Source: Halosolutus gelatinilyticus (lineage in GTDB: Archaea; Halobacteriota; Halobacteria; Halobacteriales; Natrialbaceae). Taken from it: 64,000 bases of DNA. The position numbers and the translations under genes were made by a program. Below, in pieces: positions 1-64,000 of this stretch; the first letter of the stretch is position 1; every line of letters begins with the position of its first letter. The DNA is taken from assembly GCF_023028105.1 (NCBI RefSeq), contig NZ_CP095491.1, positions 868,001 through 932,000 of the forward strand. Direction: 5' to 3'. The notes below the pieces were generated by a model, which saw only the letters and a list, made by a program, of their open reading frames with translations, ran no database searches and was not told where the DNA came from.

Positions 1-360
1 GCGCCCGTCCGAATCGAGGACGGTCGGGAGTACTGGGAAGTCTGTTTCGCCGGCGATCGGGACGAAATCGAGACCGCGATCGACGGCGTTCGCGCCGACA
101 GCGGCGCCGAAGTCTCGGTCGAAACCATCACGAGCACGCCTGCGGGGGAATCCGAGCGCAAGCGGCGAATGGATGCGCTCACCGGCACCCAGCGCCGGGT
201 GTTCGAACTCGCGCGCAAACGGGGGTACTACCAGTGGCCCCGCGGCGTCTCGACCCGCGAACTCGCGAGCGAACTCGACATCTCCAAGACGACGCTGCTC
301 GACCACCTGCGAAAGGCCGAGTCGAAACTCCTCGATCCCGACGGCGTCGGCCCCGCGTGA
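1..360 (+). CDS. Bat-type helix-turn-helix regulator, 3' end only
   Basis: The frame is open from the window edge to the TGA at 358-360, giving the last 119 residues of a protein that starts outside the window. The C-terminus holds a helix-turn-helix of the bacterio-opsin activator (HTH_10) type: an aromatic/basic stretch (RKRGYYQWPRG) followed by STRELASELDISKTTLLDHLRKAE, split here around the two helices. In this haloarchaeal family the HTH sits at the very C-terminus after GAF/PAS-like sensor regions, which agrees with a long missing N-terminus. It is probably a DNA-binding transcription regulator; target and signal cannot be read. An in-frame ATG at 169 would make only a 63-residue HTH and is not the likely start, because coding character continues upstream. 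Confidence 0.8.
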   Translation, partial: APVRIEDGREYWEVCFAGDRDEIETAIDGVRADSGAEVSVETITSTPAGESERKRRMDALTGTQRRVFELARKRGYYQWPRGVSTRELASELDISKTTLLDHLRKAESKLLDPDGVGPA

Positions 361-361
361 T

Positions 362-1195
362 CTAGCTCAGCACGGCTCGAAGGGCGAACAGGGCGTTCTC
401 CTTGCGTTCGCGCACTCGGCGGTAGAAGTAGGACAGCCACTTCGGCCCGTACGGGACGTACTGGTACACGTCGTGGTCCGCGGCGAGGTCGCGCTGGGCG
501 TCCTCGCGAACGCCCATGAGTAGCTGAAACTCGAAGGAAGCGTCGTGCTCCGCGGCGAGTCGCTCGACGTACTCGATCACCTCGGGATCGTGGCTGCCGA
601 CGGCGATGCCGCCGTCGAACGTCTCGAAGGCGACCGCGAGCAGGTCGCGGTAGGCCTCGTTCACCCGTTCTTTCTTCTTGTACGCGACGCTCGCCGGTTC
701 GTCGTACGCGCCCTTGACGAACCGTACCTTCCCGGGGACGCCCGCCAGTCGCTCGGCGTCCTCACGCGTTCGCTTCAGGTTCGCCTGGACGCAGACGCCG
801 ACGTTTCCGTCGGTCTTGCGCGCGTGGTGTACGAACGCGTCGAGCGTGACGTCCGTCGTCGTGTGGTCTTCCATGTCGATCCAGACGAAAACGTCGCGTT
901 CGGTCCCCGCCTCGACGATCCGATCGAGGTGGGACAGGAAGACGTCGTCGCCGAGGTCGAGACCGATCTGCGAGGGTTTCACCGAGACGCAACAGTCGAG
1001 ATCGTTCCTATCGATCGCTTCGATCAGTTCGACGTAGGCGTCGGCGTCGGCGGCAGCCTCGGCCGGATCGTCGTAGTGTTCGCCGAGCAGGTTCAGAATT
1101 CCCGCGACGCCGTCCCCGTTGAGGGTTTCGACGTGCGACAGCGCCCCCGCCTGGTCCTCGGCGGCGACGAAATCGTTCGCGACTGGAAGGAGCAT
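362..1195 (-). CDS. proline dehydrogenase
   Basis: A 277-residue protein resembling the monofunctional proline dehydrogenase of haloarchaea: FAD-dependent oxidation of proline to pyrroline-5-carboxylate, passing electrons to the membrane quinone pool. Visible family signs are the start MLLPVANDFVAAE, GILNLLGEHY near residues 32-41, the barrel segments SVKPSQIGLD and FVWIDMEDH, VRFVKGAYDEP, and the C-terminal YVPYGPKWLSYFYRR, whose paired arginines contact the substrate carboxylate in this family. The frame is open further upstream (to 1387), but that extension is arginine-rich and unlike the family, so the ATG at 1195 is chosen. No P5C dehydrogenase gene is adjacent; the aldehyde dehydrogenase at 54744 is of uncertain substrate. 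Confidence 0.88.
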   Translation of the reverse strand: MLLPVANDFVAAEDQAGALSHVETLNGDGVAGILNLLGEHYDDPAEAAADADAYVELIEAIDRNDLDCCVSVKPSQIGLDLGDDVFLSHLDRIVEAGTERDVFVWIDMEDHTTTDVTLDAFVHHARKTDGNVGVCVQANLKRTREDAERLAGVPGKVRFVKGAYDEPASVAYKKKERVNEAYRDLLAVAFETFDGGIAVGSHDPEVIEYVERLAAEHDASFEFQLLMGVREDAQRDLAADHDVYQYVPYGPKWLSYFYRRVRERKENALFALRAVLS

Positions 1196-1512
1196 GGGGA
1201 GACGATCGTACCGAGAGCGGGTAAACGGACACCCGACCATAGACGCCTTCGCGACGGCATCGCGGACTCGCCCCAGCCGCAAGCGGGACAGATGAGGCGG
1301 CCGCCGCCGGTGATCATGGTCGTTCCGCGCTTCAGACAGCCGATCGCGTCGGGTAGTGAGTTGTGGTCGGTCATCAGTGGGTGCCACCCGCGGTCGGATC
1401 GGGTGACGTACCAGAGAGTCAGCGGCGCGACGAGCATAGATCGCGCCCCCACCATGGGCGGGGGCGCTGACGAACGACCGCGAGAAATCCGGGCGGGATC
1501 GGCGCGCGCCGA
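1196..1512. other. intergenic stretch with one doubtful small ORF
   Basis: This gap lies between the proline dehydrogenase start and the uvrA stop. On the minus strand a frame running 1374 to 1093 begins MTDHNSLPDAIGC and contains a single CPACGW motif like half of a zinc ribbon. It overlaps the proline dehydrogenase start by about 100 bases and then loses protein-like character. It may be a remnant of a small zinc-ribbon gene or chance. No promoter, tRNA or strong palindrome was recognised. Confidence 0.3.
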
Positions 1513-4476
1513 TCAGTCGTCGTCCATCGGCGCCGTCACGGGCTCGACGCGCTCGCCGCGCGGGCCGTCGAGGTCGACGTCCGGGAGCAGGTCGCGGAGA
1601 TACCGCCCGGTGTGAGAGTCCTCGAGCCGCGCGACGTCCTCGGGCGTGCCGGTTGCGACGACCTCGCCGCCGTTCTCGCCGCCCTCGGGGCCGAGGTCGA
1701 TGACCCGATCGGCGTTCTTCACGAGGTCGAGTTCGTGCTCGATGACGACGACGGTGTTGCCGTTGTCGGTCAGCCGGTGGAGCACCTCGATGAGCTTGCG
1801 CTCGTCCTCGTGGTGCAGTCCCGTGGTGGGTTCGTCGAGCAGGTAGAGCGTCTCGCCGGAGTCTTTCTTCCCTAACTCCTCGGCGAGTTTGATGCGCTGG
1901 GCCTCGCCGCCGGAGAGCGTCGTCGAGGGTTGGCCGAGCGTCATGTAGTCGAGGCCGACGTCCTTCAGGAGCTTCAGGCGACGCCGGATCTGCGAGTTCG
2001 ACTCGAAGAACTCGTAGGCCTCGCTAACCTCCATGCCGAGAACGTCCGAGATCGTCTTCCCCTTGTAGGTGACGTCCAGGGTAGCGTCGTTGTAGCGGGC
2101 ACCGTCGCACTCCTCGCAGGGGACGTACACGTCCGAGAGGAAGTTCATCTCGATCTTCACCGTTCCCTGCCCGCCACACTCCTCGCAGCGGCCGCCCTTG
2201 ACGTTGAAGGAGAACCGGCCCCTCTCGTAGCCGCGCTGTTTGGCGAGTTTGGTCTCGGCGAACAGTTCGCGGATGTAGTCGAAGACGCCGGTGTACGTGG
2301 CCGGATTGGAGCGGGGCGTCCGGCCGATCGGCGACTGGTCGATCAGGCGGACGGTTTCGATCTGATCGAGGCCCTCGATCGCGTCGTGGTCGCCGGGGAT
2401 GACCGACGTGTTGTCGTTCATCTCGCGCGCGAGGCCCTTGTAGAGCACCTCGTGCATGAGCGTCGACTTGCCCGAACCCGAGACGCCGGTGATCGCCGTG
2501 AAACAGCCCAGCGGGAGATCCACGTCGAGGTTATCGAGGTTGTGCTGGCGGGCGCCTCGAATCGTCAGCGCGCCCTCGGGGTCGCGGCGTTCGTCGGGCA
2601 CGGGGATCTGCTTCCGGCCGGAGAGGTAGTCGCCGGTCAGCGAGTCCTCGCAGGCCTTGACATCCTCGACGGGGCCGTTGACGACGACCTCGCCGCCGCG
2701 CTTGCCCGGACCGGGACCCATGTCGATGACGTTGTCAGCGCGGCGCATCGTCTCCTCGTCGTGTTCGACGACCAGCAGGGTGTTCCCGAGGTCCCGAAGC
2801 TCCTCGAGAGTGTCCAGCAGGCGATCGTTGTCCCGCTGGTGGAGCCCGATCGACGGCTCGTCGAGCACGTAGAGGACGCCCACGAGGCCGGAGCCGATCT
2901 GCGTCGCGAGTCGAATGCGCTGGCTCTCCCCGCCGGAGAGCGTGGAGGCCTCCCGATCGAGCGTGAGGTACTCGAGACCCACTTCGCACATGAACCCGAG
3001 GCGGGCGCGGATCTCCTTCAAGATTTCCTCGGCGATCACCTTCTCGCGTTCGGTGAAGTTGGCTTCGAGCGACTCGAAGTGCGCCAGGGCGTCGCCGATG
3101 CTCATCGCGTTGATCTCGGTGATGGAGGTGCCGTCGACGAGCACGGCCCGAGAGGCGGGCTTGAGGCGGGTGCCGTCGCAGGCTGGACACTCGGTAACGG
3201 ACATGTAGTCCTCGATGTGTTCACGGGTCGAGTCCGAGTCCGTCTCGAGGTAGCGCCGATCGAGGTTCGGGATAACGCCCTCGAAGCGCTTGCGCTTCCG
3301 TCGAGTACCGTTCTTGGTGTGGCGCTTGAACGTGACCTTCTCGCCGGTGCCGTAGAGGAACGCGTGCTGGATCTCCTCGTCGACGTCCTCGAACGGGGTC
3401 GAGAGCGAGACGTCGAAGTGCTCGGCGACCGCGTCGAGCCGGGTCTGGTAGTACGATCGGTTGTAGCTCCAGGGCTCGAAGACGTGCTTGAGCGGCTTCG
3501 AGGGGTCCTGAATCACGAGGTCCTCGTCGACCTCCTTGGTCTCGCCCAGCCCCTCGCACTCGGGACAGGCGCCGTGGGGCGAGTTAAAGGAGAAACTACG
3601 GGTCTCGATCTCCGGGACGTCGATCCCGCAGTGCGTGCAGGCGAGGTCCTTCGAGAACTCGACGACGAACCGATCGTCTTCCTCCCGCTCGTCGCCGAGC
3701 GCGCCCGTCCGGCGGGCCTCCTCGCCGAGATCCGCGGCGACGTCTTCGGGCGCGTCCGGCAGGATGACCTTCAGGACGCCCTCGGCCTCGTCGAGCGCGG
3801 TCTCGACGCTGTCGATGATCCGCGGCCGATCCTCGACGGAAACCTTGACGCGATCGACGATCACGTCGATCGTGTGGTCGAAGTTCTCGTCCAGGTCGGG
3901 TTTCTCCAGGGTGAGGTCGTGTTCCTCACCGTCGACCTCCACGCGGGCGTAGCCCTCAGAGACGAGTTCGTCGAACAGGTCCTCGAAGGCGCCCTTCTGG
4001 TCGCGGACGACCGGCGCCGCGAGTTTAGCCTTCGTCCCCTCGGGGAGGTCGAGGATGCGCTCGACCATGTTCTGTGCCGACTGCTCGCCGACCTCGCGGC
4101 CACATTCGGGACAGTGGGGCGTGCCGACGCGCGCGTAGAGCAGTCGGAGGTAGTCGTGGAGTTCCGTCACCGTCCCGACGGTCGATCGGGGATTGTTCGC
4201 CGCGTTCTTCTGATCGATCGAAATCGCGGGCGAGAGGCCGTCGACGGACTCGACCTGCGGCTTGTCCATCTGGCCGAGGAAGTTCCGGGCGTACGCGGAG
4301 AGGCTCTCGATGTACCGGCGCTGCCCTTCGGCGTAGATGGTCTCGAACGCGAGCGAGGACTTGCCCGATCCCGAGAGGCCGGTGACGACGGTGAACTCCT
4401 CTCGGGGAATCGAGACGTCGAGGTCCTTGAGGTTGTGCTCCTCCGCCCCTCGCACCTCGATGTAGTCTTTGCTCAT
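1513..4476 (-). CDS. uvrA: excinuclease ABC subunit A (UvrA)
   Basis: A 987-residue DNA-damage recognition ATPase of nucleotide excision repair, which works with UvrB and UvrC. The two ABC modules are plain: first Walker A GLSGSGKS at residues 33-40, second GVSGSGKS in the C-terminal half, and each half has an LSGGE signature and an LDEP Walker B. Zinc modules are shown by CPECGREV, CTHCGID...CPECEG, CPACDG and CEECGGQG...CEECDG. Length is close to bacterial UvrA (about 940) plus an acidic haloarchaeal tail (residues 970-987). The ATG at 4476 starts MSKDYIEVRGAEEHN, the usual N-terminus. uvrB and uvrC are not in the window. Confidence 0.97.
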   Translation of the reverse strand: MSKDYIEVRGAEEHNLKDLDVSIPREEFTVVTGLSGSGKSSLAFETIYAEGQRRYIESLSAYARNFLGQMDKPQVESVDGLSPAISIDQKNAANNPRSTVGTVTELHDYLRLLYARVGTPHCPECGREVGEQSAQNMVERILDLPEGTKAKLAAPVVRDQKGAFEDLFDELVSEGYARVEVDGEEHDLTLEKPDLDENFDHTIDVIVDRVKVSVEDRPRIIDSVETALDEAEGVLKVILPDAPEDVAADLGEEARRTGALGDEREEDDRFVVEFSKDLACTHCGIDVPEIETRSFSFNSPHGACPECEGLGETKEVDEDLVIQDPSKPLKHVFEPWSYNRSYYQTRLDAVAEHFDVSLSTPFEDVDEEIQHAFLYGTGEKVTFKRHTKNGTRRKRKRFEGVIPNLDRRYLETDSDSTREHIEDYMSVTECPACDGTRLKPASRAVLVDGTSITEINAMSIGDALAHFESLEANFTEREKVIAEEILKEIRARLGFMCEVGLEYLTLDREASTLSGGESQRIRLATQIGSGLVGVLYVLDEPSIGLHQRDNDRLLDTLEELRDLGNTLLVVEHDEETMRRADNVIDMGPGPGKRGGEVVVNGPVEDVKACEDSLTGDYLSGRKQIPVPDERRDPEGALTIRGARQHNLDNLDVDLPLGCFTAITGVSGSGKSTLMHEVLYKGLAREMNDNTSVIPGDHDAIEGLDQIETVRLIDQSPIGRTPRSNPATYTGVFDYIRELFAETKLAKQRGYERGRFSFNVKGGRCEECGGQGTVKIEMNFLSDVYVPCEECDGARYNDATLDVTYKGKTISDVLGMEVSEAYEFFESNSQIRRRLKLLKDVGLDYMTLGQPSTTLSGGEAQRIKLAEELGKKDSGETLYLLDEPTTGLHHEDERKLIEVLHRLTDNGNTVVVIEHELDLVKNADRVIDLGPEGGENGGEVVATGTPEDVARLEDSHTGRYLRDLLPDVDLDGPRGERVEPVTAPMDDD

Positions 4477-4666
4477 GATAGTGTAACTGAAATGGTGGGT
4501 GGTGGCGATCCGGTCGGTGGGCGATCCATCGTAGTTGAGTCAGTGGCCGGAACGACTTAACGAGTCTGAAAGGCGGATAGCATGCTGTTTGCTAGCAAAT
4601 TTCTGTGATCGGGTTCGATCGATCGGACACGGGGTAGATGTGCCCAGTAATCAAATAGTTGTGACT

Positions 4667-4828
4667 ACCACGAAAGCCCCTCCCGTGTCGGCTGATCGGG
4701 ATGCCACCGTGGGTGGGAATGAAAGGAGCTGCCGTGCTCGGCGAACCCGGCGGACCCAAGCACCGCAGGACGAAGTCCGAGGAGCGCAGGGAGGCCTGGG
4801 AGTCGAGCGCGGCAGGGGCTTTCGTGGT
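4667..4828. repeat. inverted-repeat-bounded hairpin element, copy 1
   Basis: This element sits in the 546-base gap between uvrA and mutL. Its ends are near-perfect inverted repeats: accacgaaagcccctcccg (4667-4685) and the complement of 4810-4828 agree at 18 of 19 positions. Inside is a core (4711-4823) with ggtggg then gaaaggagc, an 11-base arm (4730-4740) complementary at 10 of 11 positions to 4804-4814, and ggggctttc (4815-4823). The same core design recurs at 48052-48140 in the other orientation with a different stem sequence. The rest of the gap (4477-4666 and 4829-5022) shows no credible gene. It must hold the divergent promoters of uvrA and mutL, but I cannot place them with confidence. 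Confidence 0.65.
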
Positions 4829-5022
4829 GTTTTCAGTGGTTATAGGGACCCACTTCGAGTGAGCGCATATGAACGCGCCGCCAAACACGCGTAAGACCTA
4901 ACCAGCCGCTGTGGCTATGGAGTAACGAAGAATCGGACGGGGCCCCGTCCCGCGAGGGCGCCGCGATCGATGTCACCGCGATCGATCCCAACCCACCAGC
5001 AGACCGCCACACCCGAGAAATA

Positions 5023-7206
5023 ATGAGCGAGGACACCACACCCGAGGCGACCGAGATTCACGAGTTGGACGAGGACACCGTCGCCCGCATCGCCGCGGGC
5101 GAGGTGGTCGAGCGGCCCGCGAGCGCCGTGAAGGAACTCGTCGAGAACAGCGTAGACGCCGGCGCGGAGACGATCGACGTCACCGTCGAGGCGGGCGGCA
5201 CCGAGTCGATCCGGGTCGCCGACGACGGGCGCGGGATGAGCGAGGCGGACGTCCGCGCGGCCGTCCGCCAGCACACGACCAGCAAGATCGCCGGCCTCGA
5301 AGACCTCGAGAAGGGCGTCGCCACCCTCGGGTTCCGCGGCGAGGCGCTGCACACGATCGGCTCCGTCTCGCGGCTGACCGTTCGATCGCGGCCCCGCGAC
5401 GGGGCCGGCGCGGGGACGGAACTCGTCTACGAGGGCGGCGACGTAGTCTCGGTCGAACCCGCGGGCTGTCCGACGGGGACGATCGTCGAGGTCGAGGACC
5501 TCTTCTACAACACTCCGGCCCGACGGAAGTTCCTCAAAACGACCGCGACGGAGTTCGCCCACGTCAACCGGGTCGTCACGCGCTACGCGCTGGCGAATCC
5601 CGACGTCGCGGTCTCGCTGACCCACGACGGCCGCGAGGTGTTCGCCACGACGGGCCAGGGCGACCTGCAGGCCGCGGTCCTCGCGGTCTACGGCCGCGAG
5701 GTCGCGTCGGCGATGATCCCGGTCCAGGCCGACGGGGAAGAACTCCCGCCGGGGCCGCTCGAATCGATCTCGGGGGTCGTCTCCCATCCCGAGACGAACC
5801 GATCGAGCCGAGAGTACCTCGCGACCTACGTCAACGGGCGCGCCGTGACCGCCGACGCGATCCGCGAGGGGATCATGGGCGCCTACGGCACGCAACTCGG
5901 GAGCGATCGCTACCCGTTCGTCGTCCTCTTTCTCGACGTGCCCGGCGACGCGGTGGACGTGAACGTCCACCCGCGCAAGCGCGAAGTCCGGTTCGACGAC
6001 GACGACGCCGTCCGCCGCCAGGTCGACGCCGCGGTCGAGGCCGCACTGCTCGACCACGGCCTCCTGCGATCGCGCGCACCCCGCGGTCGATCGGCGCCCG
6101 GCGAGGCTCGTCTCGAACCCGGAACGCTGGACGAGACGGCGGGCCGATCGGACGCGGACGACGGGATCGACACCGCCGAGACGTCGACCGATCGCGAAGC
6201 GACCGAGCGACCGAGCGATCGCGAAGCGGACCGATCGAGCGGGATCGAGACGTCGTCGTCCCCTCCGACGGAGCCGCTCGACGATCCGGCGACAGGAGAA
6301 CCGGGTCACTCTACCGATCCGGGCGAAACCGGATCCGCGGAGCCCGCGGAACCGGGCGACGATCGGATCCGCGACGAGCCGACGGCCCGTTCTCCGTCCG
6401 ACTCCCCGGCGAACGCGACGGGGGCGACCCCCGGTACCGAAGAGCCGACGCCGGTCGAGGGCGAATCCGACTCCGATCACACCCACGCGCCCGATCGCCC
6501 CCGCGAGTTCGACGCCGACGCCGATCGGAAGTTCGACGGACCGAGCGAACAGCGAACGCTCGCGGGCGAGGTGGCGACGGGCGACGAGACCGAGTTCGAG
6601 TCGCTGCCGCCGCTGCGCGTGCTCGGCCAGGTGCGGGATACCTACCTCGTCTGCGAGGCGCCGGACGGCCTCGCGCTGATCGACCAGCACGCCGCCGACG
6701 AGCGGGTCAATTACGAGCGGCTGCGAGACGCATTCGCCGACGATCCCGCCGCGCAGGCGCTCGCCTCACCGGTCGAACTCGAACTGACCGCGATCGAGGC
6801 GGAGGCGTTCGAGAGCTACAAGGCGGCCCTCGAGCGGCTGGGCTTTTACGCCGATCGGGTCGACGATCGGACCGTCGCGGTGACGACGGTGCCGGCGGTG
6901 TTCGCGGAGACGCTCGAACCCGATGCGCTCCGAGACGTCCTCGCGTCGTTCGTCGACGGCGATCGCGAGTCGGGCTCTGAGACGGTCGACGCCCTGGCCG
7001 ACGAGTTCCTGGGCGATCTGGCCTGTTACCCGTCGATCACCGGAAACACGTCGCTGACCGAAGGATCGGTGATCGACCTGTTGGAGGCGCTCGACGGCTG
7101 CGAAAATCCCTACGCCTGCCCGCACGGCCGGCCGGTGATCGTCGAGATCGACGAGGAGGAGATCGAGGATCGGTTCGAGCGGGACTATCCCGGCCACGGC
7201 GGCTGA
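5023..7206 (+). CDS. mutL: DNA mismatch repair protein MutL
   Basis: A 727-residue MutL. The N-terminal GHKL ATPase is intact: ELVENSVDAGA (residues 38-48), DDGRGM (67-72), TSKI (86-89) and GFRGEAL (103-109). Residues about 345-520 form a low-complexity, acidic and Ser/Thr-rich linker, longer than in bacteria. The C-terminal dimerisation domain carries DQHAADERVNYE, which fits the DQHA(X)2E(X)4E endonuclease motif, and ends with the metal-site element ACPHGRP, so it should be a nicking MutL and not the E. coli type that depends on MutH. Start ATG at 5023 gives MSEDTTPEATEIHELDEDTV, leading directly into the ATPase. mutS, often the neighbour in haloarchaea, is not adjacent here. Confidence 0.96.
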   Translation: MSEDTTPEATEIHELDEDTVARIAAGEVVERPASAVKELVENSVDAGAETIDVTVEAGGTESIRVADDGRGMSEADVRAAVRQHTTSKIAGLEDLEKGVATLGFRGEALHTIGSVSRLTVRSRPRDGAGAGTELVYEGGDVVSVEPAGCPTGTIVEVEDLFYNTPARRKFLKTTATEFAHVNRVVTRYALANPDVAVSLTHDGREVFATTGQGDLQAAVLAVYGREVASAMIPVQADGEELPPGPLESISGVVSHPETNRSSREYLATYVNGRAVTADAIREGIMGAYGTQLGSDRYPFVVLFLDVPGDAVDVNVHPRKREVRFDDDDAVRRQVDAAVEAALLDHGLLRSRAPRGRSAPGEARLEPGTLDETAGRSDADDGIDTAETSTDREATERPSDREADRSSGIETSSSPPTEPLDDPATGEPGHSTDPGETGSAEPAEPGDDRIRDEPTARSPSDSPANATGATPGTEEPTPVEGESDSDHTHAPDRPREFDADADRKFDGPSEQRTLAGEVATGDETEFESLPPLRVLGQVRDTYLVCEAPDGLALIDQHAADERVNYERLRDAFADDPAAQALASPVELELTAIEAEAFESYKAALERLGFYADRVDDRTVAVTTVPAVFAETLEPDALRDVLASFVDGDRESGSETVDALADEFLGDLACYPSITGNTSLTEGSVIDLLEALDGCENPYACPHGRPVIVEIDEEEIEDRFERDYPGHGG

Positions 7207-7252
7207 TCGGCGGCGTCACGTCCAGGCGCCGATCGGCGGCGCCGCTTGCGTC

Positions 7253-7471
7253 TCACCGGCGGTCCGTTCGCCGCGTTTCGGTGTGGTTGAACTCGTACCA
7301 GACCCCGACGAGAGCGAGCACGAGGAGGACGAAGAGCCCGCCGAGAACCAGGGTCTCCGGCAATCCGGCCAGTTCCGCTTCGACGAGACCGCCCGCCCAC
7401 CCCGCGATCAGGACGAGCAGACCCGTGGCGGCGATAACGAGGATCATCAGTCGATCGGTCAGTTCACTCAT
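7253..7471 (-). CDS. small two-helix membrane protein
   Basis: A 72-residue protein starting MSELTDRLMILVIAATG at the ATG on 7469-7471. Two hydrophobic helices are visible, about residues 8-28 and 40-58, followed by a short charged tail (EFNHTETRRTDRR). The frame is also open far upstream, but that part is arginine-rich shadow of other genes. It lies convergent to mutL with a 46-base gap. Small membrane proteins of this layout are frequent in haloarchaea without assigned function; none can be proposed here. Confidence 0.7.
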   Translation of the reverse strand: MSELTDRLMILVIAATGLLVLIAGWAGGLVEAELAGLPETLVLGGLFVLLVLALVGVWYEFNHTETRRTDRR

Positions 7472-7596
7472 GGCTCGGCCTATCGCTCCGCCGAGGATAA
7501 CGGCCGAGCCTGCAGTCGAAGCCCGACGTTCGCGGCGCGATCGGGCGCCGGAGCCGCGTCGGTTCCGCACGCCGGAGCGGGGGTCGCGACGGCCGT

Positions 7597-8874
7597 TCAC
7601 TCGGCGCGTTCGCGGCGGTAGAGCCAGATCGAACAGACGAGCGCGATCGCGCCGGCGGCGGTGGCGATTCCGAACGCGATCCGGTAGCCGGTCTCGGTGT
7701 AGACCCGGACGCCGCCGACGAGCTCGCCCGTCCAGTAGGCGTCGAGCGCCCACCCCATCGCCGTGGGGAGCATCGCGGCGCCGAAGAAGCCCGCCCCGTT
7801 GATCGTCCCGGTCGAGATCCCGCTGGCGCTGTTCGGGTGGCGCTCCTTGACGATCGTGTAGCTGAGGACGAAGGTTCCGAGCAACACCCCTGCCACGAAG
7901 AACGACGTTCCGACGACCCACAGCGGCGGGTCGCCGGTCGCGGCGATCGCGCCGAGCGCGAGGACGAACGCGACGGCGCCGACGACCATCAGGTCGACCC
8001 GCCGCCCGAGGCGATCGGAGAGCCAGCCGATCGACGGCGGGCCGACAACGGTGCCGATCCCGCCCAGGAGGGTGAACACGGAGGCGTACGCGACCGAGAC
8101 GCCGTAGGTCTGGACCACGTACGGAACCCCCCAGAGGCCGAACAGCGTGAGGTTCACCCCGGTCGAGCAGAACAGCAGGACGCTGACGACCCAGATGTAG
8201 GGGTCCCGAAGGACGGCCGACAGGTTCCGCCGAAGCTCGGCGTCGGTCAGGGAGGGCTGTCCCGGCACGCCCTCGATCGGTTCGAACCCCGCGTCTTCCG
8301 GCGTGTCGCGGACAACGAGGAAGACCACGACGGAGAAAAGGAGTCCGAAGACGCCGAGGCCGCCGATCGCCGGTCGCCAGCCGACCGCATCGACGGCGAG
8401 TGCAAGCGGCGTGGTCGCGAGCACGCCGCCGATCCCGGAAACCGCGAATCCGAGGCCGCTCATCGTCGCGAACTCGTCGGCGCGATACCAGCTGGCGCTG
8501 AATCGGAGGAGGCAGACGAAGAGCACGCTCCCGCCGAGGCCGACGAGCCCGCGGGCGGCGAGCGCCGCGAGGTAGCCGTCGGCCAGCGCGAACCAGATCG
8601 CGCCGACGTTCATCACGATCCCGCCCGCCGTCGCCGTCCGCCGGGGACCGACCCGATCGGCCAGCACCCCGGTCGGGATCTGCATGGCGGCGTACACCCA
8701 GAAGAACATCGCGTGGAGCGTCCCCAGTTGCGCGCCGGTCGTCCCGAACGCGACCATGAGGTCCGCCGCGAGGACGGCCGAGGAGAGCCGGTTGACGTTC
8801 ACGAGCAGGAAGACGACGCCCAGGACCCCCCAGAGGAGCCACCGTCGCCGGAGCGGATCGCGCCAGAGTCCCAT
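7597..8874 (-). CDS. MFS transporter
   Basis: A 425-residue major facilitator with about 12 hydrophobic segments. The N-terminal half contains DRVGPRRTATAGG, the loop 2-3 signature of MFS, repeated in the C-terminal half as SDRLGRRVDLM. The layout resembles the anion/organic-acid branch (GlpT/NarK/ExuT-like), but substrate residues cannot be judged. The ATG at 8874 (MGLWRDPLRRRWLLWG) is preferred over the in-frame ATG at 9000, because the extra 42 residues are not membrane-like and would overlap the rtcA promoter. It is divergent from rtcA with 124 bases between starts. Confidence 0.88.
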   Translation of the reverse strand: MGLWRDPLRRRWLLWGVLGVVFLLVNVNRLSSAVLAADLMVAFGTTGAQLGTLHAMFFWVYAAMQIPTGVLADRVGPRRTATAGGIVMNVGAIWFALADGYLAALAARGLVGLGGSVLFVCLLRFSASWYRADEFATMSGLGFAVSGIGGVLATTPLALAVDAVGWRPAIGGLGVFGLLFSVVVFLVVRDTPEDAGFEPIEGVPGQPSLTDAELRRNLSAVLRDPYIWVVSVLLFCSTGVNLTLFGLWGVPYVVQTYGVSVAYASVFTLLGGIGTVVGPPSIGWLSDRLGRRVDLMVVGAVAFVLALGAIAATGDPPLWVVGTSFFVAGVLLGTFVLSYTIVKERHPNSASGISTGTINGAGFFGAAMLPTAMGWALDAYWTGELVGGVRVYTETGYRIAFGIATAAGAIALVCSIWLYRRERAE

Positions 8875-8998
8875 TCGTGTTCGTCCCGAGTCGCCGCTCG
8901 ACCACGGAAAGCGTTGCACTAGCGGAAAGGCCGGCCGGGATTCGTCGCCGCCCTCGAATATCGCCACCGGTAGGTCGATCGACTCCGTAGCGATCCCC

Positions 8999-10147
8999 AT
9001 GTGCGACCTCGACGGCTCGGACGCCGGCGGCCAGTTCGTCCGATCGGCGCTCGCCCTCGCCGTCCTCGAGAACGAACCGATCCGAATCGAGAACGTCCGC
9101 GGCGACCGATCGACGCCCGGCCTCCGTCACCAGCACCTCGCGGTCCTCGAGACGATGGCCGAGATCTGCGAGGCCGACGTCTCGGGCGCGGAACTCGGCG
9201 CGGAGACGATCGAGTTCGACCCGGATCTCGAGGTCGGCGGACGCAACGGCGCCGGAGTCGGTGCCGATCGCCCGCGCCTGCCCGGCGGCGACTACGCCGT
9301 CGATATCGGAACGGCCGGCAGCGTCACGCTGCTGTTCGAGGCGCTCCTGCCGCTGGCGACCATCCTCGAGTCGCCGCTGTCGATCGTCGCCACCGGCGGC
9401 ACGGACGTGGCGTGGTCGCCGCCGATCGACTACCTCAGGCACGTGAAACTTCCCCTCGTCCGTCGGTGCGGACTCGTCGCCGCCTGCGAGGTCGAGCGGC
9501 GCGGGTTCTACCCCGACGGCGGCGGCCGGGCCGCGCTCCACCTGGCGCCGTCGAACCTGCGGGCGATCGAACTCGCCGAACGCGGCCCGATAGAGGGTGT
9601 TCGATGTTACTCGACGGAGTCGACCTCGCTTGCGGACCGCGACGTGGCTCGCAGGCAACTCGAGGGGGCGCTCGAGCGGCTATCGATTGCGGATCGCGAG
9701 GACGAACCCGCTGTCGCCGGAGCGGACGCGATCGGAAACGGCGACGCACGAGCGATCGACGACTCGATCGAGGTCCTCGATCGCCGGGAACTGACTGTGT
9801 CGAGTCCGAGTCCCGGCTCCGCGATCGTGCTCCGGATCGACCACGGTACCGGCGTCGCCGGATTATCGGCGCTCGGCGAGCGGGGAACACCCGCGGAGCG
9901 AGTCGGCGAGGACGCGGCCGACGCCGCGCGCGACTGGCTCGAAGGGGCGGCGCCGGTCGATCGGCACCTGGCCGACCAGTTGCTGGTCTTGCTCGCCGTC
10001 GCGGGCGGTCGAATCCGGGTTCCGACCGTCACCGACCACGTCGCGGCGGGGTGTAATCTCCTCCGATCGTTCGGGATCGAACCGACGGTTACGGACGACG
10101 GCGAGACGGCGATCGTCTCGATCGGCGCTTCGACGACGCTGCTCTAA
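8999..10147 (+). CDS. rtcA: RNA 3'-terminal phosphate cyclase
   Basis: A 382-residue RtcA-family enzyme that uses ATP to convert RNA 3'-phosphate ends to 2',3'-cyclic phosphates. The N-terminus MCDLDGSDAGGQFVRSALAL matches the family start DGS.GGGQ.lR.al. Other marks are RSTPGLRHQHLA (residues about 37-48), AGSVTLLFEALLPLA, GGTDVAWSPPIDYL, and FYPDGGGRA. The adenylated histidine of the family corresponds to His323 in DRHLADQLLVLLA. The family is widespread in archaea as a single-gene unit. A GC-rich stretch around residues 205-270 is weaker in conservation. Start chosen at 8999; the frame upstream to 8684 lies over the MFS gene and is shadow. Confidence 0.93.
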   Translation: MCDLDGSDAGGQFVRSALALAVLENEPIRIENVRGDRSTPGLRHQHLAVLETMAEICEADVSGAELGAETIEFDPDLEVGGRNGAGVGADRPRLPGGDYAVDIGTAGSVTLLFEALLPLATILESPLSIVATGGTDVAWSPPIDYLRHVKLPLVRRCGLVAACEVERRGFYPDGGGRAALHLAPSNLRAIELAERGPIEGVRCYSTESTSLADRDVARRQLEGALERLSIADREDEPAVAGADAIGNGDARAIDDSIEVLDRRELTVSSPSPGSAIVLRIDHGTGVAGLSALGERGTPAERVGEDAADAARDWLEGAAPVDRHLADQLLVLLAVAGGRIRVPTVTDHVAAGCNLLRSFGIEPTVTDDGETAIVSIGASTTLL

Positions 10148-10248
10148 GAGTTGGAATCGCGAGGTCGCACCCATCAAGATCGTCCGGCTCCGAAAGTCGG
10201 TTTCGATCCGCAGTCCGCGGGTTCGCCGTCGATCCGACAACGCCACAA

Positions 10249-10256
10249 CTTATAGC
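10249..10256 (+). promoter_or_regulatory. TATA box for the kinase gene
   Basis: The sequence cttatagc is an A/T-rich island in GC-rich surroundings. Archaeal transcription starts about 22-27 bases after the centre of the TATA box, which here falls on the ATG at 10278. This predicts a leaderless transcript beginning at or next to that ATG and not at the kinase start (10325). Confidence 0.45.
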
Positions 10257-10277
10257 GTCGCCGTTCGAGTATCCGGT

Positions 10278-10328
10278 ATGATCGACGCACGCAACACCGT
10301 CCGATCGGTGTGGAGGGCCGACCCGTGA
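10278..10328 (+). CDS. possible leaderless 16-codon upstream ORF
   Basis: ATG at 10278 opens a frame encoding [16 protein letters not shown] and stops at TGA 10326-10328, overlapping the GTG start of the downstream kinase in the arrangement GTGA. It lies at the expected transcription start after the TATA box at 10249-10256. If translated it would couple ribosomes to the kinase start. It is too short for sequence statistics, so this is a positional inference. The alternative is that the kinase uses the in-frame GTG at 10310 and the mini-ORF is chance. Confidence 0.35.
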
Positions 10329-11278
10329 GCGAACTCGTCACCTTCGGCGAGACGATGCTTCGGCTCTCGCCGCCCATGAACGAACGACTCGAGGACGCCG
10401 ACGAGTTCGAGGTCCGGGCCGCGGGCGCGGAGAGCAACGTCGCGATCGCCGCGAACCGGCTGGGGACGCCGGCGACCTGGATCTCGAAGGTGCCGGAGAC
10501 GCCGCTCGGCCGGCGGGTCGTCGGCGAGCTCCGCAGCTACGGCATCGAGACGGACGTCGTCTGGAGCCACCGGGGCCGACAGGGGACCTACTACCTCGAA
10601 CACGCGGGGAAGCCCCGCGGCACGAACGTCATCTACGATCGAGCCGATTCGGCCGTCACGACGGCCGAAGCGCGGGAGTTCGACATCGACGTGATCCAGA
10701 ACGCGACGGTGTTCTTCACGAGCGGGATCACGCCCGCGCTCTCGCCGACGCTGCGCGAGACGACCGCGAACATGCTCAAGGCCGCCCGTCAGGGCGGGAC
10801 GACGACCGCCTTCGACTTCAACTACCGGAACAAGCTCTGGTCTCCCGACGAAGCGAAGGAGACGCTGACGCGCCTGTTCCCCGGCATCGACGTGCTCGTG
10901 ATCGCCGCCCGGGACGCCCGCACCGTCCTCGGCTTCGAAGGCGATCCGCGACAGCTCGCCCACAAGCTCGGCTCGCAGTACGACTTCACGACCGTCATCG
11001 TGACCCGCGGCTCCGAGGGGGCGATCGGCTGGCACGACAGCGTCGTTCACGACCAGCCGGCCTACGAGACCGACACCGTCGACGCGATCGGAACCGGCGA
11101 CGCCTTCACCGGTGCGTTCATCGCCCGTCGACTCGACGGCGACGACGTCCCGACCGCGCTCGAGTACGCCGCCGCCGCCGCGGCGCTCAAGCGGACGATT
11201 CCCGGCGACATCGCGCTCGTCACCGAGGAGGAGGTCGAGAGCGTCGTCAGGGGCGCGGCCGACGACATTTCACGGTAG
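10325..11278 (+). CDS. PfkB-family sugar kinase, probably 2-keto-3-deoxygluconate kinase
   Basis: A 317-residue ribokinase-family protein. The N-terminus [16 protein letters not shown] and the glycine-rich [14 protein letters not shown] resemble the haloarchaeal KDG kinases of the semiphosphorylated Entner-Doudoroff pathway. The C-terminal catalytic motif [13 protein letters not shown] (residues about 253-265) carries the anion hole and the general-base Asp. The product would be 2-keto-3-deoxy-6-phosphogluconate. Fructokinase or another PfkB substrate remains possible, because no KDPG aldolase or glucose dehydrogenase gene lies nearby. Start GTG 10325 places the kinase motif at the usual distance; GTG 10310 adds five residues. 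Confidence 0.8.
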
Positions 11279-11435
11279 ACCGAACGCGAGTCGGACGCGA
11301 CCGATCGCCTGCTTGCCCGTTCGCCCGTTCGGGGCGATCGCGGCGCGAATTCGAGGGCTGACAGGGAGTACCAGCCACAATTTGACGGTTCTGTCAGAAA
11401 GGACTTTACGTGCCCGTTGGAATCCGGCGAGTGCA

Positions 11436-12647
11436 ATGAACCGCATCACGACCGTTGCACTCGCGGCCATGATCGCGCTGGCACCCCTGACCGCCGTCGT
11501 CACGGGCGCGAGCGCGACGCAGCCCTCCGCCGCAGTTCAGGACAGCGAATCGAACGCCTACGCCGGAACGCACGTCGCGTTCGAGACCTCGAACGACGCC
11601 CTGCTCGACTACCGTGTCGGCGGCGAGCAGGTGTTCGAGAACGTCACCGTCCAGTCCAAACAGGACCACCGCGGAAGCGCCGGCGCCGGCGCGGACGTCG
11701 GCCTCGGCGCTGTGGTGGACCTCTCCGGCATCGGTCTCGAACTCGATGCACAGAGTCAGACGCGCGCTGAGATCGCCACGGAGGGATCCGCCTCGCTGAC
11801 GGCTCACGACAGCGAGCGGGGAATCCTCACCGTCGACGCCGGCGACGAGGCGCAGTACGTCCACCTGAACCTCTCCAGCAACGCCGAAGCGAGCCAGGAG
11901 GGCGACGATCGCGTCATCGTCGAGACCGACGAGCGCACCGGCGCGTTCGTCGTGGTCGGCGACGGCGAGGTCGCGGTCAACGACGAGGGCGACGTCGTGG
12001 CCGATCTCGAGAGCGAGTCGACGCTCGTCTTCCGATCGTACGAGAAGGGCGAGCGCGACGAGGACGCCAAAGAGCAGGAGCGGTTAATCGCCAACGGAAC
12101 GGCGACCGCCGAGGTGTACGCCGAGGAGCGCGACGGCGAGCGCGTCGCTGACGTCGCGACCTACGGCCACGACCTCACCGTCGAGACCGCGAACGAGAGC
12201 GAAGAGCGAATCGAGATGACCGTCGAGCGCGCCCAGCACGAGGGCACGATCGTCATCGTGTCGATCTCCGAGGCGGCGCTCGCGGCCGCCGACGGTGCCG
12301 AAGACTTCGCGGTGACGATCGACGGCGAGGCCGCCGTCGAGGCCTCCTCGTACGGCGAACTCGAGGGCGGCATCGGCGAGGAGCACCGGTACATGGTGAC
12401 GCAGTCGAGCGACGCTTCGGCGGCGGCTGACGTCCTCGTCGCCGTCGAGCACTTCTCGGAGCGAGAAGTGGTCGTTCAGAGCGGCGATAGCGACGCCGAC
12501 GGATCGGACGGCGGTTCCGGTGGCGACTCCAACGAGAGCGACACCGGTGAGGGCGACGATGACGACAGCGACAGCGTGCCCGGCTTCGGCGCCGTCGTCT
12601 CGCTCGCGGCGCTGCTAGTCGCCGTCGTCGCTCGCGTCCGCCGCTAA
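11436..12647 (+). CDS. secreted PGF-CTERM protein
   Basis: A 403-residue exported protein. Residues 1-28 are a Sec-type signal (MNRITTVALAAMIALAPLTAVV, cleavage near ASA). The body is acidic, mostly beta-prone, with no enzyme motif recognised. From about residue 350 a Ser/Gly/Asp-rich linker leads to SVPGFGAVVSLAALLVAVVARVRR at the extreme C-terminus. That tripartite tail (PGF, hydrophobic helix, basic end) is the sorting signal cut by archaeosortase A, after which the protein is lipid-anchored. It therefore probably faces outward in the cell envelope, with the linker a likely O-glycosylation site. Function otherwise unknown. The ATG at 11436 is chosen because it starts the signal peptide. 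Confidence 0.85.
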   Translation: MNRITTVALAAMIALAPLTAVVTGASATQPSAAVQDSESNAYAGTHVAFETSNDALLDYRVGGEQVFENVTVQSKQDHRGSAGAGADVGLGAVVDLSGIGLELDAQSQTRAEIATEGSASLTAHDSERGILTVDAGDEAQYVHLNLSSNAEASQEGDDRVIVETDERTGAFVVVGDGEVAVNDEGDVVADLESESTLVFRSYEKGERDEDAKEQERLIANGTATAEVYAEERDGERVADVATYGHDLTVETANESEERIEMTVERAQHEGTIVIVSISEAALAAADGAEDFAVTIDGEAAVEASSYGELEGGIGEEHRYMVTQSSDASAAADVLVAVEHFSEREVVVQSGDSDADGSDGGSGGDSNESDTGEGDDDDSDSVPGFGAVVSLAALLVAVVARVRR

Positions 12648-12776
12648 CGCTATCTCCGTTTTTGCTTCGTATCGACGTATTTCGATCGCGATCGGTTCGA
12701 TCGGTCGATCACCATCGCCCCGAATACTCGTGTCGTTCCCGTCGGTGTCGATGGTACGCCGACGTCGATTCGTTCG

Positions 12777-12826
12777 ATTATACGCATTATACGTATGCTA
12801 GCGTACGTCCAGAAATGCTTATTATT
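12777..12826 (+). promoter_or_regulatory. AT-rich control region of the Hsp20 gene
   Basis: Upstream of the small heat-shock gene lie two direct copies of attatacg (12777-12784 and 12786-12793), then an 18-base near palindrome, acgtatgctagcgtacgt (12791-12808), then the A/T run ttattatta (about 12819-12827) as the probable TATA box. Transcription would start near 12848, just before the ATG at 12856. The repeats upstream of the TATA box are placed where an activator would bind; the protein is unknown. Confidence 0.45.
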
Positions 12827-12855
12827 AATAGTGGCCTAGAGGTCGGCGATCACCG

Positions 12856-13317
12856 ATGAGATCCTTCGACGAGATGAACCACATGTTCAGCGAGATGGAC
12901 CGCACGTTCGATCAGCTCCGATCGGCCTGGTGGAAGGAGATGGCGATGCCCCGGATCGATCCCGGGCGACCGGCCCTCGAAGGCGACCGGACGATCGGTG
13001 ACGCCACCGCCGTCACGCTCGAGGACGAGGGCGACGCCTACGTATTCGTCATGGACCTGCCCGGTTTCGAGACGGAGGACATCGACCTCACTCTCGACGA
13101 CGGCGTCCTGTCGGTGTACGCCCATCACGACGCCGAGGAAGGATCCGACGCCTACCGAACCGTCCGGTCGCGCCGGGTCGAGAAACGGGTCCCGATCCCG
13201 AAGGAGATCGTGGTCGATGAGATCGCGGCGAGCTACCACAACGGCGTCCTCGACGTTCGCCTCCCGATCGTCGAGGACGAGCGCGAAGAATCGGGCCACC
13301 GAATCGACATCGACTAA
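12856..13317 (+). CDS. Hsp20/alpha-crystallin small heat-shock protein
   Basis: A 153-residue ATP-independent holdase. The alpha-crystallin domain spans about residues 50-140, with the strand pattern DAYVFVMDLPGFETEDIDLTLDDGVLSVYA (split here), RSRRVEKRVPIPKEI and the family motif A.YhNGVLdvrLP (ASYHNGVLDVRLPI, residues about 121-134). The N-terminal 50 residues are a helical, Met/Trp-containing arm used for client binding. Haloarchaea have several Hsp20 paralogues. It is expected to be heat- or salt-shock induced, and the repeats upstream fit regulated expression. Confidence 0.93.
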   Translation: MRSFDEMNHMFSEMDRTFDQLRSAWWKEMAMPRIDPGRPALEGDRTIGDATAVTLEDEGDAYVFVMDLPGFETEDIDLTLDDGVLSVYAHHDAEEGSDAYRTVRSRRVEKRVPIPKEIVVDEIAASYHNGVLDVRLPIVEDEREESGHRIDID

Positions 13318-13403
13318 GTATCCGTGACGATCGGATCGACTGCCACCGAACCCGGCGACATCACCCATAGTTATTTTTGTCGACTGGAGTGTGAGCACCG
13401 TTC

Positions 13404-13985
13404 GTGAGCCGAGCGATCCGGCACGCGACGACTGCGGACGTCTGGGCGATCCACGAGACGGCCCGCGAAAGCTGGCACGCCGCGTACGACGACCTCCTCG
13501 GGCCGGACAGGGTCGACGAGATCGTCGACGAGTGGTACGCGATCGGCGACGTCGAATCGTCGATCGACGAAACGACCGGGCGAGACGACGCGGCGTTTTT
13601 CGTCGCCGAGTCGGACAGCAGCGGCCACCACCGCGTGGATTCCGATGCGGAGACGGCGCCCGATTCGAACCCGACCGAGACGGTTATGGGCCCGCCCTGC
13701 AGCGGATTCGCCCACGTCGTCCCGTGGCCGGAGAACGACGCCGTCGCGTACCTCGCCCGGATCTACGTCCGCCCGGACGACTGGGGCGAGGGCGTCGGAA
13801 CGGCGTTACTCGAACGCGTCGAACGCGAGTTCGCGCACGCGTTCGATCGGCTTCGGCTGGCCGTCCTCGCGGACAACGACGTCGGCGTCTCGTTCTGCGA
13901 GTCGCGGGCGTTCGAGCGCGTCGACACGTACGACAGCGACCTGGGCGACGATCTCGAGGAGTACGTCTACGAACAGGCCTTCTGA
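13404..13985 (+). CDS. GNAT N-acetyltransferase, first of a tandem pair
   Basis: A 193-residue acetyltransferase. The start is RAIRHATTADVWAIHETARESWHAAYDDLL; the acetyl-CoA binding motif A is IYVRPDDWGEGVGTALLERVE (both split here by position: about residues 126-146), followed by LAVLADNDVGVSFCESRAFERV of the C-terminal strand-helix. Residues about 70-95 (HHRVDSDAETAPDSNPTE) form an acidic insert absent from the next gene. Start GTG 13404 overlaps nothing and gives the normal N-terminus. Substrate unknown. The next gene is a clear paralogue, 59 bases downstream. Confidence 0.88.
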   Translation: MSRAIRHATTADVWAIHETARESWHAAYDDLLGPDRVDEIVDEWYAIGDVESSIDETTGRDDAAFFVAESDSSGHHRVDSDAETAPDSNPTETVMGPPCSGFAHVVPWPENDAVAYLARIYVRPDDWGEGVGTALLERVEREFAHAFDRLRLAVLADNDVGVSFCESRAFERVDTYDSDLGDDLEEYVYEQAF

Positions 13986-14044
13986 CCGGACGACCCGCCC
14001 GATCGATCCCGGGCGTTTTTGTTAGATCAAATATACGTAGGCGT

Positions 14045-14581
14045 ATGGACTGGACCGTCACCCAGGCGACGCCGGAAACGGCGCCGATCGTCCGCGACGT
14101 CGCTCGCGAGAGCTGGCACGCGGCCTACGACGAGTTCCTCTGCCCGGAGACGGTCGACGGGATGATCGACGAGTGGTACGCGATCGACGAACTGACGGAA
14201 TCGATCGCCGCCGCGGCCGAGCGAGAGGACGCGACGTTCCTGCTCGCCGTTTCGGAGACGGAAATCGGGACGGGCATTGGGGAGGACGGCGAAGTCGCCG
14301 GATTCGCGCACGCCGGCGTCTCTCCGGACACCCCCTCGATCGGTTCGCTGGTTCGACTGTACGCCCGCCCGTCGGTCTGGGGAACCGGAGTCGGAACGGC
14401 GTTGCTCGAACGGGTCGAAACCGACCTGCGATCCGTCTGCGATCGCCTCCGACTGGTCGTCCTCGCCGACAACGAGGTCGGCGTCTCGTTCTACGAGTCG
14501 CGGGGGTTCGATCGGGTCGAGACGCGGGCGGCGGACGTCGGCGATGGACTCGAGGAGTGCGTCTACGAGAAACCGCTGTGA
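14045..14581 (+). CDS. GNAT N-acetyltransferase, second of the tandem pair
   Basis: A 178-residue paralogue of the preceding gene, with the same blocks: ARESWHAAYDEFLCPETVD, DEWYAIDEL, LYARPSVWGTGVGTALLERVE (acetyl-CoA loop, about residues 111-131) and VVLADNEVGVSFYESRGFDRVE. It lacks the acidic insert of its neighbour. The T-run at 14016-14020 and the A/T-rich bases to 14036 lie directly before the ATG at 14045, so it may have its own promoter, possibly giving a leaderless transcript. Substrate unknown; duplication followed by divergence is inferred from the shared order of motifs. Confidence 0.88.
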   Translation: MDWTVTQATPETAPIVRDVARESWHAAYDEFLCPETVDGMIDEWYAIDELTESIAAAAEREDATFLLAVSETEIGTGIGEDGEVAGFAHAGVSPDTPSIGSLVRLYARPSVWGTGVGTALLERVETDLRSVCDRLRLVVLADNEVGVSFYESRGFDRVETRAADVGDGLEECVYEKPL

Positions 14582-14763
14582 GTGGGGCGCGTCCGAGCGT
14601 ACTTCCAGCGAGTTGCTATCGATCGATCGGCTCCAAGGGCGGCTTTCTCGGATGTGTCCCTGCGAGATTCGCGCCCTCCAGTCAGCACGACTTTCGAAAC
14701 CCATCAGAAGTTAGTACAATTCATGGAAACCGCAGTACCGATGTGTAGGTGACCGAAGCCGGA

Positions 14764-15255
14764 TCACTCGACGGATGGGCCACGCAGCCGGGACAGTGGC
14801 CCCTCCGGGAACAACTGAAAGAACACGGCCCGTACCAAGACGAGGGCCCCGAGTCCCCCTCCAAACAACAGCGCCCAGATCGATGGGGAAACACCGCCCG
14901 TTTCCGCCAGATAGTGGACGTACAGCGTTGCAACGACCCACCACAGGGTGAACACGGCGAGGGATCCGAGCACGACCGAGGCGAGGATCCGCGTCACCAC
15001 CGCGTCACCGGGCTGGATCCGATCGCCGGAACCGAGAACTGCCGAACCGAGTCGCAGTCCGCGTGCCAGCACACCGACCAGAACGGAAAGGGCGAGGAGA
15101 CCAGGAACGAGTATCGTTACTGGGGCCCAAACCGGTCCGAGGACGGTTCCGAAAGGAATCTCGGATTCGTTGACTACCGTGGCCGCCAAGAGGACCGCGA
15201 GGACGGGTTCGGCTATCCGTCTCCCGACCGGACTATCGAGGTGGAAGGCAAACAT
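14764..15255 (-). CDS. four-helix membrane protein
   Basis: A 163-residue protein starting MFAFHLDSPVGRR. About four membrane helices are visible: residues 15-30, 42-64, 85-112 and 127-148. No motif with known function is seen. The promoter on the minus strand shows ttaattatataac (TATA) overlapping a 19-base palindrome just before the start codon, so expression is probably controlled by a repressor. It stands alone between the GNAT pair and a stretch without clear genes. Confidence 0.72.
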   Translation of the reverse strand: MFAFHLDSPVGRRIAEPVLAVLLAATVVNESEIPFGTVLGPVWAPVTILVPGLLALSVLVGVLARGLRLGSAVLGSGDRIQPGDAVVTRILASVVLGSLAVFTLWWVVATLYVHYLAETGGVSPSIWALLFGGGLGALVLVRAVFFQLFPEGPLSRLRGPSVE

Positions 15256-15260
15256 GACGT

Positions 15261-15279
15261 ATAACGATATTCTCGTTAT
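15261..15279. promoter_or_regulatory. palindromic operator overlapping a TATA box
   Basis: ataacga (15261-15267) and tcgttat (15273-15279) form a perfect 7-base inverted repeat around tattc. On the minus strand it overlaps the TATA element (about 15276-15283) and ends five bases before the ATG of the membrane protein gene at 15255. That position would block RNA polymerase recruitment, as for an archaeal dimeric repressor. Confidence 0.5.
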
Positions 15280-15705
15280 ATAATTAATGAATTCACTGTA
15301 GACCGAGAGTCGCTGTCTGTATCGAGCAAGTCGGGTCGATGTCTGTTAGGACGTGTCCGTGCTGCATACGCGCGCTGTATTCAGCACGACTTTGTCACCA
15401 TTTTCGGTAGATGGTAGCAGTATCAGCGCTAAGTTCGCAGTTACACGTCCCGAACCGTTCGCCTCAGGTTGCGTCCCGGGACCGATCGATCGCGGTACCG
15501 GTTCCGGTAGAACGGCCCGTCGTCCGGTGCGCTGCGGGGCGTCCCCGCGCCGGCCACGCCGTCGAACCCGAGCGAGACGTCGACGCGATCGCAGTCACGG
15601 GAGACGACTCGGGCAGGATCGTCGTGTCGCGATCGACGGGAACCGCGAAAAATGGAGGCGCTCCCGCCGCATCCAGCAACGGGAATCGTACCCGCGATCG
15701 GCGGC
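15280..15705. other. gene-poor stretch, possibly decayed
   Basis: About 425 bases without a convincing gene. A plus-strand frame from about 15550 to 15680 reads protein-like (EPERDVDAIAVTGDDSGRIV) but has no good start and turns arginine-rich. This may be the remains of a coding sequence. No tRNA, repeat or terminator was recognised. Confidence 0.35.
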
Positions 15706-15876
15706 TTACTCGCGCTCGCGACCGGCGCCGTCGAACATGGTCGGCGAGACGGCACAGCCGCAGGGGCTGGCAATGGCAGCCATCGGCCCGAAGACCGTGA
15801 CCGCCGCCACCGATCGGCCGCACTCCGAACAGGGCGGGTACGCGGTCGAGTCGCCGTCGGAACGCTCAGCGCCCAT
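15706..15876 (-). CDS. small cysteine-rich (zinc-binding?) protein
   Basis: A 56-residue protein beginning MGAERSDGDSTAYPP. It has CSECG (residues 16-20) and CGCA (38-41), giving Cys-x-x-Cys and Cys-x-Cys pairs that could bind one zinc ion. The tail is MFDGAGRERE. Haloarchaea encode many such CxxC micro-proteins, some affecting biofilm or motility, but no specific role can be given. The frame is open to an ATG at 15978, which would add a His/Arg-rich extension; the inner ATG at 15876 is preferred. Confidence 0.55.
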   Translation of the reverse strand: MGAERSDGDSTAYPPCSECGRSVAAVTVFGPMAAIASPCGCAVSPTMFDGAGRERE

Positions 15877-15982
15877 CGTCGCCTCCGGCGCGTGTGGGGA
15901 CGGTCGATGGCGATCGTGCTCGTGTGGTGCGATACGTCGATCGTGCGGGACGTTTATGTCCCGGTAGAATAAACGCAATCAT

Positions 15983-16077
15983 GGCTTCGAACCCGTCAGG
16001 GTGGAAGCCACGTCTCGGGTGTCTCCAGCACCCGGGGCATTTCACTCATGCCCGTCCCTCGTTGGGTTGTGGCTTCC
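15983..16077 (+). ncRNA. candidate structured RNA with two alternative stems
   Basis: No credible protein is encoded here, but the sequence folds densely. ggaagccac (16003-16011) pairs with gtggcttcc (16069-16077), enclosing two neat hairpins with 7-base loops: cgggtg/cacccg (16016-16021 with 16029-16034) and gggcat/atgccc (16035-16040 with 16048-16053). Alternatively gaagcc (16004-16009) pairs with ggcttc (15983-15988) around a small accc/gggt hairpin. The two pairings exclude each other. A TATA-like gtttat (about 15951-15956) would start a plus-strand transcript near 15980. Strand is not certain, since the fold is almost symmetrical. It could be a stand-alone small RNA or a leftover transposon-end RNA of the IS200/IS605 type. 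Confidence 0.5.
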
Positions 16078-16160
16078 GTTCTAATTGTTGACGTAGTATA
16101 ACTTACAACTACTGCAAATCGGTCGGAACGAGCGGGTGAACCGCCTCGGGTCGCCACCTC

Positions 16161-17459
16161 TCAGAGTGTCTTCTCGGCTTCCTCCTCGTCGACCACTTCG
16201 ATCCCGCGGTTGTTGACCGCCATCGGATCGAGGCCGACCTCCTGGAGGAACTGCTTGTACTCGCGCTCGCACTGCTCGGCGTCCTTCTGCTTCGAACTGG
16301 CCCGATCGCAGAGTTCGATGAGGTTCTCGGGGACGTCGTTCTGGTAGACGATCCAGTGGTTGATCAGGTCCGAGAGCCGGCGGATGGGGCTGGTGAAGTG
16401 GCCGTAGATCTCGAAGTTCAGCGCGTGGTGGCCGCCGAAGGGGTCGTTCATGTACTTCGCGCGGGGCATCACCTTCATCACGGCCCACTGGATCTTGTCG
16501 AGCTGGCGGCCGGGCGCCTCTTCGAGTGTCGCGTTGACGGCCTTCCGCGGGTCGTCCCACGTGTCGCCGGGGATCGAAACGCCGTCTAACTCCTGGATCT
16601 CTTGGAGGGCCTTCGACCACTCGTCGGGGCTGGGTTGCGGGTGGACCCGGTACATCGCCTCCACCCCGCGGTTCCACATGAGTTCGTGCGTGACGGCCTT
16701 GTTCGCCTTCAGCATGCACTCCTCGATGATCGTGTGGGCGCGATCGCGACTCGGGTTGAGCACGAGCGAGCCGTCCTCCTTGCGAATTTCGTGCATCCGA
16801 TCGGCGACCCGGTGGACCAGCACGTTCTCCTCGTGCAGCGGCGCGTCGGGGTCCTCGAGTCGGTTCTCGGCCTGCGAGTACGTCAGGCGCTCGTCGGACT
16901 CGATGACCGACTTGTAGATGTCGATCGTCTCGTAGGAGAGCGTCTCCTTGTCGAGGTGCATCTCGACGGTGTGGGCGAACCGCTCCTCGTTGGGGACCAG
17001 CGAGCAGACGGACTCCGCGAGGACCGGCGGGAGCATGTGGATCGTGTAGCCGGGGAGGTAGACCGTGTTCCCGCGCTGGACGGCCTCGTCCCACATCGCC
17101 GTCTCCGGGTTGACGTAGTGGGTGACGTCGGCGATGTGTACCCAGAGGACGTACTCGTCATCGCGCTCCTCGATCGAGAGCGCGTCGTCGAAGTCTTGGG
17201 CGTCGATCGGGTCGGTCGTCCACGTCGTCAGGTCGCGCAGGTCCTCGCGCTCATCGATCCCGGCAGAGATCTCGGCCTGGACGTCCGTGGTCCGCTCCTC
17301 GGCTTCCTCGATCACTTCGGCGGGGAACTCGTCGCGGATCTCGAACTTCTCGAACAGCTCCTCGCGCTTGTTCTCGAGGTGGCGCGCGAGATCTTCGGAG
17401 ATCTCGACGGGGCCCTGCCCTTCCGCCGTACCGGCGTCGGCCTGTGCGTCGTCGCTCAT
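16161..17459 (-). CDS. RNB-domain exoribonuclease (RNase R/II type)
   Basis: A 432-residue protein consisting almost only of the RNB catalytic domain: TTDPIDAQDFDDALSIEE (residues 81-98) provides the cluster of metal-binding aspartates, followed by VLWVHIADVTHYV and YLPGYTIHMLPPVLAE. FTSPIRRLSDLINHW is the conserved arginine segment near the C-terminus. Bacterial RNase R is about 800 residues with cold-shock and S1 domains; these are absent, as is usual for the short haloarchaeal enzymes. It degrades RNA 3' to 5' in the cytoplasm and may do the work of an exosome, which haloarchaea have been reported to lack. The ATG at 17459 gives an acidic N-terminus. Confidence 0.93.
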   Translation of the reverse strand: MSDDAQADAGTAEGQGPVEISEDLARHLENKREELFEKFEIRDEFPAEVIEEAEERTTDVQAEISAGIDEREDLRDLTTWTTDPIDAQDFDDALSIEERDDEYVLWVHIADVTHYVNPETAMWDEAVQRGNTVYLPGYTIHMLPPVLAESVCSLVPNEERFAHTVEMHLDKETLSYETIDIYKSVIESDERLTYSQAENRLEDPDAPLHEENVLVHRVADRMHEIRKEDGSLVLNPSRDRAHTIIEECMLKANKAVTHELMWNRGVEAMYRVHPQPSPDEWSKALQEIQELDGVSIPGDTWDDPRKAVNATLEEAPGRQLDKIQWAVMKVMPRAKYMNDPFGGHHALNFEIYGHFTSPIRRLSDLINHWIVYQNDVPENLIELCDRASSKQKDAEQCEREYKQFLQEVGLDPMAVNNRGIEVVDEEEAEKTL

Positions 17460-17521
17460 GCGGATGGGTACGGACGTGGTAGTGAAAGTCGTGTCGGGAT
17501 GGGAACGAACGGAATCGCGGG

Positions 17522-17815
17522 TCAGGACTCCTCTTCGAGAGTCCCGTAGCGCTCCTCGACGGTCGCCAGATAACGCGGGAGGAACTCGGCCCGGTCGTGC
17601 TCGCCCGCTTCGAGTTCGACCAGCAGCGCCTCCAGTTCGGCGCGCGGGTGGTGACAGAGGTCGTTGTAACAGGGTTTACAGAGGTGCTCGAACTCCTTGT
17701 CGGCGCGGTTCCACCGGTCGCCGTACTTGTCGTACTCGCGGGCCGTCGAGCGCTCGACCTCGCTGCCGCAGGCGAGGCAGGTGACCGATCGCGTTCGATT
17801 CCGGGAAGGCCACAT
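17522..17815 (-). CDS. small zinc-ribbon protein
   Basis: A 97-residue protein beginning MWPSRNRTRSVTCLACG. Cys pairs CLACG (residues 13-17) and CKPC (about 47-50) form a likely zinc ribbon; the rest is a charged helical region (ELEALLVELEAGEH, FLPRYLATVEERYG). It resembles a conserved haloarchaeal uncharacterised family (DUF7562-like, from memory). It lies 62 bases upstream of the ribonuclease gene on the same strand, so the two may be co-transcribed. The ATG at 17815 is chosen over the in-frame codon at 17854 because the family starts with MWxSRNR. Confidence 0.75.
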   Translation of the reverse strand: MWPSRNRTRSVTCLACGSEVERSTAREYDKYGDRWNRADKEFEHLCKPCYNDLCHHPRAELEALLVELEAGEHDRAEFLPRYLATVEERYGTLEEES

Positions 17816-17906
17816 AGTATGGTCGAGTCCGTGCGACCACTTAGCAATTAGCACACTGTTCGCTTCGGGGTAGTGTCAGGGCGATCGACCGGTCCCGCGG
17901 CGCGGA

Positions 17907-18194
17907 TCAGGTGTCGAGATCGGAAATCAGGTTCTCGAGGGTCCGGACGTGGGACTCGAACAGGTCCTCGCCCTTCTCGGTGAGCCGATACGTGGTCTGG
18001 GGTTTTCGGTCGACGAACCGTTTTTCGACGGCGACGCACTCGTTTTCTTCGAGCTTCGCGATGTGACTCGCCAGGTTCCCCTCCGTCACGTCGAGGGCCG
18101 TCGTGAGATCGGTGAAACTCGTCTCGCCGTTCGCGTATAGGTGAGCGAAAATCTGCAGGCGGGTCGGTTGGTGGACGAGTTTGTCGAATCCCAT
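17907..18194 (-). CDS. winged-helix transcription regulator of the ABC operon
   Basis: A 95-residue winged helix-turn-helix of the ArsR/MarR-like type (HTH_34 pattern): LVHQPTRLQIFAHLY, then TSFTDLTTALDVTEGNLASHIAKLEE as the recognition region, then the wing VAVEKRFVDRKPQTTYRLTEKG and a C-terminal dimer helix. It is the last gene of a four-gene unit and begins one base after the stop of the upstream membrane gene. Proteins of this type often sit with an ABC-2 transporter and a small membrane protein. It probably binds the palindromes at 20575-20614 and controls its own operon. Confidence 0.85.
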   Translation of the reverse strand: MGFDKLVHQPTRLQIFAHLYANGETSFTDLTTALDVTEGNLASHIAKLEENECVAVEKRFVDRKPQTTYRLTEKGEDLFESHVRTLENLISDLDT

Positions 18195-18195
18195 G

Positions 18196-18813
18196 TTACA
18201 CCCGTGAGAGGACGACGTACGCGAGGATGCAGTAGCTGGCGTAGCTCGCGCCGAAGATCGTGAATGCGAAGCCGTGTGCCGCCGGAACGTAGGGGATGGC
18301 GGCGGCCAGAACGAGTATCCAGACGCCGCCGGTGTAGAACGCGTACCTGTCGGGTTTCCTGATGTCGTACGCCCGCAGGAGCTGCCCGAGGTACAGGTAG
18401 CCGAGACCGAGGAGTCCGGCCACGAGCACGAGCCAGAGGGTGAGGATCTCGTCCCCGTCGACCGCGTCGAAAAACGGCCGTACGCCGACGAACACCGCGA
18501 TGGTGCCGGCGAAGAGCGCGAGGTGCCACTGCCCCCAGCTGGGGATGCCGGTCGTCGGTCGCTCGTACCGCGATTGTATCCGATACAGCGAGAGCTGATG
18601 GGCGAGGGTCACGGCGACGAGCGCGACGATGAGCGGCGCGGAGAACCCGTCACGGATCCCCCACTCGAGGAGCGGAAAGATTACGCCGGTACCGAGCCCC
18701 TCGACGAGCCACCACCGCCACCAGTACGGGTACTCCTCCTGCAGGCCGACGGCCCGTTTGATCTGGCCGAGTTCCTCCTGGAGGGCCCGTTTGTCGATAT
18801 CGCCGTCTTCCAT
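18196..18813 (-). CDS. six-helix membrane protein of the ABC operon
   Basis: A 205-residue protein with a charged N-terminus (MEDGDIDKRALQEELGQIKRAVGLQEE) and about six membrane helices. It begins six bases after the ATPase gene stop and is followed by the regulator one base later, so it belongs to the same transcript. No catalytic motif is visible. Its constant company with the ABC-2 pair suggests an accessory or sensor subunit, but that is inference from position. Confidence 0.75.
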   Translation of the reverse strand: MEDGDIDKRALQEELGQIKRAVGLQEEYPYWWRWWLVEGLGTGVIFPLLEWGIRDGFSAPLIVALVAVTLAHQLSLYRIQSRYERPTTGIPSWGQWHLALFAGTIAVFVGVRPFFDAVDGDEILTLWLVLVAGLLGLGYLYLGQLLRAYDIRKPDRYAFYTGGVWILVLAAAIPYVPAAHGFAFTIFGASYASYCILAYVVLSRV

Positions 18814-18819
18814 CTTCGA

Positions 18820-19692
18820 TCACCCGTTCGCGTCTGCGAAGTCGGTCGTGTAATAGTTAAACAGGTCGGTGTACGTCGGTCGCTCGATCCGGGTCACCCC
18901 CTCCGCGTCGGTCGCCGACGCCGCGTCGTCCGGCGGCGCGAACGCCCGAACGCCGCCGTCGCTCGGGAACACCCGACCGCCCATCGCCACCGCGGCGAGG
19001 GTGTCGGCGTTCGTCACGGTGGTCTCGAACACCGGCGGCACGGCGTCGAACAGTTCGTCCGGCTCGCCGGTCGCCGCGACGCGGCCGCCGGTGACGAACG
19101 CGATTCGGTCCGCGATGTCGGCGTCCATCGGACTGTGACTCGAGACGACGATCGTCTTCCCCTCGGCCTGTTTCTCGCGAAGCAGGCGGTGAACTTCCTG
19201 AATCACCGTCAGATCGAGGGCCGCGGTCGGTTCGTCGAGCAGGTAGATCGGGACGTCGATGCTCAGCGCGATGGTCAGTTCGAGTTTGCGCTTCGTGCCG
19301 CCGGAGTAGTGCTCGACGCGCTTGTCGAGGTCGTCGACGAGGCCGAGCGCCTCGGCGTACTCGCGCCAGTCGTCGGTGAACGCGGGGTGCAACTGACGAT
19401 AGAATCGGACGTTCTCCCGACCGGTGAGCCGCTCGAGACACAGCGCGTCCTGTAGCAGAAAGCTCGTCGTGTCGGATCGATCGGCGGCGGGGTCGTCGAA
19501 GACGGTAACCGAGCCGCTCGTGGGGTGCTCGCTGCCGGCCAAACACGAGAACAGCACCGACTTCCCGACGCCGTTGGGCCCCATCACCGCGAGCAGTTCG
19601 CCCGATCGGACGGTGAGATCGATTCCCTGGAGCACGCGGTCGCCGTCGAAGGATTTCTCGAGCCCGGTCGCCTCGAGACACGTCCGACTCAC
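18820..19692 (-). CDS. ABC transporter ATP-binding protein
   Basis: A 290-residue ATPase of the ABC-2 exporter/drug-resistance branch. Walker A is GPNGVGKS (residues 38-45), the Q-loop lies in FLLQDAL, the signature is YSGGTKRKLEL (about 129-139), Walker B is LLDEPTAALD (151-160), and the switch histidine is in SSHS. The C-terminal extension of about 80 residues is typical of the branch. GTG 19692 is chosen because it overlaps the permease stop in GTGA form and gives VSRTCLEATGLEKSF; the long open frame upstream is a shadow of the permease gene. Confidence 0.92.
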   Translation of the reverse strand: MSRTCLEATGLEKSFDGDRVLQGIDLTVRSGELLAVMGPNGVGKSVLFSCLAGSEHPTSGSVTVFDDPAADRSDTTSFLLQDALCLERLTGRENVRFYRQLHPAFTDDWREYAEALGLVDDLDKRVEHYSGGTKRKLELTIALSIDVPIYLLDEPTAALDLTVIQEVHRLLREKQAEGKTIVVSSHSPMDADIADRIAFVTGGRVAATGEPDELFDAVPPVFETTVTNADTLAAVAMGGRVFPSDGGVRAFAPPDDAASATDAEGVTRIERPTYTDLFNYYTTDFADANG

Positions 19693-20543
19693 GGCCGCCA
19701 CCCCCGCCGGTAGAGCACGGCGGTGAGCAGGACGGTCCCGACGGCGAGCGCGAGCGCGCCGTAGGCGACGAGCAGGACGATGTACTCGGGGCCGGTCGGT
19801 AACGCGGGCGGCACGACGCCCGCGTCCGTCCACGCGTCGCCGGGAACCAGGTGGTAGACGAGCAGCCGCGTCGGGAGCGTATTCGGCAGGTAGTTCAGTA
19901 CCTCCCCCTCGATCGGCGACAGCTCGACGCTCGCTCCGTTGATCCCGGTCCCGATGTACCCGACGATCGCGAGCATCGGAACGGCGTACTCCGCGACGCG
20001 TTCGTTCTGCGCGTACAGGATGAACGGCATCGCGACGATCATCCAGAAGGCGCAGGTTACGACGAACGCGAGGAGGACGATCGGGATCGAGGCGGGCCCG
20101 CGGAGACCGAACGACGCGCCGGTGTAGACGCCGGCGGCGAGCGTCAAGACGAACGCGACCCCCGCGAGGACGAGCCCGCTCAGCATCCGCCCGGCGAGGT
20201 CGGCCGACGGGAAGAGCGGCATCGATCGGTACGCCTCGTAGCGGCGGTCCGCGAGGTCGCCGGCCAGCTGGTAACCGAAGATATAGAGGCAGATGTACAT
20301 CGCGCCGAACGTCCCGGTGCCGATCGCCATGGCGGCGACCAACTCGGCCGGCACGTCCTCCGACTGCATTCCGAACAGGAGTTGCATCCCCGCCGGGAGG
20401 GCGAGGACGACGGAGAGCATCGTCCAGCTGTTTCTCACTTCCCGGAGACAGCGCTCCGTGAACGCCCTGACCTGCGTGAGCCATATCCAGGCGGGCGTCG
20501 CGCCGCCCGCCGTCGAGTCCGCCGTTGTCGTGTCGATTGCCAT
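19689..20543 (-). CDS. ABC-2 type permease
   Basis: A 284-residue membrane protein with about six helices, starting MAIDTTTADSTAGGATPAW. A cytoplasmic N-terminal helix (TQVRAFTERCLREVRNSWTM) precedes the first span, as in ABC-2 permeases. It is the first gene of the operon and overlaps the ATPase gene by four bases. Together they should form a homodimeric exporter; the substrate is unknown, and drug, lipid or peptide export are all possible. The probable promoter lies in the A/T-rich palindromic segment 28-70 bases upstream. Confidence 0.88.
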   Translation of the reverse strand: MAIDTTTADSTAGGATPAWIWLTQVRAFTERCLREVRNSWTMLSVVLALPAGMQLLFGMQSEDVPAELVAAMAIGTGTFGAMYICLYIFGYQLAGDLADRRYEAYRSMPLFPSADLAGRMLSGLVLAGVAFVLTLAAGVYTGASFGLRGPASIPIVLLAFVVTCAFWMIVAMPFILYAQNERVAEYAVPMLAIVGYIGTGINGASVELSPIEGEVLNYLPNTLPTRLLVYHLVPGDAWTDAGVVPPALPTGPEYIVLLVAYGALALAVGTVLLTAVLYRRGWRP

Positions 20544-20570
20544 CGTTCTCGACCTCCATTAGCTGATCCA

Positions 20571-20614
20571 GTATAAAGTACTTTCTGCAGCAAAGTTACT
20601 TTGTACCGCAAAGT
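20571..20614 (-). promoter_or_regulatory. promoter and multi-site operator of the ABC operon
   Basis: The segment has five AAAGT half-sites in alternating orientation: aaagtacttt (20575-20584), caaagttactttg (20591-20603) and a further caaagt (20609-20614). Repeats of the same half-site are 17-18 bases apart. On the minus strand the first palindrome overlaps the TATA element (tttatac, about 20571-20577), from which transcription would start close to the ATG at 20543. This is a strong candidate operator for the winged-helix regulator encoded last in the operon. Confidence 0.65.
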
Positions 20615-20918
20615 GGTATGCGGTTCGGCGCCACGACTCGCTCTCGCCATAAAATGAACGGAACTCCCGATCGGAATCGTCGGTTCGGCGCGGGCCTCGT
20701 TACCGCGGTCTCGGCGGCAAGAGCCGGTGAAACGCGCGTCGAACGGCGCTGACCCTCTGATCGTGACGAGCCGTGCGGTTCGTTCGTCGCGGGCGCTCGT
20801 CGCACGACCGGCGCGGCTGTTTCCCGCGGCACGTCGGCGGTTACCGCTCGAGGGAGCGGGAGGGAGGGAACGGACGACAAACCTATTCTGTTAAATGTTT
20901 ACGGAAGGTAGGGCGAGT

Positions 20919-21398
20919 ATGCAGGTCAAATCTCGACACCATCTCCGCAGCGACGCCGTCGCCGACCTCGAGGAGTCGCTCGAGGCGGGACTCGGCGTCT
21001 CCCCCGACGGAGACACCTACGAGCGCGTCGTGTTCGAAGACACCGACTGGGAAGTGGTCCTCATCGACGGCGCCCCGCAGGTCGCGTACTTCGACGAGGA
21101 ACCGTTCCTGACGGTCCGGGGGGCGAACGCCTACGAACCCGATCGACGGCTGGTGACCGTCGACACCGGCGCCATCTCGTTCGTCAGCGACGGGGCCGAC
21201 GTGATGCGCCCCGGGATCGTCGAGGCGACTGACGACATCTCGCCGGACGACCTGGTCGTGATCGCCGAAGAAACCCACGGAAAGATCCTCGCGGTCGGCC
21301 GCGCCCGCGTCGAGGGCGCGGACATGGTCGGCGACGAAGGAAAAGTGATCGACTCGCTGCACCACGTTGGCGACGAACTGTTCGAGTTTTCCGGCTGA
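20919..21398 (+). CDS. PUA-domain RNA-binding protein
   Basis: A 159-residue protein starting MQVKSRHHLRSDAVADLEE. The C-terminal half is a PUA domain: PFLTVRGANAYEPDRRLVTVDTGAISFVSDGADVMRPGIV (about residues 60-100), with the typical VDxGA.xfv..GAdVm.pGi pattern, then DLVVIAEETHGKILAVGRA. The architecture matches the archaeal relatives of MCT-1/Tma20, which bind ribosomes or tRNA; the exact role in archaea is not settled. The in-frame ATG at 20895 adds eight residues and is less like the family. Confidence 0.85.
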   Translation: MQVKSRHHLRSDAVADLEESLEAGLGVSPDGDTYERVVFEDTDWEVVLIDGAPQVAYFDEEPFLTVRGANAYEPDRRLVTVDTGAISFVSDGADVMRPGIVEATDDISPDDLVVIAEETHGKILAVGRARVEGADMVGDEGKVIDSLHHVGDELFEFSG

Positions 21399-21432
21399 GA
21401 GGGCCACACCGGCGGCTCGCCGGCGCGGCGTC

Positions 21433-22194
21433 TTACTCCGCTCTGGCCCCGTCCAGCGAATCCTCTTCGTACGCCTCCGCGTAGCGTTCGAGCGTATCCT
21501 CGTAGCCCTGCACCGCGAGGTCGTACGTCTCCCGCAGGTCGGCGATCGGCGTCTCCGTCGCGTCGACCCGGAGGTCGTTGTAGGGCGGCGTCACGTCGTG
21601 ATCCTCGGTGGTTTCGACGGCGACGGCCGCGCTCTGAACCGGTAGGCTCTCGCGCTTGTCACCGCCCTCCAGGTGGCCCGCCGCCAGCGCATCGATCAGC
21701 CGCTTCGCCAGCGGGTCGGCACCGTCTCCGACGCGGGGGCCGTCGCTCGTGTCGTCGATCGTCTCGTGGACCGCGGTCGCCTCGTACGCCTCGGCGGCGG
21801 CGTCGACGACCGACTCGCCGGTCAGCAGATTCCCCGCGACCGTGTAGTGGTCGCCCGTGCGGTGACCGTACCAGTCGCGACACTCCTCGCCGGAGAACGC
21901 GAACGTCCCGTCGGCGTCGACGCCGTGGAGCTGTCGCTGCGGCGCCCCCTCGTCGGCGTTGAGCAGCGCTTCGAGGGCGTCCTCGACGGTCAGGCCGTCG
22001 TTGACGTACGCGACCCCCCGTCGGCCGAGTTCGACGTTGACCAGGCTCTGCGTCGCGACCGCGCAGTTCTCGCTGACGAACGGACAGAGCGTCCCGACCC
22101 CCGGCAGCCGGGTCGTGACGGCGACCCCGAACCGCCGGTGTCGCTCTCCGTCCGGCGTCTCGTACGATTCGTGGACGCAGATGCTGAAGGTCAT
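21433..22194 (-). CDS. DUF1028 family protein
   Basis: A 253-residue protein of the DUF1028 family, which is related in fold to N-terminal nucleophile hydrolases. Family marks include the N-terminus MTFSICVHESY..., RFGVAVTTRLPGVGTLCPFV, ATQSLVNVELGRRGV, AYVNDGLTVEDALEALL and the GNLLTGESVVDA segment, with FAFSGEECRDWYGH between them. The reaction is not established. The C-terminal 60 residues are an acidic helical extension. The ATG at 22194 is chosen since the family begins MTFSI; the upstream in-frame ATG at 22221 adds nine residues. Confidence 0.88.
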   Translation of the reverse strand: MTFSICVHESYETPDGERHRRFGVAVTTRLPGVGTLCPFVSENCAVATQSLVNVELGRRGVAYVNDGLTVEDALEALLNADEGAPQRQLHGVDADGTFAFSGEECRDWYGHRTGDHYTVAGNLLTGESVVDAAAEAYEATAVHETIDDTSDGPRVGDGADPLAKRLIDALAAGHLEGGDKRESLPVQSAAVAVETTEDHDVTPPYNDLRVDATETPIADLRETYDLAVQGYEDTLERYAEAYEEDSLDGARAE

Positions 22195-22278
22195 ACCCGA
22201 GACGACATGGGGGATCGGCAAAAAAACGACGGCCGTCGACGGCCCGGAACGCGGTCTAGCGGGGCAGCGTACTACCGC

Positions 22279-23922
<1,644 letters not shown>

Positions 23923-23959
23923 GGATACTCAACCCGTGGCTACACTCATTCTAACCGGA

Positions 23960-23983
23960 GATATAATTCGACTGGATTATATC
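23960..23983. promoter_or_regulatory. palindromic promoter site of the protease gene
   Basis: gatataat (23960-23967) and attatatc (23976-23983) are a perfect 8-base inverted repeat, separated by eight bases, 38 bases upstream of the protease ATG. On the minus strand the proximal arm reads attatatc and is well placed as TATA box, so a dimeric factor could compete with or assist TBP there. Confidence 0.5.
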
Positions 23984-24114
23984 TGAAAATATGTTTAGAA
24001 AGGATTTACTTTCACGGAATCGAGGACGAATCATCACGCGGAGACGTCTGTCACGAGATCGAGAGATTCCGTCTGACGTAAGAACTATACTGCCGGCCCG
24101 GATGGATAACGCCA

Positions 24115-24477
24115 ATGGGACTCATGAGCAAGATTCTCGGCGGCAACCAGTCCCGGACCGCCGAGGACTACGTCGAACTGGACCTCGACGCCGTCGCCGC
24201 CGAGTCGGCGGAGGCGACGATGCAGGTACACATCGCCGAAGTCGGGAACCAGGCCGACGCGATCGACATCAAAGACGCCATCTACGACGGCGACCTCGTG
24301 ATCGCGGACATCACGCGTCTGCGGACCGAGGACAGCACCGTCGAACACATCGTCGACGAACTCCGGCAGGTCGCCCACGAGGTCGACGGCGACATCGTTC
24401 GGAAGGGCGACGACCAGATCATCGTCACCCCCACGGGCGTCCGGATCAGCCGCGAAAAGCTGGGCCAGAACTTCTAA
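24115..24477 (+). CDS. sepF: cell division protein SepF
   Basis: A 120-residue SepF homologue, the FtsZ membrane anchor of archaea that lack FtsA. The N-terminus MGLMSKILGG is amphipathic and acts as the membrane-targeting sequence in the family. The core (residues about 35-118) has VHIAEVGNQADAIDIKDAIYDGDLVIADITRL and ends GDDQIIVTPTGVRISREKLGQNF, typical of DUF552. An alternative ATG at 24124 (MSKIL) is also possible. It stands alone here; ftsZ is not in the window. Confidence 0.93.
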   Translation: MGLMSKILGGNQSRTAEDYVELDLDAVAAESAEATMQVHIAEVGNQADAIDIKDAIYDGDLVIADITRLRTEDSTVEHIVDELRQVAHEVDGDIVRKGDDQIIVTPTGVRISREKLGQNF

Positions 24478-24509
24478 CAGCGGGCGGCGAACGGGTCGGC
24501 GCCCCTCTT

Positions 24510-25028
24510 TCATCGACGCCGCGGGCTAGCTTCCGGCACCCGCACCGACCCGGCGCGCGCACTCTCGATCGCCGCGAAGACCGCCTCGGGATCGCCGGCG
24601 ATCGCGGTCTCGACGTACCGGTCGTGTGCGATCTGCGCGAGAAGCGCGCCGATTACGACCGTCCCGGCGGCCCCGACACCGGCCGGCGCGAGGAGCCGCA
24701 GGTCGGGGACGCCGTCGATCGCTGCCAGCGTCCCGGTCGCGATCCCGAGCCCGATTCCCGGCGGACAGAGCGCGACCGTTCGCCACCGCGACGCGCCGAA
24801 CGGGGCGACGACCCCCGGTCGAGCCCACGCGGCGAGCGCGCCGACGACGAGACCCGCGGTGAAGATCGTCGGAACGAGCGACAGTGCGGTCTCGATCGAC
24901 GCCGCTGCCGCGGCCGCGGCGAGCGACGCGATCCCGACGGAGATCGCCGCAACGTAGACGCCGACGGCCGCTTGGGCGCCGGCGCCGAGCGATCGTCCGT
25001 CGGTCGGCGAATCCGTCGCGGTCGTCAT
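24510..25028 (-). CDS. membrane protein of unknown function
   Basis: A 172-residue protein with four to five hydrophobic helices (about residues 18-45, 50-70, 84-104, 112-132) and a soluble C-terminus (DRYVETAIAGDPEAVFAAIESARAGS). Very Ala/Gly-rich. It is convergent to sepF with a 32-base gap. Nothing in the sequence points to a substrate or partner. A conserved haloarchaeal family is likely but not recognised by name. Confidence 0.65.
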   Translation of the reverse strand: MTTATDSPTDGRSLGAGAQAAVGVYVAAISVGIASLAAAAAAASIETALSLVPTIFTAGLVVGALAAWARPGVVAPFGASRWRTVALCPPGIGLGIATGTLAAIDGVPDLRLLAPAGVGAAGTVVIGALLAQIAHDRYVETAIAGDPEAVFAAIESARAGSVRVPEASPRRR

Positions 25029-25113
25029 CTACTCGCACGATCGAACACGTATTGTAATTGATGGTAGTGCCGGTACCGTATCGCTCGACGGCCGCCGCGC
25101 ACCTCGCCGTCGT

Positions 25114-26398
25114 TCAGCGCCGCTCCGCGCGAAGCAAGGCAAAGGCGGCGGTCGCGCCGGTCGCGGCGAAGGCCGCGAGAACGGTGAACAGCGCGCTGGG
25201 AGATGCGTACGTGAGCAGCGCGCCCGCGATCCCGGCGCCGAGCGCGCCGACGCCGAAGATCGCGAGATACGCGTATCCGAACGAGAGTTCGCGCGTCCCG
25301 GGCGGCGAGTGCTCGGCGACCGCGGCCTGCTGGAGCGGCTGGATCGTAAAGAGGGCGATTCCGAGCAAGAGCGAGACGGCGACGAACGACCCCGTCATCG
25401 CGGTCGCGGGCACGAACAGAAGCAGCGAGCAGCGATAGAACGCCGAACGCGAGCACGAGCGCCCGCTCAGTCGCCATCCGATCCGCGAGCTGGCCGCCGA
25501 GATACTGCCCGAAGACGCCGACCACGAGGATCGCGACGTACCCGTACCGCGCGAGGTCGAACTCCTCGGCGTACGGGCTGGACGGGGCGACCAGTTCGAC
25601 GCGGACGAGCGTCGCGAGATAGTCGCTCAGCAGGTCCGGCAGGAACGTGAGAAACGCCCGGTAGTAGAGGCCGCTCGCCATCACGACGAGGAGAACGAGA
25701 CCGAACGCGAGCGTGGCGAGCGTCTGGGTGTCGTCGACGGTGGTCGCGATCGTAATCCGTCCCTTCGTGTCGTCCGTTTCGCTACGGCCGGCGGTGTTCG
25801 AGGGCGACTCGTCGCCGCCGTCAGTCGTTGCGGTCGCACCCGCGTCCGCGGGAGACGTCTCCACGAGCGATCCGAGCGCCAGGACCGCGAGCGCGGGCGC
25901 GGCCAGCGCGGCCGTGACGACTCGCCAGTCGAACCGGAGCAACAACAGGGCGGTCGCGAGCGGGCCGAGCGCGATGCCGAGATTGCCGCCGATGCCGTGG
26001 TAGCCGAGCGCGAGTCCCGTTCGATCGACCCGCCGCGACAGTAACGAGAGCCCCGCCGGGTGGTAGACGCTCGCCGTGACGCCCCAGAGAGCGATCGCAA
26101 GCCCCAGCGTCGGGATCGAATTCGAGAGTCCGAGCAGGAAGTACGAGCCGGACATCCCGGCGAGACACGCGAGAATGAGGGGCTTCGATCCGTACCGGTC
26201 GACGAGGACGCCGCCCGGTAACGCGCCGGCACCGAACAGTCCGTAACCGACCGTGACGAGCAACCCGAGCGTCGCCGCGGTCGTCGAAAACTCGGCGAGC
26301 CAGACGGTCATCAGGATCGGGATCGACAGTTCGTAGGTGTGGACCAGGGCGTGAGAGCCGGCCGTAAACAGCACGATCCGACGGTCCGAACTGTCCAT
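25114..26398 (-). pseudogene. MFS transporter broken by one frameshift
   Basis: The first frame runs from ATG 26398 (MDSSDRRIVLFTAGSHALVH) through about nine membrane helices to VLAFGVLSLL near 25425; there the frame changes and the rest continues in another frame as LLLFVPATAMTGSF...AFALLRAERR, ending at 25114. Total length is 1285 bases, one more than a multiple of three, so a single extra base (or two missing) in ctgctcgctgcttctg at about 25415-25432 explains it. MFS motifs are otherwise intact (DRYGSKPLIL; ADRMATERALVL). Either the gene is recently inactivated or there is a sequencing error in this small repeat. Confidence 0.8.
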
Positions 26399-26551
26399 TC
26401 GATCGATGATAGCGCGTTCGCCACACCTAAGTGGCGAGGATAGGCGCACTGGGTTGCCGGTATAGTCGCCGTCGTCCGGACGTCGGCGGTCGATCGCCCG
26501 ATCGCCGCGGGAGCCGGTAGCACTTTGCAGACCCGCGTTCTCAGCCGACGC

Positions 26552-26926
26552 ATGGACGTCATTCACACGGCTATCTGGGTATCCGACATCGAGCGAACGC
26601 GGGAGTTCTACGTCGACGGACTCGGCCTGACCGAGAACTGGTCGTTCACCGCCGACGACGGCGTCAGAAACGTGTACATCGGCGGCGAGAACGCCGAGTT
26701 CCAGTTCAAGTACGATCCGAACGGCGGACCCGAGATCGATCCGGGGACGATGGCGCACGTCGCGGTCGGCGTCGACAGCACCGACGAGACGTTCGAGCGA
26801 CTGCGAACGCGGGCGGATCCGCCGGTGCGCGAGGAACCGACGACGATGGAGACGATCGACCGCCGCGTCGCGTTCGTCGAGGATCCGGACGGCTACGTCG
26901 TCGAACTCGTCGAACGGCTTGAGTGA
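26552..26926 (+). CDS. VOC (glyoxalase/dioxygenase fold) protein
   Basis: A 124-residue protein with the vicinal-oxygen-chelate fold. MDVIHTAIWVSDIERTREFYVDGLGL is the first beta-alpha-beta unit with its metal His5; MAHVAVGVDSTDETFERL begins the second, with His73; and VAFVEDPDGYVVELVERL ends it with Glu120 in the usual metal-binding place. Glyoxalase I, fosfomycin-type thiol transferase or dioxygenase activity cannot be separated from sequence this short. The ATG at 26552 is chosen over 26525, which adds a non-homologous MQTRVLSRR. Confidence 0.85.
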   Translation: MDVIHTAIWVSDIERTREFYVDGLGLTENWSFTADDGVRNVYIGGENAEFQFKYDPNGGPEIDPGTMAHVAVGVDSTDETFERLRTRADPPVREEPTTMETIDRRVAFVEDPDGYVVELVERLE

Positions 26927-27196
26927 TCGCCGATCGAGACGGCTCTGACGCTCGTCGGGATCGGGTCGATCGGAAGACGGAGTCGCTCGCCTGCCGGTCA
27001 TTTTCGGCCGTGACGCGCAGCGAGTCGTCGATTCGAAACCAAATTATTTATAACCTGTTTACAGATGTCAATTTAAATCCGCCTGCCCGGGACGAGCCGT
27101 CCGAACATGTCGCTCGGAAACCACCATATCATCACTGTTCGGCTCTGACAGCGGACAAACGACAATACTTTTCCATGGGGCTGCGAAACCTCCTCT

Positions 27197-28345
27197 ATGG
27201 CTGACGACCTCAAGAAAGGGCTGGAGGGTGTCCTGGTCGCAGAGTCGGAACTCAGCTCGATCGACGGCGACGAAGGTCGGCTGATCTACCGCGGGTACAC
27301 GATCGACGACCTCGCTCGAGGCGCGAGCTACGAGGAAGTCGTGTACCTCCTCTGGCACGGACACCTTCCGAACGAAGACGAGTTGGCGGCGTTCACCGAG
27401 TCCATCAACGAGGAACGGCGGGTCCACGACGACGTCCTCGCCACGATGGAGCGACTCGCCGACGCCGACGAGCAGCCGATGGCCGCGTTGCGCACTGCGG
27501 TCTCGATGTTTTCGGCCTACGAGCCGGAGGTCGACGCCGAACCCGACGACCTCGGGGCGAGCCTCAGGAAGGGACGGCGGATCGCGGCCAAGGTCCCGAC
27601 CGCGCTCGCGGCCTTCGAGCGCTACCGGCTGGGCGAGGAGCCGGTCGATCCGCACCCCGACCTGGGACTGGCGGCGAACTTCCTCTACATGCTGACCGGC
27701 GACGAGCCGGACGACGTCGCCGCGGAGACGTTCGACCAGGCGCTGATCCTGCACGCCGACCACGGCCTGAACGCCTCGACGTTCACTTCGATGGTCATCG
27801 GCTCGACAATGGCCGACATCTACAGCGCCGTGACCGGCGGCGTCTGCGCCCTCTCCGGGCCGCTCCATGGCGGCGCGAATCAGGACGTGATGGAGGTCCT
27901 CATGGAGATCGACGAGAGCGATCTCGATCCCCGCGACTGGGTCGAGCAGGCGACCGAGGAGGGCCGGCGCATCCCCGGCTTCGGCCACCGCGTCTACAAC
28001 GTCAAGGACCCGCGGGCGAAGATCCTCCAGGAGCGCAGCGAGGAGCTCGCCGAAACCGGCGACTCCAAGTGGTACGACATCACGACGACGATCGAGGGGT
28101 ACCTCACCGACGAGAAGGGCCTCGTCGAGAAGGGAATCGCCCCGAACGTCGACTTCTACTCCGGCTCGGTCTACTACCAGCTCGGCATCCCGATCGACAT
28201 GTACACGCCCATCTTCGCGATGAGCCGCGTCGGCGGCTGGGTCGGCCACGTTCTCGAGTATCAGGAGGACAATCGCCTCATCCGACCGCGTGCGCAGTAC
28301 ACCGGCCCCGAGGATCAGGAGTTCGTCCCGATCGAAGACCGGTAA
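27197..28345 (+). CDS. gltA: citrate synthase
   Basis: A 382-residue type I-archaeal citrate synthase: acetyl-CoA plus oxaloacetate to citrate, entry to the TCA cycle. Visible are LIYRGYTIDDLARGASYEEVVYLLWHG near the N-terminus, the histidine segment LILHADHGLNASTFTS (about residues 183-198), GPLHGGANQDVMEVL (about 222-236) with the second catalytic His, PGFGHRVYNVKDPRA, and the catalytic Asp in NVDFYSG (about 316-322). An A/T-rich stretch (27040-27060) and aatacttttcc (about 27164-27174) lie upstream; the second is placed for a very short leader. Confidence 0.95.
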   Translation: MADDLKKGLEGVLVAESELSSIDGDEGRLIYRGYTIDDLARGASYEEVVYLLWHGHLPNEDELAAFTESINEERRVHDDVLATMERLADADEQPMAALRTAVSMFSAYEPEVDAEPDDLGASLRKGRRIAAKVPTALAAFERYRLGEEPVDPHPDLGLAANFLYMLTGDEPDDVAAETFDQALILHADHGLNASTFTSMVIGSTMADIYSAVTGGVCALSGPLHGGANQDVMEVLMEIDESDLDPRDWVEQATEEGRRIPGFGHRVYNVKDPRAKILQERSEELAETGDSKWYDITTTIEGYLTDEKGLVEKGIAPNVDFYSGSVYYQLGIPIDMYTPIFAMSRVGGWVGHVLEYQEDNRLIRPRAQYTGPEDQEFVPIEDR

Positions 28346-28613
28346 GCGGCCCGGCGGCTCATACTATCGATTTCTGCGATCGATTCCGATTCGGCCCTGT
28401 ACCGTCTCTTCGGGGATGGTTTTCGTCGGGATCGGCGATCGACTCGGCGAGGGCGATGGTGGTGAGAGAGGCGATCAAAATCAGATCCGTCAGGGCGGCG
28501 ATCGTCGGGGCGTACTCCCGGTTTCGTGGCAGCTGCGCCGACGTAGTTGTATAAGCGTTTTGTGTCCTCAGGGGGAAACACGAGTGGCACGTATCACTCG
28601 TCCGCCGTCACCT

Positions 28614-29060
28614 ATGCGCGACCGTTCACCACCCGCGTCCGATCGGCCGCCCGAACTCGTCTTCGTCTACGGAACGCTGACCGATCCGACGCGGGTCGAG
28701 GGCGTTCTCGGCCCCGCAGTCGAGACGCCCTGGAGGTTCGTCGGGTCCGCGAGGCTCGACGGGCTTCGCCGCGTCGACGGCCGGTATCCGACGCTGGCAC
28801 CCGGCGGAAGCGTCGACGGGCGGCTGCTCGCGGTCGACGAATCCGGCCTCGAACGGCTCGATCGGTACGAGGGCGTCGACCGTGGCCTCTACGTTCGAGT
28901 GGCGGTACCGCGAGAGGACGCGTCGGCGCCGGTCTGGACGTACGTGGGCGATCCCGATCGACTGCGCGTCAACGTCGACTGGCCCGGCAACGGTCCGCTT
29001 CGAGAGCGGGTTCGATCGGCGCTCTCGTCGGCGGAGATCGTGCGAGAGCGTAACGAATGA
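28614..29060 (+). CDS. gamma-glutamylcyclotransferase-like (AIG2/GGCT) protein
   Basis: A 148-residue protein of the GGCT fold. The substrate loop VYGTL (residues 17-21) and the Glu in YEGVD (about 84-88) are the conserved elements; FVGSARLDGLRRVDGRYPTL and GRLLAVDESGLERLDRYEG follow the family pattern. Such enzymes cyclise gamma-glutamyl amines to pyroglutamate, and in haloarchaea gamma-glutamylcysteine is the main thiol, but the real substrate is not known. The 268 bases upstream hold no other gene. Confidence 0.83.
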   Translation: MRDRSPPASDRPPELVFVYGTLTDPTRVEGVLGPAVETPWRFVGSARLDGLRRVDGRYPTLAPGGSVDGRLLAVDESGLERLDRYEGVDRGLYVRVAVPREDASAPVWTYVGDPDRLRVNVDWPGNGPLRERVRSALSSAEIVRERNE

Positions 29061-29314
29061 CGCGCGTCTGTCGAGCGTCAGACATCAGATAGACCCCGAT
29101 GCAGGCTTGCGATTTCACTTCCGGTCCGGGTCCATGACATTTATATGGTCTGCGCTCCCCTCTCCAGTCGCACGTCACACGCCGTGCATTCCCTGTATTC
29201 CCTGTCGTGCTGCCTCCGGCAGCATGTTCCGTCGGGGGAGTTCCAACGCCCACGCGGCCGGCTCTCGGGCGGCTCCCCGACAATACTTACCCGACGCACC
29301 GAGTAGTCGGGCGT

Positions 29315-30526
29315 ATGCTCGAACTCTCGGACATTCTCGACGCTCGTGAACGTGTACGGGAAACGGCTCGCCACACGCCGCTCGAGTACTCGCACACGTA
29401 TTCGAAGCTGACCGGCGCAGACGTCCGCCTGAAGCTGGAAAACTTCCAGCGCACCGGCGCGTTCAAGATCCGCGGCGCGACGAACCGGATCGCGACGCTC
29501 TCGGACGCGGAGAAGGACGCCGGCGTCGTCACCGCGAGCGCGGGCAACCACGCCCAGGGCGTCGCACTCGCCGCGACTCGCGTCGGCGTCGACGCGAAGA
29601 TCGTCATGCCGAAGCACGCGCCCAACTCGAAGGTCGAGGCCACCCAGAGCTACGGCGCCGAGGTCGTCCTCGACGGCGCCGACTACGACGAAGCCGCCGA
29701 TCGCGCTCACGAGATCGAACGCGAGGACAACCGCACGTACGTCCACGCCTTCGACGACGAGTACGTGATGGCCGGCCAGGGAACGATCGGCCTCGAGATC
29801 CTGGAAGACTGCCCCGAGGTCGAGACGGTCGTGGTGCCGATCGGCGGCGGCGGCCTCATCAGCGGGATCGCGACCGCGATCAAGGAACTCCAGCCGGACG
29901 TGCGCGTGATCGGCGTCCAGGCCGAGGGCGCTTCCAGCGCCGCGGCGTCGCTCGATAAAGGGGAGCGCGTCTCGCTCGGCGGCGTCGAGACGATCGCCGA
30001 CGGGATCGCGACCCGCAGCCTCGGCGAGCGGACGTTCGAGATCATCCGGGAGCGCGTCGACGAGGTCGTCACCGTCTCCGACCCGGAGATCGCGGTCGCC
30101 CTCGTGTACCTGCTCGAACGCTCGAAGACCCTCGTCGAAGGAGCGGGCGCGGTGCCGCTGGCCGCCGTCCTCTTCGAGAAGTTCGACTTCGAGGCGGACG
30201 AAACGATCGTCCCCGCGCTCTGTGGCGGCAATATCGACCTCAACACGCTCACGAACGTCATCGTCCGCGGGCTCGTTGAGACGGGCCGCTACCTCAAGAT
30301 CCGGACGGTGCTGAAGGATCAGCCGGGCGCGCTCGAGGACCTGCTCGAGATATTCACCGTCCACCAGGCCAACATATACGCGATCCACCACGATCGGACC
30401 TCCCGCGAGGTCGAGATGAGCGACACCGAAGTCGAGATCGAACTCGAGATGCGCGGGCCGGAGCACGTCGATACCTTCCTCGCGGATCTGCGGAGCGCGG
30501 GATACGAGGTCGACGTTCTGGTCTGA
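29315..30526 (+). CDS. ilvA: threonine ammonia-lyase (threonine dehydratase)
   Basis: A 403-residue PLP enzyme: threonine to 2-oxobutanoate and ammonia, the first step towards isoleucine or threonine catabolism. The PLP lysine is in RTGAFKIRGATNR (about residue 53); VTASAGNHAQGVALAA and the glycine-rich phosphate loop VPIGGGGLISG follow; LCGGNIDLN is near the end of the catalytic domain. Residues about 326-403 are an ACT domain (TVLKDQPGALEDLLEIF), so it is likely allosterically regulated. The short form with one ACT domain is like TdcB/biodegradative enzymes. The ATG at 29315 matches the family start; GTG/ATG codons upstream add unrelated residues. Confidence 0.94.
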   Translation: MLELSDILDARERVRETARHTPLEYSHTYSKLTGADVRLKLENFQRTGAFKIRGATNRIATLSDAEKDAGVVTASAGNHAQGVALAATRVGVDAKIVMPKHAPNSKVEATQSYGAEVVLDGADYDEAADRAHEIEREDNRTYVHAFDDEYVMAGQGTIGLEILEDCPEVETVVVPIGGGGLISGIATAIKELQPDVRVIGVQAEGASSAAASLDKGERVSLGGVETIADGIATRSLGERTFEIIRERVDEVVTVSDPEIAVALVYLLERSKTLVEGAGAVPLAAVLFEKFDFEADETIVPALCGGNIDLNTLTNVIVRGLVETGRYLKIRTVLKDQPGALEDLLEIFTVHQANIYAIHHDRTSREVEMSDTEVEIELEMRGPEHVDTFLADLRSAGYEVDVLV

Positions 30527-30739
30527 TCTCGACCTCGCAGCCCATCGAAACGGGTTCTTCGCGATCGCGATAGTCGTCCCCTCGCGATCGACGGAGTTCG
30601 CCTCTCGGTCGTCCGTGGGGTTCCGCTGTACGACGCTGGACGGAGGCTCGGTCCGCGATCGATCGATCAGGGCTGATCGGGCACCGAAACCGAGCCGATT
30701 TCGCCCGCTTTTAAGCCGCGTCGGGAAGAGAGCTATACC

Positions 30740-31120
30740 ATGAAACGCATCATCGAAACTGACGACGCGCCCGCTGCAGTCGGCGCGTACAGCCAGGCGA
30801 CCAGCGACGGCTCGCTAGTGTTCACCGCCGGCCAGATTCCCCTGACCGCCGACGGCGAACTGCTCGACGACGAGCCGATCGAACACCAGACCGAACAGGC
30901 GCTGTACAACCTCGACGCCGTTCTCGACGAGGCCGGCGCGACGTCCGCGGACATCCTGAAGGTGACCGTCTTCCTCGACGACATCGACGACTTCGAGGCG
31001 ATGAACGAGGCCTACGCCAACTACTTCGGCGACGAACCGCCGGCTCGCAGCGCCGTCGAGGTCGCCGCCCTCCCGAAAGGCGTCGGCGTCGAGATCGAAG
31101 CCGTCGCCTCGATCGAGTGA
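30740..31120 (+). CDS. ridA: RidA-family enamine/imine deaminase
   Basis: A 126-residue RidA (YjgF/YER057c/UK114) protein. IIETDDAPAAVGAYSQAT, FTAGQIPLTADG, the arginine-containing NYFGDEPPARSAVEVAALPKGVGVEIEAVA (Arg about 103) are diagnostic. It hydrolyses reactive 2-aminoacrylate/2-aminocrotonate released by PLP enzymes such as threonine dehydratase, whose gene lies 213 bases upstream on the same strand. That neighbourhood supports the function. Confidence 0.94.
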   Translation: MKRIIETDDAPAAVGAYSQATSDGSLVFTAGQIPLTADGELLDDEPIEHQTEQALYNLDAVLDEAGATSADILKVTVFLDDIDDFEAMNEAYANYFGDEPPARSAVEVAALPKGVGVEIEAVASIE

Positions 31121-31398
31121 CCGGCGTGACCGCCGATCGCTCGACGACCGCGGCGAACGGCGGCGAGTCAGGCGGCGGCCTCGTACCCCGTCACAAATCC
31201 GCGCTCCTGTGGGGCACCGTCGGCACCCTGACGTTCCTCGTGCTCCTCCAGGGGTACGCCCTGTTCATCGCGCCGCCGGTGACGATCGTTCAGGGGATCG
31301 CGATCGCCCTGCTGGTGGGGATCGGAGCCGCGACCGGGACCTACTTCCTCGAGAGTCACGTTGCGAGGTGGGCGACCGATCGATCGCGTGACGACTGA
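31117..31398 (+). CDS. two-helix membrane protein overlapping ridA
   Basis: A 93-residue protein starting at GTG 31117, which overlaps the ridA stop by four bases (GTGA), so translation is coupled. The N-terminal 25 residues are polar; helices span about 33-53 and 59-79; the C-terminus is basic (ATDRSRDD). No function is recognised. Confidence 0.72.
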   Translation: MTGVTADRSTTAANGGESGGGLVPRHKSALLWGTVGTLTFLVLLQGYALFIAPPVTIVQGIAIALLVGIGAATGTYFLESHVARWATDRSRDD

Positions 31399-31468
31399 CC
31401 CCGAACCGCACGACGGTGCCGACGGTAAAAGTAAGAGTTAAACGAGGGACGCGGTAAGGATGAGGTGA

Positions 31469-31549
31469 GCCAGGATGGCCGAACGGTAAGGCGCACGCCT
31501 GGAAAGCGTGTTCCCTTTGGGATTCTGGGTTCAAATCCCAGTCCTGGCG
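31469..31549 (+). tRNA. tRNA-Ser (anticodon GGA)
   Basis: A class II tRNA. The acceptor stem gccagga pairs with tcctggc (31542-31548) and G is the discriminator (31549). The anticodon arm is cacgc-ctggaaa-gcgtg with anticodon GGA at 31501-31503; a long variable arm (ttccctttgggatt) and the T arm ctggg-ttcaaat-cccag complete it. It reads UCC and UCU serine codons. CCA is not encoded. No intron is seen. Confidence 0.97.
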
Positions 31550-31554
31550 TTTTT
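31550..31554 (+). terminator. oligo-T terminator after tRNA-Ser
   Basis: Five T residues follow immediately after the tRNA discriminator base, the usual intrinsic termination signal for archaeal RNA polymerase. Confidence 0.6.
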
Positions 31555-31688
31555 GGATTCTCAACGTTCGACGGCCAAATGGCTACAGTATACCAACGTT
31601 CGGAAGTGGACCAGACGAGTCAACGAATAAGCCGTCCCGTTTCGAAGCAATCGAACGGACCGGGGGCGACTACCAGCAACCCGACTCG

Positions 31689-31802
31689 TTATCGCCTGAT
31701 CTCGACGGGGCTGTCGGTCTTGATCCACCGATCGGGATCGTCTGGATCGCGCACCTCGAGCAGTCCGTCCTGACACACCACAAGTTCGTAGCGATCGGCC
31801 AT
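31689..31802 (-). CDS. small haloarchaeal protein
   Basis: A 37-residue protein, MADRYELVVCQDGLLEVRD then DPDDPDRWIKTDSPVEIRR. It has the composition and pattern of short haloarchaeal proteins that end in a W(I/L)xxD segment, but no fixed family name can be given. The frame is open to 31916, and a longer form of 75 residues is possible. It is a low-evidence call based on composition. Confidence 0.45.
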   Translation of the reverse strand: MADRYELVVCQDGLLEVRDPDDPDRWIKTDSPVEIRR

Positions 31803-32020
31803 CGGAATCCAGTCCCCGGCGACGACTCCGCCGGGATCGACTATCGTAACGGGGGAGCTACCGACCGCGGTGCGGCGAGTAGGGGCCGCGTACCGGTTGC
31901 GATCGCCGGACACCAAGACACGCTACTCGCCCGCGTTCAACCGCTTCGGCAACCGCGCCTTCGCTGCGATCGCGAAGTCGATCGTCGCGGTCCGTCTCGA
32001 AAAGCGATGCCGCTGCCGTT

Positions 32021-33064
32021 CTAGAACCGAACGCTGCGCGTGAGCACGAACACCAGCAGCGCCATCAGCAGCGAGCCCAGCATCGTCTCGACCCCGGCGA
32101 TCGCCCGCGCCAAACTGCCGACCGGCTGGATGTCGCCGTAGCCGAGCGTGGCGAAGGTGATGACGCTGAAGTAGAGGCCCTTGAAGAAGGCCCGAAGGAG
32201 GACGTTCGCCGGCGTCTCGGTCGGATCCTCGATCTGGTAGGTCACCGCGCTGTCGGTTCCCACCTCCTGGATGCCGCCGGTGAGCGGGTAGAGGACGGCA
32301 CAGAGGAGAATCAGGACGAGCGACGTCGTCAGGACGCGCCAGGGGCTCGTCCCGTAGCGCATGATCCACCGGGAACCGGCGAGTTTGAGCGCGTGGAGAT
32401 AATTCCCGAGGTGCCACGCCTGTCGTCGCCGCAGATCCATTTCCCGGATGTAGTACTCCGAAACGCGTTCGGGGAACGCGTTCTCCTCGTAGAGCCGCTG
32501 GAGTTCTCGATAGACCCAGCGCGCGGATTCGGCGCGTGCGGTGGTTTCGTCGGTGCTCGCCTCCTGTGTGAACTCCTCCTCGTAGACCGGCTGCTCGTCG
32601 AACGCCGTGTCGAGGTTGATCCTGACGTCGGTCAATCCGGATCGATAGAGCCGCGCCCCGCGAAAGTCCGCGCTGCGGAGGTCGGCGAAGACGAACACCG
32701 CGTCGTGGAGGTTGGCTTCGCGGAACGACGTCCCGTGGGCATCGACGTCTCGGAACGTCGCCCGGCGGAGGTCCGTCCGGGAGAGATCCGCGTGGTCGAG
32801 CGTCGCTTCCGTGAAGTCGGCGTCGACGAGCGAACACCCGGCGAGCAGATCCGTCTCGCTCAGCGGCGCCCGACGAAAGTCCGCGCCGTCGAGTCGTTCG
32901 CCGTCTTCCGGACGGTGCTGTTCGTACGCGGTCGTCGGAACCGTCCGCTCGGTGTGCCAGATGCAGCGATCGCCCTCGCCCCACGCGGGCCGCCAGCAGC
33001 AGACCGACCCCTTCTCGCTGATGCCGCTGATGTTTGCGACGTGGCCGCAGCGATTCTCGGACAT
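32021..33064 (-). CDS. pentapeptide-repeat protein fused to a potassium-channel-like pore
   Basis: A 347-residue protein with three parts. Residues 1-40 are Cys/His-rich (Cys6, 22, 23, 34, His37) and may bind zinc. Residues about 58-150 are pentapeptide repeats (A(D/N)LxxA type: GADFRRAPLSETDLLAGCSL...), a right-handed beta-helix. A helical linker (155-240) leads to two membrane helices (about 245-263 and 320-343) flanking a re-entrant pore loop with TLGYGD at 306-311, the K+ selectivity filter sequence. It should form a tetrameric two-transmembrane ion channel with cytoplasmic beta-helices. Gating signal unknown. The ATG at 33064 gives MSENRCGHVANISG. Confidence 0.9.
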   Translation of the reverse strand: MSENRCGHVANISGISEKGSVCCWRPAWGEGDRCIWHTERTVPTTAYEQHRPEDGERLDGADFRRAPLSETDLLAGCSLVDADFTEATLDHADLSRTDLRRATFRDVDAHGTSFREANLHDAVFVFADLRSADFRGARLYRSGLTDVRINLDTAFDEQPVYEEEFTQEASTDETTARAESARWVYRELQRLYEENAFPERVSEYYIREMDLRRRQAWHLGNYLHALKLAGSRWIMRYGTSPWRVLTTSLVLILLCAVLYPLTGGIQEVGTDSAVTYQIEDPTETPANVLLRAFFKGLYFSVITFATLGYGDIQPVGSLARAIAGVETMLGSLLMALLVFVLTRSVRF

Positions 33065-33152
33065 AGGAACCGTAGCGGCGGCCGATGCCTAACGGTAGTG
33101 CCTGAACTGTGCTGCGACAGGGCCACACGCGGAAGTCGTCTCATTGCCGAGC

Positions 33153-33174
33153 AATTTTTAGGCTGGCCAAAAAG
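33153..33174. promoter_or_regulatory. near-palindrome tttttaggctggccaaaaag
   Basis: An A/T-flanked imperfect palindrome about 90 bases upstream of the channel gene start, in a GC-rich intergenic region of 263 bases. The shape TTTTagGC..GCcAAAA loosely recalls sites of DtxR-family metal regulators in haloarchaea, but the match is not exact. The rest of the gap shows nothing else. Confidence 0.3.
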
Positions 33175-33327
33175 ATGTCGGTCGCGACGAGCGTCCGCTG
33201 CTTTGCGGCGACGATCTGAACGCCCTCCGCGACCGAAGAACCGGTTCGAGTGCGCCCTCGAGTCGCGGCGACCGGTCGATCGCCGATCGGAGCCGCCGCG
33301 GCCCGATCGAGCCGCAGCGGTCCGCGG

Positions 33328-34257
33328 TCAGCTCAGTTCGGCGATCAGTTCTCGGGTCGCTCGCCGCACCGCCTCGTCGCTCGACATCGCGGGTTCCCAG
33401 CCGAGCGCAGAGAGCTTCTCGATCGAGAGGCGCATCTTCGGCACGTCGCCGGTCCAGCCCCGATCGCCGCCGGTATACTCGAAGTCGGGGTCCAGGTCGA
33501 GTTCGTCGGCGACGATCGCGGCGATCCGATCGACCGAGGTCGTCGTGCGCGTCCCGAGGTTGTAGGTGTTCATCGCGTCGTCGGCGCGCTCGATCGCGTA
33601 ACGCATCGCGTCCAGGCAGTCCTCGACGTGGAGGTAGGACTTCTCCTGACGACCGTTCCCGAGGATGGTGAGCGCCTCGGGGTCGTCCCGAAGCTTTTCG
33701 ATGAAGTCGGGGATCACCGCGCCCCGCAGGCGGGGGCCGACGACGTTCGCGAACCGGAAGTTCCAGACGGTCAGATCGTGGCTGTGCGCTCGCGCCGAGA
33801 GCAGCCCCTCGTCGGCCAGTTTGCTCGCCCCGTAGGCGCTGATCGGTTCCAGCGGCGCGTAGTCCTCCGGCGTGGGTCGCGGCGCCTCGCCGTAGACGGT
33901 CGACGAGGAAGTGTACGCGATCTCGGTCACGTCGGCGTCGGCCATCGCCTCCAAGATGTTGCGCGTCATCCGCGTGTTGTCGGCGAACTGCCCGTGGGGG
34001 CGATCGGTGTCGACGCGCTTCGACGCGGCGAGGTGGAAGACGAGCTCCGCGTCGGAGAGGACGCCGTCGAGCGCGTCCGGCTCGGTGAGATCGGCCTCGA
34101 CGACGCGAGCCGCGTCCGGAATCCGATCGCGGTCCCCGGCCGAAAAGTCGTCGACGACGGTCACGTCGGCGCCGTCGTCGAGCAGTCGCTCCGCGAGGTG
34201 TGAGCCGATGAATCCGCCGCCGCCCGTTACGAGAACGCGTCGGTTCGAACGTCGCAT
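33328..34257 (-). CDS. NAD-dependent sugar-nucleotide epimerase/dehydratase
   Basis: A 309-residue extended short-chain dehydrogenase. VTGGGGFIGSHLAERLL is the NAD-binding glycine motif (residues 10-26); the catalytic triad is seen as STVYGE with YGASKLADEG (Tyr-x-x-x-Lys, about 143-147). RFANVVGPRLRGAVIPDF and LHVEDCLDAM are typical of UDP-glucose 4-epimerase-like enzymes. It likely makes sugar nucleotides for S-layer glycans or exopolysaccharide. Glycosyltransferases are not adjacent, so the exact product is open. Confidence 0.88.
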   Translation of the reverse strand: MRRSNRRVLVTGGGGFIGSHLAERLLDDGADVTVVDDFSAGDRDRIPDAARVVEADLTEPDALDGVLSDAELVFHLAASKRVDTDRPHGQFADNTRMTRNILEAMADADVTEIAYTSSSTVYGEAPRPTPEDYAPLEPISAYGASKLADEGLLSARAHSHDLTVWNFRFANVVGPRLRGAVIPDFIEKLRDDPEALTILGNGRQEKSYLHVEDCLDAMRYAIERADDAMNTYNLGTRTTTSVDRIAAIVADELDLDPDFEYTGGDRGWTGDVPKMRLSIEKLSALGWEPAMSSDEAVRRATRELIAELS

Positions 34258-34546
34258 AGCTGCCGATTCGCGGACTGACGGTTAATCACTGTGGTCTCTC
34301 TCGGCGACCGTCGGGACGCCGCGGACCGAACCGACGATCGTTCCCGAACCGATCGTCCTGCGGACGACCGGCCGTCACCCGGTCCGGACCGCCACTAATA
34401 TATAAAAGATCCGTGTGGACGATCAACACGTTAGGAAGGATGTCGGTGATGAACCGGACCGATCGCCGACGATCGGATCGCACTGGTGCGGTTTTCGGTC
34501 ACCGATCGCAGCTCCGTGATCGCTTCGGCGGAGGACCGTAACGAAA

Positions 34547-34554
34547 TTTTTATG
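34547..34554 (+). promoter_or_regulatory. TATA box of the thermosome gene
   Basis: tttttatg within cgaaatttttatgtgg. With an A-rich BRE just before it, transcription should start around 34576-34580, a few bases before the ATG at 34584. The position matches the short-leader heat-shock promoters known for haloarchaeal cct genes. Confidence 0.65.
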
Positions 34555-34583
34555 TGGAACCACAATCAATCACCCGCTCGACT

Positions 34584-36251
34584 ATGAGCCAGCGAATGCA
34601 GCAGGGACAGCCGATGATCGTAATGAGCGAGGACTCCCAGCGCGTCAAGGACCGCGACGCGCAGGACTACAACATCCGCGCGGCCCGTGCGGTCGCCCAG
34701 TCCGTCCGATCGACGCTCGGCCCGAAAGGGATGGACAAGATGCTCGTCGACTCCATGGGATCGGTGACGATCACCAACGACGGCGTCACCATCCTTCAGG
34801 AGATGGACATCGACAACCCGACGGCCGAGATGATCATCGAGGTCGCCGAGACACAGGAGGACGAGGCCGGCGACGGCACCACGACGGCCGTCGCGATCGC
34901 CGGTGAACTCCTGAAGAACGCCGAGGACCTCCTCGAGCAGGAGATCCACCCGACGGCGATCATCAAGGGCTTCCACCTCGCCAGCGAGCAGGCCCGCGAG
35001 GAGATCGACAACATCGCCGAGGACGTCGACACGGAGGACGAGGGCCTCCTGCGCTCGGTCGCCGAGACCTCGATGACCGGCAAGGGCACCGAGGTCAACA
35101 AGGAGTACCTCGCCGAACTGATCGTCGAGGCCGTCCGCCAGGTCACCGTCGAGGACGACGAGGGCAACAACGTCGTCGACCTCGAGTTCCTCAACATCGA
35201 GACCCAGACCGGCCGCGGCGCCGGCGAGTCCGACCTCCTCGAGGGTGGCATCGTGGACAAGGATCCCGTCCACGACAACATGCCCGACTCGGCAGAGGAC
35301 GCGAACATCCTGCTGCTGAACGCCCCGATCGAGGTCGACGAGGCCGACGTCGACACCGAGGTCTCCGTCACCGACCCCGATCAACTCCAGAAGTTCCTCG
35401 ACCGCGAGGAGAAACAGCTCCGCGAGAAGGTCGACAAGATCGCCGAGCTCGGCGCCGACGTCGTCTTCTGCCAGAAGGGCATCGACGACCTCGCCCAGCA
35501 CTACCTCGCGAAGGAGGGCATCCTCGCCGTCCGCCGCGCCAAGAAGTCCGACCTCGAGTTCCTGAAGGAGGTCGTCGGCGCGAGCATCGTCTCCGACCTC
35601 CAGAGCGCGACCGAGGACGACCTCGGCTTCGGTGACGTCACCCGCGACGACGAGGACGAACTGTTCTACGTCGAGGGCGAGGACGCCCACGGCGTCACCC
35701 TTCTGCTGCGCGGCTCGACCGACCACGTCGTCGACGAACTCGAACGCGGCGTCGAGGACGCGCTCGACGTCGTCGCTCAGACCGTCTCCGACGGCCGCGT
35801 CCTCGCCGGCGGCGGCGCGATCGAGGTCGAACTCGCCTCGCGCCTGCGCGACTACGCCGACTCCGTCTCCGGCCGCGAGCAGCTGGCCGTCGAGGCGTTC
35901 GCCGACTCGCTCGAACTCGTTCCGCGCGTGCTCGCCGAGAACGCCGGCCTCGACTCGATCGACACGCTCGTCGACCTGCGTGCGGCCCACGACGAGAGCG
36001 ACGTCCGCGCCGGGCTGAACGTCTTCTCCGGCGGCGTCGTCGACACCTTCGACGCCGGCGTCGTCGAACCGGCCCACGCCAAGGAGCAGGCGGTCACCTC
36101 CGCGGCCGAAGCCGCCAACCTCGTCCTCAAGATCGACGACATCATCTCCGCCGGCGATCTGTCGACCGACAAGGGCGACGACGAAGAGGGCGGCGCGCCC
36201 GGCGCCGGCGGCATGGGCGGCATGGGCGGCGGCATGGGCGGCATGATGTAA
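34584..36251 (+). CDS. thermosome subunit (group II chaperonin)
   Basis: A 555-residue CCT/thermosome subunit. [12 protein letters not shown] (45-56) and [15 protein letters not shown] (96 onward) are the ATP-binding elements; [10 protein letters not shown] and the LxxIDDIISA segment near the end are conserved. The C-terminus is the flexible [16 protein letters not shown] tail that lines the folding chamber. It forms double-ring complexes with paralogous subunits encoded elsewhere. The in-frame ATG at 34554 lies in the promoter and is not used. A strong hairpin follows the stop codon immediately. Confidence 0.96.
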
Positions 36252-36252
36252 G

Positions 36253-36284
36253 GGAGGTTCGGAGGTCGTAGACCGAGAACCTCC
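36253..36284 (+). terminator. hairpin directly after the thermosome stop
   Basis: ggaggttc (36253-36260) pairs with gaacctcc (36277-36284), and inside ggtc (36264-36267) pairs with gacc (36271-36274), leaving a 3-base loop. It begins two bases after the TAA. There is no T-run behind it, so it may act as a 3'-end stabiliser or processing site more than as an intrinsic terminator. Confidence 0.5.
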
Positions 36285-36440
36285 GAATACGAGCGGGGAA
36301 CGAAGTGACCCGCGATGTAAAACGAAACTTTGCTCTGCGGGCCGCCTTCGGCGCCCCTCGGCAAAATGTAGTATGAAAGCCTACTGCTCCCGACGGTCGC
36401 TCGTCGGCCCGCGAGCGCCGTACGGCGCTCGCGGTGAACG
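36285..36440. repeat. cluster of palindromes downstream of the thermosome gene
   Basis: After the terminator hairpin come gcggg...cccgc around gaacgaagtga (about 36292-36314), cgacg/cgtcg around gtcgct (about 36391-36406), and a perfect 26-base palindrome at 36409-36434 (ccgcgagcgccgt and its complement). The 386 bases from 36252 to 36637 contain no credible gene apart from these elements. Confidence 0.65.
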
Positions 36441-36637
36441 GCATCGTTCGGGTTCTCCGAACCGCTCACTCGCCGACACCCGATCTACAGACGGGTTATC
36501 CACCGCCGATTTGATCTCGATCGGACGGCTACGTGCGGTGAGCAATTTCCTTCTCGCGATCGAGACGTCGACTCCCAAATCCTCTTCTGTTTCGTGGCAA
36601 GCCGGTGTCCTTTTGCGCCGGGGATGGTACGGCGCGT

Positions 36638-36778
36638 ATGTCCTCGCGAACCACGATGGGCTGGTCGCTGTTCACCTCGGGTATCGTCACGCTCGTCCTG
36701 AAGGCGCTCCCCGGCGATTCGCTCTGGTGGGGGTTGTTATTGCTCGCGCTCGGCCTGATGCTGCTGTTCTATCGGTGA
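36638..36778 (+). CDS. 46-residue membrane micro-protein
   Basis: ATG 36638 opens MSSRTTMGWSLFTSGIVT, followed by LVLKALPGDSLWWGLLLLALG and LMLLFYR, ending at TGA 36776-36778. It has two hydrophobic stretches around a short polar turn (KALPGDS), typical of haloarchaeal two-helix micro-proteins. It is below common length cut-offs, but composition and third-base GC favour a real gene. It ends inside a convergent small frame on the other strand. Confidence 0.6.
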   Translation: MSSRTTMGWSLFTSGIVTLVLKALPGDSLWWGLLLLALGLMLLFYR

Positions 36779-36850
36779 GCGACGATCGGTTCTCGGCCAG
36801 ATAACCGAGAGGAGGACGAGCCCCGCTGCAAAGAAAAAGCAGACGCTCAT
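36737..36850 (-). CDS. small membrane ORF, start uncertain
   Basis: From ATG 36850 the minus strand reads MSVCFFFAAGLVLLSVIWPRTDRR and stops at 36737. The protein-like frame continues upstream (DDKTELSGGLSWRTTEKGFLYLG, to about 36918), but no ATG, GTG or TTG start is in frame there, so the gene may be damaged or use an unusual start. Its 3' part overlaps the previous micro-protein by 42 bases tail to tail. Confidence 0.35.
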   Translation of the reverse strand: MSVCFFFAAGLVLLSVIWPRTDRRSPIEQQHQAEREQ

Positions 36851-37037
36851 CCCGAGGTAGAGAAATCCCTTCTCGGTGGTCCGCCACGAGAGCCCGCCCG
36901 ATAGCTCTGTCTTGTCGTCACTGACACAACCGGTATCGCGGTGTGGCTGTCTCCGGGCGATCGAACCCGCGCTGGCGCACGTCCCGACCCGATCGAAACC
37001 GTGCCCCGTTTACGTTTCGAAACGGTATCGAGCGACC

Positions 37038-38981
37038 GTGAGCGCCGACGCGACGGAGACGCCGTTCGACGAGTATCGCGAGGCGGTCGATCGACCGCTC
37101 GCGCGACTGTTCCGGGAGTACGCACCCGGACGGCTAGGTTGGTTCTCGGTCGGCATGGCCGCCAACTTCGTCGCGCGGATGGCGAGCCTGGTGCCGCCCC
37201 TACTGTTGGGCACGGCCATCGACGCGATCTTTTCGGAGGGTGGGGACGGGGAGTTCTCGCTGCCGCTCGTCCCGGACGTCTGGCTCCCCGCGACCGAGTC
37301 GGCGCAGTTCGAGTTCGCAGTGGTCGCGATCGCCGCCGCGTTCGTCTGTATAACCGTCTTCACCTGGATCTACGGGGTCACGGCCAACCTGTTCGCCCAC
37401 GGCGTGATGCACGCCGTCCGGGTGGACTGCTTCGAGAAGATGCAGCGACTCGACATGACCTTCTTCGACGACAAGCAGACCGGCGAGGTCATGGCCGTGC
37501 TGAACAACGACACGCAGAACCTAGAGCGGTTCCTCGACGACGCGCTGATGAACTCGGCGCGACTGATCGTGATGACCGTCGGAATCGCTGGCGTGCTCTT
37601 CTACCTGAACTGGCAACTGGCGTTCGTCACGCTGGTCGCGGTGCCGGCGATGGTCGCCTTCACGATCTGGTTCATGCGGATCGCCGAACCCCGGTACGTC
37701 CGCCAGCGATCGGCCGTCGGCCGGCTGAACACCCGCCTCGAGAACGCGATCGCGGGCATGAACCTGACGAAGACCACCTCGAGCGAGGCGTTCGAGACCG
37801 AGCGCGTCGCCGACGCCTCTCGAAACCTGTTCGATCGGACGATGGACGTCCTCAAACTGAGCTACATCTACCGGCCGGGGATGGAACTACTCGCGGGGCT
37901 GGCGTTCGTCGCCACGTTTCTCGTCGGCGGCCTCTGGCTCGCGGCCGACGCCGCGCCGGGGCCGCTGACCGGGGCGCTCTCCGTCGGCGACTTCGTCGTC
38001 TTCCTCTTTCTGACTCAGCGGATCGTCGACCCGCTCGCCGAAGTCTCGAACATCGTCGACCAGTACGAGAACGCCAGAGCCTCGAGCGAGCGCGTCTTCG
38101 GCCTGATGGACATTCCCGTCCACGTCGACGACCCGGCGGACCCAGTCAATATCACACCCGTCGAAGGGCGAGTCTCCTACGAGGACGTCTCCTTTAGCTA
38201 CGCGGACGCCGAGGGTGCACGGACGGACACCGGTGCGGAATCCGACGGCGAGGCGTCGTTCGACGGACCCGTCGTCGACGCCGTGACGTTCGACGCCGAA
38301 CCGGGCGAGACGATCGCCTTCGTCGGCCCGACCGGCGCGGGCAAGTCCACCGTCTGCAAGCTCCTGCTTCGGTTGTACGACGTACAAGAGGGGACGGTCC
38401 GACTCGACGGCCACGACGTGCGCGACCTCGCGCGCTCGGACCTCCGGTCGGCGGTCGGTTACGTCAGCCAGGACACGTTCCTGTTCGACGGGACGATCGC
38501 CGACAACGTCCGGTACGGTCACTTTGAGGCGTCTGACGAGGCCGTCCGCGAGGCGGCGACGGCGGCGCAGGCGCACGATTTCATCGCTGACCTTCCCGAG
38601 GGGTACGACACGCGCGTAGGTGAACGCGGCGTCAAGCTGTCGGGCGGACAGCGCCAGCGGATCGCCCTCGCGCGGGCCGTCCTCGCAGATCCACCGGTGC
38701 TGATCTTAGACGAGGCGACGAGCGCGGTGGACACCAAGACCGAACTCCAGATCCAGCGATCGATCGACCGGCTGACCGAGGACCGGACGACCCTGGCGAT
38801 CGCCCACCGCCTCTCGACGGTCAAGGACGCCGACGAGATCCTCGTCCTCGAAGACGGGCGGATCGTCGAACGGGGGATCCACGAGGAGTTACTTGAGCGT
38901 GGCGATCGGTACGCGGCGCTGTGGATGGCCCAGGCCGGCGATCGCGAGGCGGCGGCCGAGGCGCTCGCCGACTCGAATTGA
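37038..38981 (+). CDS. ABC exporter, fused permease-ATPase (MsbA/MDR-like)
   Basis: A 647-residue half-transporter. Six membrane helices (residues about 30-330) precede a nucleotide-binding domain with Walker A GPTGAGKST (about 430-438), signature LSGGQRQRIALARAVL, Walker B VLILDEATSAVD and the switch in AIAHRLST. An acidic insert (about 390-412, ARTDTGAESDGEASFDG) lies between the first strands of the ATPase, probably a halophilic surface loop. It should work as a homodimer exporting lipid or drug-like compounds; substrate unknown. Start GTG 37038 gives VSADATETPFDEYREAVDRPL; the open frame upstream to 36876 has no family character. Confidence 0.92.
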   Translation: MSADATETPFDEYREAVDRPLARLFREYAPGRLGWFSVGMAANFVARMASLVPPLLLGTAIDAIFSEGGDGEFSLPLVPDVWLPATESAQFEFAVVAIAAAFVCITVFTWIYGVTANLFAHGVMHAVRVDCFEKMQRLDMTFFDDKQTGEVMAVLNNDTQNLERFLDDALMNSARLIVMTVGIAGVLFYLNWQLAFVTLVAVPAMVAFTIWFMRIAEPRYVRQRSAVGRLNTRLENAIAGMNLTKTTSSEAFETERVADASRNLFDRTMDVLKLSYIYRPGMELLAGLAFVATFLVGGLWLAADAAPGPLTGALSVGDFVVFLFLTQRIVDPLAEVSNIVDQYENARASSERVFGLMDIPVHVDDPADPVNITPVEGRVSYEDVSFSYADAEGARTDTGAESDGEASFDGPVVDAVTFDAEPGETIAFVGPTGAGKSTVCKLLLRLYDVQEGTVRLDGHDVRDLARSDLRSAVGYVSQDTFLFDGTIADNVRYGHFEASDEAVREAATAAQAHDFIADLPEGYDTRVGERGVKLSGGQRQRIALARAVLADPPVLILDEATSAVDTKTELQIQRSIDRLTEDRTTLAIAHRLSTVKDADEILVLEDGRIVERGIHEELLERGDRYAALWMAQAGDREAAAEALADSN

Positions 38982-39148
38982 CCCGACGGCGCCGATGGCG
39001 ATTGCTGCGCCCACGCCGCCGCCGATCGAAGCTGACACCAGGAGCTCGTCGGGGCCGATGACGGCAGCTGGCGCTCGCCAATTTCGGTGGCGGCGACCAC
39101 AGGACCCGCGATCGCCGGACGCCAAAACTGTCCGATCGACGCACCGAC

Positions 39149-39610
39149 TCAGGTATCGTGGACTTCGAGTTCGAACTGCTCGTTCTCGCTGACGGCGTTG
39201 AGGACGACGCTGGTGTTCGAGGCCTTGATGTCGGGATCGGTCAGCAACTGTTTGATCTGGTCGTTCATCCCGTCCGTGTCCTTGAACTTGCCGATCGCGA
39301 TCACGTCGTAGTCGCCGGTAACCTCGTAGACGCTCGTCATCTGTCGGTGGTCGCGGAGCGTATCCGTGATGTCCGGCAGGGCGTTCCCCTCCACCTGCAA
39401 CTGGATGACGGCGGTGACGTCGTACCCGACCGAATCGTAGTCCACGCGCGGCGTGTACCCTTCGATCACGCCGTCTTCTTCCAGATCTGAGAGGTGATTC
39501 GAGACGGTCGTCACCGACACGTCGAGTTCCTCGGCGAGGCTCCGAAGGCTCGCCCGCCCGTCGCCGAGAAGTGCATTCACTAACTTTGCATCGAGATTTT
39601 CGTACGTCAT
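39149..39610 (-). CDS. lrp: Lrp/AsnC-family regulator next to glnA
   Basis: A 153-residue regulator with an N-terminal HTH ([44 protein letters not shown], residues about 6-50) and a C-terminal RAM ligand-binding domain ([21 protein letters not shown]...[17 protein letters not shown]). The family binds DNA as dimers and octamers and senses amino acids. It is divergent from glnA with about 126 bases between starts, and in Halobacterium an Lrp paralogue is tied to glutamine synthetase expression, so control of glnA and of itself is likely. ATG 39613 and 39610 are adjacent; the second is chosen. Confidence 0.93.
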
Positions 39611-39736
39611 CACGCTAACCCACTCGTTCCTCCCTTTAGAAGTTTACGAATATCCAATTACAGACGAGAGACCGAAGAATTGCTTGGAGCAGTAGGGTTT
39701 TAGTAGGCGAGATACTTGGATAGCACGACAAGAAAG

Positions 39737-41092
39737 ATGACAAGCGGAAACATTACTGAGGCCGAGCGGGCCGTTCTAGACGAAATCGAAGAGAAAGATA
39801 TCAGCTTCCTTCGTCTGCAGTTTACCGACATTCTGGGTACGGTCAAGAACGTCTCGGTGCCGGCCCGGCAGGCCGAGAAGGCGTTCGCCGAGGGGATTTA
39901 CTTCGACGGATCGTCGATCGAGGGCTTCGTGCGGATTCAGGAGTCGGACATGCGCCTCGTGCCCGACCCAGAAACGTTCGCGATCCTTCCGTGGAGAAAC
40001 CACGACGACGGCGCCTCGGCGCGGATGATCTGCGACGTCTACAACACCTCCACGGGCGAGCCGTTCGAGGGCGACCCACGCTACATCCTCAAGCGGGCCC
40101 TGGATCGCGCCGACGAAATGGGATACACGGTCAATGCCGCGCCCGAACCCGAGTTCTTCCTGTTCGAGGAGGACGAGGAGGGGCGCGCGACGACCGAGAC
40201 CAACGACGCCGGCGGCTACTTCGACCTCGCGCCCAAGGATCTCGCCTCGGACGTCCGCCGCGACATCATCTACGGCCTCGAGGACATGGGCTTCGAAGTC
40301 GAGGCGAGCCACCACGAGGTCGCCGAAGGCCAACACGAGATCAACTTCACCTACGACGACGCCCTCGCGACCGCCGACAACGTCGCCACATTCCGCACCG
40401 TCGTCCGCGCGATCGCCGCCCAGCACGATTACCACGCGACGTTCATGCCGAAGCCGATCCCGCAGATCAACGGCTCGGGGATGCACACTCACATCTCGCT
40501 GTTCACCGACGACGGCGAGAACGCCTTCCACGACGACGACGACGAGTTCGACCTCTCGGGGACGGCGAAGTCCTTCCTCGCGGGGATCCTCGAACACGCG
40601 CCGGCGATCACGGCCGTCGCCAACCCGACAGTCAACAGCTACAAACGGCTGGTGCCGGGCTACGAGGCGCCCGTCTACGTCGCCTGGTCCGACCGCAACC
40701 GATCGGCGCTGATCCGCAAGCCGGCCGCGCGCGTCCCCGCGGCCTCGCGCGTCGAACTGCGCTCACCGGATCCGTCGTGTAACCCCTACCTCGCGATCGC
40801 GGTCATGATCCACGCCGGCCTCGACGGCATCGAGGACGGACTCGAAGCGCCCGATCCGGTCCGCGAGAACATCTACGAGTTCGACGAGCGGAAACGCGAG
40901 GACTACGGCATCGACACGCTGCCGACCAATCTCGGCGAAGCGGTCGACGCCCTCGAGGCGGACGAGGCCATCTACGCCGCACTGGGCGAGCACATCGGTC
41001 CGAAGTTCGTGGAAGCCAAGCGCGCGGAGTTCCAGGACTACCTCGTCGACGTCTCTCAGTGGGAGCTCGACCGCTACCTCGAAACGTTCTAA
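39737..41092 (+). CDS. glnA: glutamine synthetase
   Basis: A 451-residue type I glutamine synthetase: ATP-dependent amidation of glutamate, the main entry of ammonium. [20 protein letters not shown] and [17 protein letters not shown] near the N-terminus, PEPEFFLF with metal-binding glutamates, [22 protein letters not shown], and [10 protein letters not shown] with [14 protein letters not shown] are all present. It lacks the Tyr adenylylation loop of proteobacterial enzymes and is expected to be regulated by PII (GlnK) and Lrp. The ATG at 39737 gives [23 protein letters not shown] 39716 adds seven residues. Confidence 0.96.
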
Positions 41093-41397
41093 TCCGGCGC
41101 GATCGATCCCGAGAGAACGCACGAGACGCACCTTTTTGCGGCTCTCCGCCCCGCCGCTCGTTCGCCGGCCGTGCACACGATCGTCGCCAGCCGTGAACGC
41201 GGTTCGTCGACAGCGCGAACGGATTCCCGACTGCGAGCGTCGTCCGGTGGTCGGCGTCCGATTGCGCGACGAGACGGGGTGCTGATCGAAGACGGCCCCG
41301 CAGAACGCGCGTCGAGGGACGTCTCTCGATCGAGAACGAGGCGGCCGTGCGGTACGAGGCGCGGAGGCCCCGAGACGGGTGCGCGAGGAGGACGCGA
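41093..41397. other. intergenic, nothing recognised
   Basis: A 305-base gap between the convergent glnA and YihY-family gene ends. Frames here are arginine-rich shadows. No tRNA, strong hairpin or repeat was found; a short T-run (about 41131-41135) after glnA may serve as its terminator. Confidence 0.5.
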
Positions 41398-42723
41398 TCA
41401 GGATCGCCACTCGCCGACGCGGTCGCGCACGCGGCCCGGAATCCCGAGCAGCGAGAGGCCGAACCCGAACAGCACCATCAGCAGGTAGACGCCGAGGACC
41501 GACGTCCAGACGACGAACATCGCGAGGATCGCCCAGCCGTCGTCGAGGAAGTAGAAGGCCGCGATCGCGAGCGCCGTCCCGTACAGCAGGACGAGGTACG
41601 GTCCCCAGCCGTGAGCGTGGCCGCGGCGCATTCGGCTCCGGACGTAGCGCTTGAGTTCGCTCTCGAGGGATTCCTTTCTGACGGTGCGCTCGTCGACGGA
41701 CGCTTCGAACTCCTCGACGCGATCGCGAAGGCGTTCGATCTCCTCGCGGAGCGCTTCGGGATCATCCGCCCGATCGTGAGTGCGGGCGCTCGCACGCGAT
41801 CGCTCGCGCGTCGGCTCTCGATCGGCGTTGCGATCCGGTCCGGCGGTCTCGGCTTCGCCGTCGCCCTCGTCGGCACCCGTGGCGTCGTCAGTCATCGCTC
41901 CTGTCGAAATCTGTCGAGCGCGGGGACTTTGTAGCTGCCGATCCACTTCACGGGTGGCGAGCGCCGCGTTGAGAACGGCCCCGAAGACGACGATGACCGC
42001 GCCGGCGTACAGCCAGATGAGCACGAGGAAGACGGCACCGAGCGCGCCGTAGAGGGCGTATCCGGCGGCGAGATCGGTGTACAGCGAGAACGTTCGGCTG
42101 AGGACGTACCAGCCCGCCGCGGCGAGGACGGTTCCGGGAAGCGCCTCGCGGATATCGACGTTGGCGTTCGGAAACACCACGTACAGCGGCAGGAAGGTCA
42201 CGATCAGTCCCAACACGACGAAGATCGGTCCGAGCACGGTGGCACCGACGAACGGGACGGAGCGGATCACGAGTTCGAGCGCCCCGACGAGCGCGAGCCC
42301 GATCGAGATCGTGACGAAGACGATCATCGCGTCCCACATCGTGTCCACCAGCGACTTCGATCCTGCAGTGCCGTACACCAGCGAGAAGGCGCGATCGAGC
42401 CCCCTGAGAACCCGGCTCGATCCCCAGAGGAGACCGATAATCCCCGCGATGGTCGCCCCCGTGCGATTCGTCTCGTCGACGATCGTCTGCGTGAGCAACT
42501 GTCGAGCCTGCGGCGTGAGGACGTCGCTGGCCGCCGCCGTGAGCCGAGCCGCGAGCCCCTCGCCGCCGATCGACGCGGCGATGCCGAGCGCGAGCAGCAT
42601 CAACGGCACGATCGAGATGAAACCGTAGAACGCGACGCCCGCGGCGAGCAGCGTCAACTGTCCACGCCTCGCGAGTCCGACGACGTGCCAGGCGAACGCG
42701 AGTTCCTCTCTGTAGTCGATCAC
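41398..42723 (-). CDS. YihY/BrkB-family membrane protein with coiled-coil C-terminus
   Basis: A 441-residue protein. The first 270 residues hold six membrane helices with family marks LTLLAAGVAFYGFISIVPLMLLALG, the LWGSSRVLRGLDRAFSLVYG segment and ALYGALGAVFLVLIWLYAGAVIVVFGAVLNA. Then comes a charged region (about 275-360) with a coiled coil (EALREEIERLRDRVEEFEASVDERTVRKESLESELKRYV) and two further helices. The family was once called ribonuclease BN in error; its function is unsettled. GTG 42723 is chosen; an in-frame TTG at 42750 would add nine residues but sits at the likely TATA region (catattt). Confidence 0.82.
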   Translation of the reverse strand: MIDYREELAFAWHVVGLARRGQLTLLAAGVAFYGFISIVPLMLLALGIAASIGGEGLAARLTAAASDVLTPQARQLLTQTIVDETNRTGATIAGIIGLLWGSSRVLRGLDRAFSLVYGTAGSKSLVDTMWDAMIVFVTISIGLALVGALELVIRSVPFVGATVLGPIFVVLGLIVTFLPLYVVFPNANVDIREALPGTVLAAAGWYVLSRTFSLYTDLAAGYALYGALGAVFLVLIWLYAGAVIVVFGAVLNAALATREVDRQLQSPRARQISTGAMTDDATGADEGDGEAETAGPDRNADREPTRERSRASARTHDRADDPEALREEIERLRDRVEEFEASVDERTVRKESLESELKRYVRSRMRRGHAHGWGPYLVLLYGTALAIAAFYFLDDGWAILAMFVVWTSVLGVYLLMVLFGFGLSLLGIPGRVRDRVGEWRS

Positions 42724-42879
42724 ACTCAGTACTAGTCGGGACAGGGACAAATATGCGATCGCGTAGCACGGGCTTGCCGAGGGCGGTGCCGTCCAGGCGA
42801 GATCGCGACGGAATGCGGTTCGTGTATCGTCGGAGACGTATCAACGACTTTTTGACGGCTGGTTTCCGTCTCTCGATCC

Positions 42880-43086
42880 ATGAACGGAACTCGATGCCCG
42901 GACTGCGGCATCGAAACGGAGGCAACGTCGCTACGAACGAACGGCGCGGAGCGGCTCGTGGTCGATACCGGAAGCCGTGGTGGGGTGCTCGGAAAACTCG
43001 GCGTCGGCAAGACGGCCGGCGTCGACGCGGTGTGCTGTCCCGAGTGCGGATTGCTCAGACTCTACGCCGATCTCGACGGCGACTAG
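42880..43086 (+). CDS. small zinc-ribbon protein
   Basis: A 68-residue protein with CPDCG (residues 6-10) and CCPECG (51-56), two CPxCG knuckles about 43 residues apart, as in rubredoxin-like zinc ribbons. The middle has [24 protein letters not shown]. It ends four bases into the convergent trm1 gene end. Nucleic-acid or protein binding is possible; not known. Confidence 0.75.
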
Positions 43087-44198
43087 CCGAGGCTGTCCGC
43101 CGTCGCCGCGCGAATCTCGTCGACGGTTGCATCCGTCTTGAACGTGGTTCCGCCGTAGTGAGCTCGCGAGGCTGCGTAGCCCGCCGCGCGGAGGTCCGCG
43201 AGGAAGTCGTCCATCGCGTTGGCGGGCAGTCCCCAGTTTCGACAGAGCTTGTGCTGGTCGTAGTGAGTCGGCGCGTCGAGTTCGCGTTCGAGCGCGGTAC
43301 AGAGTTCGCGGGCCCGTTCGGCGGTTCCGAATTCAGCCGGGATCTCGTCGCGGACCGCCGCGACGAAGTCGGGATCGCGAACGGGACCGAGCCAGAGGGG
43401 GCCAGCCGTGAGCACCCGCTCGCCGCCGCAGTTGGGGCAGGTCTCGATCGGGTCGGCGATCAGTCCGAAGGCGTGTTCGCGGTGGAGGCAGTCCTCGCAG
43501 TGGTCGACGTAGCCGAGTCGATCGATCGCGGCGTCGGCCGCCGTCGCCTTTCGGTCCAGTTCGAGGTAGGTCCGGACGTAGTGACTGGTCGCGTGGGTCA
43601 GGATCGGTTCGATGCCGACGTCGAACCGGGCGGCGCTGCGGGCGAGCGCGGAGAGGAGGACGCGGACGCCCATCTCGGGGTGGTAGTCCGTGTTTCGCGG
43701 GACGGCGGAGTAGGAGCGGACGCCGCTGTTGAAGTGCGCGCCGCACAGCGGTGCGGTGTCGGTCGCGGTGACGCAGACGAGGTCTCGGCCCCTCGCGAAC
43801 GCCGCGTCGGCGAACGGCATCGGCGTCCCGTAGGGATCGAGATCGATGACGTCGAAGGCCCGGTCGTGCATGAGGGCGGTAACATTGCGGCGTTCGACGG
43901 TCGCCTCGCAGTCGTTGCGCGCGAGGTTCTCGCGGGCGAGCTCGACGGCCTCCTCGTCGACGTCGCAGCAGGTGACGTCCCAGCCGTCGGCGGCCGCGCG
44001 CACGCCGCGGATACCGCTCGCCGTCATCGCGTCGAGGTACGTCTCGGCTCGCGGTTCGCGATCGCCGTACGCTCGCAGCGCCGCGATCGTCAGATCCCGA
44101 TTCAGTTCCTGTCGTGGATTGTAGAACACCGCCTCCTCGACGCCCTCGGTCTGCTCGCCAGGCACCTCGAGTTCGACGCCGCCCTCGGTGACGCGCAT
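43083..44198 (-). CDS. trm1: tRNA (guanine(26)-N2)-dimethyltransferase
   Basis: A 371-residue Trm1: SAM-dependent methylation of G26 in t[15 protein letters not shown] (25-36) is the N-terminal tRNA/SAM motif, [15 protein letters not shown] (56-70) is the SAM loop, and [10 protein letters not shown] (117-126) is the catalytic DPYG. The C-terminal domain has a zinc site CEDC...CPNCGG (about residues 233-258). The length is as usual for archaea. Downstream it meets the small zinc-ribbon gene tail to tail. Confidence 0.96.
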
Positions 44199-44291
44199 AC
44201 CCGTTCTCGTCGGCGGAGATCGAAAAACGGCGTGGTCTCGGGTCGGCGCCGGGACGGAGCTACCGGCGCGATCGGCGGGACGGACGCGCCG

Positions 44292-45506
44292 TCACGACTG
44301 CGGCGCAGTCGCCTCGTTGCGGGCGCCGACCGCCGGGAGCGTGACCAGGAACGTCGACCCTGAACCGGGTTCGGACTCGACCCGGATCTCGCCGCCGTGG
44401 CGCTCGACGATCCGCTTGCACAGCGCGAGTCCGAGGCCGGTCCCACCGTGTTCCTCGCGGCCGTGGAGGCGCTGGAAGAGGTCGAAGATGCGATCGGCGT
44501 CGGCCGGATCGATGCCGATTCCGTTATCCTCGACCGACACCGTCCAGTCCGGCCCCGTTCGTTCGGCGGTGACGCGAACGTGCGGCGGTTCGTCGTCGCA
44601 GTATTCGATCGCGTTCGACAGCAGGTTCTGGAACAGTTGTCGTAACTGGTTCTCGTCGCCCTCGACGCGGGGTAACGTCTCGATTTCGACGATGGCGTCG
44701 CGCTCGACGATCTGCACTTCCAGATCCTTTCGGACCGCCGCGAGAACGTCCTCCAGGTCGACCGATTCGAACGGATCGCCCTGCGTGTTGACCCGCGAGT
44801 ATTTCAGCAACCCGTCGATCATCTCGCGCATGCGATCGGCGCCGTCGACCGCGAACGCGATGAACTCGCGGCCGTCCTCGTCGAGGTCGTCGCCGTACCG
44901 GCTCTCGATGAGAGAGAGGTAGCTCGTGATCATCCGCAGCGGCTCCTGGAGGTCGTGGCTGGCGGCGTAGGCGAACTGTTCGAGCCGCTCGTTCGACGTT
45001 TCGAACTCGCGGTTCGCCGCCTCGAGTTGGGCCACCGTCTCGTCCAGTTGCTCCGTCAGTTGCCGGAGCTCCCGATTGCTCCGCTCGACTTCGAGCGCTT
45101 GCGTTTTTGCCAGGGCGTCGTAGACCCCGACGCCGAAGCCGGCGGCCGTACCGAACGCGGTGAGGACTAGCGCGGCCCGGGCCGGATCGGTCACGCTCTC
45201 GGCGGGCTCGAACTGGTAGAGGGCGAGCATTGCGAGCAACAGCCCGAATCCGCCGAACGACCAGTTCGTGATCGTCGGGTAGAACTCGGTGGAAATATCG
45301 GTACGCGACACCCAGTAGCTGCCGTACAGAAGGATCACTCCGGGGACGGCGATGAAGCTCGTGATGAGCGCGACGTTCGAAACCGCTCCTCCGTCGGCCA
45401 GTTGTCCGAACGCCCATCCGAACGCCAACACAACATACAGCGCCCCGAGGATCGCGATCGTACCTCTTCCCCTGATACCAGCCATCGTTCGGTTCAGGCG
45501 ACCCAT
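44292..45506 (-). CDS. membrane sensor histidine kinase
   Basis: A 404-residue kinase. Four N-terminal membrane helices (about 12-120, with VLAFGWAFGQL and VPGVILLYGSYWV) precede a coiled coil (VERSNRELRQLTEQLDETVAQLEAANREFETSNERLEQ). The H-box is YAASHDLQEPLRMI (phospho-His about 182); the ATP lid has N-box FQNLLSNAIEYC, VEDNGIGID and GGTGLGLALCKRIVE. No response regulator is adjacent, as is common in haloarchaea. The signal is unknown; no PAS or GAF domain is present, so the membrane region itself may sense. ATG 45512 two codons upstream is an alternative start. Confidence 0.9.
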   Translation of the reverse strand: MGRLNRTMAGIRGRGTIAILGALYVVLAFGWAFGQLADGGAVSNVALITSFIAVPGVILLYGSYWVSRTDISTEFYPTITNWSFGGFGLLLAMLALYQFEPAESVTDPARAALVLTAFGTAAGFGVGVYDALAKTQALEVERSNRELRQLTEQLDETVAQLEAANREFETSNERLEQFAYAASHDLQEPLRMITSYLSLIESRYGDDLDEDGREFIAFAVDGADRMREMIDGLLKYSRVNTQGDPFESVDLEDVLAAVRKDLEVQIVERDAIVEIETLPRVEGDENQLRQLFQNLLSNAIEYCDDEPPHVRVTAERTGPDWTVSVEDNGIGIDPADADRIFDLFQRLHGREEHGGTGLGLALCKRIVERHGGEIRVESEPGSGSTFLVTLPAVGARNEATAPQS

Positions 45507-45727
45507 TATCACATATCGGTGCGGAATCTATTTTTGCGTTGTCCCGAGAATCAGCGATCCGGACAGTCGTTCGTTTCGGCCGGAACTGCGCGATCGCTCG
45601 GTGCGGGACGCCGAGTAGGCGTCGATACCGGCGCCGGTTCGGATCGCACGGAATCGCGCAGAGTCGCCCTCGAGCCATTCGACAACACAACCGAACCGAT
45701 TTTACAGTTGGGTGCACAGTTCCGGAC

Positions 45728-46084
45728 GTGCCGGAGGCCACGCCCGTCGATCGCTGGCAAGCCGAGCTCGAGGAGACAGGCGAGCTGACGCCGGAGATCG
45801 TCGATCGGATCTCGCGCCTGCACGGCGATCGGGGGGTCCGGGCGATCGAGGCGGTCGGCGAGAGCCGGGTGAAAACGTACCGAGATTTCACGATCGTCGT
45901 CGGCTACGACGACGAGTATATCGTCGAGGACGGCGGCTGTACCTGCAAAGACAGCGAGTACAACCTCGATCCGGAGGACCCGACCGAGCTCTGCTGGCAC
46001 GCGATCGCCGTCGCGATCGCGCGCCGAGTCGGCCACGTCGACTACCACGATATGTGGTACTCGGACGTTCGCGAGCTGTTGTGA
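45728..46084 (+). CDS. SWIM zinc-finger protein
   Basis: A 118-residue protein starting at GTG 45728. The C-terminal half holds CTCKDSEYNL...ELCWHAIAVAIA, which fits the SWIM pattern CxCx(n)CxH (residues about 77-97). The N-terminal half is helical (WQAELEETGELTPEIVDRISRLHGDRGVRAIEAV). SWIM domains bind DNA or proteins and occur in recombination-related factors; haloarchaea have short stand-alone versions. Function unknown. Confidence 0.78.
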   Translation: MPEATPVDRWQAELEETGELTPEIVDRISRLHGDRGVRAIEAVGESRVKTYRDFTIVVGYDDEYIVEDGGCTCKDSEYNLDPEDPTELCWHAIAVAIARRVGHVDYHDMWYSDVRELL

Positions 46085-46534
46085 GCCGATCGTCGCTCCG
46101 CGAGCTGCGTTACGTCCCGATTATCGCTTCGGAAGCCGTTTTGCCCCTGCGATCGACGATTCGGTCAGCTATCGGTCACATACTACGACGTTCGTGGGCA
46201 CAAACACTATGAGCACTCGCATCCGAGATGATACGCTCGGGTCGACCGGTAGGTGGTGGAAGTGGTGGTCACTGTCGACCCGAGCGTTCTGCCATTCGCT
46301 GACACGGGTTATTAAAGTCGTGTAATTAGCCGTTACCGGCCGCCGCTCGGGGGCGGCTCGAGGGGTTGGAGCGATCGCACAGGCGCTTGCAGCGGTACGT
46401 ACGCTTCGTTCGTCGTTACGGGATCGGTATCGCCTCTTTCTGCTGTGCGAGCAAGCCATCGCCGCGAGGACCGGCGTCGCCCGATTCGGGCGCTTGGAGA
46501 TGAGTTCGGCGGGCCGACCGGTTCCGTCGAACGG
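46085..46534. other. 450-base intergenic region with a long inverted repeat
   Basis: There is no credible gene between the SWIM gene and the hisH stop. The region holds the 14-base perfect inverted repeat described separately, an A/T-rich element (ttattaaag, about 46310-46318) and a GC hairpin (gccgcc/ggcggc, about 46340-46358). Confidence 0.6.
46233..46287. ncRNA. candidate stem-loop RNA or DNA element, 14-bp stem
   Basis: acgctcgggtcgac (46233-46246) and gtcgacccgagcgt (46274-46287) are perfect complements. The 27-base loop on the plus strand is rich in GG pairs (ggtaggtggtgg...ggtgg). On the minus strand a TATA-like ctttaataa lies about 25-30 bases before the stem, so a minus-strand transcript could begin at or near it. 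It may be a small RNA, a terminator for an unseen transcript, or a protein-binding palindrome. Confidence 0.45.
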
Positions 46535-47197
46535 TTACTCCTCCGCGCAGATTTCGACGAAGTTCCGCAGAATCCGCAGACCAGTTTCGCCGCTCTTTTC
46601 GGGGTGGAACTGCGTTCCGAAGACCGTCCCGTCCTCGCTCGCGACGATCGACGGGAACTCGATGCCGTACTCGGTGGTCGCGACGGCGGCGCGGTCGTCG
46701 TCCGGGATCGCGTAGTAGGAGTGGACGAAGTAGGCGTACTGGCCGTCCACGCCCTCGACGAGGGGGTGATCGCGCTCGACGGAGAGTTCGTTCCAGCCCA
46801 TGTGGGGCACCTTCTGTCCCTCCGCGAATCGAACGTTCGTGCCGGGGATCAGATCGAGTCCTTGCACCGCGGATTCGCCGTCGTTGTCGCCTTCCTCGCT
46901 CGTCGTCAGCAGCATCTGCATGCCGAGACAGATGCCGAACAGCGGCGTTCCCTCCGCGGCGACCTCGAGGAGGTCTTCGCGGAGCGGATCGGCGTTCTCG
47001 ACGCCCTCTCGGAACGCGCCGACGCCGGGGAGGACCACGCCGTCGGCCTCGCGGAACGCGGCCGGATCGTCGGTGATCTCGACGTCCGCGCCCGCGCGCT
47101 CGAGGCCGCGGGTGGCGCTGCGCAGATTCCCGAGCCCGTAGTCGACGATGACCACGGAGGCGAGCGATCGGTCCTGTGTGGACGAAACGGTGCTCAT
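46535..47197 (-). CDS. hisH: imidazole glycerol phosphate synthase subunit HisH
   Basis: A 220-residue class I glutamine amidotransferase: supplies ammonia from glutamine to HisF in histidine biosynthesis. VVIVDYGLGNLRSATRGLERAG near the start, GVGAFREGV, the nucleophile in GICLGMQMLL (Cys about 99), VPHMGWNEL, YFVHSYYA, and the His-Glu pair in TQFHPEKS are all there. The ATG at 47197 gives MSTVSSTQDRSLASVVIVDYG. No other his gene is adjacent, normal for haloarchaea, where his genes are scattered. Confidence 0.95.
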   Translation of the reverse strand: MSTVSSTQDRSLASVVIVDYGLGNLRSATRGLERAGADVEITDDPAAFREADGVVLPGVGAFREGVENADPLREDLLEVAAEGTPLFGICLGMQMLLTTSEEGDNDGESAVQGLDLIPGTNVRFAEGQKVPHMGWNELSVERDHPLVEGVDGQYAYFVHSYYAIPDDDRAAVATTEYGIEFPSIVASEDGTVFGTQFHPEKSGETGLRILRNFVEICAEE

Positions 47198-47356
47198 ACC
47201 GTCTCCTCGGTACGGCGCGGTGAAGTGTATTGCCTTTCGCGCAATCGCCGGCCCGGTGTTCGGTCGGCCGCTAATCCACGACCGTCCGTCGATCCATCGC
47301 CCGGTCGTCCGCCGACGTGGCACCGATCGTCGACCGTCGGCCGATCGGCCGTCGAC

Positions 47357-47959
47357 TCAGAATCCGTCGAGGCGCGTCTGCCCGCTCCCGTTGTCGCCGG
47401 CGTCGACGCCGGCCAGTTCCGCCGCCCGCTGCAGCGCCGCTTCGAAGGTCGCCTCCTGGCTCCGATCGTACAGCGTCGCGGCCGGATGCACGCAGATCAT
47501 CACGCGACGCGGCGCGCCTTCGATCCGAACGTCGACGACGTCGCCGGCTTCCTTCGTGACGGCGACCGATCGGCCGAGCAGGTGTTCGCTGGGAACCTTG
47601 CCCAGCGTGACGATCACGTCCGGGTCGAGCCGATCGATCTCGCGCTCCAGATACTCGCGGCAGTTCTCGAGTTCCGTTTTCGTCGGATCGCGGTTCTCGG
47701 GCGGGCGACAGCGCACGCAGTTCGTGATCCGGACGGTCTCCCGATCGAGGCCGACGGCTCGAAGCTGCTCGTTCAGGACGGTGCCGCTGCGGCCGACGAA
47801 CGGTTCGCCCTGCTCGTCCTCGTTCGCACCCGGTCCCTCGCCGACGAGCAGCACGTCGGCGTCCGCGGGGCCGGTGCCGTTGACGATTCGACTCCGACAG
47901 TCGACGAGCTCCGGACACCGGGTGCAGGCGGTGACGCGGAGGTCCTCCATCGTTCCCAT
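47357..47959 (-). CDS. uracil-DNA glycosylase, iron-sulfur type (family 4-like)
   Basis: A 200-residue Fe-S uracil-DNA glycosylase of base excision repair. The catalytic loop is GEGPGANEDEQGEPFVGRSG (about residues 40-59), VHPAATLY is the second active-site motif, and CTRC (12-15) with later cysteines (NCVRCRPP, NCREYL) can hold the 4Fe-4S cluster. It removes uracil from deaminated cytosine. An inner ATG at 47950 (MEDLRVTACTRC) is an equally plausible start. It is followed by hisH on the same strand after about 160 bases. Confidence 0.92.
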   Translation of the reverse strand: MGTMEDLRVTACTRCPELVDCRSRIVNGTGPADADVLLVGEGPGANEDEQGEPFVGRSGTVLNEQLRAVGLDRETVRITNCVRCRPPENRDPTKTELENCREYLEREIDRLDPDVIVTLGKVPSEHLLGRSVAVTKEAGDVVDVRIEGAPRRVMICVHPAATLYDRSQEATFEAALQRAAELAGVDAGDNGSGQTRLDGF

Positions 47960-48051
47960 GGCGAATGAGTCAAAGGGGGACGGCCTACGTCTTTCGGGTC
48001 ACGACGATGACGAACCTGCTGAGGGGACGGACCAGTTGAAGAGAAGACTCA

Positions 48052-48140
48052 GAAAGCCCCCGCCTTCTCGAATCGCGCGGCTCGCTGCGATCCTTACTTC
48101 GCCGTGCTTCCTCGAGAAGGCAGCTCCTTCAGTCCCACCC
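48052..48140 (-). repeat. hairpin element, copy 2
   Basis: Read on the minus strand: gggtgggactgaaggagc, an arm (complement of 48112-48121), a loop, the second arm (48062-48071 complement, perfect 10-base match) and ggggctttc. Flanks and order are those of the element at 4711-4823, but the stem is a different sequence (gccttctcga/tcgagaaggc) that still pairs fully. The loop keeps traces of the first copy (gctcgctgcg, acttcg, gtgctt). It lies between the glycosylase and DUF99 genes. Confidence 0.6.
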
Positions 48141-48192
48141 GTGGTCGATCGTTCGGCGGGCTATCGCACGGTGGAAAAGACAATACGGCGTT

Positions 48193-48777
48193 TCACTCCC
48201 GATCACCGGCCGCGTACTCGTCCGCCGCTCGCGCCGCGATGCCGGCGACGCGAATCGGTTCCGGCCGTCCGCCCGCGGGCGTAAAGCCGCGGACGATCTC
48301 GCCGGCCTCGTCGCGATCGCATCCGAGGCACCTGACGTAGACGATTTCCCCGTTGACCGACACCGCACGACGGTCAGGGAGCGATCGGTACGTCGCGAGG
48401 CGCTCGTCGAGTTCGTCTCCGGAAAACGCGTCTCTGAGGCCGGCCTCGAGGCCGTCGCTCGCCTCGAACGTCACGGCGAGCACCGGTCGCTCGGCCGCGT
48501 CGTGAATTCGCGAGAGATCGAGCAGGTTGTACCAGGCGGGGGCGACGGCGCCGAGCAGAACGTATCGAACGTCGGGCCGACAGCACGTCTCGACGAGCGA
48601 TCGGACGGCGTCCGTCGCGTCCGTACCGCCGACGGTACACGCGGCGTAACGCAGTCCGTCGATCGCGCAGTCCGCGCGAACGACCGCGCCCGCGATGGTA
48701 CTCCGGACGGGGCCGCCAGCGTCGTCACGCCCGGAGAACGATTCCGCGAGGCCCAGCGCTCGCACCCCGGATTTCAT
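48193..48777 (-). CDS. DUF99 family protein
   Basis: A 194-residue archaeal DUF99 protein, distantly related to endonuclease V in fold. MKSGVRALGLAESFS at the start, VGGTDATDAVRSLVE, and DVRYVLLGAVAPAWYNLLDLSRIHDAAERPVLAVTFE are the typical blocks. The residues equivalent to an endonuclease active site are not clearly all present, so nuclease activity is uncertain. The DUF5786 gene stop-to-start gap is six bases to the neighbour on the right, same strand: the DUF5786 gene comes first in transcription. Confidence 0.88.
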   Translation of the reverse strand: MKSGVRALGLAESFSGRDDAGGPVRSTIAGAVVRADCAIDGLRYAACTVGGTDATDAVRSLVETCCRPDVRYVLLGAVAPAWYNLLDLSRIHDAAERPVLAVTFEASDGLEAGLRDAFSGDELDERLATYRSLPDRRAVSVNGEIVYVRCLGCDRDEAGEIVRGFTPAGGRPEPIRVAGIAARAADEYAAGDRE

Positions 48778-48783
48778 TCGGCC

Positions 48784-48957
48784 TCAGCCGTCGTCTTTGA
48801 TCTCCTGCAGTCGGTCGAGGAGTTCGTCACTCGACGCGCCGTTCTCGAACTCGATCGTGCCTTCGTGGCTGTTCTCTTCGGATTTGACCGCGTCGTCGTC
48901 GTCAAAATCAGCGTCGACCTCCTGTTGCTCGGATTCGTCGTAACTCCCGAATCCCAT
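48784..48957 (-). CDS. DUF5786-type acidic small protein
   Basis: A 57-residue protein, MGFGSYDESEQQEVDADFDDDD onward, ending LLDRLQEIKDDG. The N-terminal GFGSYDESEQ(Q/E) and the acidic middle identify the haloarchaeal DUF5786 family. It is largely disordered, with a short C-terminal helix. Function unknown. It lies six bases before the DUF99 gene, so co-transcription is likely. The long open frame upstream in the same phase (to 49782) is an antisense shadow of the MBL gene. Confidence 0.85.
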   Translation of the reverse strand: MGFGSYDESEQQEVDADFDDDDAVKSEENSHEGTIEFENGASSDELLDRLQEIKDDG

Positions 48958-49158
48958 ACAGTATCCCTTTAGGGCTTGCCGTTCAAAAATTCCGCGGTTG
49001 CGAGGGTTCGTCCGCACGCTAGTTCCGCGAGACGGTGTAGTCGACCCCGAACGAACCGCATTCGCTCGTGGCACCGTCCGGGTACTCGGGTCGATCGCGA
49101 GCAGCCGATCGCGTGCCCCGGACGGTATCGTTTTGCCGTCGGCTGACGAGCGTGGGGT

Positions 49159-49857
49159 ATGGAGGTTCATCACGTCACCGAAGACGCGGAGACGTTCACC
49201 TGCAACGCCTTTCTGGCGATCGGCGATCGGACCGTGCTGGTGGACGCCGGCGCGTGGGACGGCGTCGTCGACGAGATCCGATCGCACGTAGACGACCTGG
49301 ATGCGGTGGTGATAACCCACCAGCACGGCGATCACGTCGCGCAACTCGACGCCGTCGTCGAGGCGTTCGGTCCCGACGTCTACGCCTACGGCAACCACCC
49401 GGCGCGAACCCACGAACTCGCAGACGGCGAGATGGTCGCGATCGGCGACGAAGAGTTCGACATCGTCTACACCCCCGGTCACGCCGACGACCACGTCTCG
49501 TTCGTCTCCGACACGTCGCTGTTCTCGGGCGACGTGGTCGTCCACGACGACGGGGCGTTCGAGTACGGCAGCTTCGGCCGCACCGACATGGCCGGCCAGT
49601 CGCGCGAGCGGCTCATCGAGAGCATCGAAGAGTTGCTCGATCGGATGCCGGACGGCGGTCGCACGAGTCGCGAGGGACGCAGTCCCTCGGACCGTTCGAG
49701 CGGGCAAGGCCCGCGAGAAGACGAGCGGAGCGAGTCCGCCGGCGTCGAACACATGTACGCGGGCCACGGCGGTGTCTTCCACGGCGACGTCCGCGACGTG
49801 GTCGAGACCGCACTCGAACGCGCGGAGAAGCGAGAGCCGAAGTACCCCGACGAATGA
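49159..49857 (+). CDS. MBL-fold metallo-hydrolase with an in-frame palindromic insert
   Basis: A 232-residue metallo-beta-lactamase fold hydrolase of the glyoxalase II-like type. Metal ligands appear in THQHGDHVAQL (about residues 53-63), YTPGHADDHVSF and SGDVVVHDDGA; AGHGGVFHGDV is the final His. Residues 168-193 (RTSREGRSPSDRSS...) are unlike any part of the fold and are encoded by three small palindromes (see the repeat entry). They fall in a surface position between an amphipathic helix and the last metal motif, so the enzyme may still fold. Substrate unknown. Confidence 0.85.
   Translation: MEVHHVTEDAETFTCNAFLAIGDRTVLVDAGAWDGVVDEIRSHVDDLDAVVITHQHGDHVAQLDAVVEAFGPDVYAYGNHPARTHELADGEMVAIGDEEFDIVYTPGHADDHVSFVSDTSLFSGDVVVHDDGAFEYGSFGRTDMAGQSRERLIESIEELLDRMPDGGRTSREGRSPSDRSSGQGPREDERSESAGVEHMYAGHGGVFHGDVRDVVETALERAEKREPKYPDE
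49660..49739 (+). repeat. palindromic element inserted in frame
   Basis: Three inverted repeats follow one another: cgaggga/tccctcg (49671-49677 with 49683-49689), cgggc/gcccg (49701-49705 with 49709-49713) and gcgga/tccgc (49725-49729 with 49735-49739). The whole segment is a multiple of three and keeps the reading frame of the metallo-hydrolase gene. It resembles the haloarchaeal intergenic palindromes seen after the thermosome gene. Confidence 0.65.
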
Positions 49858-50002
49858 CGACAGTCCGGACGTCGGTTCGGCGCCCGGCGTCGCAGGCGGA
49901 TCCGCTTATTCGCGACGCGCGTTCGCGAGTGTTCCACCCCGAAACTGCCGGGTGCAAGATTATTCGCTTCGGCGGACAACATGATCGAAAGCGTGAACGA
50001 AC

Positions 50003-50377
50003 ATGAGTCCCGACAGCGGTTCATCCGACGACGGCGACGATTGCTCGCTCCACGAACTACCGTTGTCCCTCGACGCCCTCCTCGATATCCTGGCGAACCA
50101 CCGCCGCCGAGCCTTGCTGGAATACCTGTGGAACCAACCACAGAACGCCGGTTCGTTCGAAGAGGCGACCGAGTACGCGATACTGGAGGTCGGGCGGAAA
50201 CAGGGGAGACAACCGAACCACGACGACGTGCAAGTCGAACTCCAGCACCATCACCTGCCGAAAATGGCGGACGCCGGCATTATCGACTACGATATTCGCA
50301 GTCAAACGATTCGCTACCACGAGAACGAACGGCTGGAAACGGCGTACGATCGGGTGTGCGATCTCGCTCTCGACTGA
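50003..50377 (+). CDS. winged-helix protein, DUF7344-like
   Basis: A 124-residue protein: LSLDALLDILANHRRRALLEYLWNQP is the first part of a winged helix seen in many haloarchaeal DUF7344 proteins; VQVELQHHHLPKMADAGIIDYDIRSQTIRYHEN gives the recognition helix and wing. The N-terminal 18 residues are acidic. Such proteins are presumed DNA-binding regulators with unknown targets. The ATG at 50003 follows an A-rich segment. Confidence 0.82.
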   Translation: MSPDSGSSDDGDDCSLHELPLSLDALLDILANHRRRALLEYLWNQPQNAGSFEEATEYAILEVGRKQGRQPNHDDVQVELQHHHLPKMADAGIIDYDIRSQTIRYHENERLETAYDRVCDLALD

Positions 50378-50458
50378 CCCGATCGACCTCCCCGCGGCTG
50401 TCCGAACTCGGATGTGAGCAGAAAGCGGCGAGCGACCCGAACCGAGTCGCGACGTCGA

Positions 50459-50608
50459 TTATGCCGCGCGCGGTTCTTTCGCCTTGGGGCGGAGCTTACC
50501 GTAGCCGCACTTCCGGCAGTTGTCGGCGCCCTTGGGGTTGCGGGCGTTACAGCGCATACAGATCATCTTGTCGAGGGAACGCTTCTCGGCAGCGTCGAAA
50601 CTGGGCAT
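50459..50608 (-). CDS. rpl40e: ribosomal protein L40e
   Basis: A 49-residue protein starting [18 protein letters not shown], with the zinc ribbon C(M)RC...[11 protein letters not shown]. All four cysteines are present. It is a structural protein of the large subunit in archaea and eukaryotes (in the latter made as a ubiquitin fusion). The gene is below common ORF length limits. It lies just downstream of tsr3 on the same strand, a gene pair kept in many haloarchaea. Confidence 0.95.
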
Positions 50609-50712
50609 ACACCCCGGTTAGCCCGTGGGACATTTAACCGCTGTGGTCCGTGTCGGCGCCGATCGTCGTCCTCGATCGGAGGATGGAGCGGCTTTCGATA
50701 GGTCCGAGGACG

Positions 50713-51216
50713 TCACTCCTCGTCGGCCAGGTAGTCGTCTTGGACGGCGACGACCTCGCTCGAGTCGGCGCACTCGCCGTAGCGCCGGAGCGGTTCCTCG
50801 TTGAGCGTCAGGAAGGTCTCGCCCCACCGAAACGGCTCGAGGAGCTCCTCGGCCCGATCGTCCTCGCCGAAGATGCGGCAGGCGGCGGCGAGCGCCTCGA
50901 CGGTGGTCAGCCGAAACGGCCGGCCGTAGTTGACGGGGTTCGCCGCGACGAGGAACGGGAGCGCTCGGTGGACGCCGTTCATCCGGAAGGAAGCCTCCTC
51001 GGCGGACTCCCACGAACAGTCGAGCGCGACGAGCGTCCCGAGTCCGTCCGCGGCGTCGGCCGGCGAGAGCGCCCGATCGGCGTGGGGGTTGAGGACGACG
51101 CCGTAGGGCACCTGCTCCATCCGCCGGTAGAGGATCGCCTCGTCGAACGTCTCGAGGCGCCGAGCGGTGCACTTGGCGGGGTCGTCGTCGCCCTCGTAGT
51201 AGACGTGACACTCCAC
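50713..51216 (-). CDS. tsr3: Tsr3, rRNA aminocarboxypropyltransferase
   Basis: A 167-residue Tsr3/DUF367 protein, which transfers the aminocarboxypropyl group of SAM to a hypermodified uridine of small-subunit rRNA. Family blocks: [81 protein letters not shown] and [18 protein letters not shown]. All are in order. Upstream of rpl40e on the same strand; both serve ribosome assembly. Confidence 0.93.
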
Positions 51217-51297
51217 ACCCGGTCTACGGGGAGACGAGAGAAAAGGACCGCGGACCGCGATCGGAACCGATCGTCCGTCGCGACGAGCGAAACCCCG

Positions 51298-53139
51298 TCA
51301 GGTCTCGTCGTGAAGCGTCTCCCCGCGGTTCAACCGGGTGGCGATCGAGAAGGTCTGTTCGGCCTCACGACGCGTCGGGAAGTGAGCGGCCGTGTACCGA
51401 GCGGTCGCGATCAGCGGCATGCGACGTCGCCGTTCGCGGCGGTCGTCGTCGACGGACCGATCGGCCGCGGCCGTGGCCGCCTCCGTGGCGAGGTCGAACT
51501 GCCGGAAGGCAGCCTCGACGTTCTGCAGCGTGTGGAAGCCGGCGTCTTCGCGTAGGAGGCCGTGACCGAGCGTCCGTTTCAACGCCGCAGGGTCGCCGCC
51601 GCAGTCGAAGAACTCCCCGACGAGGCGGGCCGCCTCGTTCACCTCGCCCTCGGCGTCGAACGTCGCCAGCAGCTCCTCGCGGACGGCGTCGGGATCGCGA
51701 CCGGTGTCGTGCTCGCCCGGATCGGGAATCGGCGCCGGCGGCGTGTTGAGAAACCGATCGAGGTAGACGGTGAGCGCGGCGTCGAAAATGCCCCGGTAGA
51801 CGTCGATCGCGTCGGTCCGCCGCGCGAACCCGTGAACCGCGTTGGCGTAGGTGAACGCGTGGTGGACCGTGTTCCAGTCCGAGAACTCGTTGGCCGTCCC
51901 GAACTGGGCGACCCGGGTCGCGGCGGCGTGGGCCACCTCGCCGGCGAGCGCCTCTGTCGTCGCACCCGATCGGATCGCGTCCGCGAGCGCGTCGACGATC
52001 GCCTCGGGATCGTCGCCGAGCAGGGTCTCCTGGAGATCTGCAGGTGGGACCCACGCGTTCCCGTCGCCGTCACCGCTCGCGCGCGCACCGTCGCTCTCGG
52101 CGACGAGCGATTCGAGACCGCTCGTTTCGCCGACGTCGCCCCCGTAGACGTCTTGGAGCAGGGCGACGAGGTCGATCGGCTGGCGCCAGGACGACTGCTC
52201 GTCGCTCCGGGAGGCGGTGACCAGCGGATCGACGAGGCTCGCGAGCGTGTCATCCGCCTGCTCCCAGTCCACGTGATCGAGGCTCTCGAACGCCTTGTTC
52301 GCGAAGTCGAGGACGTGACCCGTCGAGAGGTACGGGTGGTCCGTGCCGGCGGCGACCACCAGTTCCGCGACCTCCGCCTCCGATCGGCCGTCCGCGATCG
52401 CGGTGCGGAGGCACCGTTCGGCGCCGTCGGCGTCGCGCACCTCGACGCAGTCGCGGAACCAGGACTTCAGCCGATCGAGCGCGAGGCCGCGCGTCGAGAA
52501 CGACGGCTGATCGAAGTTCGGCGGTTCGTTCGCGCAGTCGTCGGCGACGTGGCGAACGCCGGTGTACAGCGCCCGTTTGCGATCCTCGGGCTCGAGGTCG
52601 TCCATCACGTTCGCCATACACCCGAGGATCGTCAGCCCCGGTCCCCACCCCGATTCGCGGTACCGGGTGCCGAACTCGAGTGCGGACGCCATCGGCTCGC
52701 GATAGTCGACGTCGGCGTCCAGCAGGCCGATCGACGCCTTCGCGACGACGAGACGGAGGTTCTCTTCGAGGCCGGTCCCGAGGCGATCGGCCCAGTGCTC
52801 GCCGGGGGATCGATCCCGGACCGGATTCGGGTTCACGTAGACGGTTCCGTCGCGGGTCTCGGTCGGGTAGGTCTGGACGTCGTCGGCCCACGGATCGAAC
52901 GTGTCGCCACAGGAGAGTTCGAACCGGGCGTGGTGCCAGTGGCAGGTGAGGACGCCGTCCTCGACGGTCCCCTCCGAGAGCGGAAATCCCATGTGCGGAC
53001 AGCGGTTGTCGACCACTCGGACCTCCCCCTCGTGGTAGAATGCGACCAGCGGTGTCCCGTCGATCGCGACCTGTTTGCGCCCCGTCTCCTCGAGTTCGGC
53101 GAGCGACGAGAGTTCGTGAAACGCATCCGGCGATGACAT
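51298..53139 (-). CDS. Rieske 2Fe-2S protein with a large helical domain
   Basis: A 613-residue protein. Residues 1-110 are a Rieske domain: CPHMG (Cys47, His49) and CHWHHARF (Cys66, His69) give the 2Fe-2S ligands. The remaining 500 residues are mostly alpha-helical, with short repeats of Ala/Asp/Glu-rich helices, WADRLGTGLEENLRLVVAKASIGLL and GWGPGLTILGCMANVMDDL, and several conserved-looking His and Trp residues. No known catalytic domain is recognised in that part. It is not a ring-hydroxylating oxygenase (no 2-His-1-carboxylate pattern found). It probably passes electrons in a redox reaction. Its start is 148 bases from the divergent peroxiredoxin gene. Confidence 0.85.
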   Translation of the reverse strand: MSSPDAFHELSSLAELEETGRKQVAIDGTPLVAFYHEGEVRVVDNRCPHMGFPLSEGTVEDGVLTCHWHHARFELSCGDTFDPWADDVQTYPTETRDGTVYVNPNPVRDRSPGEHWADRLGTGLEENLRLVVAKASIGLLDADVDYREPMASALEFGTRYRESGWGPGLTILGCMANVMDDLEPEDRKRALYTGVRHVADDCANEPPNFDQPSFSTRGLALDRLKSWFRDCVEVRDADGAERCLRTAIADGRSEAEVAELVVAAGTDHPYLSTGHVLDFANKAFESLDHVDWEQADDTLASLVDPLVTASRSDEQSSWRQPIDLVALLQDVYGGDVGETSGLESLVAESDGARASGDGDGNAWVPPADLQETLLGDDPEAIVDALADAIRSGATTEALAGEVAHAAATRVAQFGTANEFSDWNTVHHAFTYANAVHGFARRTDAIDVYRGIFDAALTVYLDRFLNTPPAPIPDPGEHDTGRDPDAVREELLATFDAEGEVNEAARLVGEFFDCGGDPAALKRTLGHGLLREDAGFHTLQNVEAAFRQFDLATEAATAAADRSVDDDRRERRRRMPLIATARYTAAHFPTRREAEQTFSIATRLNRGETLHDET

Positions 53140-53286
53140 GTGGGAGAGATCGTCATGCACCCGTGTAAAGGTTCGCTGAAGCGGAGTTCTGTAACGGTTC
53201 TGGGAGCTCCCCGATCCGTCGAGCGCGGCGATTGTATCCACCGAATCGGCCGGTGGAAATACGTAGTCGGCGGCCGAAGGCCGCGT

Positions 53287-54177
53287 ATGCTCGAGTCGGG
53301 TGAGACCGCGCCGACGTTCGAACGGCCCGCCGTCGTCGAAGGGGAGATCCGACGCGTCTCCTTCGGCGGCCTGAGCGCCGACGCGGACGTGATCGTCGTG
53401 GTGTTCTACCCTGCCGATTTCGGCCCCGCCTGTACCGCGGAGCTCTGTTCCCTCCGCGATTTGGATCTGTTCGCCCTCCAGCCGGCCGTCTCGATCGTCG
53501 GCGTGTCGACCGATTCGGCCTACAGTCACCGGGCCTTCGCCGAGCGGAACGACCTCGGCTTCCCGCTGGTTTCGGACGGCGACGGCTCGATCGCCCGGGC
53601 GTACGGCGTCCTCGAAGAGGAGGCGTCCGACGGTCACCGGATTGTCGCCAAACGGTCGGTGTTCGTCCTCGACCCCGATCGGATCATCCGCGACGCCTGG
53701 TCGGCCGACGATCCGACCGAACTGCCGAACCTCGACGCGGTCCGGGCGGCGATCGAGGACGCGTCCGACGACGATACGGCGGTCGAGCGCTACCGGATCG
53801 GTCACCGGCAGTACCAGAACGGACTGGAGGCGTACAAACACGGCCGAACCGCGTTCGCCGAGGCCGACTGGGTCACGGCGGCCGCCGCCTTCGATCGGGC
53901 GATCGAGCCGCTGTCTGACGCGCTCGAGGCGTTCGGCGCGGCCCGGAGATACGCCGACGACGGCCGTCTCGTCGACGCGGCGACGACGGCGAACGAGCAG
54001 GCGACGGATCGACGAAACGCCGCGAAGTGGTACGCGGAGGCCGCCAGCGCGTACGGAAAGGGCGATACGGAGACCGGCGACGACTACGCCGCCGACGCCG
54101 ACCCGTCCCACGCCGCCGTCGAACACCGCGACGAGCCGGTTCACCCGGACGCCCTTCGCGAGCGCTTCGGCGACTAG
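53287..54177 (+). CDS. peroxiredoxin-like protein with C-terminal helical domain
   Basis: A 296-residue protein. Residues 1-160 are a thioredoxin-fold peroxiredoxin of the AhpC/TSA, BCP-like type with VVVFYPADFGPACTAELC (Cys49 and Cys54). The family motif Pxxx(T/S)xxC has Gly46 at the Thr/Ser position, a change in a residue that positions the peroxide. Residues about 170-290 are helical and TPR-like (YRIGHRQYQNGLEAYKHGRTAFAEADWVTAAAAFDRAIEPL), unusual for the family. It could serve as scaffold. The pairing with the divergent Rieske gene suggests a shared redox task. The ATG at 53287 fits the family start. Confidence 0.85.
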   Translation: MLESGETAPTFERPAVVEGEIRRVSFGGLSADADVIVVVFYPADFGPACTAELCSLRDLDLFALQPAVSIVGVSTDSAYSHRAFAERNDLGFPLVSDGDGSIARAYGVLEEEASDGHRIVAKRSVFVLDPDRIIRDAWSADDPTELPNLDAVRAAIEDASDDDTAVERYRIGHRQYQNGLEAYKHGRTAFAEADWVTAAAAFDRAIEPLSDALEAFGAARRYADDGRLVDAATTANEQATDRRNAAKWYAEAASAYGKGDTETGDDYAADADPSHAAVEHRDEPVHPDALRERFGD

Positions 54178-54247
54178 CGGTCGATCGGCTCGTCGAATCT
54201 CGCGACCGAAGTCACACGCTTTTGGCGGTGGCGACGAAACGTCCGGT

Positions 54248-54583
54248 ATGACCGCGGACGCGAGGGCTCTCGTACGCCGGTACTACGACGCCCTCGACGA
54301 CCAGGAGTACGAGGCGCTCGAGGCGGTGCTCGCACCCGCGTTCGTCCAGCGGCGACCCGATCGGAGCTTCGAGAACCGCGACGCCTTCATCCGGTTCATG
54401 CGAGAGGGCCGTCCGAACCCCGACACGCGCCACGAGATAACCGCGATCGTCGCGGACGAGGGTCGAGCGGCCGCTTGCGGTCGCGTCGTGGATACCGCCG
54501 CGGATCGATCGCTGTTCGAATTCGCCGACTTCTTCGACATCGAGGGCGATCGGATCGTTCGGATCGAGACGTACTCGCGGTGA
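54248..54583 (+). CDS. NTF2-like (SnoaL-type) protein
   Basis: A 111-residue protein of the NTF2-like cone fold: ALVRRYYDALDDQEYEALEAVLAPAFVQRRP, then NRDAFIRFMREGRP, and beta strands ending FADFFDIEGDRIVRIETYSR. These folds bind small hydrophobic ligands or act as isomerases or accessory domains. No catalytic residue can be assigned. It stands between the peroxiredoxin and the aldehyde dehydrogenase, all on the plus strand, though the gaps (70 and 160 bases) allow separate promoters. Confidence 0.83.
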   Translation: MTADARALVRRYYDALDDQEYEALEAVLAPAFVQRRPDRSFENRDAFIRFMREGRPNPDTRHEITAIVADEGRAAACGRVVDTAADRSLFEFADFFDIEGDRIVRIETYSR

Positions 54584-54743
54584 GAGGCAGGAGCACTCGA
54601 GGGCGGCTTCCAGCGATCGGTCCCCCGAACGAGAGCGACATACACCGGCTCCGGAACCTCGGGTCGATCCGTGAGTCGCCCGAATCGAACTCTCACCGGC
54701 ATCCGGCCGACGACTTTTCCACGGTAGTCGCATAGGGTGTGTC

Positions 54744-56234
54744 GTGTCACCAGATCTCTCGATCGAGGCCGACTGGAACGACCTCTACGTAAACGGCGAG
54801 TGGATCCCCTCGGAGAGCGGGGACGATATCGCGGTCGAGGATCCGTCGACGCGCGAGGAGATCGCGCGCGTTCCCGCGGCGACCGAAGCGGATGTCGACG
54901 CCGCCTACGAGGCCGCCGCTGCCGCCCAGACGGAGTGGCAACAGGCGCCGCCGATCGAACGCGAGCAGGTCGCCCAGAACTTCGCGCAGTTGCTGGGGGA
55001 GTACGAAGACGAGATCATCGACCTGCTGTCCCACGAAGCGGGCGGCTCGCGGATTATGGGGGAGACGTCGATCAGTATCGCGTCCGACCAGGCGGCGGAG
55101 GCGGCGACGTTCCCACGACGGATGAACGGCCAGCAGATCGACTCGAACGTCCCCGGCAAGGAGAACTTCGTTCGACGCGAACCGCAGGGCGTCGTCACCG
55201 TCATCTCGCCGTGGAACTTCCCGCTGAACCTCTCGGGGCGGGCGATCGCACCGGCGCTCGCGACCGGAAACGCCGTCGTCCTCAAGCCCGCGACGAACAC
55301 GCCGATCACGGGCGGGCTCCTCATGGCGAAGCTGTACGAGGAGGCCGGGCTTCCGGACGGCCTGCTCAACGTCGTCACCGGCCACGGCTCCGACATCGGC
55401 GACGCCGTCGTCGGGCACCCCGAGAGCGACCTCGTCGCCTTCACCGGCTCGACGCCGGTCGGCCGCGGCGTCGCGGCGACCGCCGGCGAGAACCTCTCCG
55501 AGTTGGCGCTGGAACTGGGCGGCAACAACGCCCACATCGTCACCGCCGACGCGGACCTCGACGCGGCGATCGACTCGGCGGTGTTCGGCTCGTTCGTCCA
55601 CCAGGGGCAGGTCTGCATCTCGATCAACCGCCACCTCGTCCACGAGGACGTCTACGACGAGTACGTCGACCGCCTGACCGCGCGGGCCGAGTCGCTGCCG
55701 ACCGGGAGCGCCCACGATCCCGACACGATCGTCGGGCCGATCATCGACGAGGGCCAGCGCGACGAGATGCTCGGCTACGTCGAGGAGACGATCGACCAGG
55801 GGGCGACCCTCGAGACCGGCGGCGAGACGATCCCGATGGACGGGGTCGACGACTCGCTGCTGGTCGCGCCGACGGTCATCTCGGGCGCGACCAACGACAT
55901 GTCCGCCGCCTGCAACGAGCACTTCGGCCCGATCGCGCCGGTGATCCCGTTCTCGGACGTCGACGAGGCGATCGAGCTGCACGACGATACCGAGTACGGG
56001 CTCTCGGGGTCGGTTCACGCCGGCGACATCGGGACGGGCATGCGGATCGCCGAGCGGATGGACACCGGAAACGTCCACGTCAACGACCAGCCGATCAACG
56101 ACGAGGCGCACGTCACGTTCAGCGGCACGAAGGCCTCCGGCGTCGGCACCTACAACAGCACCGACATCATGGACGAGGTCACCGAGAAGAAGTGGATCTC
56201 CGTGCAGCACGAAACGCGGGAGTATCCGTTCTGA
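54744..56234 (+). CDS. NAD(P)-dependent aldehyde dehydrogenase
   Basis: A 496-residue ALDH. VTVISPWNFPLNL (151-163) and FTGSTPVGRGVA make the cofactor site, LELGGNNAHIV has the general-base Glu257, and the nucleophile is Cys291 in QGQVCIS. EHFGPIAPVIPF and the C-terminal HVTFSGTKASGVG are normal. It is like benzaldehyde/vanillin-type or general aldehyde dehydrogenases; the substrate is open. Start GTG 54744 gives VSPDLSIEADWNDLYVNGEW, the normal N-terminus. There is an antisense frame open through most of the gene, which is a composition artefact. Confidence 0.93.
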   Translation: MSPDLSIEADWNDLYVNGEWIPSESGDDIAVEDPSTREEIARVPAATEADVDAAYEAAAAAQTEWQQAPPIEREQVAQNFAQLLGEYEDEIIDLLSHEAGGSRIMGETSISIASDQAAEAATFPRRMNGQQIDSNVPGKENFVRREPQGVVTVISPWNFPLNLSGRAIAPALATGNAVVLKPATNTPITGGLLMAKLYEEAGLPDGLLNVVTGHGSDIGDAVVGHPESDLVAFTGSTPVGRGVAATAGENLSELALELGGNNAHIVTADADLDAAIDSAVFGSFVHQGQVCISINRHLVHEDVYDEYVDRLTARAESLPTGSAHDPDTIVGPIIDEGQRDEMLGYVEETIDQGATLETGGETIPMDGVDDSLLVAPTVISGATNDMSAACNEHFGPIAPVIPFSDVDEAIELHDDTEYGLSGSVHAGDIGTGMRIAERMDTGNVHVNDQPINDEAHVTFSGTKASGVGTYNSTDIMDEVTEKKWISVQHETREYPF

Positions 56235-56243
56235 GCGGCCGCG

Positions 56244-56417
56244 CTAACAGAAGTACACCCAGTACCGGTGGCCGTTCGAACACGTCACCGTCGTGTACTC
56301 GCCGAACGCCGCCACGGAGTGTCTGACGTTCAGTTCGGCGTCCTCCCTCGGAACCCGAACGCTCGTTCGCTCATCACACCGCGGACACGCGACCTCCCGC
56401 GTCGCTGGTAGTTGCAT
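56244..56417 (-). CDS. 57-residue zinc-finger micro-protein
   Basis: ATG 56417 opens MQLPATREVACPRCDERTSV, continues to FGEYTTVTCSNGHRYWVYFC and stops at TAG 56244-56246. Cysteine ligands: CPRC (11-14), Cys46, and Cys57 or His50. The C-terminal CxxGHRYWVYFC resembles zinc-ribbon ends in other haloarchaeal micro-proteins. It is convergent with the aldehyde dehydrogenase, leaving nine bases. It is too short for common gene finders. Confidence 0.7.
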   Translation of the reverse strand: MQLPATREVACPRCDERTSVRVPREDAELNVRHSVAAFGEYTTVTCSNGHRYWVYFC

Positions 56418-56431
56418 TCTCGCTCACCCGT

Positions 56432-56459
56432 GTTATCCCACGCCACGCAGGGGGATAAC
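56432..56459. promoter_or_regulatory. inverted repeat before the zinc-finger micro-protein
   Basis: gttatcc (56432-56438) and ggataac (56453-56459) are perfect complements with a 14-base GC-rich spacer, starting 15 bases before the ATG at 56417. It may be an operator or part of the 5' leader. Confidence 0.4.
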
Positions 56460-56591
56460 CGGTTCTCAGGAAATCCGGCGCGTTCGTCGGCTCCATTCCG
56501 TGGATCGACTCGCGCGCCAGACTGACGTTCCGCACCGCCGACCGTCCGTCTCGGCCGACCGCGCCCGCTCATTCCTGTCGATCGCGATCGC

Positions 56592-57734
56592 TCACGCCGA
56601 GCAGTTGTTCGGCCCCAGTTCGAGTTCGGCCCGATCCTCCGGCGGGAGGTCGATCGCGCCACGGTTGCGATCGATGATCTCCTCGTAGTTCGACGGCTTC
56701 TCGCCGGCGTCGGCCAGCCGATCGACGAACACCTCCTCGTCGAGGTCGAGGACGTCGATCCCGGTGCGTGCCTCGCCGATCGTCGTCGCGATCGGCTCGC
56801 CCGGCGATCCGTGTTCGAACCGGCCGTCGTTCGTCACCGCGACGTGGCCCGGCAACACGACCACCGACTCGGGTTCGGCGAGGATCGTCCGGTGGAGCGT
56901 CTCGTAGAGCATGCGCGCTCCCTGCTCGCCTTCGTCTTCGCTAAACTCCAGTTCCGTCCGCCCGGTCGAGTCGACGTGCAACGTGTCGGCGGTCAGCAGC
57001 GCCGCGTCGTCGACGAGTAGATTGGCCATCTCGCTGGTGTGGCCGGGTGCGGCGATCGCTTTTACCGCCAAGTTCCCGACGTCGAGCACCTGATTCCGCG
57101 AGAGCGGGGTGAACTCGAACTCGACGCCGCGCTCTTCGGCCCGATCGCTCAGGTAGTAGGGGACGCCCAGTTGGTCCGCGAGGTCTCGCCCGCCCGAGAC
57201 GTGATCGGCGTGGACGTGCGTGTCGACGACGCCGACGATCGACAGGCTTCGCTCCGCGGCCGCGGCCATGACCTCGTCCGTATCGGCGGTCGGATCGACG
57301 ACGATCGCGTCGCCGGTCTCACCGCAGCCGACGAGGTAGCTCAGACACCCCTTCGCGCGGCGCTGGAGCTGAATCAGTTCGAGGCCGTCGGCGATGTCGA
57401 GGTCGACGCGATCGTAGACGCCGCTCCAACCTTTCATCCCGCCGTCGACGGCGTTGACTTCGTACTCGTCGGTCGCGGACTCGAGTCGGGTCGCGAGGTT
57501 CCCGGACGAGATCCCCTTTGCACAGATGGTGACGACCCGATCGACGTCGCCGACCAGTTCCCGGAGGTCGTCGAGGCGACCGTCGAGTTCCTCCTCGGGT
57601 CCGAACGGAAAGTGTAACGCGCCCGCGACGCGCCACGACTCGTAGCTGTCCTCGGGCCGCGTGTCGACGAGCGCGAAGTCGTCACCTTCGTCTTGAAGTT
57701 CCGCCAGCCGATCGGGGGAGATCGTGGTGACCAT
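56592..57734 (-). CDS. rhodanese-MBL fusion, persulfide dioxygenase-like
   Basis: A 380-residue fusion. Residues 1-110 are a rhodanese domain with active Cys71 in ICAKGISSGN; residues about 120-350 are an MBL hydrolase with THVHADHVSGG (metal His/Asp), AAPGHTSEM and LLTADTLHVDSTGR, similar to ETHE1-type persulfide dioxygenases and YcbL. It is expected to handle glutathione-like (here gamma-glutamylcysteine) persulfides, oxidising the sulfane sulfur. The domain order, rhodanese first, is opposite to the well-known bacterial PRF fusions. C-terminal tail GPNNCSA. Confidence 0.9.
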   Translation of the reverse strand: MVTTISPDRLAELQDEGDDFALVDTRPEDSYESWRVAGALHFPFGPEEELDGRLDDLRELVGDVDRVVTICAKGISSGNLATRLESATDEYEVNAVDGGMKGWSGVYDRVDLDIADGLELIQLQRRAKGCLSYLVGCGETGDAIVVDPTADTDEVMAAAAERSLSIVGVVDTHVHADHVSGGRDLADQLGVPYYLSDRAEERGVEFEFTPLSRNQVLDVGNLAVKAIAAPGHTSEMANLLVDDAALLTADTLHVDSTGRTELEFSEDEGEQGARMLYETLHRTILAEPESVVVLPGHVAVTNDGRFEHGSPGEPIATTIGEARTGIDVLDLDEEVFVDRLADAGEKPSNYEEIIDRNRGAIDLPPEDRAELELGPNNCSA

Positions 57735-57858
57735 GTCGATCGTACGACGCCGCGGTACGTAATAGCGCGGCTGGAGGGGAGTCCGCCGCCGTCGAGACGT
57801 CGGGCGAAATTCCGTCGTTCCGGACGATTATTTAACCATCGACCGTTCAAGCATCAGT

Positions 57859-59382
57859 ATGGACCTCTCCGATTCCGTCAGCGCCGCCGTCTCGGTCCTT
57901 CGCCGGCGGCCGAGCGACCTCCTCCCGTTGTATCTGCTCGGGGCCGCGATCCCGGCGATCGTGCGACTCGTCCCGTTCGTCGGACTCCTCCTCGGGTACG
58001 TCTACCTCGACACGACGGGCCGACTCGCTGCGATCCGGGACCACCTGGCGTCTCGGGACCTCGATCCGCCGGACCCGGAGGCCAACCCCGACGCCTTCGA
58101 GGAGTGGGTATCCGGCTTCGAACCGATCGTCGATCTGCTGATCACGCCCGAAACCCGTCTCCTCGTCCTCGCGACGGCGCTCGTGAGTGTCGTTGCACTC
58201 GCGGTGCTGTCCGCGATCGTCTCCGCGGCCCAGATCGCGGGCTGCTACGGACGGCTCCGCGACGAACGCGGATTGATCGCCGGTCTCTCCGGCGGACGGC
58301 GCTACTGGCTCCGGTTTCTGGGCCTCTACCTGTTGGAGGTCGTCCTCTGGGCGCTCGTCGCCGGCGCCGTCGTCGCCGCGACGGTCCTGGTCGGCGGCGT
58401 CGCCGGCGCCGCGATCGGGCCGGCGGCGCTCCTCGTCGTGCTTCCGTTCCTTCTGTTAGGGCTCCTCCTGCTCGTCCCTATTCGAGCCACGTTCGCGTTC
58501 GCCCCCGTCGCCGTCGTCGTCGATAACGCCGGCGTGTTCGGGTCGCTCTCCCGGGCGCTCGGGTTCATTCGCCGCCATCCGATCGCGGCGGTTTTCTACT
58601 ATATGATCGCCGTCGGATCGGTGATCGGAGTCTTGATAGTCACCGGTCTGCTCGCGTTCGTCGAGGTGGCGAGTATCGTCGGCCTCGCCGCGACGCTGGT
58701 GCTGACTCCGTTTCTCGATCTGCTGAAAACCGGACTGTACACGGACTCGCGAGGACGCCTCGAACCGCCGGAAGCGGTCGACCGATCGCTCCGGGACCAG
58801 TTCGCCGACGGCGTGCGGGCTGGGTGGGCCGAGATGCTCAGGTTCGTCCGATCGACGCCGCTCACGCATGCATTCGTCGTCGCCCTCGCCGTCGGCTCGT
58901 TCTGGGTCGGCTGGGAACTCGCCGGCCCGTACGCCGGTACGTTCGACACGTCGATCAGCGGCCGGCTCGACGGGCACATTCCGCCGACGGCAGCCGTCAA
59001 TTTCTTCGCCAACAACTGGCTGGTCGCGATCACGACGGCCTACGCCGGCTTCGCGCTCGTGGTCCCGGCGCTCGCGTCGCTTGCGTTCAACGGACTTGTG
59101 ATGGGCGTCTACGCCCAGACCGAGGTCGCCCCGACCGAACTGGCGGCGTTCGTCGCTCCGCACGGGATCTTCGAGATTCCGGCGATCCTCGTCGCCACCG
59201 CGCTCGGGATCTCGCTGGGCGCCGTCGCCGCTCGCGTCCCGCTGGGTCAGGCCAGCCGATCGGACATCGCCGACGCGTTGGAGCGGGCCTTCTGGGTGCT
59301 GGTCGGTATCGGACTCCTGCTGGCGATCGCGGGCTTCATCGAGGGGTTCGTCAGCCCGTACTACTTCCGACTGTTCCTCTGA
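57859..59382 (+). CDS. membrane protein with C-terminal SpoIIM (DUF95) domain
   Basis: A 507-residue multi-span membrane protein. The first half (to about 310) has six helices with a soluble loop (56-95), resembling DUF7847-like haloarchaeal membrane proteins. The second half (about 330-507) fits the SpoIIM/DUF95 family: AVNFFANNWLVAITTAYAGFALVVPALASLAFNGLVMGVYA, then HGIFEIPAILVATALGISLG. SpoIIM-type proteins in archaea are not sporulation proteins; a role in membrane remodelling or division is only a suggestion. No operon partner is visible. Confidence 0.83.
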   Translation: MDLSDSVSAAVSVLRRRPSDLLPLYLLGAAIPAIVRLVPFVGLLLGYVYLDTTGRLAAIRDHLASRDLDPPDPEANPDAFEEWVSGFEPIVDLLITPETRLLVLATALVSVVALAVLSAIVSAAQIAGCYGRLRDERGLIAGLSGGRRYWLRFLGLYLLEVVLWALVAGAVVAATVLVGGVAGAAIGPAALLVVLPFLLLGLLLLVPIRATFAFAPVAVVVDNAGVFGSLSRALGFIRRHPIAAVFYYMIAVGSVIGVLIVTGLLAFVEVASIVGLAATLVLTPFLDLLKTGLYTDSRGRLEPPEAVDRSLRDQFADGVRAGWAEMLRFVRSTPLTHAFVVALAVGSFWVGWELAGPYAGTFDTSISGRLDGHIPPTAAVNFFANNWLVAITTAYAGFALVVPALASLAFNGLVMGVYAQTEVAPTELAAFVAPHGIFEIPAILVATALGISLGAVAARVPLGQASRSDIADALERAFWVLVGIGLLLAIAGFIEGFVSPYYFRLFL

Positions 59383-59454
59383 TCGGGCGGACGTAGCGTT
59401 CCGAGATCACGTTCGCGGGGCTTCGAAACCGACGGCCGATCGATCGCGATCCGC

Positions 59455-59917
59455 TCACCGGTAGGCCTCAAACTCCTCGCCGAACAGCAGGAAGTAACCC
59501 GTGCCGACGATCCCGATGACGGTGGCGATCGATACCGAGCCGAAGTCGATCGTCAGCGGCCCGATCGTCGCGTCGGCGACGAGCGGCGCGGCGAGCCAGA
59601 CGCCGAAGCCGAGCGTCGAACACAGTCCGAAGAGTGTCAGCGCGTAGCGAGAGCCGATGCGACGATCGCGCCGCCCGGATACGGGTAGACCGCGCTGATG
59701 ATATTCCCGAACGTGCCGAACAGGCCGATGACGAGCGCCGTCGCCCCGAGCGCCGACATGTACTCGGCCATGTACCGGCTGGTCATCTGGAAGCCGAGAC
59801 TGAACGCGAACATCGCGGCCGAGAGCACGAGGGCGTCGCGCTCGAGGGCGAAGAACTGGCGGAACGCGTCGAGGGGATCGACGTCCGCCTCCCCCGCCGG
59901 TCCTGCTCGAGGCTCAT
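59455..59917 (-). pseudogene. degenerate MFS transporter
   Basis: The minus strand shows the start of an MFS protein in pieces. From ATG 59917 (MSLEQ) the frame shifts within a few codons to GPAGEADVDPLDAFRQFFALERDALVLS..., runs through two to three helices to YPYPGGAIV near 59660, shifts again to RIGSRYALTLFGLCSTLGFGVW, and ends LIGIVGT-like GYFLLFGEEFEAYR at 59455. A normal MFS has about 400 residues; here about 150 remain, and the end looks like the normal C-terminus. So there are two frameshifts and a large internal deletion. Confidence 0.75.
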
Positions 59918-60141
59918 ACGATCGGATTCGCGACTGACGGGCTTCGTTCTTGCTTTCCCGGCCGGATTCGAACTGCCGTTCGGCCCGGTAGTGGCGGTGA
60001 CACTGGCGGCTTCGGCGGACGGAGGTCGTCGAACGAGGACGATCGTCGAAGAGGAGACGATCGGCGGGTGAGACGCCGGGTTTCCCCGAGGGCGTAGAGT
60101 ATACCGAATCAATAAAGACCGGCGGGTCCAACGTGGCGTAC

Positions 60142-61101
60142 ATGACGACGACGCTCGGAACGGCGAGCGCGGGGCCCGGCGAGATCGATACGGGCCGTCT
60201 CGAGGTCGGCGAGACCAGAGACGGGAGCCCGTTCGGTCTGCCCGTCGCCGTGATCAACGGTGCGAATCCGGGGAAGACGCTGTACGTGCAGGCGGCGAGC
60301 GACGGTGACGAACTCAACGGAGTCGGCGTTATCCAGCGCGTCGTCCCGCAACTCGATCCCGCGGAACTGGCCGGGACGATCCTGATCGTCGGGATCGTCA
60401 ACTACCACGCGTTCCAGGTGGCCGAACACCGGAACCCGATCGACGACACGAAGATGAACCGGGCGTACCCCGGCAACGAGAACGGCACGTCGAGCGAGCG
60501 GATCGCGGCGGCGACGTTCGATATCGCGACGGGCGCCGATCTCGTGCTCGACCTCCACCAGGGATCGACCAGCCGGATGATCGACGAGGTTCGGGTCCGC
60601 TGTGGCACCCGCCACCGGCTCCACAGCGAGTGTCTCGAACTCGCGAAGGCCTTCGGCTGCGGTTACATCCTCGACCAGAAGGGGCCGGACGGACAGCTCG
60701 CTCGCGCCGCGCCGGACGAGGGCGTGCCGACCGTCGATCCCGAGCTCGGCGGCAGCGTCGGCTGGGACGAAGAGAGCGTTCGGAAGGGCGTCGACGGCGT
60801 GTTCAACGTGCTCAGACACTACGGCTTTCTCGACGGCGAGGCGCCGTTCGAGACCCAGACCCGCGCGCGCGGATTCGAGCAGTACGGGGCGCCGGCCGGC
60901 GGCCTCGTGACGTTCGAACCCGAACTCGGGAAGCGAGTTAGCGCCGGCGAAACCGTCTTTCGGGTGACGACCCCGTTCGGCGAACCCAAGCGCACGGTGA
61001 CGGCCGACAGCGACGGGATCCTCTGGCGAACGCGCCGGCTCCCCCAGGTCGCGACTGGCGAGTACGTCTGTTCCGTCGCCACCGATATCGATCAGTACTA
61101 A
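60142..61101 (+). CDS. succinylglutamate desuccinylase/aspartoacylase-family protein
   Basis: A 319-residue zinc carboxypeptidase-like enzyme of the AstE/AspA family. NGANPGKTLYVQAASDGDELNGVGVI holds the first metal site (Asp/Glu in place of the usual His-x-x-Glu), NPIDDTKMNRAYPGN is the typical NP..lD..DlNR.fPG motif, and LVLDLHQGS has the second His. The first metal motif GxxHGDE is changed to ASDGDE, with the His replaced by Asp. The C-terminal beta domain ends in a lipoyl-like fold. It deacylates amidic bonds; the substrate is not known. It ends one base before the next gene. Confidence 0.85.
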   Translation: MTTTLGTASAGPGEIDTGRLEVGETRDGSPFGLPVAVINGANPGKTLYVQAASDGDELNGVGVIQRVVPQLDPAELAGTILIVGIVNYHAFQVAEHRNPIDDTKMNRAYPGNENGTSSERIAAATFDIATGADLVLDLHQGSTSRMIDEVRVRCGTRHRLHSECLELAKAFGCGYILDQKGPDGQLARAAPDEGVPTVDPELGGSVGWDEESVRKGVDGVFNVLRHYGFLDGEAPFETQTRARGFEQYGAPAGGLVTFEPELGKRVSAGETVFRVTTPFGEPKRTVTADSDGILWRTRRLPQVATGEYVCSVATDIDQY

Positions 61102-61102
61102 C

Positions 61103-62239
61103 ATGGTCTCCGATCTCATCTGTCCGGATTGCGGCGCGGTCTACGAAGCGGGCCCGGACGAACCGTGGCGCTGCGCCTGCGGTCACGCCCTCGAGTTCAC
61201 CGAGAGTCCGCGGCCGGAGGGCGATCCGCTCCCGCTCTCGCGACTCGACACCAGCGAGGGGCTCTGGACCTTCTTCGAGTTCCTTCCGATCGAGCAACAC
61301 GTCACCTTCTACGAGGGCTTTACGCCGCTGGTCGAGGCGCCCGACTGGGGCGCCGACTTCAAACTCGAGTACGTCTTCCCGACGGGATCGTTCAAGGATC
61401 GCGGTGCGACGACGACGCTCTCGCGGGCCGTCGAACTCGGCGTCGAGCGGGTCATCGAGGACTCCTCGGGCAACGCCGGGGCCGCGATCGCCACGTACGC
61501 CGCGCGGGCGGGCATCGAGGCGGACATCTACGTGCCGGCGGACGTCAAGCAGTCGAAGTTGATGACGATCCAGCGGGCCGACGCGCGACCGGTTCGGATC
61601 GAGGGAACCCGGGAGGACGTCACGGCGGCCTGTCTCGACGCGGTCGAGGGCGACGGCGGCGAGGCGGGCGACGTCCCGCGCCAGACCGGCGAAGGCTGGT
61701 ACGCCAGCCACGCCTGGAACCCAGCCTTCTACGCCGGAACGATGACCTTCGCGTTCGAAGTGGCCGCCCAGCGCGGGTGGGCCGTCCCCGACGCGCTCGT
61801 CCTCCCGATCGGCCACGGCACGCTGTTTCTCGGCGCGTACAGGGGGTTCACGCTGTTGAACGAGGCCGGCATCGTCGACGGGATGCCGCGGCTGCTCGGC
61901 GCGCAGGCGACCGGCTACGCGCCCATCGTCGACGCGCTCGGCGGCGACACCACCGACGAGGACGGAAACGGAACGACGATCGCCGACGGGATCAAGATCT
62001 CCGCGCCCGCCCGCAAGGACGAAATTCTGGAAGCGATCGACGCGACGAACGGCGACGCGATCGCGATCGGATCGGACCCGATCGAGACCGCGCTCGATCG
62101 GCTTCACCGCGGCGGGTTCTACGTCGAGCCGACCTGTGCGGTCGCGCCTGCTGCGCTCCGGCGGTACCGCGAGGCGGACGTGCTGTCCGAAGACGACGTC
62201 GTCGTCCCGCTCACCGGGAGCGGACTGAAAACCCTCTGA
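61103..62239 (+). CDS. threonine synthase-like PLP enzyme
   Basis: A 378-residue fold-type II PLP enzyme. It begins with a zinc ribbon (CPDCGAVYEAGPDEPWRCACG, residues 7-27), then the PLP lysine in FPTGSFKDRGATTTLS (about Lys93), EDSSGNAGAAIATYAARAG, and LPIGHGTLFLGAYRG as phosphate site. The pattern is that of threonine synthase: O-phosphohomoserine to threonine. Haloarchaea have several such paralogues, and this branch may use another substrate. It starts one base after the aspartoacylase-like gene stop, so the two share a transcript and perhaps a pathway. Confidence 0.85.
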   Translation: MVSDLICPDCGAVYEAGPDEPWRCACGHALEFTESPRPEGDPLPLSRLDTSEGLWTFFEFLPIEQHVTFYEGFTPLVEAPDWGADFKLEYVFPTGSFKDRGATTTLSRAVELGVERVIEDSSGNAGAAIATYAARAGIEADIYVPADVKQSKLMTIQRADARPVRIEGTREDVTAACLDAVEGDGGEAGDVPRQTGEGWYASHAWNPAFYAGTMTFAFEVAAQRGWAVPDALVLPIGHGTLFLGAYRGFTLLNEAGIVDGMPRLLGAQATGYAPIVDALGGDTTDEDGNGTTIADGIKISAPARKDEILEAIDATNGDAIAIGSDPIETALDRLHRGGFYVEPTCAVAPAALRRYREADVLSEDDVVVPLTGSGLKTL

Positions 62240-62301
62240 GAGCCCGCGACGATCGACGCGGGATCAGGAGATTCATTAGCGGTCCGGGCCAGGTACCCAC
62301 G

Positions 62302-62976
62302 ATGAGTATACCGTCGTTCGCCATCGGAATCGCCGGCGGCACGGGCGCCGGGAAGACGACGGTCGCACGGACGGTCGCGGAAACCGTCGGCGAGGCCGTC
62401 ACGCGGATTCCGATCGACAACTACTACGAGGACCTCTCCCACCTCACGATGGATGAGCGGGAGGCGATTAACTACGATCACCCGTCCGCGTTCGAGTGGG
62501 AACTACTTCGGGAGCACCTCGACGCGCTGCTGACCGGCCAGTCGATCGAGATGCCCCGGTACGACTTCGAGGTGCACAACCGGAAGGACGAGCGCGTCAC
62601 CGTCGAACCGTCGGACGTGATCGTCCTCGAGGGAATCCTCGCCCTCCACGACGAGGCGATCCGCGAGATGCTCGATCTGCGGGTGTACGTGATGACCGAC
62701 GCGGACGTCCGCATCCTCCGGCGGATCGAGCGCGACGTCATCGATCGCGGGCGCGACCTCGAGGGCGTCATCGAACAGTACCTCGGGACGGTCAAACCGA
62801 TGCACGAGCGGTTCGTCGCGCCGACGAAGAAACACGCCGACGTGATCATTCCGGAGGGCGCCAACCGGATGGCGATCGACCTCCTCACCGAGAAGGTGCT
62901 GGCCGAACTCTCCGAGGGCGCGGGCCGCACCGACCCCGAACTCGAACTCTCGATCGACGGGCCGCCGGTGGAGTGA
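62302..62976 (+). CDS. udk: uridine kinase
   Basis: A 224-residue P-loop kinase: uridine or cytidine plus ATP (or GTP) to UMP or CMP in pyrimidine salvage. Walker A is IAGGTGAGKTTVA (residues about 10-22), IPIDNYYEDLSHL is the DxY substrate motif, INYDHPSAFEWELL and PRYDFEVHNR are diagnostic, and VIVLEGILALHDE follows. RIERDVIDRGRDLEGVIEQY has the lid arginines. Length normal, plus a short acidic tail. Confidence 0.94.
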   Translation: MSIPSFAIGIAGGTGAGKTTVARTVAETVGEAVTRIPIDNYYEDLSHLTMDEREAINYDHPSAFEWELLREHLDALLTGQSIEMPRYDFEVHNRKDERVTVEPSDVIVLEGILALHDEAIREMLDLRVYVMTDADVRILRRIERDVIDRGRDLEGVIEQYLGTVKPMHERFVAPTKKHADVIIPEGANRMAIDLLTEKVLAELSEGAGRTDPELELSIDGPPVE

Positions 62977-63099
62977 GACCGACGGCCGGGCCCGATCGCG
63001 AACCGCCGGGATCGAACGCCTCGTCGCGACCGAGGCCCGATTCTGTGGGAGAATAGACATATTGATGGTTTTGCACGCGAAACAAACTGACTATCCCGC

Positions 63100-63984
63100 A
63101 TGGTCCCGCTTCGAGCCCTCCCCGGCGAGTTAACCGACGAGTCGGTGCGGTTCGCGATCCTCGTCGGCCTCGCGTCGGTTCCGTTCACCGTCGGCCTCTC
63201 CTGGCAGCCGAGCGCCGACGACGCCGTCGTCACCGTCGGCGGGCGGATTTCGTCCCTCCCGCTGCTGCTGGCCGGGCTGCTCGTCGGCTTCCGCTACCGG
63301 CGTCGAGCGGTCGACACGCGCCGCGCAGGGGTGTGGGCCGGGCTCGTCGCCGCGATCGGACCGGGGCTCGTCTACGCTGCGAACGCGGTCGCCACGGTCC
63401 GATCGGAATCGTCGGAACTGGCCGCGCTCGCCGTCGTCTCGACGGTCGGCTCGATCGCCATCGGCGCCGTCCTCTCCGTTTTCGTCGTGACGGCCGGCGC
63501 GGTGTTCGCCGACTGGGTGCTGCCGCGGCTCGATCGCGATCGGCGCGCAGTCGACGCTCGAGACGACATCGACCGGCCCGTCGCCGATTCGCGGTGGTGG
63601 CTGGTCGTCGCCGCGTACGCGCTCGCCGCTCCGGCGTGCGTGGGCGCGATCGTTCTGGGGCTGCCCGACGACGGCGTCGGATTCGCCTTCGGATTGCTCG
63701 GACTCGCGGTACTGGGGCCGCTCGCGATCGTCGCGCTCGTCGGACTGTTCATCGAGGTAACCGCGCCTCGAGGCCGGGACGGCTGGATCCCGAACGCGTG
63801 GGCGTACGTCGGCGTTCCGATCGGCGCCTACGTACTCGCCGCCGCCGGCGCCTCACTTCAGAGTGCGCGGGACCCGTCCGGATACGGTATCGCCGGATTC
63901 GTCGTCGCGCTCTGGATCGCAGCCGTCGTCTACCTCGTTCGAAGACGCCGGCACTCGGCCGCGCTGTCGATCCGACGACGGTGA
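63100..63984 (+). CDS. multi-span membrane protein
   Basis: A 294-residue protein with seven to eight hydrophobic helices (about 18-33, 50-66, 77-94, 106-136, 166-187, 193-215, 231-248, 260-278) and a basic C-terminus (RRRRHSAALSIRRR). The layout resembles DUF5518-like haloarchaeal membrane proteins. No transport or enzyme motif is recognised. The start ATG 63100 follows a short A/T-rich element (about 63056-63072). Confidence 0.72.
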   Translation: MVPLRALPGELTDESVRFAILVGLASVPFTVGLSWQPSADDAVVTVGGRISSLPLLLAGLLVGFRYRRRAVDTRRAGVWAGLVAAIGPGLVYAANAVATVRSESSELAALAVVSTVGSIAIGAVLSVFVVTAGAVFADWVLPRLDRDRRAVDARDDIDRPVADSRWWLVVAAYALAAPACVGAIVLGLPDDGVGFAFGLLGLAVLGPLAIVALVGLFIEVTAPRGRDGWIPNAWAYVGVPIGAYVLAAAGASLQSARDPSGYGIAGFVVALWIAAVVYLVRRRRHSAALSIRRR

Positions 63985-64000
63985 GTGCGGCCTCCCGACG

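Follow-up and report, generated by a model that had tools for sequence, protein, structure and literature searches.

The closest haloarchaeal description for the repeat reported here is a catalogue of transposase-free repeats (MITE, PATE and SMR) in Haloquadratum (PMC3119063), and the system closest in logic is that of the REPINs (PMC3116915). Like the RAYT-associated REPIN/REP sequences of bacteria, our repeat occurs between genes as inverted doublets and as singlets, reaches high copy numbers and shows compensatory changes in its hairpin (PMC3116915). However, its rod-shaped unit is ~110 nt long as opposed to ~20-40 bp, has conserved internal loops and extends across an entire class, and most copy-rich genomes have no Y1 transposase. 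Moreover, REPIN singlets are held to be decayed remnants, whereas the solo units of the rod repeat have an intact form and keep their positions.

PATEs, which derive from IS605 and occur in Haloquadratum and other haloarchaea, resemble the rod repeat in being haloarchaeal, transposase-free, heterogeneous palindromes without target duplication (PMC3119063). Unlike the rod repeat, they have no terminal inverted repeats and share their ends with IS605 elements; rod units, in turn, show no link to the 30 TnpB loci compared, apart from one partial match. The SMR-A repeats of Haloquadratum are similar to the rod repeat in size (~110 bp), in having terminal inverted repeats but no target duplication, and in being present in up to 54 copies (PMC3119063). 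Copies of SMR-A are, however, >95% identical within a type and mostly inserted in PATE/IS605 palindromes, whereas the rod family combines a variable sequence with a conserved fold and lies between core genes; on the basis of the description it is provisionally set apart from SMR-A (HqIRS42/43/55). A description of the haloarchaeal rod repeat was not found in the open-access papers (without supplements) searched by topic and by sequence, and an earlier account may exist elsewhere. The ERIC (IRU) sequences of enterobacteria are similar in that they form long imperfect intergenic palindromes with internal insertions and deletions and have no known transposase. They measure ~127 bp and have a fairly constant sequence, whereas the main stem of the rod repeat is nearly free in sequence and its unit is embedded in composites that differ from genus to genus.

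The two copies in the window

The window, i.e. the whole stretch of 64,000 nucleotides of the Halosolutus gelatinilyticus genome that was analysed, holds two copies, which are listed here together with the neighbouring genes as context:

1513..4476, minus strand: uvrA, left of copy 1 (Pfam UvrA domains)
4667..4828, plus strand: whole element of copy 1, from the left to the right terminal inverted repeat
4667..4681, plus strand: left terminal inverted repeat of copy 1, ACCACGAAAGCCCCT (81 genome matches at <=2 mismatches, control 0)
4713..4823, plus strand: rod unit of copy 1 (covariance-model match of 102.7 bits; family alignment)
4721-4725 with 4819-4823: P1 of copy 1, GAAAG with CTTTC
4729-4742 with 4802-4815: P2 of copy 1
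4814..4828, minus strand: right terminal inverted repeat of copy 1, reverse complement of the left repeat
5023..7206, plus strand: mutL, right of copy 1 (Pfam MutL_C and DNA_mis_repair)
47357..47959, minus strand: uracil-DNA glycosylase gene beside copy 2 (Pfam UDG)
48052..48138, minus strand: rod unit of copy 2 (covariance-model match of 70.3 bits)
48193..48777, minus strand: gene of the Endo_dU family, flanking copy 2 opposite the glycosylase gene (Pfam Endo_dU)

The initial annotation had described two hairpin copies that share their ends and have stems that differ yet both pair. Both copies match the covariance model, at 4713-4823 (+) and 48052-48138 (-); the common ends (GGTGGGA.TGAA.GGAGC and GGGGCTTTC) are present, and the stems pair in either case (TGCCGTGCTCG/CGAGCGCGGCA in one copy and GCCTTCTCGA/TCGAGAAGGC in the other). 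The outer helix (GAAAG/CTTTC) and the purine-rich internal loop to which it had pointed are both real and both conserved. In copy 1 the internal loop between P1 and P2 is GAG/GGG, and further internal loops and apical helices lie beyond P2. The enclosing 18-of-19 inverted repeat (4667-4685, 4810-4828) turned out to bound a larger element as its terminal inverted repeat, the right-hand arm of which (4814-4828) overlaps with the rod unit at its 3' end. This element has a full rod unit on its right side only and a short, rod-less form on its left, so that an inverted repeat around one hairpin was seen. Copy 2 is a solo unit without a mirrored left half. A search of the window against Rfam gave only a tRNA at the gathering threshold and left the hairpins unmatched, and 12 other loci gave no plausible match at E up to 5.

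Composite elements

In the genome of H. gelatinilyticus (G000; 4.76 Mb, 4 contigs), copy 1 as query found 43 matches. The core GTGGGANTGAANG was matched exactly 30 times, whereas its reversed control had 0 matches. For the terminal repeat AACACCACGAAAGCCCC there were 81 matches at <=2 mismatches, versus 0 in the control; all 81 are located on the 3.9-Mb main contig, and the other 0.85 Mb of the genome has none. About 40 elements bounded by terminal repeats were catalogued, two of these entries with weak ends, and the two window copies therefore understate the number. A reading of 40 elements gave TTGAGAACACCACGAAAGCCCC as the outer inverted repeat, which falls to background ~8 bp outside CACCACG.

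In the composite layout two rod units face away from a ~30-bp centre, and all degrees of loss are seen. Head-to-head pairs, with the two cores ~43 bp apart, make up most copies in this genome. The rod is flanked by the direct repeats GGGGC/GGGGC, forms minus one or both rods keep a single copy of the tract, and the smallest elements measure 64-65 bp. At three loci, a species of the same genus (G371) carries, in the orthologous position, an element that includes parts of the unit missing from the H. gelatinilyticus copy, and thus at least some of the short forms are probably deletion products. Units occur single or in head-to-head pairs, within larger composites that differ between genera, and parts have been lost between short G-rich direct repeats.

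The form differs in G006, a genome of genus g30, where the rod forms the 3' portion of an element of ~265 nt that also has two more hairpins and a G-rich linker (GAGGCTGGGGAGG). P1 is CGAAG/CTTCG there, or CAAAG/CTTTG in some copies, and the 3' tails carry 50-64-bp tandem repeats made up of the last part of the rod and the tail. At locus L316 (G006:C1, near the 452813-style copies) at least five identical 63-bp tandem repeats follow the rod unit, and L284, L294 and L318 have two tandem repeats each, the tail sequence being identical within a locus and different between loci. In 12 of the 70 G006 copies, versus 0 in a control stretch, a TATA-like box precedes the 5' end of the element at positions -16 to -8; it could represent a promoter or a target preference.

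Fold and strand bias

For an alignment of 69 units, taken from H. gelatinilyticus, a congener, dozens of named species and plasmids, RNAalifold gave a single rod of ~105-125 nt. Its consensus consists, in this order, of P1 (GAAAG/CTTTC), a 3x3 GGG/GGG loop, P2, P3 and apical helices separated by conserved loops. The 14 pairs of P2 are nearly free in sequence, and the internal loops are among the most conserved parts across the 69 copies. With P1 extended, pairing is found in 94.9% of the stem cells of these copies, and double compensatory changes in 22 of the 31 pairs. The covariation score is 0.467, as compared to 0.123 after shuffling (reached in 0 of 500 shuffles) and <=0.070 when slid; the covarying helices exceed chance, as is demanded of a structured RNA. 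Indeed, this covariation bears out the earlier proposal of selection on the fold, be it as RNA or as a DNA hairpin recognised by an enzyme. Two outcomes had been named as contrary to it, a lack of further copies with the same flanks and arms that lose complementarity, and neither occurred. One strand of the unit is kept foldable while the stem sequence varies freely.

The strand follows from the mismatches. The non-Watson-Crick cells in P2, which are not independent of one another, favour the strand as originally read, with G.U at 38 versus A.C at 2 and G.G at 16 versus C.C at 0. When pairs were chosen only as being >=80% Watson-Crick the bias was 37 versus 13, and G006 showed the same direction, both with the structure predicted from the reverse strand (61 versus 21) and for pairs common to both predictions (39 versus 20). 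Such a bias indicates that the fold is selected on a single strand, either as RNA or as single-stranded DNA, and its repetition in a second genome counts against both a symmetric cruciform and an explanation by strand-switching repair alone.

Distribution

Rod repeats constitute a family that is found class-wide in haloarchaea, lies between genes at high copy number and has a conserved fold under selection on one strand. Its exact core was found in 197 of 391 Halobacteria genomes, representing 63 of 86 genera. The covariance model, with at most 39 candidates scored per genome, was positive in 81 of 97 Halobacteria genomes and 38 of 45 genera, in agreement with the relatives in other haloarchaea that the initial annotation had suspected. 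In a sample of 148 genomes from the phylum there were 20 positives, all in the order of H. gelatinilyticus (24 genomes listed), and 0 covariance-model positives outside the class Halobacteria. Deeper scoring of four genomes of genus g30 yielded 91, 109, 69 and 102 copies, and some of the copy-rich genomes have about one copy per 30 kb. Candidates from Myxococcales, Deltaproteobacteria and two viral contigs were rejected, as they matched only the 17-21-base search pattern without a rod after it. The rod repeat is thus found in the intergenic space of most haloarchaeal genomes tested, yet matches no Rfam family, and it offers a deep set of naturally covarying sequences for a fold of one strand.

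No match was found in 50,697 phage records, and 27 plasmid records have a match, in the form of single units. On a group of plasmids of Natrialbaceae (loci L242-L249, e.g. L245:1075-2611 and L247:1089-2611) the single unit lies ~530 bp from a divergent gene for a ~290-aa OB-fold 'DNA-binding protein'. The two are separated by ~450 nt of GC-rich noncoding sequence, which the plasmids have in conserved form and which matched nothing in Rfam; this sequence may represent a replication region or a structured RNA. The OB-fold gene was rejected as a linked partner, being present in 198 plasmid records versus 27 for the unit, which makes the link lineage-specific.

Age, turnover and gene context

The positions of the units can be old. 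Eighteen of the 30 top-scoring units of three sister genomes are orthologous, with both flanks matching, to G006 units, 70 of the 91 of which were sampled for this comparison. Orthologous rods differ by 11-35%, and the 182 changed pairs comprise 93 that changed on both sides and still pair, 27 that changed on one side and still pair, and 62 that lost their pairing. At some orthologous positions whole-rod subtypes were swapped, and consequently not all covariation between orthologues is stepwise compensation. In five Natrialbaceae species (Haloterrigena, Natrinema, Natronolimnohabitans, Natronorubrum) a unit is retained between two genes read as nucS and endA; the flanks have diverged and the stems have changed, with an extra hairpin within the stem in one. 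In contrast to this stability, the number of terminal-repeat matches (<=1 mismatch) is as low as 9 in the congener G371 and 3 in the congener G386. We infer that the unit is copied to new intergenic sites rarely and is then long resident.

The swapped subtypes also fit an explanation without function, in which hairpin-templated repair, together with conversion between copies, keeps the arms complementary, and the deletion derivatives between G-tracts likewise point to hairpin-prone replication. Such repair would, however, erase internal loops, which are among the most conserved parts, and it treats both strands alike, whereas the mismatches are strand-biased. We consider this explanation very unlikely.

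Nearly all copies in the H. gelatinilyticus genome are intergenic according to a codon-usage gene finder, with two lacking a clean placement, and they lie ~45-60 bp downstream of stop codons and ~90-130 bp upstream of start codons. Relative to their neighbouring genes, the G006 copies are oriented nearly at random (upstream gene 32 on the same strand and 38 on the opposite, downstream gene 28 and 42), and those of the set of named species are weakly co-directional. This spaced intergenic placement, the random orientation in G006 and the restriction of the H. gelatinilyticus elements to the main contig, with none on 0.85 Mb of others, would suit a DNA-level chromosome element, i.e. an intergenic cruciform or protein-binding site as proposed for bacterial BIMEs, which needs neither transcription nor movement. 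Yet a cruciform would use both strands alike, which is at odds with the strand-biased mismatches, the spacing of the G006 copies is near random (CV 0.87), and many Halobacteria are without the rod repeat, so that a chromosome element of this kind appears improbable.

Both window copies lie between DNA-repair genes (in the intervals 4476-5023 and 47959-48193), and a conserved copy elsewhere is beside the gene read as nucS. A DNA-repair neighbourhood was nevertheless rejected, since the neighbours of the other copies in the genome, as judged by reading, are mixed core genes, and the repair-gene context is probably due to chance. Clustering of the neighbours of 79 named loci did not produce a linked partner gene either, but only common repeat DNA and the nucS-endA synteny group; a common transposase was not among these neighbours.

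Tests for mobility

A close rival of the reading that we favour (see below) is a non-autonomous mobile DNA element of the REPIN/PATE kind, the folded top strand of which would be recognised as single-stranded DNA by a transposase or recombinase acting in trans, with the fold selected for mobility. The strand-specific fold is as this reading expects. So are the single units on 27 plasmid records and the wide variation of copy number within one genus (~40 elements in H. gelatinilyticus, 9 terminal-repeat matches in G371 and 3 in G386). Terminal inverted repeats, a trait of MITEs, are present, and nearly all of the 81 matches in H. gelatinilyticus form inward-facing pairs; the head-to-head pairs that they bound are in favour of mobility as well, while solo units outside this genome lack a mirrored half. 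A target-site duplication was not found in 208 length/offset tests on 35 elements (best 4 versus 1.6 expected). An autonomous transposon with the same ends was rejected for H. gelatinilyticus, where all inward-facing pairs lie within ~430 bp and leave no transposase-sized span.

Inverted doublets of an intergenic hairpin unit, a REPIN trait, are present in H. gelatinilyticus, and solo units dominate in other genera. The Y1 transposase (PF01797) is absent from six copy-rich genomes (H. gelatinilyticus, G006, G011, G009, G077 and G089), on which ground current Y1/RAYT mobilisation was rejected. It is present in six unit-free genomes, and unit-free genomes without it and copy-rich genomes with it also exist. 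An IS605/TnpB origin, for which shared ends (a PATE trait) would be expected, was rejected with one partial match in 30 TnpB loci; the single TnpB of H. gelatinilyticus is truncated. A lagging-strand orientation bias was rejected for the G006 chromosome, which has 48 runs versus 46 expected, i.e. random, without orientation blocks. Given the lack of a target duplication, of a TnpB link and, in most copy-rich genomes, of Y1, the repeat does not behave as a MITE, a PATE or a REPIN. These tests count against present mobilisation of the IS605/RAYT type, but not against past mobilisation or other enzymes. Considering in addition that positions are often common to several species, we regard the mobile element as a serious though somewhat doubtful candidate.

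A possible function as RNA

The reading that we tentatively favour is that of a rarely copied, REP/ERIC-like repeat whose folded strand would work as RNA. The constraint on one strand would then most likely act on RNA: the rod would either form part of intergenic or untranslated transcripts or be transcribed from a promoter adjacent to the element, and would then be bound or processed as a structured RNA. The repeat may thus have spread as a bacterial REP/ERIC repeat does, its shape being maintained as in a structured RNA. In favour of this are the double changes in 22 of 31 pairs, the G.U bias, the conserved loops, the class-wide spread and the 18 of 30 kept positions, as well as the TATA-like boxes in 12 of 70 G006 copies and the absence of Y1 from six copy-rich genomes. 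Against it, orientation to genes shows no bias in G006 and just a weak co-directional one elsewhere, the TATA-like box occurs in a minority of copies and is alternatively a target preference, copy number ranges widely within one genus, as for a proliferating DNA element, and some of the covariation stems from whole-rod replacement at the same site.

Judging from sequence, it is also conceivable, if somewhat short of probable, that the rod represents a new class of Halobacteria-specific, multi-copy structured RNA with a function at the RNA level. It would be a modular rod at fixed intergenic sites, ~110 nt in Natrialbaceae and within ~265-nt multi-domain elements in one haloarchaeal genus. The initial annotation had left open whether the element is mobile or a small-RNA family. 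The one-strand selection on the fold, the lack of a Y1 transposase or TnpB link and the positions often kept between species narrow this question. What reads the rod fold in Halobacteria, and why sites persist while the stem sequence turns over, have become testable questions.

Minor observations

The sequence GTGGGANTGAA at 4711-4723 of the window resembles the 3' part of haloarchaeal CRISPR repeats (GTGGGATTGAAGC); there is no array or spacer-like spacing at this place, and the likeness is probably due to chance. Extra hairpins, e.g. GTTGAGCGGAAGC...GCTTCCGC and TCGAAAGACGC...GCGTCTTTCG, are inserted in rods at stem or loop positions, as seen at L228:~940-1040 (-) and in many H. gelatinilyticus rods (e.g. 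G000:C1:1741015-1741442), and recur in several genera, like repeats within repeats. Finally, the base of the rod has conserved G-tracts (GGGTGGG, GGGG and GGGG; 4713-4728 and 4814-4818 in the window), which could form a putative G-quadruplex with the rod as its loop, an idea that has a potassium-rich cytoplasm in view.
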